NCBI RefSeq assembly: GCF_963576615.1
Contig: NC_088714.1
Coordinates: 558,001-622,000 of the forward strand
Length of the DNA: 64,000 nucleotides
Direction: 5' to 3'
From: Watersipora subatra
Lineage: Eukaryota > Bryozoa > Gymnolaemata > Cheilostomatida > Watersiporidae
Positions 1 to 64,000 of this stretch are shown here, piece by piece. Numbering within the stretch: the first letter of the stretch is position 1; every line of letters begins with the position of its first letter. Made by a program: the position numbers and the translations under genes. Below the pieces are notes generated by a model that ran no database searches, was not told where the DNA came from, and worked only from the letters and a program-made list of their open reading frames with translations.

Positions 1-1902
1 TTCAGGTTCGGACATTCGACAGTAGGTGGCAGGTTCTCCGTTCTCAAAGATGACGGATCAGAAGACTTCTTAGACCTTACACAGAACTTCAACAACCCTG
101 ATCTTCTCTATGATGGAGGTGAGATCTCATACTGACTGACATATTTATCAACTAGTAGAGGCGGATGGCACTACGGGAAGTGAACAGTGATAGCTAATTA
201 TACTATAAATTTATCCCTTCTAATACTAGTCATTCATGTTACAGGTTACCAGCAGTGTCTTAAGGGTCTACAGAAAGATGTACCATGGTTGGTTGACAGG
301 AACTACCCAGTAGCAGTGAGTATTTTCTTTATAGACATCTAGTACCTCTATTTATGTCAAGTTCATTGCAATCAGCTGTCTATTGCCATACAATGGTTGC
401 GACCTCGTCCAAACCTGACAGTTTGCTTTTGAATATTTAGATGAGAGACACCCTGTTTGCTGTCAAAAAGGATATCGTTTCATTGAACATCAACAGAGGA
501 AGAGATCATGGTTTTCCTCCTTACGTGGCATACAGGTATGGTAGAGCTCAGTGGTGTTTCTCTCAATACCAATAGTCTGTTCATTCATAAATGTCTCTAG
601 TACCATCTCAACCAACACCTTGAGCTCTCTTTTTACTTCATATTGAGGCAGAGCTATAAAATAATATATGTAAATATTGTTTTACTCTATTATAGACGTC
701 ACTACGGGCTGAGTATTCCACGAACATTTGAAGATCTCAAGGACACACACCCTGAAGAAGTTGTAGAGGCCCTACGTAAAGTTTATACAACTGTCACTGA
801 TATAGAACTATATATCGGAGGTAAATAACTATATCATTCACATATTCGGCTGTAAAGTCATCACTGAGTATGACCAGTGGTCCATTTTATTGATTTTGGT
901 TCAGAATAATCATAAAGTTTGAACTAACCTTTAGGTATCACAGAGAAGCCACTCACCGGAGCTTCTGTCGGAGAACTCTTTGCCAATATCATAGGTGATG
1001 GATTTGCCAGAATTAGGAATGGAGACAGACTCTTTTTTGAAAGCCCAGAGAGCGGCCTCACTCAAGGTAAATATATTCACCTCTAGTTTCTCCTCAGTGT
1101 TCAGGTTCGAATATATTACTTTAGATTTGTCCTCTCATTGTTCACAAAATTCAAAAAATCGAGGTAAATTCAGCAACTATGAAAGATGAAGAGTACAAAT
1201 TTACATAGAAAGGTGATGGCTAACTTTGCTCTAAAGGTTTATTTTATTATAATGCCTCTGGTATTAACTGCTCTCATGGCTCTCCTTTTTCTCTTACAGC
1301 TCAGATAGACAGCATCAAGGGATATAAATACAACAAGTTCTTATGTGACATCGGAGGCATGGCTAACATAAGCAGCAACGCTTTCATCATCGCTGGACGG
1401 TGAGTTGAATTTATCTTTTAAAATGCTGTCGAGAATGTTGACATTACAGCGTATAGCCTGTGAACCACAGTACTCTATGCAGTTATTTTTATTGTTGTTT
1501 GTTTGGATTACAGAAAAGGAGCGACTACAGTTGAATGTGACAGCCTTCCAGAACTTGACTTGGAGCTTTGGAGAGAAAACACTCAGACACCCCCTCAGTG
1601 CAGTTGGAGGGTTACTAACGAAGGACCCTGTTGCTTTGGTAGGTTACCGTCACACTTACCCACAAATCTTCTGCTGAATTTTCAACACGAGAAACCATTC
1701 TGTTTTCTACCTGATAAACAGGATCTAATTGGACATGATCCGTTTTGTAGGCAGCCAAACTTTGACAAGAACCTGTGAAGGAGATGTCGGTTGCCTCTGT
1801 GAGGGCTCTGATACCATCAAGGAACCATGCACTTGTGTCACTCCTGACTGTGTGAAGAGTTTATGGCGCAGATGTTTAAGCAAGCTGAGAGAGAGATGGT
1901 AG
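1..1902 (+). CDS. Secreted animal haem peroxidase, copy A (3' part only)
   Basis: This is the last third of a gene identical in layout to copies B and C. The window opens inside the exon equivalent to B exon 13, at the FRFGHS motif that carries the proximal haem-ligand His. Exons: <1-118, 245-315, 441-535, 696-820, 935-1066, 1300-1399, 1514-1638, 1751-1902 (stop TAG). All introns are GT-AG and phases close. The NINRGRDHG motif (the Asn that bonds the proximal His) is in exon 441-535. The last two exons encode a Cys-rich tail with W, R-T-C and P-C spacing like a thrombospondin type 1 repeat. Sequence differs from copy B by only scattered bases, in introns as well as exons, so the duplication or its homogenisation is recent. 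The distal-His half lies outside the window. Confidence 0.93.
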
Positions 1903-2394
1903 AGAGACCAGAATATTCATGCTAATCCATCTACTGCCTTCCGTGCCATCATCTTGTACTTTATACACAATCTTTTACTGCTGTAAAAGTTTGTTGAACT
2001 AAAGGTTTTATTTTTTTAGAATATGCAAAGTCACTTAGTGTAGACAAATAGAAATAATTATGTATAAGAGAATCTTACCTAGGCCAACCACAATGCCACA
2101 ATTTCTTAACTCAGTTGTATCTCATTGCTCAAGAAAGACATTTCTTTCCCATACAAATCATAGCTGATTGATATTTGAGTGCTTTACTTCTCTATGACCA
2201 AATCTAGCAGAATATATTTTTACACATCATTATGTCTATTGTAAGTTGTTCACTTAGCCTCTCATTCATGTTCATAATTATTTATTACCTGTTTATAAAG
2301 CAATTATATATTATTGTTTTATTGTTTTTGGCTCAAGACCTCATCCTGTGATTTTATCAGTATAATGTTTTTGTACCAACGATGATAGGTCATC

Positions 2395-2400
2395 AATAAA
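2395..2400 (+). terminator. Possible poly(A) signal of peroxidase copy A
   Basis: AATAAA lies about 490 bp after the copy A stop codon. It is not conserved in copies B and C, where this stretch differs, so it may not be the signal actually used. Confidence 0.3.
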
Positions 2401-3891
2401 CTATAATATTACTCTAAAGTCTCCTGACCCGAGCTTGTTTACCATTCATATAATCATCTTATTATCTAACCAGGCTCATGTGTAGAACATAGTTGGTTCA
2501 TCACATGCTACACGGCAGCATTGTCAGCATGTTATCACTGATCACTACAGACTCTTTCTTGCTGATACCAACTCTGTATGCTATAGAGAATATACTAATT
2601 GTACCAATCAATATGTAGTTAGGAGGATCAATTATATTCATTCATAACCTGTTATTGATTATAACTAAAATTTTTCACACTTGCTCAACACCTACAACCT
2701 TTTAAACCAGCACAAATTGTTACATCATCAAATTCTATTCATAGTAAAGGGCAGTAAGAGTACATTATTTGTAGGTCATGAACTCTGCACAAATTAGTCA
2801 TGTCATAGATTTTGTTGAAATAGCGCATTCACATGCAACAACAGAAGCTGCCTTTCCTAAGATTAGGAAGTTGTCGCCAGTTCTGATTACCAGACTGTAA
2901 CCGGTGCCCGCTGCTCTATTCAAATATAAGTTTTGTAGAATGTCAGCAGTTCAATACTGATGCTAAAGCTGCTTACTTACAATTTTGCTACTTAACTTCT
3001 GTTTTTAATTGAGTTGTTAGATTATTTTAGGCCGAAGACTCGTGGACTTGTTAATAATTACATTGATAAGAGATGATAACTCATAAACCTCTACCAATTT
3101 TATTTTAGAGTTAGTTGAGATTTATGATTTATGATCTCTTATGATTTCTGATATAATTCTGGATGCTGAAACTAGCATCCAGAATGATATCATCATACTC
3201 CCTACTTCGCTGTCAGAGTAAATATTGCAAAATATACAACCATAAATATAGAAGGCACCCAGACGATACCAAAAGTAGGTGAGGATGTTGAATTTGCTGC
3301 TTATTGTAACTAGTGACCAATTGAGTTGTTACTTTGTGTTTAAGCAGATCCTTGGGGAGACTAATGAAAATCTTAAAAAGTATATTAACCAAAATGGTTT
3401 CTCTAAAACTAGAATTAGGAGTCGCTGATTATAATGTGATCCTACTAACATGTGTAGAACTTAGAACATTGTCAGCAGCTCTTCCATAGACCTCTGAATT
3501 GTGGGATCTGATAATTCTAGTAGGCTGTTTAGTTTCAAATGAGCTCACATATTCTTTTTTGTGTTGACATAAAACATGCAAATTTCCCAGTTTGTAATTT
3601 ATTGTAATTGTCAATATTAAAGAGATATGATTTGACTAAATCTGTTTGTAAAAACTGAACTCTGTTTTCCCTTTGATAGGAAGTCTTCAAATTCTGATAC
3701 AATGTTTCTTCACAAGCTCATCAAACAATTTCTCTTTCACTGCACTTTCCAACACCAGTTCCTCAACCACTACTCCAACTAACTCTACCGACACTGCAAG
3801 GCCCAGTCCCATGTGACGTTTCCGAGACTACGGGAATAACAACTTCGGGACATACGCACTAGCACTACCCGACACACCGACTATCGACTCT

Positions 3892-4095
3892 ATGACAAAC
3901 ACTAGGATCAACTTGATAAATACTTGGAATGAAGCAACTCAAGCTGACTCAACTACTTGTAACTATACACAGACTTCGACTCTAGTAATAGACAAGATGA
4001 CCCAGACTACTTATATTATACAGACTTTTTGTGACTTGGCCTCACAGCTCCTACATGCCTGCTTTATTTCATTTCTAACAGTTCTACTGTATTAA
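3892..4095 (+). other. 67-codon open frame conserved in two spacers
   Basis: The frame is Thr/Asn-rich and ends in a hydrophobic stretch (SFLTVLLY). A copy lies at 14324-14527, the two differing by a single silent base. I recognise no family. Identity extends well outside the frame into non-coding DNA, so it reflects recent copying between spacers, not protein selection. The segment is absent after copy C. It is probably not a gene. Confidence 0.25.
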
Positions 4096-4553
4096 ATATA
4101 ACTACTGTTTATTCCCCCAACAAGTTTGGTCTCTGTCTATCTAATTACCATGTGCTGTTCTTGATTATAAAACTGACAGTTATCTACCTCAGAGAGTTGA
4201 ATTAGAGCAAACAACAATGTCGAAAAGAAGCAGTTTGGGTTAAAACCGAAGGTTCCAAAGAAATTATTTTAGCATGTAAGTTTGGTTTACTTCAAAGATT
4301 GAATTTAAAGAAATATCACAATTTGTAATGCAAAGTTCATAAAGTTATCCTAAAGGTTTTGTAAGCATAAGAACTTTGGTAGAACCTCCATATACTAGTA
4401 TAACTAGTAGCATAAGAGGGCAGTTGGTACCGTAACCCTCAGATATGTCAGGTTTTTGCGGGGAGGGCAGGTACAATCCCATTAGTTCATTGGAAAATTT
4501 AGCTAAGTTTAACTGTGCATTAGTCTGAGTATCTTAAAGTTAACCTTTTTGCG

Positions 4554-4596
4554 GAGCAGTAGTCAAGACTACAGGTTGCAGTCTTGACTACTGCTC
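4554..4596. repeat. Perfect 17-bp hairpin beside a minisatellite
   Basis: The arms at 4554-4570 and 4580-4596 (GAGCAGTAGTCAAGACT and its exact complement) flank a 9-base loop. The same hairpin stands in the B-C spacer at 14985-15027. After copy C only one diverged arm remains, near 25190. Confidence 0.85.
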
Positions 4597-4608
4597 GGCA
4601 AAAAATGG

Positions 4609-4780
4609 TAAACCATAAGACCCAGGTAACCATAAGACCCAGGTAACCATAAGAACCAGGTAAACCATAAGAACCAGGTAAACCATAGCAACCAGGTAAA
4701 CCATAAGACCCAGGTAACCATAAGAACCAGGTAAACCATAAGAACCAGGTAAACCATAACAACCAGGTAAACCATTACAG
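4609..4780. repeat. 17/18-bp minisatellite
   Basis: About ten units of AACCATAAGAACCAGGTA and a 17-bp variant with ACCCAGGT. The homologous array in the next spacer (about 15040-15110) has only about four units. Open frames read across it (MVYLVLMVYL...) are products of the repeat. Confidence 0.9.
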
Positions 4781-5580
4781 CCATATAGTAAAACCAGCAA
4801 GAAAGAAGTACTATCATAAAAGATAGGTTGTTATGGAAAAGGATAAGTAATGAATGATATAATAGGACATGAATATTGAAACAGATCAGGTGATACGAGT
4901 AAAAAGAGCAGGTATCATTGTGAACGATAGCACACATAGACATTCAAGGCTAGAGGTATAGCTCTATAGTGTGACCGAGGAACAGTGATGGGAAATATAT
5001 GAATATTTGAGAAGAGAACTGAGAAAGCAGTGTAGACACTCTATAGATGAATTGTTTATAGCATTAGGACCATGTAGGTTTTTAGGGGTCGTGCACTGCA
5101 TAGATTAGGGATTAAAAAGCATCGATTGCATCAGCACGTATACCAAAACAAGCACCTGCGTCACCTGTCTAGTTGCTCCAATCTAATTCCAGTTAGGTAA
5201 ACGCTGAAATAATAATAATATTGCAATAATATTAATGTGTTGTGGAAGTTGGCATTTCTTGGAAGAGCAAGTATGTGAGGAGGGTTTTGAGTATGATTAA
5301 TTCGGTTGAAATTGACAGTTATTGTAGTTTTCAGTTTGATAGTGTCACAGCCATGAAATTAAGTAATAGAACTTGAATTTTTAATAAATGTGAGGATGCA
5401 ACTGCCGAGGAGAATAGAAATATAATAGAGATATCTGAGCTCTTTATCGGCCATGTCTTTATGCATCTCTTTATTTTTCTCTTCTCATGTTGAAGTTGAG
5501 GCTTGCAGAAGGCGTCGCACGACCACCGGTCTACTATAGCGCCCCATGGGAACTGTTTGTCGGCCCAGTGTAGCGCTTCC

Positions 5581-5768
5581 ACACTGGCCCACCCAGGTGT
5601 GACCCCTCTACGGACTGGCCCACCCAGGTGTCACCAATCTTTGGACTGGCACACTCAGGTGTCATCACTCTATGGACTGGCACACTCAGGTGTCACCACT
5701 CTATGGACTGGCACACTCAGGTGTCACCACTCTATGGACTGGCCCACCCAGGTGTGACTATACTATGG
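5581..5768. repeat. 31-bp minisatellite, about 6 units
   Basis: Units contain TGGACTGGCACACTCAGGTG followed by TCACCACTCTA, with edge variants GCCCACCCAG. The equivalent position upstream of copy C has about 13 units. Because 31 is 3n+1, the same peptide appears in three staggered frames; none is a gene. Confidence 0.92.
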
Positions 5769-6877
5769 AAACTCAGCATTTATTACTTTCAACTGACTCT
5801 TATAAATACTCTCTGCTACCTTTCTCTCCTACTTATCCTCATCCATATTCATATTTGACACTGTTTTTATATTCCTAATATTCTGAAACTCTCTAATATA
5901 TAGTCTCAGTTAGTGAATACAAAGGTTTTTCTAAAATTTACTAAAAATTTGTTTGTTTTATTAAGTTTCAGCAACTAAGCAGAAATCAAGTTAAATTTTA
6001 CTAATTTTGTAAGTCTGACATTGCTAGTATTTTAGTCATGAAATTAAGTTTCCAAAATTACCAACTCAATGTAAGGCTACAAGAGCCTGTGTTTCCAGAG
6101 ACAGCTCTGTCTTTTTTAGTAATTGGAAACATATACATGTATGACATGATTGTTAATATTAGCTTAAATGAACCAATCAGATACGTATAATATTTTAGAT
6201 ATGACAATAGCCAGCAGGTGTCACAATTGACATATGCCAGCATGTGTTCTTAGTAAAACTAAAGATCTACTGAGTACTATGACAGATGTACTTACATATG
6301 GCGAAAGTAAATATTAAGTGAAAACTTGCTTTTCTGAAGAACAGTTTATCGAGCTCTTACCTGCATTGATTAGGATGCTTTCCTAGTCTCTACCTGCGTC
6401 ACTTCCTCTAGCTGTCTAGTGTCTACACACCAGCTTGGAAATTCCTACTTGTTCTCCTCACATATTTAAAATGCTAAACTAGGAGGGCTGACCTAAGGGG
6501 TGACATCATACCTCACACAAAAAAAGGGTTTCCTGCGTATTTTCAGCCAGTTTGTAACCCTGAGCCAGCTAGCACAGGAATATCGTCAGTCACACTTTCG
6601 CAATGGTGAACTTTGTCATGTTTTTAAAAAGCTCCTTAAAATCCTGATTAATGATGTCCTATATAGTTTGTCTAGCAACATGTAGTTGGAGTTCTTCCAC
6701 CTGTCATAGAAGAGATACAGTAAGGATGATTAATGTTAAATATAGGGGTGGATTAAGTCATATTTTTGCAAAAAAGACTACCAATTTAACAGAATCTACT
6801 AGTGTCTATAAATATATTAACAACTCCTACATCAACAGGCTTACATCCACCCCTTGTTCACTCAACACACACTCTAG

Positions 6878-6885
6878 TATAAAAG
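6878..6885 (+). promoter_or_regulatory. TATA box of peroxidase copy B
   Basis: TATAAAAG lies 69 bp upstream of the start codon, which leaves a short 5' UTR of roughly 40 bases. The identical box at the identical distance precedes copy C (17517). Confidence 0.7.
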
Positions 6886-6946
6886 CAAGGAGCCATATAG
6901 CTGATGACATTATCAAATAGATACACCAAGTAACACACAAGCAAAA

Positions 6947-9900
6947 ATGGGATCTCTAAAATATTTTTTCCATTCGTAAGTACCATTTCTGAGACAGTCT
7001 AAAGAGAGTTATAAATAATTTCTACTTCTGTTATTAATTATCACATGTGAATACATTTTAGTATCTAAATTCTGTGTTATGGTGAGATGGTGGTTACATC
7101 TGCTGCACTTTGTTGTAGGTTACTAATAGCAGAAGTACTTCTACTGACTCTGAACATACAGGTAGGTCAAGATGTCAAATTCTATTGACTCTGCTGCGGC
7201 CTCAACTATAATTTACCACTTCCATGTCATAAACACATATCCATCTGTCCTATATACTTATATATTTGTTACCCATAGTATAAACCTATTGGTATATGTT
7301 TTGTAGATCACAATATCACAAGGGTATGTATACTTTGGAGAACCATATTACTCTAATCAACTGGTATCTGCGTTATGAGAGGTTTCGGGTTGCATGATGA
7401 TTCTCAGTGTAAATACCTGTAGATGACACTTTGGTGAAGGTGCTACATTACTGCTGATGCTGCCGTGTATGGTAGGGACTATCATCATTACTATTAGTCA
7501 TAGTTCTTCTGTGTTTTGTAGAACATTAGATGGAGAACGTAACATTACAGGTAAGCACTGATTCTTTCTTTTCCTATTATCAACAAGTACAATATCAATT
7601 TTATCATGAGCTGCCGTATAATAATAGCTGCCGGTTCAGCAGAATCTTAGCATTTTTAACTAAATGTTTAGTTAGAATGACTGGTTAGCAAATTGTCAAC
7701 TCGAATCTAGCTATCTATTTGCATTCATATTATTTGTTGACAGCTGAGATGATTGAGAGAGAACGAGCTGAGAAAAGGTTCAGCAATACGATATTTAGCC
7801 GTAGCACCGGAAACGAGTTCATCGACAATTCAAATGCCTCTTCGTCAGCACAAACAGATGCTGCCATACTAAGGAGCATCGTTGATCAGTGAGTACATTT
7901 CTTTATATCCATGATAACGACGTTCATAGAGATGTTCACTGGGATGGTCAGAGAGGTGTTCATAGAGGGATCTTCATAGAGGTCTCCATAAAGTTATTCA
8001 GAGTGGTCTTCACAGAGGTGTTCATAGAGGCGTTTGTATATAGAAATAGAGTGGTAATGGTTATAAGCCTTCAGAACATTCAGCATCAACTGATTTCGAA
8101 TCTGTTTGGCTGTCTCTGACTCTTTGGTAAATAAGGTACAACTTTTATATTCTTGTAGGACTGGAATCAATGTAACAACAAGTTTTGATGCTAATGGCAA
8201 TCCAGTTGATCCAGGTGAGTCTTTCACTCTAAAAGCTAAAATTATTCTTATGTTAATAAACTGAAGTTTATGATCGTAAGTAATACCTACTAAGCAAGAT
8301 CTAAACCCTCTAACAACGTTTATTTACAGAAGTAATGCAGGTGTCAGCCGAGCTACGTACATCTTGTGAATATGACCAAGCCAACTCTCTGCCTTGCAGC
8401 AGTGGCTATAGAGAGCCAACAGCGAGATGTACAAATAGGCAAGAAGGCAGGAAAACATGGGGAATGTCTGGAACTCCATACACCAGAATTCTACCCGCTG
8501 CCTACCAAGATGGTACGTACCATTCTCCTTCTTAGCTAAAGTCTATTTTTAACTTTGATGTTATTAAATATTAACCTATTTGATTTAGTTATATATTGTA
8601 AGTTTACCTTTTTATGATAGGGCAATTTTCTACCCAATCAAACTGCTCAATGTCTATCATACAATTTTTCAGGTGTCAGTGATCTCCGTACACTCGAACA
8701 CTTTTCCCGACAACCCCTGGCTTCCCCAAGAACAATCTCGACAACAGTAACTACCACTGAGTTAATTCTGGACTTTGAGGGGTTCAATGCTGAGATCATG
8801 CAGTGGGGTCAATTCACAGCCCACGAGTTCACTCATCTCTCTGAAGTAGAACGTAAGTTTCACTCGTTGTGTGAAATATATAGAAAGCTTACAATCATAG
8901 TAGGTTAAGATCAATTTCAATGTTTTGAGTAAATTTGTCTTAACATTTTGTGTGACTTACTCTCGATGCATCATCTGCTGATTAGTAGATACATAACTGT
9001 AAACATGAAGCTTGTTACATTACTGAAGAGCAAAATATTTTATCACAATTTTAGAAGAAACCGAGTGCTGCCCTGATCACATATTCGTGTCAAGAAATGG
9101 AACCGCAGTGCAGCCGACGGAAGAAGACTTGGAGGCTATCAGACAGGAGTTAAAGGAAACTAAAAAAGATGTATGCATGCAGGTGGAGACAAAGAATGAC
9201 ACTCACTACGGAGGGTATCTTTGTATGACTCAACGACGCTCTAGCCCCGCCCCTTTGCACGACTGCTCTTTAGGTATGTCCATTTTACAACTCGTGGCCT
9301 TGAACTTTCATAGCATTCTCTCAGTGAAAGTTTTCTGAATAACGCGAATAATAAGCTTCATTTCTGTAGCTCAGAACTTACTTCTGGGTAGAGGGACAGA
9401 GGCAAACCTGATTTTCCTTGAGTTTATCGTTCAAATTGGTTGTATATCAACATGTATGGTGCTTGTTACAGGTCCAAGACAGCAGATGAACAGTATTACT
9501 CATGTCTTCGACGCATCTGCCATCTATGGCAGCTCTCAAGAGGAGCTAGACAGTCTCAGAGATTCTACAGGTGGGAAAATGAAAACCCAGACTGTTAATG
9601 GTACAATACTACCCCCACCAGATAATAGCAGGTGTCCTGTGGCACGACAGGCTGCTAACAAATGTCCATTTCTTGGAGGAGATACAAGGATTAATACGAC
9701 TCGTGAGTACTTGTTATAACGCTACTAACATGGTAAAATACTCTTCTCACCTAAAGCTAGTTTTGTGATATTCAGCTGTGAAAAATATATATTTAAATTC
9801 TCTTACAGCCAACCTGGTCTCAACTCATACGGCCTTCCTTGTCAAGCACAACCAGATAGCCGAGAGACTGAGTAGCATCAACCCTCACTGGGACCATGAA

Positions 9901-12381
9901 CGTCTCTTCCAGGTTAGTTACTAGCAGCTTCTGACAAACTTATTTTATGTACATTCGATATGTAATCATTAACTCAGCAACAATGCTACAGATATTGATG
10001 TCTATGTGGGGCAACTTAACAATTATTGGTTCAGTAAACGCATGTCTTATGTTTGTCTCCCCGTGAGTAAGCAATTCCTAAAATAAGTTAAACTTTTCTA
10101 CAGGAAACGAGGAAGATTATATCAGGTATCCAGAGCAGCACACACTACTATGAATATCTTCCACTCATCATTGGCAATGGGACAATAAGCAAGTACGAGT
10201 TGAACAACTACACAGGATTTGACCATGAAGTCAACCCTTCCTCACTGTAAGTGTCACTCTAAATGTACTCTCAGTTATTTCTACTTAGTTCAGGCGGGGC
10301 ACTTCATCACCACCCTCAATTACCTACATGTAGGGTCCTCAGGCTATAACTACTTGCTTGTTTAATAAAGCTCTTTAAATTGTTAAATTCTAAATCAGAT
10401 ACTATGTGACACAATACATATGAGTTTATAACAGAATGACATTGCCTTTGCTTACAGGAATGAGTTGGCACACGCAGCTTTCAGGTTCGGACATTCGACA
10501 GTAGGTGGCAGGTTCTCCGTTCTCAAAGATGACGGATCAGAAGACTTCTTAGACCTTACACAGAACTTCAACAACCCTGATCTTCTCTATGATGGAGGTG
10601 AGATCTCATACTGACTGACATATTTATCAACTAGTAGAGGCGGATGGCACTACGGGAAGTGAACAGTGATAGCTAATTATACTATAAATTTATCCCTTCT
10701 AATACTAGTCATTCATGTTACAGGTTACCAGCAGTGTCTTAAGGGTCTACAGAAAGATGTACCATGGTTGGTTGACAGGAACTACCCAGTAGCAGTGAGT
10801 ATTTTCTTTATAGACATCTAGTACCTCTATTTATGTCAAGTTCATTGCAATCAGCTGTCTATTGCCATACAATGGTTGCGACCTCGTCCAAACCTGACAG
10901 TTTGCTTTTGAATATTTAGATGAGAGACACCCTGTTTGCTGTCAAAAAGGATATCGTTTCATTGAACATCAACAGAGGAAGAGATCATGGTTTTCCTCCT
11001 TACGTGGCATACAGGTATGGTAGAGCTCAGTGGTGTTTCTCTCAATACCAATAGTCTGTTCATTCATAAATGTCTCTAGTACCATCTCAACCAACACCTT
11101 GAGCTCTCTTTTTACTTCATATTGAGGCAGAGCTATAAAATAATATATGTAAATATTGTTTTACTCTATTATAGACGTCACTACGGGCTGAGTATTCCAC
11201 GAACATTTGAAGATCTCAAGGACACACACCCTGAAGAAGTTGTAGAGGCCCTACGTAAAGTTTATACAACTGTCACTGATGTAGAACTCTATATCGGAGG
11301 TAAATAACTACATCATTCACATATTCGGCTGTAAAGTCATCACTGAGTATGACCAGTGGTCCATTTTATTGGTTTTGGTTCAGAATAATCATAAAGTTTG
11401 AACTAACTTTTAGGTATCACAGAAAAGCCACTCACCGGAGCTTCTGTCGGAGAACTCTTTGCCAATATCATAGGTGATGGATTTGCCAGAATTAGGAATG
11501 GAGACAGACTCTTTTTTGAAAGCCCAGAGAGCGGCCTCACTCAAGGTAAATATATTCACCTCTAGTTTCTCCTCAGTGTTCAGGTTCGAATATATTACTT
11601 TAGATTTGTCCTCTCATTGTTCACAAAATTCAAAAAATCGAGGTAAATTCAGCAACTATGAAAGATGAAGAGTACAAGTTTACATAGAAAGGTGATGGCT
11701 AACTTTGCTCTAAAGGTTTATTTTATTATAATGCCTCTGGTATTAACTGCTCTCATGGCTCTCCTTTTTCTCTTACAGCTCAGATAGACAGTATAAAGGG
11801 ATACAAATACAACAAGTTCTTATGTGACATCGGAGGCATGGCTAACATAAGCAGCAACGCTTTCATCATCGCTGGACGGTGAGTCGATCTTATCTTTTAA
11901 AATGCTGTCGAGAATGTTGACATTACAGCGTATAGCCTGTGAACCACAGTACTCTATGCAGTTATTTTTATTGTTGTTTGTTTGGATTACAGAAAAGGAG
12001 CAACCACAGTTGAATGTGACAGCCTTCCAGAACTTGACTTGGAGCTCTGGAGAGAAAACACTCAGTCACCCCCTCAGTGCAGTTGGAGGGTTACTAACGA
12101 GGGACCCTGTTGCTTTGGTAGGTTACCGTCTCACTTACCCACAAATCTTCTGCTGAATTTTCAACACGAGAAACCATTCTGTTTTCTACCTGATAAACAG
12201 GGTCTAATTGGACATGATCCGTTTTGTAGGCAGCCAAACTTTGACAAGAACCTGTGAAGGAGATGTTGGTTGCCTCTGTGAGGGCTCTGATACCATCGAG
12301 GAACCATGCACTTGTGTCACTCCTGACTGTGTGAAGAGTTTATGGCGCAGATGTTTAAGCAAGCTGAGAGAGAGGTGGTAG
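6947..12381 (+). CDS. Secreted animal haem peroxidase, copy B (complete)
   Basis: Animal (XPO-type) haem peroxidase of 772 aa. Exons: 6947-6975, 7119-7161, 7307-7323, 7522-7550, 7744-7888, 8159-8214, 8330-8512, 8673-8852, 9055-9273, 9472-9702, 9809-9912, 10104-10246, 10458-10597, 10724-10794, 10920-11014, 11175-11299, 11414-11545, 11779-11878, 11993-12117, 12230-12381. All are GT-AG and phases close. A signal peptide (about residues 1-24) is split over exons 1-2, so the enzyme should be secreted. Motifs: WGQFTAHEFTH with distal His218; THVFDASAIYG (311-320, Ca loop); GDTRIN with catalytic Arg373; FRFGH with proximal His472; NINRGRDHG with Asn546. A TSP1-like Cys-rich tail follows. Compared with myeloperoxidase, Asp94 is Ala217, Glu242 is Thr376 and Met243 is Thr377, so no covalent haem links are expected. 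Substrate unknown. Confidence 0.95.
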
Positions 12382-14984
12382 AGAGACCAGAATATTCATG
12401 CTAATCCATCTACTGCCTTCCGTGTCATCATCTTGTACCTTATATACAATTTTTTGCTGCAGTAAAAGTTTGTTGAACTAAAGGTTTTATTTTTTTAGAA
12501 TACGCAAAGTCACTTTGTGTAGACAAATAGAAATAATTTTGTATAAGAGAATCTTACCTAGGCCAACCACAATGCCACAATTTCTTAACTCAGTTGTATC
12601 TCATTGCTCAAGAAAGACATTTCTTTCCTATACAAATCATAGGTGATTGATATTTGAGTGCTTTACATTTCTATGACCAAATCTAGCAGAATATATTTTT
12701 ACACATCATTATGTCTATTGTAAGTTGTTCACTTACCCTCTCATTCATGTTCATAATTATTTATTATCTGTTTATAAAGCAATTATATATTATTGTTTTA
12801 TTGTTTTTGTCTCAAGACCTCATCCGGTGAAATTATCAGTAAACTCTTTTTTATACTAACTATGATATAATATAACTATAATATTACTCTAAAGTCTCCT
12901 GACCCAAGCTTGTTTACCATTCATATAATCATCTTATTATCTAATTAGGCTCATGTGTAGAACACAGTTGGTTTATCACATGGTACACGGCAGCATTGTC
13001 AGCATGTTATCACTGATCACTACAGACTCTTTCTTGCTGATACCAACTCTGTATGCAATAGAGAATATACTAATTGCACCAGTCAATATGTAGCTAGATC
13101 AATCAGTTTTATTTATTTACAATTTGTTACTGATTATAACTAAAATTTGTCCCACTTGCGCAACACCTACAACCTTTTAAATCGAATCGGCACAAATTGT
13201 TACATCATCAAATTCTATTCATAATAAAGGGCAGTAAGAGTACATTATTTGTAGGTCATGAACTCTGCACAAATTAGTCATGTCATAGATTTTGTTGAAA
13301 TAGCGCATTCACATGCAACAACAAAAGCTGCTTTTTTTAAGATTAGGAAGTTGTTCTCCTCTGTTGTTAGTTCTGATTACCAGACAGCCATCGCTGCCTG
13401 CTGTTTTATTAAAATAAAAGTTTTGTAGAATGTCAGCAGTTCAATGATGATGCTAATGCTGTATACTTACCAATTTGCTATTTAATTTCTGCTTTGAATT
13501 GAATTAGATTATTTAAGGCCAAAGAGTCTTGGACTTGTTAACAATTACATTGATAAAAGATGATAACTCATAAATCGCTACTAATTTTATTTTAGAATTT
13601 GATTTTGTTGAAACTATCATCCAAAATGATATCATCATACTGCTTATTTCACTGTCAGAAAAGATACTGCAAAATATGCAACCATAAATATAAAAGGCAC
13701 CCAGACGGTACAAAATGTATGTGAGGATGTTAAATTTGCTTCTTGTTGTAACTAGTGACCAATTGAGTTGTTACTTTGTGTTCAAGCAAATCTTTGGAAA
13801 AATTAATGAAAATTTTAGAAAAGTAAATTAGCACAGTTTGTTTCTTTCCGGCTAGAATTGGGACTCGCTGATTTCAAGGTGATCCTACTAACTTGTATAG
13901 AACTTACAACATCCATAGACCTCTGAGTTGTGTGATCTGATATCATTAGTAGGCTGTTTAGTTTCAAATGAGCTGAAATATTATTTTGGGTATGTTGACA
14001 TAAAACATTCATTTTCCAGTTTGTAATTCATTGTAATTGTCAATATTAAAGAGATATGATTTGACTCTATCTGTTTGTAAAAACTTAACTCTGTTAGCCT
14101 TATGAAACGAAATCTTCAAAATCTGATAGAATGTTTCTCCACAAGCTCAACAAACAATTTCTCTTTTTCTGTGCTTTCTAATTTCAGTTCCTCAATCACT
14201 ACTCCAACCAACTCTACTGACACTGCAAGGCCCAGTCTCATCTAGCGTTTTTGAGACTATGAAAATGACAGCAATCTCAGGACATACGCACTAGCACTAC
14301 CCGACACACCGACTATCGACTCTATGACAAACACTAGGATCAACTTGATAAATACTTGGAATGAAGCAACTCAAGCTGACTCAACTACTTGTAACTATAC
14401 ACAGACTTCGACTCTAGTAATAGACAAGATGACCCAGACTACTTATATTATACAGACTTTTTGTGACTTGGCCTCACAGCTCCTACATGCCTGCTTTATT
14501 TCATTTCTAACAGTTCTATTGTATTAAATATAACTACTGTTTATTCCCCCAACAAGTTTGGTCTCTGTCTATCTAATTACCATGTGCTGTTCTTGATTAT
14601 AAAACTGACAGTTATCTACCTCAGAGAGTTGAATTAGAGCAAACAACAATGTCGAAAAGAAGCAGTTTGGGTTAAAACCGAAGGTTCCAAAGAAATTATT
14701 TTAGCATGTAAGTTTGGTTTACTTCAAAGATTGAATTTAAAGAAATATCACAATTTGTAATGCAAAGTTCATAAAGTTATCCTAAAGGTTTTGTAAGCAT
14801 AAGAACTTTGGTAGAACCTCCATATACTAGTATAACTAGTAGCATAAGAGGGAAGTTGGTGCCGTAAGCCTCAGATGCGTCAGGTTCTTTGCAGGAGGGC
14901 AGGTACAATCCCATTAGTTCATTGGGAACCTTAGCTAATTTTATCTGAACATCAGTCTGAGTATACTAACGTTCACTTTTTGTG

Positions 14985-15027
14985 GAGCAGTAGTCAAGAC
15001 TACAGGTTGCAGTCTTGACTACTGCTC
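14985..15027. repeat. Perfect 17-bp hairpin (second copy)
   Basis: Same arms and loop as 4554-4596, followed at once by a short 17/18-bp minisatellite remnant (to about 15110). Confidence 0.85.
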
Positions 15028-15895
15028 GGCAAAAAATGGTAAACCAGAAGACCCAGGTAACCATAAGACCCAGGTAAACCGTAACAACCAGGTAAACCAT
15101 AAGAACCCTATTGTAAAACCAGCAAGAAAGTAGTACTATCATGAAAGAAAATTTGTTATGGAAAAGGATAAGTAATGAATTATATAATAGGACATGAATA
15201 TTGAAACAGATCAGGTGATACGAGTAAAAAGAGCAGGTATCATTGTGAACGGTAGCACACACGGACATACAAGGCTACTGGCATAGAAGTATAGAGTGAC
15301 GGAGGAATGATGATAGGAAATATATGGAATTTGATGAGAGAGCTGAGAAAGCAGTGAGGACATTCTGTTGATGAAGTGTTTATAGCATTAGGACCATGTA
15401 GGTCTTTAGGGGGTGCGCACTGCATAGATTAGGGATTAAAAAGCATTGATTGCAACAGCACGAATAACAAAGCAAGCACCTGCATCACCTGTCTAGTTGC
15501 TGCAATCTAATTCCAGTTAGGTAAACACTGAAATAATAATATTGTAATAATGTTAATATCTGGTATTTGGCATTTCTTGGAAGAGCAAGTGTGTGAGGAG
15601 GATCTTTGAATATGATTAATTCGGTTGAAAATGAAATATTTGTAGTTTTCACTTTGATAGTGTTACAGCCATGAAATTAAGTAATAGAAATTGAATTTTT
15701 AATAAATGTGAGGATGCAACTGCCGAGGTGAATAGAAATAGAATAGCGATATTTGAGCTCTTTACCCGTCAAGTCTTTATGCATTTCTTTATTATCTTTT
15801 CTCATGTTGAAGTTGAGGCTTGCAGAAGGCGTCGCACGACTACCGGTCTACTATAGCGCCCGGGGGAACTGGTTGTTAGCCTAGCGTAGTGCTTC

Positions 15896-16290
15896 CACAC
15901 TGGCCCACCCAGGTGTGACCCCTCTATGGACTGACACATTCAGGTGTCACCACTCTATGGACTGGCACACTCAGGTGTCACCACTCTATGGACTGGCACA
16001 CTCAGGTGTCACCACTCTATGGACTGGCACAACCAGGTGTCATCACTCTATGGACTGGCACACTCAGGTGTCACCACTGTATGGACTGGCACACTCAGGT
16101 GTCACCACTCTATGGACTGGCACACTCAGGTGTCACCACTCTATGGACTGGCACACTCAGGTGTCACCACTCTATGGACTGGCACACTCAGGTGTCACCA
16201 CTCTATGGACTGGCCCACTCAGGTGTCACTATACTATAGACTGGCACACTCAGGTGTCACTATACTATAGACTGGCACACCCAGGTGTGA
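15896..16290. repeat. 31-bp minisatellite, about 13 units
   Basis: Expanded version of the 5581-5768 array. Central units are nearly identical and edge units more diverged (GCCCACCCAG, TATACTATAG), the usual pattern of expansion from the middle. Long frames across it are repeat products. Confidence 0.93.
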
Positions 16291-17516
16291 GGATACTATG
16301 CAAACTCAGTATTTATTACTTTCAACTGACTCTTATAAATACTCTCTACCACTTTTCACTCCTACTTATTCTCATCCATATTCATATCTGACACTGTTTT
16401 TATATTCCTAATATTCTGAAGCTAAAACTCTTGCTGTCAGTAGTATCACTGCACATTGTAGCCAGATACGCGTATACGCAGGTATAACTTTCCAACCTGC
16501 ATTCATTGCCATTGGCTGTCAAGATAAACTCTCTAATATATAGTCTCAGTTAGAGAATACAAAAGTTTCTCTCAAATTCGGTAAAAATTGTTTGTTTTAT
16601 TAAGTTTCAGCAACTAAGCAGAAATCAAGTTAAATTGTACTATTTTGTAAGTCTAACATTGACAGTATTGCAGTCATGAAATTAAGTTACCAAAATTACC
16701 AACTCGATGTAAGGCTACAAGAGCCTGTGTTTCCAGAGACAGCTCTGTCTTGTTTAGTAATTGGAAACATATACATGTATAACATGATTGTTATTATTAG
16801 CTTAAATGAACCAATCAGATAAGCATAAAATTCTAGAAATGACAATAGCCAGCAGGTGTCACAATTGATACATGCCAGCATGTGTTCCTAATAAAACTAA
16901 AGATCTACTGAGTGCTATGACAGGTGAACTTACATATGGCGAAAGTAAATATTATGTGACAATTTGCTTTTCTGAAGAACAGTTTATCGAGCTCTTACCT
17001 GCATTGATTAGGATGCTTTCCTAGTCTTTACCTGCATCACTTCCTCTAGCTGTCTAATGTCTACACACCAGCTTGGAAATTCCTACTTGTTCTCCTCACA
17101 TATTTAAAATGTTAAACTAGGAGGGCTGACCTAAGGGGTGACATCATACCTCACACAAAAAAAGTGTTTTCCTGCATATTTTCAGCCAGTTTGTAACCCT
17201 GAGCCAGCTAGCACAGGAATATCGTCAGTCACACTTTCGCAATGGTGAACTTTGCCATGTTTTTAAAAAGCTCCTTAAAATCCTGATTAATGATGTCCTA
17301 TATAGTTTGTCTAGCAACATGTAGTTGGAGTTCTTCCACCTGTCATAGAAGAGATAGGGTAAGGATGATTAATGTTAAATATAGGAGTGGATTAAGTCAT
17401 ATTTTTGCAAAAAAGACTACCAATTTAACAGAATCTACTCGTGTCTATAAATATATTAACAACTCCTACATCAACAGGCTTACATCCACCCTTTTTTCAC
17501 TCAACACACACTCTAG

Positions 17517-17524
17517 TATAAAAG
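17517..17524 (+). promoter_or_regulatory. TATA box of peroxidase copy C
   Basis: TATAAAAG, 69 bp before the start codon, matching the copy B promoter in sequence and spacing. Confidence 0.7.
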
Positions 17525-17585
17525 CAAGGAGCCATACAGCTGATGACATTATCAAATAGATACACCAAGTAACACACAAGCAAAA

Positions 17586-20500
17586 ATGGGATCTCTAAAA
17601 TATTTTTTCCATTCGTAAGTACCATCTCTGAGACAGTCTAGAGAGATCAGTTACAAATAATTTCTACTTATGTTATTAATTATCACATGTGAATACATTT
17701 TAGTATCTACAATCTGTGTTATGGTGAGATGGTGGTTACATCTGCTGTACTTTGTTGTAGGTTACTAATAGCAGAAGTACTTCTACTGACTCTGAACATA
17801 CAGGTAGGTCAAGATTTCAAATTCTATTGACTCTGCTGCGGCCTCAACTATAATTTACCACTTCCATGTCATAAACACATATCCATCTGTCCTATATACT
17901 TATATAATTGTTACCCATAGTATAAACCTAATGGAATATGTTTTGTAGGTCACAATATCACAAGGGTATGTATACTTTAGAGAACCATTATACTCTAATC
18001 AACTGGTATCTGCGTTATGAGAGGTTTCGGGTTGTATGATGATTCTCAGTGTAAATACCTGTAGATGAAACTTTGGTGAAGGTGCTACATTACCGCTGAC
18101 GCTGTCGTGTATGGTAGCTAGAGACGATCATCATTACTATTAGTCATAGTTCTTCTGTATTTTGTAGAACATTAGATGGAGAACGTAACATTACAGGTAA
18201 GCACTGATTCTTTCTCTTCCTACTATCAACAAGTACAACATCAATTTTATCATGAGCTGCCGTATAAGAATAGCTGCCGGTTCAGAAGAATTTTAGCATT
18301 CTTAACTAAATGTTTAGTTAGATTAACTGGCTATCGAATTTTCAACCTGGGTCTAGCTATCCATTTGCATTCATATTATTTGTTGATAGCTGAGATGATT
18401 GAGAGAGAACGAGCTGAGAAAAGGTTCAGCAATACGATATTTAGCCGTAGCACCGGAAATGAGTTCATCGACAATTCAAATGCCTCTTCAGCAGCACAAA
18501 CAGATGCTGCCATACTAAGGAGTATCGTTGATCAGTGAGTGCATTTCGTTATATCCATGACAACGACGTTCATAGGGATGTTCAGTGAGATGGTCAGAGA
18601 GGTGTTCATAGAGTGATCTTCCTAGAGGTCTTCATAGAGTTATTCAGAGTGGTCTTCATAGAAGTGTTCGGTATATAGAAATAGAGTGGTGTTGGTTATA
18701 AGCCTTCAGAACATTCAGCATCAACTGGTTTCGAATCTGTTTGGCTGTCTCTGACTCTTTGGTAAAGAAGGTACAACTTTTATATTCTTGTAGGACTGGA
18801 ATCAATGTAACAACAAGTTTTGATGCTAATGGCAATCCAGTTGATCCAGGTGAGTCTTTCACTCTATAAACTAAAATTATTCTTATGTTAATAAACTGAA
18901 GTTTATGATCGAAATACCTCCTAAGCAAGATCTAAACCCTATGACAACATTTATTTACAGAAGTAATGCAGGTGTCAGCCGAGCTACGTACATCTTGTGA
19001 ATATGACCAAGCCAACTCACTGCCTTGCAGCAGTGGCTATAGAGAGCCAACAGCGAGATGTACAAATAGGCAAGAAGGCAGGAAAACATGGGGAATGTCT
19101 GGAACTCCATACACCAGAATTCTACCCGCTGCCTACCAAGATGGTACGTACCATTCTCCTTCTTAGCTAAAGTCTATTTTTAACTTTGATGTTACTAAAA
19201 TCTTAACCTATTTGATTTAGTTATATATTGTAAGTTTACCTTTTTATGATTGGGCAATTTTCTACCCAATCAAACTGCTCAATGTCGATCGTACAATTTT
19301 TCAGGTGTCAGGGATCTTCGTAAACTCGAACACTTTTCCCGACAACCTCTGGCTTCCCCAAGAACAATCTCGACAACAGTAACTACCACTGAATTAATTC
19401 TAGACTTTAAGGGGTTCAATGCTGAGATCATGCAGTGGGGTCAATTCACAGCCCACGAGTTCACTCATCTCTCTGAAGTAGAACGTAAGTTTCACTCGTT
19501 GTGTGAAATATATAGAAAGCTTACAATCATAGTAGGTTAAGATCAATTTCAATGTTTTGAGTAAATTTGTCTTAACATTTTGTGTGACTTACTTTCGACG
19601 CATAATCTGCTGATTAGTAGATACATAACTGTAAACATGAAGCTTGTTGCATTACTGAAGAGCAAAATATTTTATCACAATTTTAGAAGAAACCGAGTGC
19701 TGCCCTGATCACATATTCGTGTCAAGAAATGGAACCGCAGTGCAGCCGACGGAAGAAGACTTGGAGGCTATCAGACAGGAGTTAAAGGAAACTAAAAAAG
19801 ATGTATGCATGCAGGTGGAGACAAAGAATGACACTCACTACGGAGGGTATCTTTGTATGACTCAACGACGCTCTAGCCCCGCCCCTTTGCACGACTGCTC
19901 TTTAGGTATGTCCATTTTACAACTCGTGGCCTTGAACTTTCATAACATTCTCTCAGTGAAAGTTTCCTGAATAACGCGAATAATAAGCTTCATTTCTGTA
20001 GCTCAGAACTTACTTCTGGGTAGAGGGACAGAGGCAAACCTGATTTTCCTTGAGTTTATCGTTCAAATTGGTTGTATATCAACATGTATGGTGCTTGTTA
20101 CAGGTCCAAGACAGCAGATGAACAGTATTACTCATGTCTTCGACGCATCTGCCATCTATGGCAGCTCTCAAGAGGAGCTAGACAGTCTCAGAGATTCTAC
20201 AGGTGGGAAAATGAAAACCCAGACTGTTAATGGTACAATACTACCCCCACCAGATAATAGCAGGTGTCCTGTGGCACGACAGGCTGCTAACAAATGTCCA
20301 TTTCTTGGAGGAGATACAAGGATTAATACGACTCGTGAGTACTTGTTATAACGCTACTAACATGGTAAAATACTCTTCTCACCTAAAGCTAGTTTTGTGA
20401 TATTCAGCTGTGAAAAATATATATTTAAATTCTCTTACAGCCAACCTGGTCTCAACTCATACGGCCTTCCTTGTCAAGCACAACCAGATAGCCGAGAGAC

Positions 20501-23098
20501 TGAGTAGCATCAACCCTCACTGGGACCATGAACGTCTCTTCCAGGTTAGTTACTAGCAGCTTCTCACAAACTTGTTTGATGTACATTCGATATGTAATCA
20601 TTAACTCAGCAACAATGCTACAGATATTGATGTCGATGTAAGGCAACTTAACAACTGGTTCAGTAAACGCATGTCTTATGTTTGTCTCCCCGTGAGTAAG
20701 CAATTCCTAAAATAAGTTAAACCTTTCTACAGGAAACGAGGAAGATTATATCAGGTATCCAGAGCAGCACACACTACTATGAATATCTTCCACTCATCAT
20801 TGGCAATGGGACAATAAGCAAGTACGAGTTGAACAACTACACAGGATTTGACCATGAAGTCAACCCTTCCTCACTGTAAGTGTCACTCTAAATGTACTCT
20901 CAGTTATTTCTACTTAGTTCAGGCGGGACACTTCATCACCACCCTCAATGACCTACATGTAGGGTCCTCAGGCTATAACTACTTGCTTGTTTAATAAAAC
21001 TCTCTAAATCATTCAGTTCCAAATCAGATCCTATATGACACAATACATATGAGTTTATAACAGAATGACATTGCCTTTGCTTTCAGGAATGAGTTGGCAC
21101 CCGCAGCTTTCAGATTCGGACATTCGACAGTAGGTGGCAGGTTCTCCGTTCTCAAAGATGATGGTTCAGAAGACTTCTTAGACCTTACACAGAACTTCAA
21201 CAACCCTGATCTTCTCTATGATGGAGGTGAGATCTCATACTGACTGACATATTTATCAACTAGTAGATGCGGATGGCACTACGGGAAGTGGATAGTGATA
21301 GCTAATTATTCTTCTAAACTTATATTTTCTAATACTAGTCATTCATGTTACAGATTACCAGCAGTGTCTTAAAGGTCTACAGAAAGATGTACCATGGTTG
21401 GTTGACAGGAACTACCCAGTAGCAGTGAGTATTTTCTTTATAGACATCTAGTACCTCTATTTATGTCAAGTTCATTGCAATCAGCTGTCTATTGCCATAC
21501 AATGGTTGTGACCTCGTCCATACCTGACAGTTTGCTCTTGAATATTTAGATGAGAGACACCCTGTTTGCTGTCAAAAAGGATATCGTTTCATTGAACATC
21601 AACAGAGGAAGAGATCATGGTTTTCCTCCTTACGTGGCATACAGGTATGGTACAGCTCAGTGGTGTTTCTCTCAATACCAATAGTCTGTTCGTTCATAAA
21701 TGTCTCTATTACCATCTCAACCAACACCTTGACCTCTCTTTTTACTTCATATTGAGACAGAGCTATAAAATAATAGATGTAAATATTTAGATAATAAACG
21801 AGTGGAATATAAGAATTTATTATACTGCTGAGTCGATAGACAGGAGACTCCTTTTATACATGACATTGTTTCACTCTATTATAGACGTCACTACGGGCTG
21901 AGTATTCCACGAACATTTGAAGATCTCAAGGACACACACCCTGAAGAAGTTGTAGAGGCCCTACGTAAAGTTTATACAACTGTCACTGATGTAGAACTCT
22001 ATATCGGAGGTAAATAACTATATCATTCACTTTTTCGGCTGTAAAGTCATCACTGAGTATGACCAGTGGTCCATTTTATTGATTTTGGTTCAGAATAATC
22101 ATAAAGTTTGAACTAACCTTTAGGTATCACAGAGAAGCCACTCACCGGAGCTTCTGTCGGAGAACTCTTTGCCAATATCATAGGTGATGGATTTGCCAGA
22201 ATTAGGAATGGAGACAGACTCTTTTTTGAAAGCCCAGAGAGCGGCCTCACTCAAGGTAAATATATTCACCTCTAGTTTCTCCTCAGTTTTTAGTTTTGAG
22301 ATTATCACTTTAGATTTGTCCTCTCATTGTTCACAAAATTAAAAAACTGTGAGCTAGATTATACAACTATGGGAGATGAAAAGTATAAGTTTACATAGAA
22401 AGGTGATGACTAACTTTGCTCTAGAGTAACTGAGTCTAACCATCATAAGTCTTCTGATATTTACTGCTCTCACGGCTCTCCTTTTTCTCTTACAGCTCAG
22501 ATAGACAGTATCAAGGGATACAAATACAACAAGTTCTTATGTGACATCGGAGGCATGGCTAACATAAGCAGCAACGCTTTCATCATCGCTGGACGGTGAG
22601 TTGAATTTATCTTTTAAAATGCTGTCGAGAATGTTGACATTACAGCGTATAGCCTGTGAACCACAGTACTCTATGCAGTTATTTTGATTGTTGTTTGTTT
22701 GGATTACAGAAAAGGGGCGATTACAGTTGAATGTGACAGCCTTCCAGAACTTGACTTGGAGCTCTGGAGAGAAAACACTCAGACACCCCCTCAGTGCAGT
22801 TGGAGGGTTACTAACGAGGGACCCTGTTGCTTTGGTAGGTTACCGTCACACTTACCTACAAATCTTCTGCTGAATTTTCAACACGAGAAACCATTCTGTT
22901 TTCTACTTGATAAACAGGGTCTAACTGGACATGATCCGTTTTGTAGGCAGCCAAACTTTGACAAGAACCTGTGAAGGAGATGTCGGTTGCCTCTGTGAGG
23001 GCTCTGATGCCATTGAGGAACCATGCACCTGTGTCACTCCTGACTGTGTGAAGAGTTTATGGCGCAGATGTTTAAGCAAGCTGAGAGAGAGATGGTAG
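17586..23098 (+). CDS. Secreted animal haem peroxidase, copy C (complete)
   Basis: Same 20-exon, 772-codon structure as copy B. Exons: 17586-17614, 17761-17803, 17949-17965, 18168-18196, 18390-18534, 18794-18849, 18961-19143, 19305-19484, 19687-19905, 20104-20334, 20441-20544, 20733-20875, 21087-21226, 21354-21424, 21550-21644, 21885-22009, 22124-22255, 22496-22595, 22710-22834, 22947-23098. Every exon length equals that in B. Distal His, catalytic Arg, proximal His and NINRGRDHG are intact, and the haem-ester acids are missing as in B. Replacements relative to B include Ser170Arg, Thr174Lys, Glu203Lys, His465Pro (near the proximal His) and Gly507Asp. Introns are mostly near-identical, but intron 15 carries about 78 extra bases. 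Function as for B; it may have begun to diverge. Confidence 0.95.
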
Positions 23099-25701
23099 AG
23101 AGACCAAAATATTCATGCTACTCCAACTACTGCCCTCCGTACCATCATCTTGTACCACTTTGCAATTTTTTACTGCAGTGAAATTTGTTGCACGATAGAT
23201 TTTATTTTTATAGAATATGCAAAGTCACTTAGTGTAGACAAATAGAAATAATTATGTATAAGAGAATCTTACCTAGGCCAACCACAATGCCACAATTTCT
23301 TAACTCAGTTGTATCTCATTGCTCAAGAAAGACATTTCTTTCCTATACAAATCATAGCTGATTGATATTTGAGTGCTTTACTTCTCTATGACCAAATCTA
23401 GCAGAATATATTTTTACACATCATTATGTCTATTGTAAGTTGTTCACTTACTCTCTCATTCATGTTCATAATTATTTATTACCTGTTTATAAAGCAATTA
23501 TATATTATTGTTTTATTGTTTTTGTCTCAAGACCTCATCCGGTGAAATTATCAGTAAACTCTTTTTTATACTAACTATGATATAATATAACTATAATATT
23601 ACTCTAAAGTCTCCTGACCCAAGCTTGTTTACCATTCATATAATCATCTTATTATCTAATTAGGCTCATGTGTAGAACATAATTGGTTCATCACATGGTA
23701 TACGGTAGCATTGTCAGCATGTTATCACTGATCACCACAGACTCTTTCTTGCTGATACCAACTCTGTATGCTATAGAGAATATACTAATTGCACCAGTCA
23801 ATATGTAGCTAGATCAATCAGTTTTATTTATTTACAGTTTGTTACTGATTATAACAAAAATTTGTACCACCTGCTCAACACTTACAACCTTTTGCGAAGC
23901 ATTTGAACCTGCCCAAATTATTACATCATCAAATTCTATTCATAATAAAGGGCAGTAAGAGTACATTATTTATAGGTTATGAACCCTGCACAAATCAGGA
24001 TGTCAAAGATCTTGTTGAAATAGAGCATCCACTTGCAACAACAGAAGTTGCCTTTCTTAATAAAAATTGGGCATTTGTTTTTCTGTATTGCCAGTTATGA
24101 TTACCAGACTGTAACAGCTGCCCGCTGCTTTATTCAAATATAAGTTTGGTAGAAAGTCTGCAGCTCAATACTGATACTAATGCTGTTTACTTACAAATTT
24201 ACTATTTAATTTATGTTTTGACTTGAATTGTTAGATTATTTTAGGCCAAAGACTTTTGAACTTGTTAATAATTACATTGATAAGAGATGATAACTCATAA
24301 ATCTCAACTGAGTTTATTCTAAAATTTGACTTTGCTGGAGCATCCAGAACGATATCATCATACTGCCTAACTAGCTGTCAGAATAAATACTTTATAAATA
24401 CGGACGCCACCCAGACAGTACCAAAAGTAAGTAAGAATCATCAGTTTGCTGCTTGTAATTATTGACCAATTGAGTTGTTACTTTGTGTTCAAGCAGATCT
24501 TTGGGGAGGTTAATAAAAGGCTTCAAATGTATGTTAACAAAGATGGTTTCTCTATAGTTAGAATTAGGAGTCGCTGACTTTAAAGTGATCCTACTAACAT
24601 GTGTAGAACTTACAACATTGTCAGCAGCTCTTCCATAGATCTCTGAATTGTGTGACATGATAACTTTAGTAGGCTGTTGAGTTTCATATGAACTCAAATA
24701 TTGTTTTTTGTGTTGCCATAAAACATTCATTGTCCAGTTTGTAATTTATTGTAATTTTCAATAGTAAAGAAATATGATTTGACTCTATCTAATCACCATA
24801 TGCTGTTCTTGATTATAACACTGACGGTTACCTCAGAGTGTTAAATTCATGTAAAAAATAACATCGAAAAGAAGCAGTTTGGATTAAAACAAAATTTTCC
24901 AAAGAAATTACATTAGCATGTAATTTTGGTTTACTTCAAAGATTGAATTTAAAGAAATATCACAATTTGCAATGCAAAGTTCATAAAGTTATGCTAAAGG
25001 TTTTGTAAGCATAAGAACTTTGGTAGAACCTCCATACACTAGTATAACTAGTAGCATTAGAGGGTGCCGTAAATCTCAGATATGCCAGGTTTTTTGCGGG
25101 TGGGGCAGGTACAATCCTATTAGTTCATTGGAAAATTTAGCTACTTTTGCCTGCGCATTAGCTCAAGTATCTGAAAGTCTCTTTTTGCGGGCAGCAGTCA
25201 AGACTGCAAGTTTTTAAAAGACTCAGGTTAAATAGCAAGACTAGCAAACTTGTACTAAGAGTTTGGGAGTAAAAACAATGTCATTCCACCCAGTCTCATC
25301 ATGTCCTCAGAGTTCTATGTTCCATCACACGATCCCTGCCATGACCTTACAGAACAAAGGGCACAGCGAGTCTAACAAACTGTGTATGAAGAATGCTGTG
25401 ATCTTGTAAGAACTCGCTATAGCTAGTTGTGAGGTTCTAAGGCTTACCCTCTCTTCCGAACCCTTTTATTTCCTTTAAAAGACCAGAGTTATTGTAGTTA
25501 AACGCATTGTTAAAAATATATTCAAAGAAATGAAATACTAGAGAAAGTACAATATATTTTTATAGTACAGAAAGGGCGCAATGGAGACATTTTAAAAGCA
25601 TCCATAGAGATCTGTATAGAGATATATCTATATAATATTATATATATAATATATATACAAAATTATATATATAATAGAGTTGACTTTCTGACCTCTCTGG
25701 G

Positions 25702-25820
25702 GTCACGACAGGTCTGTTTCGTGCTTCTGCACTTGCCAGGTGACTTGCGTTAAAATACAGGGGGCTTTTGAACACAAGTCACCTGACAAGTGCAAAAGCA
25801 CGAAACAGACCTGTCGTGAC
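25702..25820. repeat. Foldback of two inverted hammerhead-like motifs
   Basis: Two 46-bp arms (25702-25747 and 25775-25820) are near-perfect inverted copies around a 27-base spacer. Read outward, arm 2 on + has the order of a type I hammerhead ribozyme with a short stem III: GTCAC (stem I), CTGACAA (core), GTGC-AAAA-GCAC (stem II), GAA, ACA-GACC-TGT (stem III), C (cleavage position), GTGAC (stem I return). Arm 1 gives the same on the minus strand with CTGGCAA and loop AGAA. The canonical core is CUGANGA, so both copies deviate and are probably inactive. Such motifs are known from Penelope-like elements and retrozymes. TA-rich DNA flanks both sides. Confidence 0.6.
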
Positions 25821-25974
25821 ACCAGATAAAAACACCAATCTGGAAGAAAGATAAGTAACATTAACTTATTCTAACACTCTAGTTATATATATACTGTATA
25901 TATATACTCTATATACACTGTACATATATACTCTATATATACTGTATATCTTTATTTTATACATAGTGGTATGA

Positions 25975-26285
25975 TACAAATGCATACATGTACATACATC
26001 TATGTATGTATGTACCTACATACATGTACATACATACATGTCCATACATATATGTGCATTTTTGTATGTACATATATACGTATGTACGTATGTACGTACA
26101 TACGTATGTATGTACGTACGTATGTATGTACGTATGTACGTACGTATGTACGTACGTATGTATGTACATATATACGTATGTACGTATGTACATATGTATG
26201 TACATACATCTGTATGTACGTATGTACGTACATATGTACGGACATCTGTACGTACGTCTGTATGTACATATGTACGTACTCCTGA
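25975..26285. repeat. Compound tetranucleotide microsatellite (TACG/TATG/TACA)
   Basis: About 300 bp of alternating purine-pyrimidine tetranucleotides. It produces long frames of Tyr/Thr/Val/Met/Cys on both strands that are not genes. TA-rich repeats (25620-25680 and 25880-25960) precede it. Confidence 0.9.
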
Positions 26286-27028
26286 ATACTATTAAGTACC
26301 TTGGCTTGTGCCTTTGTTTTTTACGTGACAGTTACAGGTTCTCAACTCATTTCAACTTACGTGATATGAACAAATTGCATACAAAATCCAACAATTATTT
26401 GGAAAATATCATTGCCAGCTGCTTTAACAATCTTTCACCTAATATTTGTTCTTTTAGCAGCAAAAGGCATTTATACGCTATATATCAAGCTTTTTATTTA
26501 ATCTTAGTGACTAGCTGTTGCCCATTTTTAGTTTTTGTTGTTGTATTATTGTATAGCATAATTTGAAAAAAACATTTCTATTTGAATTAAGATTATTGCC
26601 AGTAAAATAATATACTGTATATAAATACCCATGAATACTACTGTATAGTTCTATATATACGCATGCATATCTCTAGATGTATTCAGATAGCTGCCCTTTT
26701 ATCAGAAAATGCCCAATAGAATAGCCTATGACCAATCACAGGCCAGCTTGCTGAGTGCCCCGATTTTGAATATAGGAAACCATAGAGTGTTGTGAATCAG
26801 ATGTTCTCCATTGTTCAGCTATTTACCTGTTGGCAAAGCTTTCAGCTAGCTAGTTGTCATGCAAATGAGCTACTGGCATTCATGCATGAAGAGGATTACG
26901 CGCGTGGCGTCACATCCTTTCTGACACGATTTAGTAGCAAGTAGAGAGTTGAAAAAGAAGAACAAGATGTGAGACAGTGAAAAGGACACTCATCTTTGAT
27001 TGAAGAGGAAGAGAAAGAACTCGCGAGG

Positions 27029-30000
27029 ATGTCAATTAATCTCATGTTGTCTCGTCTCTGTAGGCGGCATTTCACCAGAATTGTCCTCCTTATAGTCGTC
27101 ACCTACTTTATCTTTGCCATAAGGTTTTTTGGGAGCCCTAGTGAAGAGCCAGCCTCTCACCTTGACAAAGAACAGACAACAGAGCTATCAGAATTTAAAG
27201 ACAGCTATGAAGAACAGCAAAAAATTTCGGTAAAAGGAAAATCAGAAAAAGAAACGCAGCCAGTATTCCAAGCTATAGACCAAACTGAAGCTGACAGGGC
27301 TAGGCGGCTGCAAGTATTAAAGGAAATATATGCTGTGCCTCACCCTGGGGACGATGTGTACAAACTGAATGAATCTCTTAGTAGGACTATAGACCTAGAT
27401 CGAAAACCAAATGATCTCAGACCGGAGGCCTGCAAAATCATCAAATATGATATAGATTCACTGCCAACGGTGAGTGTGATATTTCCAATCTATAACGAAG
27501 CACTAAGCATGTTGCTGCGGGCTGTACACAGTGTCATCAACAACACTCCGCAACACCTGCTCGTGGATGTCATACTGGTAGATGATGATAGCAAGAATGA
27601 AAATCTCAAAGAACCTTTAGAGCGTTATGTAGCCTTGCTGCCCTCCAAAGTGAGAATTATACGTAATAAAAAGAGGGAAGGGCTGATAAGAGCGAGGATG
27701 AGAGGCGCGAATGAGGCCAAGGGAGAGGTTTTGATGTTTCAAGACGTGCATACAGAAATGTCAGAAGGTTGGGCAGAGCCAATTTTATCATACATACAGT
27801 CTCATCCTAAGACTGTCGTACAGCCGTTGGTAGAAGAGTTGCAAGTCAACAGAATAGAGTGGCCTAAGCGGTGAGTGAACTGAATATCTCTGTTACTAAC
27901 ATACTCCTACTAAATACACTTTCAAAGGTTATATTAGAGTACAATAGGACATGGAATCTAAACTGATATGCTCTCTAAAGTTATCCAAGACACAAGACAG
28001 GCCAAAAATACATTAGTCTTTGTTTCTGTACATGCATCAGAACAGAGCTGACCAGTTATATCAACTCTACAAAAAATAAATGATGTCACTGTCTAAAATG
28101 GAAGATCTCTAAATGATGACCAAAACAAGTTTCTAAAAATAAATAAAAAAGTAATAATAAACATATATATATCAAAAGTGTATAAATGGTTACACAACTA
28201 ACTGAAATGCAAATGCATGTATTAGTAGTCATTTGCAGATAGATTTCTAGAATGCTTGCAGACATTTTCACAATGTTCAGTGTCAGAGTCCCACATGCAG
28301 GCACAATACAGTCAGACTAAACAGACTAACAGACTAAATGACATATTCAGCTTATAAGACTTATTCAGCACATAAAATGGAAAAAAGTATTTCTGAAAAT
28401 TACAAAATTGGCAAATAGCTGAATGTAAAAATTAAGATAACTCCCAAAAAGCCACCAATTACTATACTGACAGTGTTTCAACTGTTTCAAATTGAACTGA
28501 CAGCTTTAATGGCATCTTATCTTAGACACCATAGAGAGGATAACTTCTAATTTTTACTTGATTGGTCAGGTTACCAGTAGTCTGTAGCTGAAAAATATGT
28601 TTAATATTGGGACATTATACTGTTATGATTGAGAGCAAGCTAAGATGCATTCACCCACAAACCGTAACATTTACAATCCAAGTAGCTTCCTTTTTCACAT
28701 GCTTCAATCACAATTTCTTAGGTGCTGAAACTGCAAAGATTTTTCTAATTAATGATTTACCTGCATCTGCTAAATGACATGAGATGAAATGTGTCTAGTA
28801 AAGATAGAATGTTTAGTTTCCGTCATACAAATGACTCTTATAAGCCAAGTGATAATGCTCAGCTGCCGTCCATATAGAAACCATTCAGTGCAGCAGTCAC
28901 ATGTTGCATTGATAGGTGTGAGCACTTGTTCTCTGCTGCCAGACTGAGGTAAATCACATGCCTCTGGACATGTGTGCCATAATTTACACTGGCTGTCCTG
29001 CAACATCATGTCACATGTAATAAACTCTCAGGCTTACACTTAGTCAAATTAGCATTGGACTTGCTTTTTTCATAACTCACACCTTTCAGAGTTGTCCTAT
29101 CATGGCTTCTTGTAGAGTTGTCTTCTCAAAAATAACCGATTATAAGCACATGCAATTTCATAGAAGTGAGTAAAATTCACTTACCTTATAATATGTTGTT
29201 TTACCAGGGATGAAATCTCACATGATGATATGTGGAGAGGAGTGTTCATGTGGGACATGAGGTATGCATGGAATTTGATACCAAAGAAATATTCAAGCTG
29301 GCAGCAGACGAAGGCTGAGCCGTGGCCCAATCCTGTTCTTGTGGGCTGTTCTTTAGCTGTCAGCAGAGAATGGTTTGATCTTGTTGGTAAGGCGCTCACG
29401 CTGCCTCATTAAGACAACTTAAGATAAACTTATACCTTATGAAGAACGGAATCAATGTTTTCCTATTTGGTACTCTGTTAAACATTTTCTGGGCTATTCT
29501 GGCAGATATACACTGAATTAACCATAATGTGTTACAATTAACATTTAGTGATTCAAAAGCTGTGATTTTTCCAGATGACGAGGACATAAGATCACCAGAT
29601 CAACTGTTCCTCAGATGAGTAATCGAGGAACGTAATCAACTGTTCCTCAGATGAGTCGGGGAATGTAATGTTTTGCATGAGACTGATTCATCATCAAAAC
29701 ATGAAAAGTTGTTTGCCGCTTCAATTGTATCCAAACTGTCTTCAAAGCGAGAAATAATAATAACGATAATAACAACAATAATGGCATGCCCACACTCAGA
29801 ACTTTAAAAGCTTACATGTACAGTGTTGAATGACTACCACTTTAAGGTATATTCATCAACCCTCCAGTTGGTTATCAGAATATTTCCAATAAAACCTGCT
29901 AGCACACATCTGTACCAGCATAAACGAACCTTTGTTTAATCTTGGCTTGATAATGTTGCAGGTGGCTTTGATCAGGGACTCAACATCTGGGGTGGAGAAA

Positions 30001-32621
30001 ACATAGAGCTTTCTCTTAGAACTTGGATGTGTGGAGGACGAATGGTGATTCACCCTTGTGGCAGAATCGCACACGTGTTTAAACCATTTTCCTACACATT
30101 TGACGGAGACAAAGAAACGATAATTGCTAAAAATAGCGTAAGGTAAGACAGAGGTGCTAGTGTAACAAACAAAGTTATTTGATCGCACCCTCCCTACAGA
30201 AAACAAAGCAAAATTGTACAAAACTGATCTTTAACGTTACTGCTGAGTAGCCTGATAGGTGTTTATATGAGTGTCCCTTACTTCTATTCATGGAACTTAT
30301 TCTAATCATTTAGAGCTAGGTCTGACATTCCTGCCAGAGCTGTAGGTTGGTGTGTGCTGGAAGTTTTGTGCATGTCTGTATGTTATGGCAGAGTTGTGGA
30401 AACATGGATGGATGAACAGAGGGACTATTTCTATGCCACCAACTATATCTATCCATACAAGCAAGTAGAACTGGATGAAGAGGAAAAAGAAAGCTTGAGA
30501 AAGCACAAAGCTTTAAGGTACGTATCAATGGGCTCTAAGTCATTAATAGTTGCTATGCGATAAAACTGTTTAGCAGTTGCTATGCATTGGCTGATCTGCT
30601 ATCTCAGTGTGTTTTGGGCTGCTCTGTAGTGGTTGGAATTTGTTTTTCTACCAAATCATGTCCTAAGCAGTCTTCTATAAATTTGGCATCAACATGAATT
30701 TTAACAAGTGTCAACAACTCCAAATTACCGATTCTCATCAATTTACTTTGAAGCAGTATATACAGCCAGCAAACAACATTTAGCTCAGTGCATGCTTTGT
30801 TAATGCATGTCACAAATACTCAAATAGTGCAAAGAGCAGCCTCAAGTACTCTGTAGTTACTGCTGTCTCAGTACTTGCCCTAGTAAATGTATGCCCTAGT
30901 GAGTGCGTGCCCTAGTTATTGCGTGCCCTAGTTATTGCGTGCCCTAGTTATTGCGTGCCCTAGTTATTGCGTGCCCTAGTTATTGCGTGCCCTAGTTAGT
31001 ACGTGCCCTAGTTAATATATGCCCTAGTTAATATATGCCCTAGTTAATATATGCCCTAGTTAATATAGGCCTTAGTTAATCTATGCCCTAGTTAATCTAT
31101 GCCCTAGTTAATCTATGCCCTAGTTAATCTATGCCCTAGTTAATAAATGCTCTAGTTAATAAAATTAATGCTCTAGTTATTGCATGGATGAGTTAGTAAA
31201 TGCCACATAGCATGACCTATTTTACAGAAAAAAGCTAAACTGCAAATCCTTCAGCTGGTATTTGGAGAATGTCTTACCAGAAATGAACCTGCCATCTAAA
31301 GATATGATTCACTTCGGCGAAGTGCAAAATTTCAAATCCAAAGCATGTTGGTTGGTGAGTGAATCATGAGGTCATCATCAGCTGTTCGCATGCTGCTTTA
31401 TATTGTTGACACGTGCTTTCATGAAGTCTCACACCCCGATCAATCCGTGCCTATATCACTTTATTGTATAATCTCATGATTTGACTGAGAGTAAACTTTG
31501 ATTCAGAATACAAACTTCTTCATATTATGTGAATATTGCATAACTTGACAGGACAAGTTCTTCCCAAACACTGCGATGAACTAGTAAATCAACTGCGGTG
31601 GGGTTTGGGGTGGGGGTGTCACTCCACTCCTGCTTTGTCTGTATCTTTGATAAAATAATTTCAAATGAAGGCCTTATTAATGTATAGTTTGTTTGTAACA
31701 GGTGCATGCTGATGGCTACGTAACAACCACCCTCGATTGCTATACTTACTCCAGACTGAAACATGACCAGGAGTTCGGGCTGACGAGGGGTGGACAACTC
31801 ATGTACTATGGTAAATGTGTGGCTGTAACAAAGCATTTGCTCTTTCGCGCTGGCACTTGTGGATCTTCGACCAATGAGAATGGTGAGTTTATTTTACATC
31901 GGTATCAAGGCTAATGCAGAGTTGTCTTTTCTGTTGCATGGCATTAGTAGTTGCACCCCCTTTAAATTGGAAAGCGCTTTTAACCCCTTTTTGTTTTAAA
32001 GTTTGAAAAAATTGTTTCATTTTCATAAAATATTGAAGCTCATTAGGCAGTAAAGCGACATGGACAATGACCAAGATTATGCCAACTTCCAGGGGATTGT
32101 GAATCTCACGCTATTCAGAAAAGGAAAACAAAAATGAATAATTTTGCTAACCGTTCTCAAATGGATCAGATGTCAAGAATGATCACTTTTATCTTTCACA
32201 GCAATGGCATTAGTTTAGGGCGAATTGTTGCCTGCCGATGCTACTTTTAGGGAGTCTAGAAGTAATTTTGAATTTGGTGCAAGCAAGAGGCAATGAGAGT
32301 GCCATATCTTTCTGAAACTTGTGCTTTGTTTGCTAGCTTTATGAACGTCTACTGGTGGTGAAATAGAAGCTGAGACCTTTATTCTGTCTTTTAGGCTGGT
32401 CTTTTGAGGTGGATGAGCAGCTCGGACAGCAAGTCGGAGTTTTAAAGTACACATTCAGTGATGGAAGAGTCAAGTGCGCCCAGCAGGTTACGAACATAGT
32501 TGAGGTGCATTTGAAAGAGCAGATGCCGCAGCTCTTGGCATGTAGGAGCGGTGATATATGGCAAAAGTGGTACATCACATACAATCTAGGTTATCATCTC
32601 GTGCCGAACAGGCCTGTGTGA
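27029..32621 (+). CDS. Polypeptide N-acetylgalactosaminyltransferase (divergent GALNT)
   Basis: 620-aa type II Golgi enzyme that would start mucin-type O-glycosylation by moving GalNAc from UDP-GalNAc to Ser/Thr. Exons: 27029-27870, 29208-29386, 29962-30142, 30392-30517, 31228-31354, 31702-31882, 32395-32621; phases close. The first in-frame ATG is 27029. Membrane anchor about residues 15-31, then an acidic stem; GT-A domain from about 154 (VSVIFPIYNEA); DXH metal site D239-V-H241; Gal/GalNAc-T motif WGGEN at 350-354; WMDE after it; C-terminal ricin-B lectin domain. The lectin repeats are weak. The usual LDAHCE is QDVHTE, and the catalytic-loop GG (as in TMAGGLF) is GC (VLVGCSL). The fold is certain; acceptor preference and full activity are open. 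Intron 4 holds a 16-bp minisatellite. Confidence 0.93.
30885..31165. repeat. 16-bp minisatellite in GalNAc-T intron 4
   Basis: About 17 units of GCCCTAGTTA plus a six-base variable part. Variants occur in blocks: TTGCGT units first, then AATATAT units, then AATCTAT units, then decayed ends. The blocks suggest successive local amplifications. Confidence 0.9.
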
Positions 32622-32661
32622 CACAGTGTGACAAGTTCATCCAACTCATCATTTCATGTAG

Positions 32662-32667
32662 TTTATT
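32662..32667 (-). terminator. Probable poly(A) signal of GATM
   Basis: TTTATT on + reads AATAAA on minus, about 137 bases after the GATM stop. It lies upstream of the GalNAc-T poly(A) signals, so the two convergent 3' UTRs appear to overlap. Confidence 0.5.
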
Positions 32668-32727
32668 TTATACAGATGCAAAAGTATATGGTGCTCATGT
32701 TGTAGTATATACGTATAACATCTCGGG

Positions 32728-32785
32728 AATAAATGCACATAAAGTTAACCTTACCACCTATAATTGTCAAAAGTTTAACAATAAA
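32728..32785 (+). terminator. Probable poly(A) signals of the GalNAc-transferase
   Basis: Two AATAAA hexamers, at 32728-32733 and 32780-32785, lie 107 and 159 bases past the stop codon. Confidence 0.5.
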
Positions 32786-32803
32786 ATGCTGAGTCTGAAA
32801 TGT

Positions 32804-35800
32804 CTAAAGGTATGACTCCATTACACCATCTCTTCTTACATCAGTGGTCCAGCAGTGGAAACCTCCCCCCAGGCTGTTAGCAAATCTTATATCCACCTAC
32901 AAGGGTAGAATAGTGGGTTCTGACAGAAGTTATTATAGAAGTTATATTGGAACTTGGTGAGTTGTCCACCCAGAGGCACTGTTCTCTCACAAACTGGATT
33001 GAGAAGATAACTAACACCGGAATGTTGAACTAGCATCAAAAGCTTTGTTAATTTTAGTTTGAAAACAGATTGCTGCTAAGGACGCATCAGAAATGCATGA
33101 AAGTTGTGGAATTATCCTACCTTGATGCACTGTATGCCCAGGTCCTCAAACATTTTGATGATTGGCAGCTCGTTTTTGTCAACCATGACACGATGAGGGT
33201 CAAGCATGAGCACATTCATTGATAGCCACTTGGATGACATCCAGAGAGGGTGCTCTGCAACAGTTTCAACCAGTTGTCAAATATTTCAAATTTCATTCAA
33301 GTAACAGGCACAGTGAAGTCATTTGATAGAGATACGCAACCCACCATCAGGCATCAGGGGCTTGGGTGGTTTGACAACTCTCCATCCTGCCTTTTTGAAC
33401 ATGTCAACCTGAATACAGGGTCTGTCAGGGTTGGAGAGAACGAGGCCTGGCCCGATGATGTTGAAGGTGGCATCGATATGCATCGGGTTCGGATCTTTGA
33501 ATTGCAGAGTGTGAATCCTGAAGCCTCTTGGCTCGAGGTGTCTCCTCATCCAGTCAATTCCCTGCATGTTGGTCACCTGGAATAGATGAGGTAAATCGTA
33601 CCACCACAAATTGACATCGATACATCATGAGGAAACTGGCAAACACTCAAGTCTACTAGATATGACATACATAGCGCCGTGTTACCATGGTTACAACACA
33701 GTTGCTGACACTTACTATCAAACGACATGCACATAGGTGCATATTATTAGCATTAGTTCAGTCTCTTTGGCCCGGTGTTGATATGCAAGTATGCATTTTT
33801 TTGATGTCAAGCTGGAACCCTAGCATCTGGCAATACCTTGAGTTAATTCGCACTAATTCTAAGAGTAAGTTTGAGGTTTATTCTCAACTAAATGTGTAAA
33901 GGTGGGTTTATCTACCTGGCTTCTCTGGGCAAATATATCCCAACCAGCTCTGATAAAGTCTGCGGCATCGAAACACGGCTCAAATTCTGTTGTGACAAAC
34001 CGTCCTTCCGCCGCCAGCTTGTGGCGCTCGGCTACCGTCTTTACCGGATAGTCCTGCATTCCAACAGATACAGTGTACATTTCAAGGTTACAAGTACGCC
34101 ACCCTGACCACTGGCCAAGCTCAGTAAAAATTGGCAACCGATCATTCTATCAGTTGGCACAAAGAATGGCAATACTATCGGAGCGTTTTGGAACATGGCC
34201 AAGGTAATGGTTAGAGTAAAAGTGAGGATTGATTGGAATTTTAAATCTAATAGATATTTGATTGATGTGTTGATATCAGTGACACTGGATAACCACCCCA
34301 GCACCAGAATCTGGGCCGGACATATTTACTCGGCTGACCGAGTTGTTCAGCTCCCAATGACCTCCATCATAACCATCTACCTCGTCATATAGCTCATCCG
34401 TCATCTGAGGCTTTGGAGCGGTAGTCCACCTCGCTCCCTTCTGGAAGTACTCCTTCATCAGAGAGCGGTAAGCGCGGTACTCGAAGAACCTGGACCTCCA
34501 CGCCATTGGAGCTTCTATTATTTCATCTCCAACCACCAAAAGGATGTCTCTGGGCATGGCTGCGTACAGACCTACATAACAAAGACCAATATTTACTGCC
34601 ACATATTCACACCTACAGATATGCTACACACTTTCATGATACTCGGAAAGACATTTCGCACTCATTTACTGTTAATTATATTCATCATAACTGACATGAA
34701 AGTACGTAAAATTTAAAAATAGGCCTGCAAATTGTAAACTGTGGGAACTTATAATCAGGAGTTGTCTTCACAATCATACAACTAGCCTCGCTAAACCGAG
34801 GACAATACCAATATGTCTAGTTCAGCAGTCATCCATCTCTACATCCTTCATAACAGCGAAGTTTTTAGTTGGCAGTTTTCACACTTTGTATCTGACTGTG
34901 ACAACAACTAGATGGAGGGGCTCCTCACTGAAAGCTGCTAATACGACAAATGAACAAAAGTCCCTGAAAATCCTAGTTAAACTAAATATCTTTTGCTTAC
35001 AACAAATATGGCTGAGAGTCATAGTTATAGTCATATAAACTGCGCTGTAGTATAAACTGTTCAACATTAGGGAGCAAAATATTGAAAACAAATATTGAAC
35101 AAGTTTTGGAGGAGAACATAGTAGAAACAAAGGCTAATCATAAATGAATGAACAGCTGGCATGTTACTCTCTCTTGTGGATGTGTGTACAGTCAGCCAAG
35201 CACGCAGCTGCTACACGCGCGCGCCCCTCTCTAGATTGTGTGATTAACCCAATTCTAGATCTCAGGCTAGACAAGGAGCAGTGAGGCTGAACAAACGCAC
35301 AGGCCTTGCTCCAAGGATGTTAGGATTCTCTAGACATACGGGTCCTGTGATCGGAGTACGCATGCACCACTCAGAGTTGAGTCACAGACCAATTACGATT
35401 ATAGGATAATTGTGATTGGTCATAACATGGTAACTGTGGAGTTGGATTCTTTAACAGTGAGTGGAAGCGTACAGGCTGATGCATCATTAAATGCTATGGT
35501 CCAAAGGCTTTTGTAAATAGTTGATGTTTGTAGACTATGACAACCAAATGTTTTTTACAACAAACACATTTGGCGTCTACCAAAAAGGTTTCCTTGGATT
35601 TGTTCACAGGTAATTCGATGGAGTAATCCCCCATCAGTGAAAGCGACAGGTAGAGGAAAACTCCAAGTTTATGGATACACAAAGCTAGATGAAGGCTTAT
35701 CGCGTACCTTTTTGACGATACACATCTTTTCAATATTTTGCCACGCAGAGGGATCCAAGAGCACCGCAATTCTGTTCTAGATCTAAAGCTGCTCCAGCAC

Positions 35801-38800
35801 TTTCTCACAGATGAATCTTACCTTGAGATGAAAAGTCTGGAGTCTCGTAGCCTTTCGACCAATCCATTTGGTCGGGTCTTCTAACCATGACCCCTTCATG
35901 CTTTAGAATTCTGCAAAACTCTTCTATCTCTTCATGAGCTTTGTTCAGATGCTCTTGAGGAAACCCCGAGCCGCCGTGGCTCTTGTAAAAGTCCCAGTAC
36001 TTCTCGCTCGTGTTTGCCTGAAAGAAGAAATATACTCTGTGCTTAAGGCCCTGCGGTATCGTCAACCTACAGCACCTGCAGACGGACTAGCAAATCATTA
36101 GCTGGTGCGGATTCAAACTAGGAGTGCATGTTTAGTCTCTGAGCAAAGACCGTCAAACCTCAAACAACATCGGAAACACCTATCGTTGTCAGCTAGTGAC
36201 TTACCTCAGTGATGTACACTTGTGTTAAAATATAATATGCATAAAACTCCTCAAATGTGATAACTGGAATCACTACATCTATAAAACGCAGAATTGAAAA
36301 CTAACAATAGTGGATCAGTAAAGTAAAATATGCGGGATAGTACAGGTGAATATCTCAACAGCTAGTAAATAGGTCTCGTAACTGTTGGTAATGGGCATAC
36401 TAGAGATTGGAATCCGGTAGAGTTGAGGCTATCTGTGGTTACCCTACAGATGTTAACAGTAAACATCTACTATTGATAAGTATTCCACATAATACCATAA
36501 GATGATCGCAAACTTTCATGTGATATCTTAGCAGAAAAGAACACGTATAACTGGCTGTATGATCTGCCCCGTGCTAATCTTGACACCCGCATTGCATTCT
36601 TTATAAGCCTGAAATAAATACCTTAACTTCAACAGTAAACTGAGGAACCATAGCTCCTTCCACTCGGCCAACAATTACTTCCTCTAGTGGATCCCACTCA
36701 TTGCAAGACCAAACAGGTGAGCTCCTCTGTAGACTCGTCTCCTCCAGAAACCTCCGCTCGGCTGTTTGCTGTGAAAAGTGATGGCTTGATATGCACACAA
36801 ATAGTAATAATTCATGTTAATAATTCTCCATAACAAATTTTTAAGAATAGTTCTCCAATCGATAGGAGTTACGTGTACTTTAACCAATGATCCTCTGTTA
36901 GTTATGAGCTGACTTTGGAGACAACCAATTGTTGTTGTAAGGGAGTGTGTTAACCAATCAAAACTGTTAGTTGTTAGTGCATTAAAAGGTAGAATTGGAA
37001 ACCAGCATGCTTTGCACTGATAGGCTGTTATAACTACACCATAGTCAGCAGATTGACCTAGTTCAAACTAGTGTGAGGTCAATTTTTGGGACAATTTCAG
37101 TCACCCCATAGTAAAGTTTCTTTAAAATATGTCAGCTGATTGAGATCTTGGCAAAATCATTTCAGTCACAGCTTTATTCATGGGTTAGTTTAAAGTGTGA
37201 GTCCTAGCTTTTAGAGTATTTTTCAAAATTATGAAAATGTTTAAAATCAGGAAAATGTGACAGATTTTTTACTGAACAAAAAGTTTAGCAAAAAAAGAAA
37301 TGGTGATAAACAATTAGAGGGAGAGGTTAGCGCAGAACTGAAACATACTGGAAAACTATCAAGCAAATCGGTGAGCGAATTTGTGGGCGGTGTGCTGGAG
37401 TTGAGGTCTGGCGTACTCGTAGGTCTCTCTTTATGATTGGCTAGCTGATCATCAGTGACTCACAGGTCTCTCTTTATGATTGGCTAGCTGATCATCAGCG
37501 ACACACAGGTCTCTCTTTATGATTGGCTAGCTGATCATCAGCGACACACATGTCTTTCTTCATGATTGGCTAGCTGATCGTCAGCGGCGAAGTTTTAAAA
37601 TGCACTGAAAGAAACTAGTCTTACCCTAGGACACTTAGGTATTCGCCTCATCTAACTTTAGCGTTTTCGCGGAGTCATCTTCTCACGGAAATTTCATGTG
37701 CGAAACTAAACTATCATAACGAACGAGCGAAAACGCGAAATTAAATAGCTTTGTTCATTGATAGTCCAAGAAACAAATGGCAGCAAGCGATCAAATTGCA
37801 TTATCAATCTTAACTACACCATTCTACCCGCAGTTTACAATTACAAACTAGTCCCAAATTAAAAATTTTTCTTATTGGTAAACTGAATCTGAGGAATCTA
37901 ATTATGTTTGTTCCACTGCATTTATTTTCATATCACTATATTTTTGCACTCATCAGAGCTGCGAAATTAAGTTGCAGCGAAATTTTACTTTGTATGCTAC
38001 TCACGAAACTAAATACTAGCGAAATATAAGTGTCCTAGGGTACTTATACAAAACCTTGTCGCTATAAAATAACATCATGTCATCCTGAATAGAAAATTAT
38101 TTATAAATAAATTTATTAGAAACAATTACTACAAAAATAAATTATATATTTTATGAATCATAATAGAATTAATTTTTTAGATGCTCAAAATAAATAATTA
38201 TGGTTCATGACAAGGTTGAGGGTTGTAGCAGCGTAGTGAGCCTGTGGAGTATGTGTGCCGCTGGAGCATGGAGTCATCCACTAATAGATAGGATGACCTT
38301 GCATTCTTTCATGCATATCTTCATCACATCACGTACGCCCATTTCGAATCATGAAGGGGGAGCATGATCAGACATTTACCGCTATCTCCAGGGTATGTTT
38401 GCAAATGATTTCCGTATGGCACCACCCATCAGTGATTTTTGTCAGACTGCCGAGTATTGCCTAGGCCAGGGGTCTGCAACCTTTTCCACTCAAAGAGCCA
38501 TTTGGACCCGCAATGGGAGCCACAAACCCCCTTTGATATTTTAAATTAAAAAATACATAAATACTACATGTAACGTTTTTGTTTAGCTTAAATTAATGCT
38601 TTTATACCATGTTTACAACATAAAACGAAAAAGTGTGGCATGTAAAATGATTTACCTGCTGAGAACAAAAATTAATACTTTTGCAAATAACAATAAAATA
38701 GCTAATGATAACAATAAAATAGCTAATGATAACAATAAAATAGCTAATGATAACAATAAAATAGCTAATGATAACAATAAAATAGCTAATGATAACAATA

Positions 38801-41001
38801 AAATAGCTAATGATAACAATAAAATAGCTAATGATAACAATAAAATAGCTAATGATAACAATAAAATAGCTAATGATAACAATAAAATAGCTAATGATAA
38901 CAATAAAATAGCTAATGATAACAATAAAATAGCTAATGATAACAATAAAATAGCTAATGATAACAATAAAATAGCTAATGATAACAATAAAATAGCTAAT
39001 GATAACAATAAAATAGCTAATGATAACAATAAAATAGCTAATGATAACAATAAAATAGCTAATGATAACAATAAAATAGCTAATGATAACAATAAAATAG
39101 CTAATGATAACAATAAAATAGCTAATGATAACAATAAAATAGCTAATGATAACAATAAAATAGCTAATGATAACAATAAAATAGCTAATGATAACAATAA
39201 AATAGCTAATGATAACAATAAAATAGCTAATGATAACAATAAAATAGCTAATGATAACAATAAAATAGCTAATGATAACAATAAAATAGCTAATGATAAC
39301 AATAAAATAGCTAATGATAACAATAAAATAGCTAATGATAACAATAAAATAGCTAATGATAACAATAAAATAGCTAATGATAACAATAAAATAGCTAATG
39401 ATAACAATAATAATAATAACTTGTTTGTTTATAAAGTCACTTTCAAGAAAAATTTCAATTTCATGTTTAATTCAGTCCTTCTTTTAATAAAACGCTGAAC
39501 TTAAATTCTAACTGCAACAAATGTCATTCATGCAGCATTTTTTGCTCAAATTAGCCTTACGCATCAGTTCCGAAATAGCCTTTTTTCTCTCATCTCCCTC
39601 TGGATATTTTTGAGCAAAGGCTGCGTGTTTATTCTGAAAGTGTATTGCGATATTTGACTTTTTGTTTGCAAATTTCTCATTACATATTAAGCAAATTGGT
39701 GAACCAGTCTCATGAGCAGTGAAAGCAAACCAATCAGCCCGCTTAGGATTAGAATCAGCCCACCTAGGATTAGAATCAGCCCGCTTAGGATTAGAATCAG
39801 CCCCCTAGAATTAGAATCAGCCCGCTTAGGATTAGAATCAGCCCACCTAGGATTAGAATCAGTCCGCTTAGGATTAGAATCAGCCCACCTAGGATTAGAA
39901 TCAGCCCACCTAGGATTAGAATCAACCCCCTAGGATTAGAATCAGCCTACCTAGGATTAGAATCAGCCCATCTAGGATTAGAATCAGCCCACCTAGGATT
40001 AGAATCAGCCCACCTAGGATTAGAATCAGCCCACCTAGGATTAGAATCAGCCCACCTAGGATTAAATGTTCTATTTTCACTCTCATTTCTCTTTCCTTAG
40101 TATTCGCCATAGTTTGCCTACCTGGGGTAAAAAAATCAATAAGTGTCGTGCCAGCTGGTGTATTTTTGGCGGTTTTATTGGCGCATAAATAATGACGCAT
40201 AACAAGCAAAAATGTTTCAGCTATCATAATTACAATTTTTTTTAATTATATTACAAAATTTAGTGATAAAACTTCTATATTTTTATGAATTACTCAACAT
40301 ATGGTAAAAAAGGGAAAAAATCAAAGTCAGAGGGAGCCGCGGTGATGGGATGAAAGAGGCGCATGTGGCTCCGGAGCCACGGGTTGCTGACGCCTGGCCT
40401 AAGCGATTCATGAATGTAGGGGTCAAAAACTTTGATCAGCAAATTACCAGAGAAAATCTTTTTAGGGACAGCCAAAAGCAATTTAGTAAATATTTCCTCA
40501 TCACGAAGGCTACGTAGATTCTTTATAGACGTAATTCACACCACTTCCGCAATATCCAATTACTTGTCGCCTCTTGTTTCATGAACAGAAGGGTTGCACA
40601 CTAACATAGGCAAGCCCTCATTGACAAAAAATGTTTTATCAATCAACTTGACACCAAATTTAGTTATTGCTTATCCCTAGTAAGGGTTGCTTGAATATTC
40701 TGTTCGCATATCGAGGTCTGCCTGAACACACGTGCAAGTATAATCTAAGATGCAGCCTAACACCTCTTGGCATCATCATCAGCATCTCTTGGCATCATCA
40801 GCAGCACCTTCTACTATCCACAACTCTACAACTCATCCCCTACCATCCTACCATCACAACTCTTATGATAGCCTACCAGCTGACTGAAAGTGCGGGAAAT
40901 CTTACCTGGATAGCACTCGCAGCGCTGAGCTGGCCTGTTTGGAAATCCCCGCTCTTGCTATGGATGTTCCTCTTGGAGGGTGTCTGGCTGCTCAACCGAA
41001 G
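32804..41001 (-). CDS. GATM: Glycine amidinotransferase, mitochondrial (AGAT)
   Basis: Makes guanidinoacetate and ornithine from arginine and glycine, the first step of creatine synthesis. Exons in order on the minus strand: 41001-40906, 36768-36622, 36017-35822, 34571-34381, 34053-33916, 33576-33345, 33254-33121, 32896-32804 (stop TAG); phases close. The body aligns end to end with vertebrate GATM ([54 protein letters not shown]). Catalytic residues are present: Asp in FDAADF, His in NPMHID, Cys in GGGFHCWT (human Asp254, His303, Cys407). The 5' exon at 41001 follows a good acceptor (TTTTTGCAG), has no ATG, and encodes Ser/Arg-rich sequence like a transit peptide, so one more 5' exon is needed (see 44421-44516). 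With it the protein is 440 aa, against 423 in human. Confidence 0.95.
37421..37590. repeat. Four tandem copies of a 46-bp unit
   Basis: Units carry GGTCTCTCTTTATGATTGGC followed by TAGCTGATCATCAGCGACAC. They lie in a GATM intron just before a MITE. Confidence 0.85.
37622..38042. mobile_element. MITE with 16-bp terminal inverted repeats, TA-flanked
   Basis: The ends TACCCTAGGACACTTA and TAAGTGTCCTAGGGTA are exact inverted complements, and the outer TA fits a TA target duplication (Tc1/mariner-like). The 421-bp body has no coding capacity and repeats GCGAAA motifs. It lies in a GATM intron. Confidence 0.8.
38688..39411. repeat. 21-bp minisatellite, about 34 near-identical units
   Basis: Unit AACAATAAAATAGCTAATGA plus T, apparently without mismatches for over 700 bp. 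As the unit is 21 bp, one frame stays open on each strand (KIANDNN repeats on +, LLSLAIL repeats on minus); these are not genes. It lies inside the hAT element. Confidence 0.97.
39735..40064. repeat. 21-bp minisatellite derived from transposase codons
   Basis: About 16 units of GATTAGAATCAGCCCACCTA plus G. On the minus strand, in the frame of the BED finger, each unit reads NPRWADS, and the array ends in [23 protein letters not shown]. The array therefore seems to have grown out of the transposase reading frame. Confidence 0.85.
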
Positions 41002-41614
41002 CTGCAAAAACAACTGATTGGTTATGCTTCGGGTCAAGGTCAGAAAGGTCAGCGCGCGCAGAAATGTTTTAGTGGCTGGAAATGCAAGAAAAGTAAAAGA
41101 AGTCAAATAACTGTCTTTTTCATCGATTTTTAAACAAAGAATATAAACCTCCAAAGTCAACGGATAAACCTGAGCAATAGCTTCTTATGAAAAGCAAAAT
41201 ATTGCATTTGGCGCCTTAACTTACACCAAGGTTAGCTACAGAGTCCTGGCTACTGAGTTCACAATGTACTTTTGCTCTCAAGTTGACTCTCTGCCTAATC
41301 CGGCAGCACCTATTGATATGGTTTTAATCTCCTCTCATTTCAGCTGTTGTAACCAGCTCTTCATACCTTTCCACATCCTTTCAGCTTATAAAACTTTATA
41401 TATATGCTGAGTTCCATGCTCACAGACATTGATATCTTGAGGCGTCCATACAATAACAATAAGAAATACTTACATTTGCGTATAATATTCAATTAGATAC
41501 AGTAAGATGTATTACTATGTAGAAAGGAAAGAGCCAGATGTGCTACCAGCTGCTTATAATGAATAACCTGATAGGTCTTAATTTATAGAAAGTTAATTAC
41601 TTGCTACTTTATGA

Positions 41615-41965
41615 TACATCTATAGTTTATGATATATCTATGGTTGATGGTACATCTATTGTTTATTATATATCTATTGCTTAGGATACATCTATTCTCC
41701 TTGATATATCTACTGTCTATGATACATCTATTGTTTATGATATATCTACTGTTTATGATACATCTACTGTTTATGATACATCTATTGTTTATGATACATC
41801 TACTGTTTAAGATACATCTACTGTTTATGATACATCTACTGTTTGTGGTACATCTACTGTTTATGATACATCTACTGTTTATGATACATCTACTGTATAT
41901 GATATATCTACTGTTTATGATATATCTACTGTTTATGATATATCTATTGTTTATTATACACTTTA
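41615..41965. repeat. 18-bp minisatellite
   Basis: About 19 units of TTTATGATACATCTACTG with variants, in the GATM 5' region. The 135-codon frame over it is a repeat product. Confidence 0.9.
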
Positions 41966-41969
41966 ATGT

Positions 41970-43860
41970 TTATGATGACAAAAATTGCCTTCAAATAGTT
42001 ACACTATCAGATAGTTTGCTTGCTGTGGGCTACTGAAAAGTTTGCTTAGCCTAACATCACGCATAGCTCGTGGACCATGCTCGAAGCAATTGATAGGAAT
42101 GCAAGCGGATCTTCCCTCACCTTAGTACTACATGGCACTCACAGGATGGAGTTACCACCCATCACATTTGTCTTAAGCCACCAGTTTGTTTACTTTAATT
42201 ATTGTCTCTCTAAATTGTTACTGACCTAACGCATTATGTATTCATGAATGTTTATCCTTGTCTCCTACAATAAGCTTAGCCTTAGAACTACACGTAGTTT
42301 CAGTCGTAGTTTCTGTCGATCAACACTAGCTATCATATTACCTTGTTTTTATGAACTTTTTCCTCTTCTGCACACATTTAGATTTCACCTGCCCATTCTC
42401 AATTCAGATCCTAAGGCTCATGCATCAAACCACTACACAATTCGGTCTGATTGGTTAATTCTCGGGAAACTCATGTCTTATTGGCTTACAACCAACACTA
42501 TAGTATATAGATTTAAACATGCAGCTTTTGCAGACTTGGGCAAAGAGCATGCTTGCCAATTCTGCCCACAAAAATAAAGCCAACTTTTTTGACATCCACC
42601 AGTTATAACCGCTTGCAGTACTCGATGGTAAGAAGGAGAAGATAGCATATGTCTTTGAAGAATTTATGACGCATAATTTTAGACTTTTACCTTCACTTGA
42701 ATTGCCAACCAGAATGTGTCAGTGTGCAAAAATATCAATTAGCAGTTGAAAAAATATACAACCAAGTTGAGTGTAAGGCGTCTTGTTTACAAATCCTATG
42801 ACAGCATAGCCTGAGCTCCAACAACATTATTCACTGAGCGTATCTGATTAAAGAGCAGCAAGCTTTTTGCAAAAAAGTTATTAACAAGCAGAAGCTAATC
42901 AACTAAATCGAGAAGCACTTCCTAATCAGATTAGTATAAAACAAGGACTGGTCTACACAGGGAACAAAGGCTATCATAGGAAACACGGGCTAGCTATCAT
43001 AGAAACCGAGGGCTTGCTACCATACCTGAGGAATAAGGGGTAATCTACCTCTGCATCCGCCAAGTCTTGTGCGAATTCCCAACATCTTTGAGAGGTAGAG
43101 ATCATTCACCAAAAAGTAACTTGCAAAAGTGCAACTGCGTTGAGGAAGCCAGTGATGCAGCTAACTGTCTAGCAGCCCAACAAGAAATGAGCGCAGTAAG
43201 CTCATGCGTGATCTTATGTCACCTAGATAAAGGTCACGTCCGCTGGCCAATGGTAAGTAGCCCTTCACAAGTTCAACTGTGCTCCGTTGCGGAGGATTAT
43301 TAGATGGCCCACAGCCAGCATAATACACATACTAGTTGAATAATAATTATATTACATAACTGATAGAGAGAGGAAGGCTTTTGTCTTCCACGTTTACGTA
43401 GCTGGGTGCCAGTGTATTCTTGTAACTTAATAAAAGGTACCGCGGGGCAGGAGGGTGTTTAAAACAATCTAACAAAAAAGCGAGTGGCAGGCTGCTTCGG
43501 CAAGAAGTGAACCCTCAGTAAGTTTGGTTTATTCTTAAAAATACTGGACATTCCTTTTATTTTGTCGAGGAAGTTATATGGGCCAGTCAATTTCTAGCCG
43601 AAAGCTCAACAAGCCGGCAACAAAACTGGATTGTTGCCAATGTTTGTCAACTCTGGCTAAGCATGCAGTCTCACGCTCCCTAAATCAAAGGTATTTCAAG
43701 CTGGTGAGAGAACACAACTTTTTATCATTCAGTAGAATAAATAAAAGTGCAAGGGCAAGTCCTGACAGCAAACTTTATATTTTATTGTTGAAAAGAAAAA
43801 TCTGCTTCACTTTTTCCAAAAACATCAGTATCAGCGCTGTGAAAATAATGCTGACAGACG
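41970..43860. other. Gene-poor stretch, no feature seen
   Basis: AT-rich sequence with frames of up to 109 codons (42248-42577) that lack any recognisable domain or supporting splice structure. If 44421-44516 is GATM exon 1, this is GATM intron 1. Confidence 0.5.
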
Positions 43861-43880
43861 TTAGCTATTGACACCAATCA

Positions 43881-44150
43881 CTAGCCAGGGATATACAGTA
43901 GGTAGCCATGCTAAGGTCACTAGCCAGGGATATACAGTAGGTAGCCATGCTAAGGTCACTAGCCAGGGATATACAGTAGGTAGCCATGCTAAGGTCACTA
44001 GCCAGGGATATACAGTAGGTAGCCATGCTAAGGTCACTAGCCAGGGATATACAGTAGGTAGCCATGCTAAGGTCACTAGCCAGGGATATACAGTAGGTAG
44101 CCATGCTAAGGTCACTAGCCAGGGATATACAGTAGGTAGCCATGCTAAGA
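43881..44150. repeat. 39-bp minisatellite, 7 units
   Basis: Units of TCACTAGCCAGGGATATACA plus GTAGGTAGCCATGCTAAGG, practically identical. It ends only about 70 bp before the LRR start codon, so it may lie in that gene's promoter. Three frames read through it on both strands because 39 is a multiple of 3. Confidence 0.93.
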
Positions 44151-44221
44151 CAACATCAGTGAGCAGGCATTGCGTTTTCACGCAATGTTATGACACAGCG
44201 TATAAACAAAGATATATTTCA

Positions 44222-47200
44222 ATGATGGCGAAATATATCACTCTAGGAATAATTTGTGTCACGCTTTTTGCCATGGAGAAGGCTGAAGACACGTGCAAGG
44301 GGGCATCTCGTGAGTTTTTAGCAAGCTTTATTAATCTTCAATCAAGCACTCGAAACTGAATTGCAGGAAAGAAAACGGCATCGGTGAAAAGCTTCCGAGC
44401 CAAATTTCAACTTCTGCTACTTTCTGTTTAGACTGGCGGTTCGACTTGCCGCAAAAAGGTTGGAAGACTGGTGCAGCTGCTGCTTGCAAGATTGTAATTG
44501 ATCTTTTTGAAACCATTTTAAGAAAGTGTTTTAATCTACGCAGACTGCAACAATCTAAGTATTGCTGCGGTACAGTAAAGTTTAATTAGCCTGTTTTCAT
44601 AATGAGTTTTCAAGGGATTGCTGGTTGTAGCCTGCTTTTGCCTCTCCTAATTTACAAATACAAATCTCAATGTTTGTCTTTTTGTTAAACTCTGTGTCCA
44701 GTTATAATGATACAAAACCTAGCAATGAAAAATCTGCACCGGCACTAAATTTGATCTCAGGACCTCCGGTTCTGAAGGCGGTGAACTTAACCATTAAGCT
44801 ACACGTACCACAATAAAGGCTTTGGGCAAATGGTCGTTACCGTGGTAAGATACTCACGCTTGAAGCACTTGCTGGGGTTAATATCTAGCACAGTTGACTG
44901 TTACATGTAATGATTGTTAATCTTGCCCAAAACACAGGTATTGTTTTAGTACAGCTTTTAGTAAAGATCTAACTTTGCAGGCGAGTTACTCAAATTCATG
45001 AGGTAATTATTCTATGAGCCGTGCAACACCAGACATTTAGCAAGTTCTACCTAAAGTTCAAAATAATATATCAAGGCCAACTTAAGCTAGAGCTTACGTA
45101 AAATACTATACATCTTATGTCAGCTGTTTAAATGAGACACATGCTCGAAATTTTCAATTACGTAAGCGAGGAGATTTGAGGTCAAACTTTAATAAATTTT
45201 CTGTTAAAGTAAACTACATGAGAATTTTCATTGCAGTCGGTAAACAATACAAAGTAGTAGCCCTTCTGATAATAAGGCTGAGATACATGTATCTACTGTT
45301 TTATACTATACTTATTTCTCAAAGCACATACATGTACTACTATAGCCTATATAGTAATTTGTTTAGCTGTCAAGGTGCTCATTGTCTGCGATCACTGTGA
45401 TCTGTCAAGCCCAGGCCTTCTTGTAACCCAGTCTATTGGCTAGGAGCATTGGAGCACCAGCCGCACAGGCTACAGCAGCCTATGCAAACATGACGAGTTT
45501 TAGTAATGTCATCTGATCACTTAGACTAGCGGGAGAGTTGGATCAAGTCTAGAGCTGATACTGCTGGTCGTAGAGCTGAGTGTTCCTTTCTAAGAATGGT
45601 TCAATTATTAGATTTTGCATTAGTTTGGTTTTTTTTCCTTGGTTTCTCTGACAACACCCTTCCTCGGTCTCCTTGATAACACCCTTCCTTGGTCTCCTTG
45701 ATAACGCCCTTCATTGGTCTCCTTGACAACACCTTTCCTTGGTCTCCTTGACAAAACCCTTCAATGGTCTCCTTGACAGCACCTTACCTTGGTTTCCTTG
45801 ATAACACCCTTCATTGGTCTCCTTGATAACACCCTTCATTGGTCTCCTTGATAACACCCTTCCTCGGTCTCCTTGATAACACCCTTCCTTGGTCTCCTTG
45901 ATAACACCTTTCCTTGGTCTCCTTGATAACACCCTTCATTGGTCTCCTTGATAACACCCTTCATTGGTTTCGTAGACAATATCTTTTTTTGGTTTCCTTG
46001 ACAATATCCTTCCTTGGTCTCCTTGACAGCACCTTTCCTAGTTCTCCTTGACTATACCACTCCTTAATTACCTTGACAACACTGGTTGCTGATTTCCTTG
46101 GAAACAGTATCCAAGTATTGCACTAGCCTTTGATGTCTTCTGTAACCTTACCTAACATTTAGCCTTTGTATTTTTACTTTGTGTTTTTGATTCTAGTCAA
46201 AATCTGATGAGATCAGCCAGTCAAATATTTATTAGAATTTTGTAAGTGTTTATATCGAATGGATTTGAAAATCTGGGCACGCATTCGATGAACATCGTTT
46301 CCATGAAATGAAGGAATCAAATAATTATCTTTTTTGCCTTCTTTTAAACCTAGCAAAGAAAAAGAGTATTGCTTACAAATGTAGAAACATATGCCGTGAG
46401 TGTCACTGGAGTGAACAAATCTGAGTGACCTGTCTGATCAAACACTTCTTGGTGTGTCAAAGAAGCACTTTAGTCATGCCATAACTTTTCACAACTATGA
46501 GTAATTTAGTCATGCCATAACTTATTACCATAATGCACAGACAGTATTTCTTGCTTTAATTCACATCCAGGTTGATAAGAGACATGACTATTTGTGATTG
46601 TTGTAGTTTGCCAGTCCGGAGTTGTCTTGCCTGGCTGCATGCAAGGGTGTGACTGCACGTCGACGGTAGTCTTATGTTCTAAAGGCTATCCAGTATGCTT
46701 GGGGACGCTTACCTTAACATCCTACATAGGTCCACAAGCCACGACTCTGTCTTCACAGGTATGATATTTAGTTTGATCACCTTTCCCACAACTCTAACTG
46801 ATAAGTATTATATGTGCTCAGTGATTAGAGAGCAGACAACTCTAACTGATAGGTATTAAACAGGCTCAGTGATTAGATAGCAGACGATTCTAGGAAATCT
46901 AATGCCATCTCGTCGAAGGTTTGCTTACCTATATTTATAAACGATTTAGTGAGGGTTGCTATGGTAATAGAGCTATGAGTGAATATTATTAAATGAATTA
47001 AAAAGGGCATTGGCCTTAGTAGCCAGCCACAAGTCAGAATACCGATTATCAAGAGTAAGTTTAATTAGCTATAATTATTCTTGTTGACGTGACAGAGTTT
47101 ACTACTAGATGTTTGTCCAAGAGACAAGGTCTAATCTTTCAGCAACTGTTACCCCTCAGTAGAATGTATCATAGTGTCAATATGTCTAATTACTAGAGCC

Positions 47201-50200
47201 TGATAGGAGTATGCAAACAGAGTATTTACCACATCTTAATAAGAGATATGGGCAACCTGCAAAACATTGAGCCTCGTTTCTTCACGCCAATCGCTCCCTC
47301 ATTAGAGGAAGTTTACATTCGTGACAACAGTAAACTGCAAACACTGGACATCAGTCTATTTAAAGGTTAGTTATATTAACCTATCATTGGACAACAATGA
47401 AAAACAGGCTAATCGTGGAAATGTGCGTAGTGGAGCCCTACATCCACCATAAACTGGAGCTTTTAACGGGTTATACAGACAGTGCAATTTATATTTGCAC
47501 AAACAGCGTAATTCAGTACATAGTCAAGAGCTAGACAGCAATTATATCAAAAAATCAAGAGAACTTGTTATTCAAATTAACTATGTTATTGATTTTGTTA
47601 AACCTATGCTGTATTTGTAGCGCGTGAAACAATCACTATGTTTCCATGATGCGCAGTGCTTCGGAGTTGCGCTATCTCCGAATCATGGAAACGGCGTCTT
47701 CGCACTGAAATCACTGCGCACTGATCAGTGCGAAGCCAGTGCAAATTCGCAGCAAAGAAACAGCGACTGCGCAGTGGCTGCGCATAGCTCTCATGCCGTG
47801 GATACAGATTCTTCGAAGGCCATACACTAGTACAAAGGTTGTCCTGCTAATCTTGTTTTTTTATTCTTCCGATCTTCTTTCACCTAAATTTAATTATGAT
47901 CTGCATTCACGAGGATGATGAGGTGATTACTTTCCTGGACTTTGTTATCGATGCCAACACATTTCGAAAAATAGGTGGCAAGTCCTAAATTAACGTATAA
48001 ATATTACTTAAAAATACTTATTAAAAATATATTATTTTGTAAAAAGTGTGTTAAGGTTTGTAAAACCTTGTGAATGTGTATTGTAAATAAAAGTATAATG
48101 ACGACAGAATCATAAAAAGACCGTTTATGACGTTCGGTATCCGTGATCGATTCTATTTCTCCATCAGGCGATTCGATTTATACAATTTCTCTTCTCTGGC
48201 TAATTTGCTGAAATTCTGAAAACCACTGCGCAGCATGGAAACGTACAATCCCCTCGACTTCGGAGGGGGGCTGCTTCGCAGTACTGCGCACCATGGAAAC
48301 ATAGTGAATGGAATGTACAGGAGTTCCAAGGTATGATAACTCCAAAAATAATATTTTTGTTTTTGTAGAAAACTTCACCTCATTAAGGATTTTAGCGGTG
48401 GAAAATCATAGTAAGTTGGCAAATATTTCTTTTGTAAGAAATGCCAACCTAAGTGAGTTGACACACCTCTACCTCGCGTTCAACAACATCTCGTAAGTCA
48501 CAGGCCTCTCTGTTATAAACTCTCGCTTTTGTCTTGCACAAGCAGCAAAATAACCTTTCTGTATCAAATACTAAATAAAACTGCTTAGCTTAATCCGCTT
48601 ACCTACACATATGGCAAACGTGTTCTATGTCTATTGTTACATAGAGTGATACCTTGTGGTGGATTCGAGTATCTTACCATGCTGCAAACACTTGACCTGC
48701 AAGGAAACAGTATAGTCCACATAGACAGGTGCAAGCTCGGTCCCCTACAGGACACCGATGTCTATTTTTACATCAATCTAAAGAACAATCCTCTGCATTG
48801 TGACTGCTCAGTCTATCGTAAGTAAGATATGTAACCTTGTAAGGCTTACACCAGTAGCCGGCGGGGTCATAATCACGAGGCTTCGTGTTTACATGGTATT
48901 TCCAAGATGTCGCAGGTGGAGGGGACAACCTATAACTTCTTGTTTAAAGCAACAATAAAAACTGCTGATATAAAATGTTTATTTCGCATTGTGAAAATGA
49001 ATCTCTATAGATATCAAGCTAAGTATTAAAGTTGCCTCAACAGAGAGTCACAATATCTCTAATAGTTAACAGGATGTTTGGAGTCATCTTACTACTGTTC
49101 GCAAAATCTCAATTTAATTGTAATAAGTTGACGTTTTCCAGTTGTATAATGGTATTAAATGATGCTAGATACATATGTACAAGCAACTTCACATAACTCA
49201 TGCTAACAGTGGATATGTACAGCTTACTTTTAAAAATATGACAGAAATGTATTTAGGAAGAACAGAGGAACCAGTCATAGCGTAAACTGCAGGTTGCTCT
49301 TTTTAACCTTTTACATGATTACCGTAAAACCTCTGATTGAACGCCACCTTCATTTGAATGCGACTATAAAGGAAGGGTTGAAAAATAGAGCACCATGGCG
49401 TTCAGTTAAAGGTTTTATGGTACGTACTTTGATATTTTAAGTAAATCTACAGAGAGAAAGATGAACAAGTGTAGGTATCTTAAGGGTAAGGAAAGACTAC
49501 CTATTCCCTAGAAAATGTGCACATAACTCTTGTACAACATACTTTGATTGTAGGAGAATACATGAATTCTGTTTTTGTTTCTAAGAGAGTACATGAATTA
49601 TGTTTTTGTTTCTAGGAGAGTACATGAATTCTGTTTTTGTTTCTAGGAGAATACATGAATTCTGTTTTTGTATCTAAGAGAGTACATGAATTCTGTTTTT
49701 GTTTCTAGGAGAGTGCATGAATTCTGTTTTTGTTTCTAGGAGAGTACATGAATTCTGCTTTTGTTTTTAGAAGAATACATGAATTCTGTTTTTGTTTCTA
49801 GGAGAGTACATAAATTCTGCTTTTGTTTCTAGGAGAGTACATGAATTCTGTTTTGGTTTCTAGGAGAGTACATGAATTCTGCTTTTGTTTCTAGGAGAGT
49901 ACATGAATTCTGTTTTAGCCATGATCTTAGGGAATATATCAGTTGAGTGCAGCATAAAGAAAAATGTAACATCTCCGAACAGCACAGAGACCAATGAGTA
50001 TTGTAGCATAGGTGAAATTACCAAAAACTGCGAGTGCTATGACAACTCCAAACAAGGTGGGTCATTCTATTCTATAAGCTTTATATCAAGACCAACTTGA
50101 GTATTGAAAGGGAGCGGCCCTATTAAAGAATAATAGAAAGGTTTCCCTATTTTCATGAAATGATTAATAAATTACTTTTGGCTGATCTTTATAGATGTTG

Positions 50201-53200
50201 TTCATTGAAACAAAACATGGTTTGAGCATCTTCATAGCTAGAAAATGTGTAAGAAATCCGAAAATAGCTAAACTTGTTGTTACCGAGTAAGGATGCTGCT
50301 GTCAGTCTTGTAATATGTTGCTTATCGAATTACTGCTAAGTACTTCTCCTGAATGCTGGGATACTAGGAGATACTGTATTAGATGACACATTCATACACC
50401 AGGGTAAACATGGCTATAAATATAATGTCTCTAAAGTCTCTACGACTCTAAAGTCCTGATGACTCTAAAGTTTCTATGACTCTAAAGTCTCTACAACTCT
50501 AAAATCTCTACAACTCTAAAGCCTCTACGACTATAAAGTAGTGCTGGGCACAATTAATTTTTGGCCAACGAGTTTAGACTCACGCCTTTCCGTTTGAGTT
50601 TTTAGAGTATTGGGTAGCTAGTAGTGATTGGCACGAGTACTTGACCAACGGGTTTTTCGGGTGCTGGGTTTGTTGATACAGATTTCTTGTCGAAAATTTC
50701 CAAACATTGAACACATCTTAAAATTTACCATGCAATTATAAATCTGTTCAATTTATTTATAATTTTTACTACTTTCCATTGACCGATATTCGTGCTAGCA
50801 ACGTTAACAGGCGGAATGTTAAAAAGTGCTTCGTGTATTCGTGTATTCGTGTACGGATTCGTGTACCAAAACTCGGACTCGCAAGTCAAAACTCGAATCC
50901 GCTAGATCGAAATACTCAAATATTTCTATTACCCGAGGGAAGATAAACCCACGAGTTCAACGGGTTTTATTACCCGCGCCCAACACTAGTCTAAAGTTTT
51001 ATGACTCTAAAGCCTCTACAACTCTAAAATCTCTGACTAATGTTTCTATGACTTGACTCTGCTTGTCTAAACAATATACAAAAGTGATCGAGTTACGGTT
51101 CTACAGTAATGGTAAATAGACATTTCTGATTTGTAGGTCAATGTATGCAAGTATTGCGAAATTTTACTTGGTTCTATTACATTCTCGGATGAAGAGTGTC
51201 TTAAGTTAAGGTTACCAAACAGTTAGTTTGAATCAGTATCCGCATTCCCTCCATTCTCATCTCACGTTACTCAATAAATATATATATATATATATATATA
51301 TGCAAGCTAAAGGTGGCTTAGCCAATGTATTCACAACTTTCAGGGTCTTCGAAAGCAGTAAATATAAAACTGTTTTGTTGAGTTTCTGGCCCCGTAATTG
51401 TAAACAATTAACTAAAGTTAAAAATATGTAACCTGTAGATTGACTCAATGCTATGACACCCGGTGAACAACTGTTAGTGTTATGTTCCTCTGCTGTAGAT
51501 TGACTCAGTGCTATGTCACCCGGTAAACTACTGTTAGTATTATGTTCCTCTGGAATAAGATCAGTAGGAACTCATTATAATCACAGCGAGTGTCATCAGC
51601 TTAGATAGCAAACAGGGGGAGAAGTTTGTGTTTAATTGGCGATTGAATCGTCTGTTGGTAAAACTAGCAACGAAGTATTTCCTCTTTTTATAGTGGACAG
51701 CCAGCTCAACAAACAGAGCAACTTTTTTTTCAAAGTTGAGAGATTGCTGTGTGACAGTAAGGTCCTGGTTGGGTACTTGAAGAGCATGTTTAAGGGGCTG
51801 AAAGAGATGGACTGCAATCAACCAGGTGAGAAAAGAGATAAATGGAGTAGCTACTATAAATCAGCGAGTCAATATTCCTATTGGTAGACTTGGTACCAGA
51901 TAAACAGGAAAGAAATTGCTGATGCATGCAATGCTGTATTAAAGATTATTATCGACATAGCTAATGTTTTTACAATATGAAGTAGCTGGGGCAAAAATGT
52001 TCACTATCATCAATTGATTTCTTGTAATAGTTTGCTAGGTGAATTAACAGGGCATTGCTCCGGTAATAAAACAATTTTTGTACAAAAATTTCATTTTTAT
52101 TAAACATATGCAACATTTACTATTTTAACTTTTAAATATAGGTGTTTATTTATTTATATATTTGATTATTTTTACATTCGGCCAATGTGTTTGAGCTGAC
52201 TGACACCTACTTGAGCCAATTCAATCCCGAATTACGAATTCGTTGAAGTCGAAGAAAAAAATGTGTAAGCTACAGTAATACACAAAGCAAATACTGTAAT
52301 GAACTTTCGTAATGAAAGTGTGTAATAAACTCAACGTTCGATGAAACGAACGTTGAGTTTATTACACAAATGGCAAATGAAATAATAATACAACGAACTT
52401 TACAAACTTATATTGTAAACTTATTATTTTATATAAATTTTAAAATTGTAATAGTTATTTAACAAATATAAGAGTGAGGAATAACTGAAAACTATAACCT
52501 TATACGATAGTACAGTAATATAGTACAGTAAGAATGTTTGTTCTACAATTTGATTCAATTACGAATTCATGGAATTTGAAGGAAAAATTATGAAAGGTAA
52601 ATAATACACGTGCAAGTACTGTAATGAACTTTGCGATAAATGTACATAATGACCTCAATATTCGACTGTTGAGAAAAGGAAATGGCGTGTGTTGGTATAC
52701 TATAGCCATACTAAATAAACAATAATCATACAAATGACAATGTTTCAAATGATATTGATTAAAGATAATTATAAAAAAATTAGTTTCAACTAAAATATAA
52801 TGCGACAACTCTAAATAGATGAGGCAATGTTTTGTTCATATTCAATGATAGTGGCAGGCAAGCTAACAACCAAGCGCGCGAGTATTTTAGCAAGCGCTGC
52901 ATAAGTATTTGCCCAAAACATTCGCAGCTTGGCAAGGCCAATGTAGCATAGTGGTTACCTCCCGGGTCTGCATTCCTGAAAGTTCCAAGATTTAATCGTC
53001 TGCAAAATGGAATTTTCGTTTTTAAAACGTTATCGCTATAATTGGACTGACATTGAGATGTATATATTGTATATAGATTATGGCAAATCATTACTGGTGC
53101 TCTTAGAGCAGCGCTTGATGTATTGTGTGAGCACCATGAAAAAAAATGATGGTCCAGCATTTGTAGGGAAGCAACTCCAGAACGCTGCCAAGCTAAGCTA

Positions 53201-56200
53201 TTGTATCTATTACCATTTTCTTATTTTTGGTATGTTGTCTGACAGGTTTCGGCAGCAATGCAATATAACACAGAAGATAGTTTCTGCTTTATGAACTTCA
53301 TGTATTTATTACAATGGGGCTAGTATAGGATGTTTATTGTGATTAACGATGCAAGTGAAAAATTACAGCATCTTTAGAACTCAACCACAATATGGTGCAA
53401 TAATCATACAAGATTCGCCAAAGTTTGACAGGATTAGCTTGAGTTTTAGGCATGTTTCGTACCATGGTAACCAACTTTGCAGTCCTGCCGTTACGAGAGA
53501 CCTAAAACAGCAAATATCAGCATCCAGATCTTGATTTGCTTAGGTTGCCTTGCCATAGCCAATGTGACTTACTGTATATAACAACTCAAACAACCTTGTT
53601 AATGAACAAAGATCTAGTTAATGAACGAAGACCTAGTTAATGACCAACGAACTAGTTAATGACCAACGACCTAGTTAATGACCAACGACCTAGTTAATGC
53701 TGCTCGGTTCATTTAAGACTGTCCACTCAGCCAGTGTTATCAGCAGGTATCGCAATGCAGCAGAGATAATATGATGTACAAGTACAACCTCTGCAGCCAG
53801 TATCACGCTCGTGACATACATAAACAGACCACGGTCAAATTTACTGACATGTTAAATCTCACTATAAAATCTGGTTGCTGACTTTGCTTCCACTGTAGAC
53901 AGTTGAACTTATTCTGTTAATAATGTAGCTAACTTTTTGACAATGAGCCGGATATCTACACACTCTTAGCATATGATCACGTACATTTCAATCTACAACT
54001 CGCTCTTGACCCTCCGCTTTGGCAATACCCCATAGAGTTGACCCTCTGCCTCCGATACCACGTAGAGTTGACCCTCTGCTTTGGCAATACCCCGTAGAGT
54101 TGACCCTCTACCTCCGATACCACGTAGGGTTGACCATCCATTTTGGCAATACCACGTAGAGTTGACTCTTTGCTTCAGATACCACGTAGGGATGACCCTC
54201 CACTTTGGCGATACCCCGTAGAGTTGACTATTTGCCTCAGATACCCAGAATGTATAATCATCTATGCGTACGGCCGCTTACGCATTCCTCTCTTATGCTG
54301 CCATGTTGAGCAGGACAGACTGTCAACGGCACAAAAAGTAGCCTCTACCGACTGCTTGCTTCACCTTTTTTTGCTGTCATTAGGAAGGCATCTTTTATAA
54401 TTTATTTATTAAAAAATGTTATGTCAAAATTCAATAAATAATGTGTTGAATTAGAAATGAGACAAATTGGAAATAGCCTTAAATTAAAGACAAACAACTA
54501 CCTGCTCTTTTTAATCGTAATACAAATACTTTTATAGATTATCTTGCTATAGCAAAAATCTTGTTAGCGCTAATGAAAAAAGTGACACGTATGCATGTTG
54601 TGTGCCTTTACATTATGTATGTTCATCTGCATATAGTGAATTCTGATTGTAGTTTGTGACCATAATAGCTATGAAAGCTAATAGCTTTCACTGCCTTACA
54701 ACTAAATGCATAGTCTGAGTGAATACTCTTAAAAACACATATTCTTCAACTCAACATAAAAGCAGAGTTTGCATATAACAATTGACTGACAAAGAAAAGA
54801 GAGCTTAACTTTATGAATAATAATTGCAGACACACAACTTTCATTAAAAAACAGGCTTGTGTGGCAGGTGCCCACAACTCCCGTTACACTGGATTGTCTA
54901 GTAAAGTAAGCGCTTGTAGTTTCTATTATACTGTCGTGTTTACCAAGGTTAGCTATTGTATGTGATGAAGTTTTGCTATTACAGGTGAAGTGATAGAGTG
55001 TTGCTATTACAGGTAAAGTGACAGAGTGTTGTTCTTACAGGTAAAGTACTAGAGTGTTGCTCTTACAGGTAAAGTGACAGAGTGTTGTTCTTACAGGTAA
55101 AGTGGCGAGCGTTGTCAAGAAGAAAAGCTGGCAGTTTTGGCTACTGGTCACAGCCATTATTGTAATCCTTGGGATAATACCATGCATTATCAATACAACA
55201 ACATTGATAAAAAGATCCAATGAACAAGACGACGAGAGCATTAACGAAGAATTCCTTAAATATTTATTGGTTTGTATTTATGCCTCATAACGAGACTTGA
55301 CTCGCCTTATTAGCACTTGTCTCACTTGAACAAGACTTGACTCGAGATCCTTATTAGCACTTGTTTCACTTGAACAAGACTTGACTCGAGATCCTTATTA
55401 GCACTTGTCTCACTTGAACAAGACTTGACTCGAGATCCTTATTAGCAATTGTCTCACTTGAACAAGACTTGACTCGAGATCCTGATTAGCACTTGTCTCA
55501 CTTGAACAAGACTTGACTCGAGATCCTTATTAGCACTTGTCTTACTTGAACAAGACTTGACTCGAGATCCTTATTTACACTTGTTTCACTTGAACAAGAC
55601 TTGACTCGAGATCCTTATTAGCACTTGTCTCACTTGAACAAGACTTGACTCGAGATCCTTATTAGCACTTGTCTCACTTGAACGAGACTTGACTCGCCTT
55701 ATTAGCACTTGTCTCACTTGAACGAGACTTGACTCGCCTTATTAGCACTTATCTCACTTGAACGAGACTTGACTTGCCTTATTAGCACTTGTCTCACTTG
55801 AACGAGACTTGACTCGCCTTATTAGCACTTGTCTCACTTGAACGAGACTTGACTCGCCTTATTAGCACTTGTCTGACTTGAACGAGACTTGACTCGCCTT
55901 ATCAGCAATTGTCTCACTTGAACGAGACTTGACTCGCCTTATTAGCACTTGTCTCACTTGAACGAGACTTGACTCGCCTCATTAGCACTTGTCTCACTTG
56001 AACGAGACTTGACTCGCCTTATTAGCACTTGTCTCACTTGAACGAGACTTGACTCGCTTTATTAGCACTTGTCTCACTTGAACGAGACTTGACTCGCTTT
56101 ATTAGCACTTGTCTCACTTGATGTGAGGGTTACAAGTTTGAAATTATATATTTTTATAATTATAAAAAAATTGTTCAAAACCAAATTTTCTTATTGGAAA

Positions 56201-57396
56201 AAGAAACTGTTACATTTCTAATATTAACTGAGGCGTTCTGATGAAATATTAGAAAACACTTTAATAAAAGACAACAAGTTGCAGCGTTTTGGAGCCTAGA
56301 CTGAAACTAGCAAAGGTCAAGCAAATACAGCGCACACTTAGGATACGGTTACCCTGTTATACGATGTTCTCACCTAGCAAAGTGGAACATGATGATTTTT
56401 CCACCTCGCCATACAAATCTTATTTCACCATACGAATTAAACCAAACATTCGGCCGAGTTCAAATTTGGCAGTCGCTGTGCTTATTGCATATGTTGAAAT
56501 AACAAAGACACCGAAATGCTGTTTGCCGAGAACATTTTCACAATGCCTGAAAAAGACACGATGACTGATTTTTTCGTGTGAAAAACAGTTGTTTTCCATT
56601 TAAAACAGTACCAAAGTTGGATTTGCGATCTCTTCAAACAAAAGGTCAGTTTTCAGACAACTTCTCTTAACTTGCTAACCAAAAGGCACTTCATTGCGTA
56701 TTCAACAGAAGGTTTTCGAGAACAACATTCTCAGACTTTCTTTGTTGAAAAAGGTTTTAATGAGGTCAGCTAAAAGTTATAATGAAAATGAAGCCGCAAA
56801 CTGTGATAAAATTTTAGTGATACAAAGTTGACGTTTAGTAAAATAATTACAAATTACCAAAACCTAGCTTTAAGTGTGTATTTACTAAGTTCATGTTATA
56901 CGTACGTCTTTATACGTACGTGTGTTTAGTAAGTTCATGTTATACGTACGTCTTTCGTATGTGCTGCACATAGCACATTGCATTGCTGCATTTTAATGCA
57001 GATCATAACCAATAAAAACACTAAAGTTACTGTAGGTAACTGTAGTTACTAAGGTTAATCTACTATCTCGTTACTGATTTTTAATATGTAAAATACTTAT
57101 ATGAAAATTTGATGATTTCTACCAAGGGATTATATAATTACGATCTTTTCGGCGTATGATGCCAACCTTGGAACATATTAAATTGTATCCCAAGGGTTTA
57201 CTGTACTCTCTTATCTGACAATGTAACGGATTGCTATACATTTCACCTAGGTCTGCGTGCGCAAGTCTGATGACTCGACCGAACCAAATTCGCTAGAAAT
57301 CTAAAGACTGAATGTATACAATATTTGACAGCTAAAATCTTCTGGGGATTTGCATAAATACTGCTAACAGTGACTTACTGCCACTCACCTGCTAAG

Positions 57397-57443
<47 letters not shown>

Positions 57444-59127
57444 TAGCTGTGCCACCCGGCGTTGCCCGTGTAATAGAAGAGTCTTTGGACAAAAAATTGA
57501 TTTGTATTTAACATATAACGACATTTGCCATTATAACTTTCATAGTACATATTATGAGAGAAGTGTGTCATGTAGTTGAAATAAATTAAGAGAAAAATAA
57601 AAACAACTGTAAAGGTTTTAAAACTTTGTCAAACAACTGTACCTTTCAGGCTAGTAGCCTGGCATATTGTCAATGGAAAACTCCACTAAGCTAGTTAATA
57701 AGGTTAGACTTCCAATGATGGTAAGCCATGACTTTGAGCCTGTATTGTTGGCCAGCTCAGCTGTTCTAATAATAGCTATAGCCGGATTTCCGATGAACAC
57801 ACGACACACAGACTTTGAGAAATATATATATATATAGATATATATATGTATATATATTTAAATGTATAATACTTAGAACTAAAATCAGAGTGCTCAACAT
57901 AAGAGGGAGCAGTATAAATTGGAAAATTAAATAGTTCACTTATCTTTTTTTCAGCTACTGACAGTTTCCTGCTAGTGCATTCTTCAGGCTGTAGACTTCA
58001 ACTTAGGCTACAAGTCTACAGACTTCAATAGGCTGTAGACTTATAGGTTGAAGTCTACAGCCTGAAGAAGGCACTAGCAGAAAACTGTCAGTAGCTGAAA
58101 AAAAGATAAGTGAACTATTTAATTTTCCAATTTATATATACAGTATATATAAATTATATTGTATCCTATGTTTTATATATATATTATATATATAATATAT
58201 TATATATGTGTTATTTATATTATATATATAAAACATAGGATTCAAGTGGTATACTTAATGTGAAAGAAGTTGTTATCTTTTTAGCATCCAGATGATTCCA
58301 AGTACAACATACGAAAGAATGCCGCTTGCTGCTCCCCTTTACAACGCTATAGCCTAAAAAACACAGAAAAAAAAGAAAAGAAAAAATCAACTGATACAAG
58401 CATAAAGTTTCATGATGTCATCAGAAATGACACAATTCAAGCTGGTGAGACATCAATTCCAGCGAGTCAGCATCGGTTTGCTGCTGACAACTTAGCGAGC
58501 AGCGGCAAAACTAACAAACGCTCAAATAAAAAAACTAGCAACAAAACATCGAGTCAGAGTGGTAACAACAATACTGAACAAAAGGTTATGGCTGATGTTC
58601 AATCTGGACAGCTCGATACTGATGGGACAATAGAAGAAGCGGTTTTAAACTCGACAGAAAAAGTCTTGGATGAGCCTAAGATTTCGGTACCAGTGGCACA
58701 GCCAAATGAATCACTAGACACACTTGAGAGCCTTACTAAGGACACCCCAGAGCACAACAAGCAACTAGGCGCCATCACTAGTGGAGGCATATTATTGCAG
58801 GACTATTCTCACTTACTTACAAAATTAAGCGTACATGCTGAACCATCAAGCACACAAAAGATAGATTCAGCAGAACCAGCTATGAAGGTTGGTGCTAATC
58901 AAATCACATTAGCTACAACGGAGTCTCTTGGTTTATTTGACAGCAAGCTATTACCAACAACCAGCAAACAATCAACGACTGCAGGAGATGATAACTTCCC
59001 GAAGGTAGAAATCAAGAATGCTTCCGTAGAGACGATCAGTTCCATTGACCTTTATAAATCTATAGTAAGTTTTAAAAACGAGCTGGACTCTCATAACACA
59101 GTAGAAAAAGTTGATAGGCCACTTTAA
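44222..59127 (+). CDS. Single-pass LRR transmembrane protein
   Basis: 663 aa. Exons: 44222-44309, 46607-46758, 47221-47365, 48369-48492, 48645-48817, 49895-50056, 51694-51825, 55097-55269, 58285-59127 (stop TAA); GT-AG, phases close. Order: signal peptide (1-22), Cys-rich LRR cap (GCMQGCDC...CSKGYPVC), about five LRRs (residues 81-215: IRDMGNLQNIEP, LEEVYIRDN, LTHLYLAFNNIS, LQTLDLQGNSI), C-terminal cap starting NNPLHCDCSVY, several N-glycosylation sites, membrane helix about 339-357 and a 300-aa Ser/Thr/Asn/Lys-rich cytoplasmic tail with no known domain. The architecture is that of adhesion or receptor LRR proteins such as AMIGO or LRRC types, but no orthologue is evident. Introns 5 and 7 end in minisatellites that repeat the splice acceptor. 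The last exon is least certain. Confidence 0.85.
44421..44516 (-). CDS. GATM: Candidate GATM exon 1 (mitochondrial targeting sequence)
   Basis: A 32-codon open segment starting in good context (AAAATGG). It encodes MVSKRSITILQAAAAPVF... with many Arg/Lys/Ser/Ala and no acidic residue up to a possible donor (AAA then gtagca, weak). Its phase matches the next exon at 41001. It would lie inside intron 1 of the LRR gene on the opposite strand, with the LRR signal-peptide exon inside GATM intron 1. Supported only by composition, position and phase. Confidence 0.4.
44733..44812 (-). repeat. tRNA-derived SINE-like fragment
   Basis: On minus, TAGCTTAATGGTTAAG (44801-44786) resembles a pol III A box, and GGTCCTGAGATCAAAT (44764-44749) stands at B-box distance. 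The cloverleaf is degenerate, so this is a SINE head or tRNA pseudogene. Confidence 0.4.
45640..46090. repeat. 25-bp minisatellite in LRR intron 1
   Basis: About 18 units of GGTCTCCTTGATAACACCCT plus TCATT, with two main variants (CCTTGG, CATTGG) intermingled and decayed units at both ends. The 73-codon minus frame is a repeat product. Confidence 0.9.
47634..48306. mobile_element. MITE, 673 bp, long inverted ends, 3-bp AAT duplication
   Basis: The left end CACTATGTTTCCATGATGCG and the right end (complement) CACTATGTTTCCATGGTGCG match over about 27 bp with two differences; AAT flanks both sides (47631-47633, 48307-48309). The body has no transposase. Family unassigned; a 3-bp duplication would suit PIF/Harbinger. 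In LRR intron 3. Confidence 0.75.
49320..49422. mobile_element. Short MITE, 103 bp
   Basis: The ends TACCGTAAAACCTCTGATTG and (complement) TACCATAAAACCTTTAACTG are inverted copies extending about 27 bp with four differences, through AACGCCA. In LRR intron 5. Confidence 0.7.
49553..49915. repeat. 31-bp minisatellite containing the exon 6 splice acceptor
   Basis: Twelve units of the form TTTGTTTCTAGGAGAGTACA plus TGAATTCTGTT. The last unit is the real end of LRR intron 5 and start of exon 6, so the repeat has copied the polypyrimidine tract, the AG and the first coding bases. Most units keep CTAG; a few read CTAAG or TTAGA. Confidence 0.9.
50430..51040. repeat. 17-bp array GACTCTAAAGTCTCTAC, split by a MITE
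   Basis: Units at about 50430-50538 continue at about 50989-51040, on the far side of the insertion at 50539-50988. Confidence 0.75.
50539..50988. mobile_element. hAT-like MITE inserted in the 17-bp array
   Basis: The ends TAGTGCTGGGC and (complement) TAGTGTTGGGC, with flanks CTATAAAG and GTCTAAAG, fit hAT ends and an 8-bp duplication (6 of 8 bases, though the host array is itself repetitive). 450 bp, non-coding. In LRR intron 6. Confidence 0.7.
51279..51302. repeat. TA dinucleotide microsatellite
   Basis: A run of alternating T and A in LRR intron 6. Confidence 0.9.
52320..52367. repeat. Perfect 21-bp palindromic hairpin
   Basis: The arms 52320-52340 and 52347-52367 are exact complements around loop ATGAAA; the arm core is ACTCAACGTTCG. 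It lies at the end of a repeat of about 120 bp (from about 52240) with a diverged second copy near 52555-52675 that shares TACTGTAATGAACTTT but lacks the palindrome. Confidence 0.85.
52936..53000 (+). repeat. tRNA-derived SINE-like fragment
   Basis: TAGCATAGTGGTTA (52944-52957) matches a pol III A box. AGTTCCAAGATTTAATC (52981-52997) lies at B-box distance but is degenerate. A working tRNA is unlikely. In LRR intron 7. Confidence 0.4.
53602..53700. repeat. 19-bp minisatellite
   Basis: About five units of CTAGTTAATGACCAACGAC in LRR intron 7. Confidence 0.85.
54000..54245. repeat. Minisatellite of about 30 bp in LRR intron 7
   Basis: About eight units of GAGTTGACCCTCTGCCTCCG plus ATACCACGTA, with an alternating variant CTTTGGCAATACCCCGTA. 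No gene in it. Confidence 0.85.
54968..55102. repeat. 28-bp minisatellite with five copies of the exon 8 acceptor
   Basis: Units read TTGCTCTTACAGGTAAAGTG plus ACAGAGTG. TTACAG acceptors end at 54984, 55012, 55040, 55068 and 55096, exactly 28 bases apart; the last one opens LRR exon 8. Each AG is followed directly by GTAAAG or GTGAAG, a donor-like sequence. Confidence 0.93.
55285..56120. repeat. 40/44-bp minisatellite at the start of LRR intron 8
   Basis: About 20 units built on CTTATTAGCACTTGTCTCAC followed by TTGAACGAGACTTGACTCGC. The first half is mostly a 44-bp form (AACAAGAC, CTCGAGATC) and the second half a 40-bp form (AACGAGAC). It begins 15 bases after the exon 8 donor. Confidence 0.95.
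57400..57810. repeat. TA tract followed by a dispersed-repeat fragment
   Basis: A TA run (57400-57442) leads straight into ACTAGCTGTGCCACCCGGCG and TTGCCCG, a conserved start I associate with dispersed repeats in many invertebrates, then about 350 bp without coding capacity. Family not assigned. Confidence 0.45.
57913..58136. repeat. Long foldback with hammerhead-like cores
   Basis: Two 89-bp arms (57913-58001 and 58048-58136) are inverted copies with about two mismatches around a 46-base spacer. Arm 2 contains CTGAAGA, then AGGCACTAGCA, GAAA, and CTGTC: the order of a hammerhead ribozyme core, with weak stems. It lies in LRR intron 8 in TA-rich DNA, with another TA-rich hairpin just after it (58165-58232, ATCCTATGTTTTATATATAT and complement). 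General build resembles the 25.7-kb foldback. Confidence 0.6.
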
Positions 59128-59223
59128 AATAAAATGTAGAAAAAACATTTATGTAGACTCATCACAATACCATCGATTAGGCCTATTATCACTTGTTTAT
59201 ATTTTAAGCATATCTAACATAGA

Positions 59224-59229
59224 AATAAA
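59224..59229 (+). terminator. Probable poly(A) signal of the LRR gene
   Basis: AATAAA 97 bases after the stop. Another AATAAA (59128-59133) touches the stop codon itself and is probably too close to be the main site. Confidence 0.5.
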
Positions 59230-59928
59230 GGCCTGAGCAGAAGGTATGCCCAAGAAAATATGATCTTGTCAACTGACTTGGCATGTAGAACAAAGAATTA
59301 TGTGTTCAAGGTTGAGAAAAATCCATACAAATAACTCAATGTGAAACAGGTTTACTTCAACTTGGCAGAGAGTATGCTAGGATTGCCGGTTGCTTTGCTG
59401 TGGCTTTATCACATCAGATGGTCAGATGAGAGTCATGGCAGTCCTTATATGTAGAGGCTCGATAGTTCAGATAGAGAAGTAGAAGAGGATCAGCTGATGA
59501 TGGCCAAGGAGGCTCCAGAGGCAAAGGAAAGAGAGAGGAAGGCTCCAAAAGGCAGATGAACGCGCCTCAGCAGGCGGAGGGAGCCTCAGCAGGTCCACCA
59601 GAAAGGAGAGATGGATAGATCAAGCGCAGATAGTTGTTGGAGCTCGATAGTTGTTGCACTGAGTCGTGAGAGCTGTTTTCTTTTATAGATGTCTCTGTTA
59701 GCCTGTGAGAAGGAGTTTAGGCGCTCAGGCTCTGCTCTTTATGTCTCAGAGGGTTAGCAATCAAGTGAACTTGTCTAAGTACATAATGAGAGTATAATGA
59801 TTGGAAATGATGACTAGCTCCAATTGTCTTGGTCGTGTCTGGTACAGGTCTGATATCTTTTAATGGTTTTCTGGCATGTCAATTGATATCTCTTTCCTCA
59901 TGGGCTACTTCCACAGGAGGTTTCTAAG

Positions 59929-60108
59929 CAGGCCTGCCAACTCTCAAGCATTGGGCGTGAGACTTACACCAAAGAAAAACTGAAAACGTGTGAGAGATGC
60001 GTGAGATTTTTGCCCCAATTTCCACAATTTTATATATGCTATCACTGATACATCAATTGCCCTAAAACCAAATCTCAAGCATTGCCCCACACTTGGGTTG
60101 GCAGGCCT
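59929..60108. mobile_element. Small MITE-like element
   Basis: The ends AGGCCTGCCAAC and GTTGGCAGGCCT are exact inverted complements, 180 bp apart. TCTCAAGCATTG also occurs twice in direct orientation inside. No clear target duplication. Confidence 0.5.
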
Positions 60109-60188
60109 ATTTCAGGGCTGCTTGTAGATGAGTATATGATGACTGTTTTTATTGCTGGTTCTTTAATGTATTAGGTGTCATGTTCAAT

Positions 60189-60410
60189 TAGTGCTGGGAC
60201 GATATTACGATATTTCGGTATATCATCGATATCACTTTCTGATACCGACCGTACCGAGTGCTTTCTGCCCATATCGAAATATCGGATATCGTCAATATTT
60301 GACGATATCGACGATAATATAGATCCATCGGTTTGTTGACGTCATCGACCTGTTTGAATTTGCGCCCGTCTACGAAAAAGCCGCCATCTTTGTAGAAAAC
60401 TATCGTCATT
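60189..60410. mobile_element. Possible hAT-type MITE fragment
   Basis: It begins TAGTGCTGGGACGATATTAC and continues with short inverted CGATAT/ATATCG runs. The opposite terminus was not found, so the right edge is approximate. Confidence 0.35.
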
Positions 60411-60669
60411 CTCTTGATTAATAGTATGTTAGTTAGTAATATTTAATTTTGCTGATAACAAAATAACAAAAAGCCTCTATTTGCAAGCATATTATCAAAT
60501 AAAATGGAAACTGTGAAAGTATCCTGAATGCAAGATAGTAGTGAACAATTCTTGTTTAGTTTGAGATTATTGGTGTGAAAATTAAAAGAAAATTTACATG
60601 AGATGATGACTTCAAATAAGTAATGCAGGATAACTTTTACAAAAAATAAATTGATCGATACTATATGTG

Positions 60670-60815
60670 TGAATATGGGTAGTAAGGGCGATGCGTCTGG
60701 ATCAATAATTAATAAGAGTGAATAGTGCGGCCAACTTTATTTCGGATCCCAACCGGAAGTCCCTTCTCTACAAGTCATATTCCTTGACTCGATAGAATAA
60801 CCAAGTTATACAACA
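60670..60815 (-). repeat. Probable 3' LTR of the Ty3/Gypsy element
   Basis: On minus, a purine-rich tract (60827-60816, AGAAAGGGGGA) is followed by TGTTGTATAACTTGG, a typical LTR start, with an AATAAA inside. The far end (near 60670) is a guess because the partner LTR lies outside the window. Confidence 0.45.
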
Positions 60816-63800
60816 TCCCCCTTTCTAAGCGGGTAACCATCTGAACTAAATGAATCGCACAGGCACTTTTGGGGAAAACTAGATACAGAGGCTAAAGTAA
60901 GCGTACGACTTGAAAGCTTATAAAGTAAGTATACAATTTGAGCAAATAGTACTAAAGTAAACAGTAAAATGAGAGTCTTAGTTAAGGTTGTGTTAATTGC
61001 TATCCTCAAGTATTAGGAGTCAGCTATCTTTGAAGAAAGTTAAGCGGTCGGTAGCATGTAGCATTGATTGTCTTTAGAATGCATGTCCATATTAATAGAG
61101 CTGGTAATCCTCTAGTCTTTTAGGTATTCTTCGCTCTCTAGCTAGAGCATAACCTCTACCTGATCTAGGATAACTGGCGGAGTGAGTTAGATGCGAACTC
61201 GTGCCCTCTGCGCTATCCAGATCAGGTGCCTGCAGTCCTGAAGAGTCGGCCTCAATGTTAATCATAGGACCTGGCACCTCTGTACTCTCAGGACCCGGCA
61301 GAGAAGCTTTAGGTGATGGCACCTCGGGGCTCTCTTCCCGGACAGACACCAGAGCACTCCTGTTTCTTCTGATTGTCCCCTTAGCAGTTTGCACATTGTA
61401 AGAACGTGGAGCAATGTTACTTAGTACTGTGCCTTCCCGTTTCATGTCCCTAACATAAACTGATGAGCCAGGCTTGAGCTCCGGTAACTGGTGTGCTCTG
61501 TGTCTTCTGTTGTAGTTCGTCATGGTCCTTTCTCTTATTTCCTTCTCTTTGTCAACTACTGATTCAGTGCCCCTCTGCAGAGAACATTGAGCAGGAAGGA
61601 TCGGCAGAGTAGTTCTGAGAAGTCGGCCCATCAAGAGCTCCGATGGAGTAAAGCCATTCTCTAAGGGTGTAGCTTTGTAGATCATTAAGCTCAAATAGGG
61701 ATCTGCTGATTTCATCCACATTCTCTTTACAGTGCCAACAGCTCTCTCAGCTTCTCCGTTTGACTTAGGATAGCGGGGAGAGCTAGTAATATGCTGAAAG
61801 CCATAAAAACGAGAGAACTCATAAAATTCTTTTGAGCTAAACTGGGGACCGTTATCAGATATCATGACTTGTGGAATGCCATGCGCTGAAAAAATAGCCT
61901 TAAGTTTGTCTATGACAGTAAGAGTCCCCATTGAGTCCAATCGTCTGACCTCTATATAGCGACTATAATAGTCCACAACCAATAGATATTGTTGTTTCTT
62001 AAACTCAAATATGTCTGTTCCCAGTCTCGACCAAGCAATGTCAGGAAACGTTGAATGATTGAGAGGCTCAACAGGAGTGGGTGAGTTGATCTTGCATTGG
62101 CGGCAGCTTTGTACCATTTCTTTTATCTGAGCTGACATTCCTGGCCACCAAACAGATCTCCTGGCTCTTCCCAGACATTTTGTAATGCCCTGGTGAGCCT
62201 GGTGAATCTGATCCAAAACCTCTAGCCGCATCTCGATGGGAATAACAATCCGTTGATTATATAACAGTAAGCCATCAACCTCCGTGAAGTGTCCCTTCTC
62301 GTCCCAGTACGGGTGTAACGCCGTGTTGGCGTCTGTCTTGTAAGTGGACCATCCTAGTCTCATTGACTTCAGAACCTCCTGACAAATAGTGTCAATACGC
62401 TGTGCTTCTTTGATCTTGCTAATCTGTGGATCTTCAATTACTATTGGTGTAGTACAGATATTCAGTTCCGAGACAAAGGCAAGATCTACAACAGAAGGTT
62501 CCTCAACAGGTGCCCTAGATAGAGCGTCAGAGAGATGATTCTGACTGCCTCGAACATACTCAACTTTGGGAGCATATCGCATCAATCTGAGACGCATTCT
62601 CAAAACTCTGGCTGGCACCTGATCCAGGTCTTTCACATTCATAAGCTGAACGAGCGGCTTGTGGTCAGTTTCCACAGTAAAAACTAGACCTCTCAAGAAC
62701 TGATTTAACTTGTCGCAAGCCCAAGCCATCGCGAGGGCCTCCTTCTCAATCACTGCATAGTTTCTTTCGACGTCAGTAAGAGATCTAGATGCATAATAAA
62801 CTGGTCTCCTTGTTCCATCCTTTTGAATCTGGAACATGGTGGCCCCGATTCCGTATTGGCTAGCATCAGTAGTTACAATGGTTTGTAGTGAACAGTCATA
62901 ATGAGACATGACTGCTGTTGAGGTGAGGACCTTTTTAGTCTCCTGGAAAGCTTCTTGTGGGAGTCCCCAGACCCATGTCTTGCTCTCTTTCAACAATTCC
63001 CTCATTGGTGCATTGATCGATGAAAGATGAGGTATAAAGCGAGCTAGCTGATTGAGCATTCCATTTAATCTTCTTAGCTCAGTCTTGTTAGTCGGCGCTG
63101 GATACTCTTGTATGGCCTTTATCTTAGCAGGATCTGCGCTCACTCCTCCAGCATCAATTATGTGACCAAGAAACTTTACAGAAGTCTTGCCGATGTCACA
63201 TTTTGCTTCATTGAGGGTGAGCCCTGCGTGTTCCAACCTAGCTAACACCAAGCGCAGAGTTCTGTCATGACTCTCGGCGTCAGCACCGTGAACTAAGATG
63301 TCATCCATGTGACATATAACATTATCTATGCCCGTTAGTAACCCTGACATGGCTCGGGAGAATATTTCAGGAGCACTGGAGATTCCAAAAGGTAATCTGT
63401 TATAACAGTACCGGCCAAACGGTGTCAAAAACGTTGTGAGCTTTCTGGAGCTTTCATCTAGACATATCTGCCAAAACCCACTGTTGGCATCAAGTTTTGA
63501 AAATACTTTGCTGTTTCCTAAGAGAGCTATGCTATCATCAACTGCTGGCATAGGAAAGATTTCTCTTCTAACAGCTCTGTTTAGGCCAGTTAGGTCCACA
63601 CAGATTCGTACTTCGCCTGAAGGTTTTAAAACTGGCACCATGCCACTGCACCAGTCAGTGGCCTCAGTCATAGGGGATATCACTCCTTGGTGCACCATCT
63701 CCTCAAGCTTTAGCCTAGCTTTTTCTCTTAGAGGCAGTGGTACCTTCCTTGGTGTGAATATACAGACTGGTTTGCTCTCATGTTGAAGTGAGATTTTGTA

Positions 63801-64000
63801 ACAATAACCTTTTAGAAGTCCAAGCCCTCTAAACAGATTTGGAAAATCAGCTCGAATTTCCTTTGTCACTTCCAGTTGGTCTTTGATGTGACAAGTGACC
63901 AGCTCTAGCTTCTCACAGGCATGTCTACTCAGAAGCGAAACTGGTTGGTCTTTGATGACGTATGCTGTTTCTGTTATAGATCTTTCCTTGTAAGTCAGCC
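60816..64000 (-). mobile_element. Ty3/Gypsy LTR retrotransposon, 3' part
   Basis: The visible part carries a long pol frame (61092-63869) with, in order, reverse transcriptase, RNase H and an integrase with zinc-binding and catalytic core regions. The visible part looks whole and therefore young. The gag-proximal part and the other LTR lie beyond the right edge. The element is antisense to the LRR gene and outside it. Confidence 0.9.

Follow-up and report, generated by a model that had tools for sequence, protein, structure and literature searches.

Inverted hammerhead motifs in the window

The sequence analyzed here, hereafter the window, is a 64,000-nt stretch of the Watersipora subatra genome (G000:C7:558001-622000). 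The feature under study is an inverted repeat spanning 25696-25826, with a left arm (25696-25755) and a right arm (25767-25826) of 60 bp each that are 92% complementary and separated by an 11-nt gap. Positions 1-25064 hold three direct tandem copies of a ∼10.5–10.7 kb unit (90–100% alike in the stretches listed); the palindrome lies just past the third and was not found in the other unit copies. Two further frames lie in the window: one of 292 aa (26996-27871, + strand), which has a domain of glycosyl transferase family 2, and one of 925 aa (61095-63869, − strand), which combines reverse transcriptase, RNase H and integrase domains and is read by us as a Gypsy-like LTR retroelement. Long and very even minisatellites occur at 38687-39415 (21 bp×34.7, 99%), 43878-44149 (39 bp×7, 100%) and 55289-56121 (40 bp×20, 95%).

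As the initial annotation had proposed, the repeat encodes two type I hammerhead-like motifs, one per strand. The first (25702-25744, − strand) has the core CTGGCAA, in which A6 and G8 are changed, and a predicted cut at 25707/25706; the second (25778-25820, + strand) has the core CTGACAA, in which G8 is changed, and a predicted cut at 25815/25816. Read on the outward strand, both arms have the layout GTCAC-core-GTGC-loop-GCAC-GAA-ACA-GACC-TGT-C^GTGAC. All parts named in the annotation (stem I GTCAC/GTGAC, stem II GTGC/GCAC, GAA, stem III ACA/TGT and the triplet GTC) were present, and 12 of 12 stem pairs form in both arms, giving three helices, open at stem I. Segments 25702-25739 (−) and 25783-25820 (+) differ from the family hammerhead by two mismatches each, and none of 100 window shuffles contained as many matches. 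Two aspects of the described geometry were corrected: the arms are 60 bp long rather than 46 bp, and the motifs are arranged not tail to tail but head to head (5′-to-5′), with their 3′ ends outward. The accompanying doubt about activity was justified for this copy, whose cores have CTGACAA (+) and CTGGCAA (−) in place of CTGANGA. As a single strand, the entire repeat would form a single extended hairpin (−93.7 kcal/mol, z −15.46), so that both ribozymes would be hidden. The miRNA-type Rfam matches within the palindrome were all under gathering scores.

Of the element arm on the left, the repeat retains the inner portion while the outer one is missing. The right arm continues into a 3′ part (pseudo-LTR; 25821-25889, + strand) that forms a tailless end in a TA-rich stretch, and TA-rich sequence flanks the repeat on the left (25624-25676) and the right (25884-25949). 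The arms differ from each other at ∼8% of positions. Their center was scored over 19 nt (25752-25770) against a younger copy, and letters similar to those at its edges are kept in older relatives, e.g. L031. Comparison of the inner ends with such relatives would assign the window copy to the transcript-start class described below, although it was left out of the 78 and 68 pairs counted there. Another older copy, L007, has the core CTGACGA and the same loop as the window copy, and the G8-to-A change in the window may represent a CpG change from an L007-like core.

A dispersed family with intact cores

The searched genome comprised 783,720,542 bases in 239 contigs. A similarity search with the window repeat returned at least 80 matches, two per locus and one per strand, with 40 of 432 first-look candidates scored. 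A pattern combining the canonical core with the family stem II and stem III, the kind of genome search for intact copies that the initial annotation had called for, occurred exactly 217 times across the whole genome (112 on the + strand, 105 on the −), compared to zero in the reversed control. Given this abundance of canonical-core relatives, the core changes in the window represent decay of a canonical ribozyme. The typical relative is a head-to-head pair of element arms in (TA)n, and TA-rich flanks were seen for most printed copies as on both sides of the window copy. Direct tandem units with 2400-bp spacing were found at C3 and C6. In relatives the open frame is closed at its 3′ end by an intact hammerhead, and tandem copies have this hammerhead a second time upstream. 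The locus sample is not random, as L001–L045 came from a similarity search favoring short pairs and later loci from one-arm patterns.

Two findings had been named beforehand as jointly speaking against a hammerhead, namely the lack of any covariance-model hit together with a lack of relatives whose core is canonical. The first was obtained, in that Rfam gave no hammerhead match in the window, but canonical-core copies abound. Moreover, Rfam reported no hammerhead at E values up to 10 in L126 and L073, two loci with perfect cores; the absent window match is therefore not evidence against a hammerhead. Searching the whole genome with RF00163 returned zero matches, and the search controls were equally silent. 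The Rfam model falls short of such a short hammerhead form.

More distant copies retained the ribozyme. In each of L148, L149, L150, L151 and L153 (52–58% identity to the protein P0001 described below), a hammerhead lies downstream of the ORF, with the CTGANGA core and GAA kept and the stems differing; loop III length differs between copies as well. For the family and these five copies, own strands paired at 25/30, 24/25 and 18/18 positions in stems I, II and III, respectively, compared to 79/150, 93/120 and 74/90 when strands were swapped among the six, a test made on few copies, some of the five alike, with the layout picked for best pairing. L152, which is close to L149 and has C3 changed, was left out of this comparison.

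A second hammerhead, CTGATGAGGCTTCAATAGCCGAAACAGTACTGTC, occurs genome-wide at 259-bp spacing (e.g. G000:C1:61810332-61811919). A looser hammerhead pattern had 1792 matches in the genome compared to 3 for its reversed control, and apart from ∼15, the matches listed were of the CTGATGAGGCTTCAATAGCCGAAACAGTACTGTC kind or close to it. This 259-bp-spaced family looks like an animal retrozyme. No CTGATGAGGCTTCAATAGCCGAAACAGTACTGTC hammerhead was found in the window within 3 mismatches, and one copy of that family lies beside a pair in L025.

Open reading frame of the long copies

In long copies the open frame extends as far as the hammerhead, whose core supplies the UGA stop codon. Its 756-aa product, P0001, contains FDVIDFYPSI, MGSFDGAETCELVG and GLYRDDGLAI, which we take to be reverse transcriptase (RT) motifs of Penelope-like elements (PLEs), and its C-terminal region includes the stretch TYIGLCTTDFKSRFRNH, presumably the GIY-YIG-like endonuclease of such elements. 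The ORF of a second family, P0002, is 57% identical to P0001 and keeps the same motifs. Searches of Pfam, NCBIfam, PHROGs, PADLOC and PDB sequences gave no convincing match for an RT or endonuclease. The overall architecture, i.e. 2400-bp direct units, inverted ends with one tail and TA-rich targets, supports the Penelope-like name. P0001 has relatives at 97–100% identity and others at 52–70%, some of them intact, including a 2455-bp tandem (59 of 5741 first-look candidates scored).

Individual loci illustrate how frame and ribozyme are placed. At L074 (G000:C3:24547700-24552200) the frame's stop is the UGA of the hammerhead core, such that frame and ribozyme meet there, unlike L149, where the frame appears to finish well ahead of the ribozyme. 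A separate 30-kb region (G000:C8:13504735-13534309) holds many PLE units of another family on both strands, with a 57%-identical ORF, intact frames and several units exactly 2455 bp apart.

Arm ends at the putative transcript start and the predicted ribozyme cut

The positions at which arms stop inside a pair were counted from the predicted cut, with 0 denoting an arm that begins at the G of GTGAC and positive values denoting upstream bases kept. Among 60 distinct arms with the exact 51-nt 3′ segment, 28 stop at 47–51, 17 extend beyond 51, and 2 stop at 8 and 13; a further 13 stop at −6 to 0, of which three (L035 twice, L137) merely reflect the loss of a single base from an arm that is complete elsewhere, leaving 10, with 4 exactly at 0. 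The mode of the 47–51 class is 49, the A of a CCATTC that we take to resemble an initiator. The element RNA would then start at this A, ∼49 nt before the cut.

Across the whole genome, the base preceding a given position departed from the element in 3 copies at −2, 0 at −1, 21 at 0, 11 at +1 and 2 at +2. Setting aside 7 T at position 0 and 9 A at +1 as CpG transitions reduced these counts to 3 (unread), 0, 14, 2 and 2. On reading the loci, the 14 departures at the cut resolved into 11 distinct insertions, compared to a neighbor mean of 1.75 (Poisson 2.4e-6), and L093 proved to be a further cut-site insertion that the pattern had missed. Unambiguous cut-site ends were seen in L090, L093 and L108, and L109 and L112 show them in both arms, with fillers of 5 and 21 nt, respectively. 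At +1, the two departures that remained were a point change (L120) and a rearranged end (L119). Six of the seven T at 0 were read, the seventh (in L085) being unread: those in L030, L094, L099, L110 and L111 are point changes, while that in L112 is filler beside a true cut-site end. A common joint, GGGGTCACCCC or its complement, was shared by L113, L116 (with its twin L117) and L118, and with one change by L114 (twin L115); it may have formed from two ...GTCAC-3′ cDNA ends annealed over five bases with one C:C mismatch.

The second family (L149 type) has the triplet GTA. Using one pattern, and without a neighbor control, 13 of 14 matches were arms starting exactly at that family's own cut, the remaining match (L154) being a point mutation. 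The partner arm, which was not selected by the pattern, likewise stops at the cut in L156, L159, L163, L164 and L167, and stops one base short of it in L155. That some relatives end exactly at the predicted RNA cut suggests that these ribozymes cut in living cells.

Reverse transcriptases commonly stall at RNA structure, and the folded hammerhead sits in the enzyme's path, so cut-site ends could instead mark RT stops rather than cleavage products. We consider this unlikely. An enzyme arriving from the 3′ side meets stem I five bases before the cut and would be expected to stop at the outer edge of that stem, whereas across the genome positions +1 and +2 show no more departures than point mutation would give, and the exact cut position stands out. 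The second family, with other stem letters, likewise ends at its cut.

Relationship between the two arms of a pair

Among 80 neighboring 3′ ends in the loci, 78 were head to head, one was direct and one had its 3′ ends facing. In 74 of the 78 head-to-head pairs just one of the two outer ends is tailed, whereas 3 pairs have no tail and 1 has two; the tail lengthens an outer end by ∼70 nt. Independent choice would give the one-tail arrangement in about half of the pairs (binomial 4.8e-18, on a count that contains some duplicated loci: L114/L115, L116/L117 and L070/L081).

Inner ends could be compared in 68 of the 78 pairs, the losses being repeated centers or a missing anchor (L091, L109, L116, L117 and L103 among them). 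Both ends belonged to the start class in 37 pairs, to the long class in 17 and to the cut class in 8 (7 without L035, a one-base-deletion artifact). The rest were 3 hammerhead-interior/start, 2 start/short (misplaced by the extension routine) and 1 interior/interior; the loci misplaced by this routine were L003, L083 and L015. L105 does pair a hammerhead-interior end with a start end. None of the 68 pairs combined ends from two different classes among cut, start and long. Restricting the comparison to 36 pairs from the later-set loci gave 8 start/start, 17 long/long and 7 cut/cut, with L083, L105, L120 and L140 left over.

Arm lengths in long pairs were also compared. Removal of L082 and L147 (long unmatched centers) and the repeats L071 and L081 from 18 long pairs left 14 distinct junctions, 6 of which had arms equal within 6%, a limit chosen after data inspection; shuffling expects 0.59, and 0 of 20000 shuffles reached 6. 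Some long pairs are clearly unequal (e.g. 1680/1255 and 217/954). At the centers, some arms overlap by a few bases and others are separated by filler of up to ∼50 nt.

A different origin of such palindromes is fold-back or self-priming, where a single strand copies itself, as was proposed with an antisense template for Penelope palindromes of rotifers (PMC3846280). The near-perfect palindromes, the near-equal arms of the 6 long junctions and the centers overlapping by a few bases are all in keeping with fold-back. Yet it does not by itself yield the one-tail rule observed in 74 of 78 pairs, nor does it accommodate the strongly unequal arms or the longer fillers, and we regard it as quite improbable.

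Classification and comparison with known elements

The initial annotation had pointed to either Penelope-like elements or retrozymes as carriers of such ribozymes. The former was supported by the PLE-type frame, the direct tandems, the tail and the TA target, and the latter was not. As a retrozyme, the window family would be a small non-coding hammerhead repeat mobilized by another element, a view compatible with its type I hammerhead, with the short copies lacking coding capacity and with the presence of a retrozyme-like family in the same genome. In long copies, however, the arms are continuous with the 756-aa open frame, and the short copies are head-to-head pairs rather than direct tandems. 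This explanation is accordingly very improbable, and it was rejected for the window family on account of the open frame; the other hammerhead family, spaced at 259 bp, is the better match to a retrozyme. A small DNA transposon (MITE) whose terminal inverted repeats merely resemble hammerheads would account for numerous short inverted-repeat copies in TA-rich targets, but we give it practically no credence and rejected it for the asymmetric outer ends, for inner ends that range from 0 to ∼2000 bp and for an RT-like frame instead of a transposase in long copies, to which the direct 2400-bp tandems and the changed hammerhead stems of related elements may be added.

Minimal type I hammerheads of PLEs were reportedly described by Cervera and de la Pena in 2014 and by Lunse et al. 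in 2017. As portrayed in PMC7761336, these resemble the window family in their short or missing helix III, pseudo-LTR location and tandem copies; unlike them, the window family has a three-pair stem III and putative cleavage footprints in genomic ends. Metazoan non-LTR retrozymes share the type I hammerhead but, according to PMC7229834 and PMC7761336, are small, non-coding and in direct tandem, whereas the window family has an open frame and head-to-head copies.

Closer counterparts are Poseidon of Anolis (PAc; PMC11167929) and Penelope of Adineta vaga (PMC3846280), which likewise have direct-tandem and inverted pseudo-LTRs, a tail at one end and an AT-rich target. Such endonuclease-bearing PLEs also have a hammerhead near the junction of pseudo-LTR and ORF, and their single ORF has RT-like and GIY-YIG-like stretches of the kind putatively assigned in P0001. 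In contrast to Poseidon and the Adineta Penelope as portrayed there, the stop codon of the window family lies inside the hammerhead core, its tail is ∼70 nt rather than 30–40, many of its head-to-head pairs are very short, and its arms have ends at the predicted cut. Already known features of PLEs are pseudo-LTRs that contain hammerheads or are inverted, units in tandem and tails on one side. No report of insertion ends at a hammerhead cut, or of coupling between tail and strand, appeared in the titles and abstract beginnings of openly licensed PMC papers, which is a weak negative.

A model for paired insertion

Frangieh et al. (PMC11167929) showed that the Anolis PLE protein cuts and extends both target strands and that reverse transcription has two neighboring internal start sites on the RNA, with the tail corresponding to the stretch that separates them. 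From the arm ends and their statistics, which are direct observations, we infer, going a step beyond the Anolis findings, a paired enzyme in the bryozoan elements acting on one RNA with a defined start site. Transcription of the element would begin at the initiator-like CCA+1TTC just before the hammerhead, and the element protein would cut a TA-rich target on both strands. Each target strand may then prime reverse transcription at its own internal site, the two sites lying next to each other on one RNA, and both cDNAs would extend to the 5′ end of that shared RNA. This end would be the hammerhead cut if the RNA had cleaved itself and the transcript start otherwise. Finally, the two cDNAs would be joined head to head by their ends. 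A start near the 5′ pseudo-LTR would give a very short pair (the start class, the window's kind), a start near the downstream pseudo-LTR of a longer or tandem RNA would give a long pair, and an RNA already cut by its own hammerhead would give a cut/cut pair.

On balance, we lean toward the view that each insertion arises from a paired machine copying the same RNA twice, with one start site per target strand, and that the RNA is often hammerhead-cut first in vivo. Several observations do not fit easily. The unequal long arms are unexplained by one RNA with one 5′ end, barring premature stops; 4 of the 78 pairs break the one-tail rule; and L105 mixes end classes. Against a required role for cleavage, the Anolis PLE was inserted in vitro without any need for it, and no RNA reads ended at the cut, according to PMC11167929.

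The window copy itself is probably an old, dead, strongly 5′-truncated PLE insertion whose cores have decayed since. If the proposed mechanism of paired insertion is correct, the minimal hammerheads of PLEs would gain an in vivo footprint, the genome would keep a base-exact record of ribozyme cleavage, and the tail and the inverted pseudo-LTRs would be explained by a single mechanism. Exact cut-site ends in two lineages with different triplets offer a genomic test at single-base precision, applicable to the genomes of other animals as well. Furthermore, the one-tail rule and the agreement between arm ends constrain the mode of PLE insertion.
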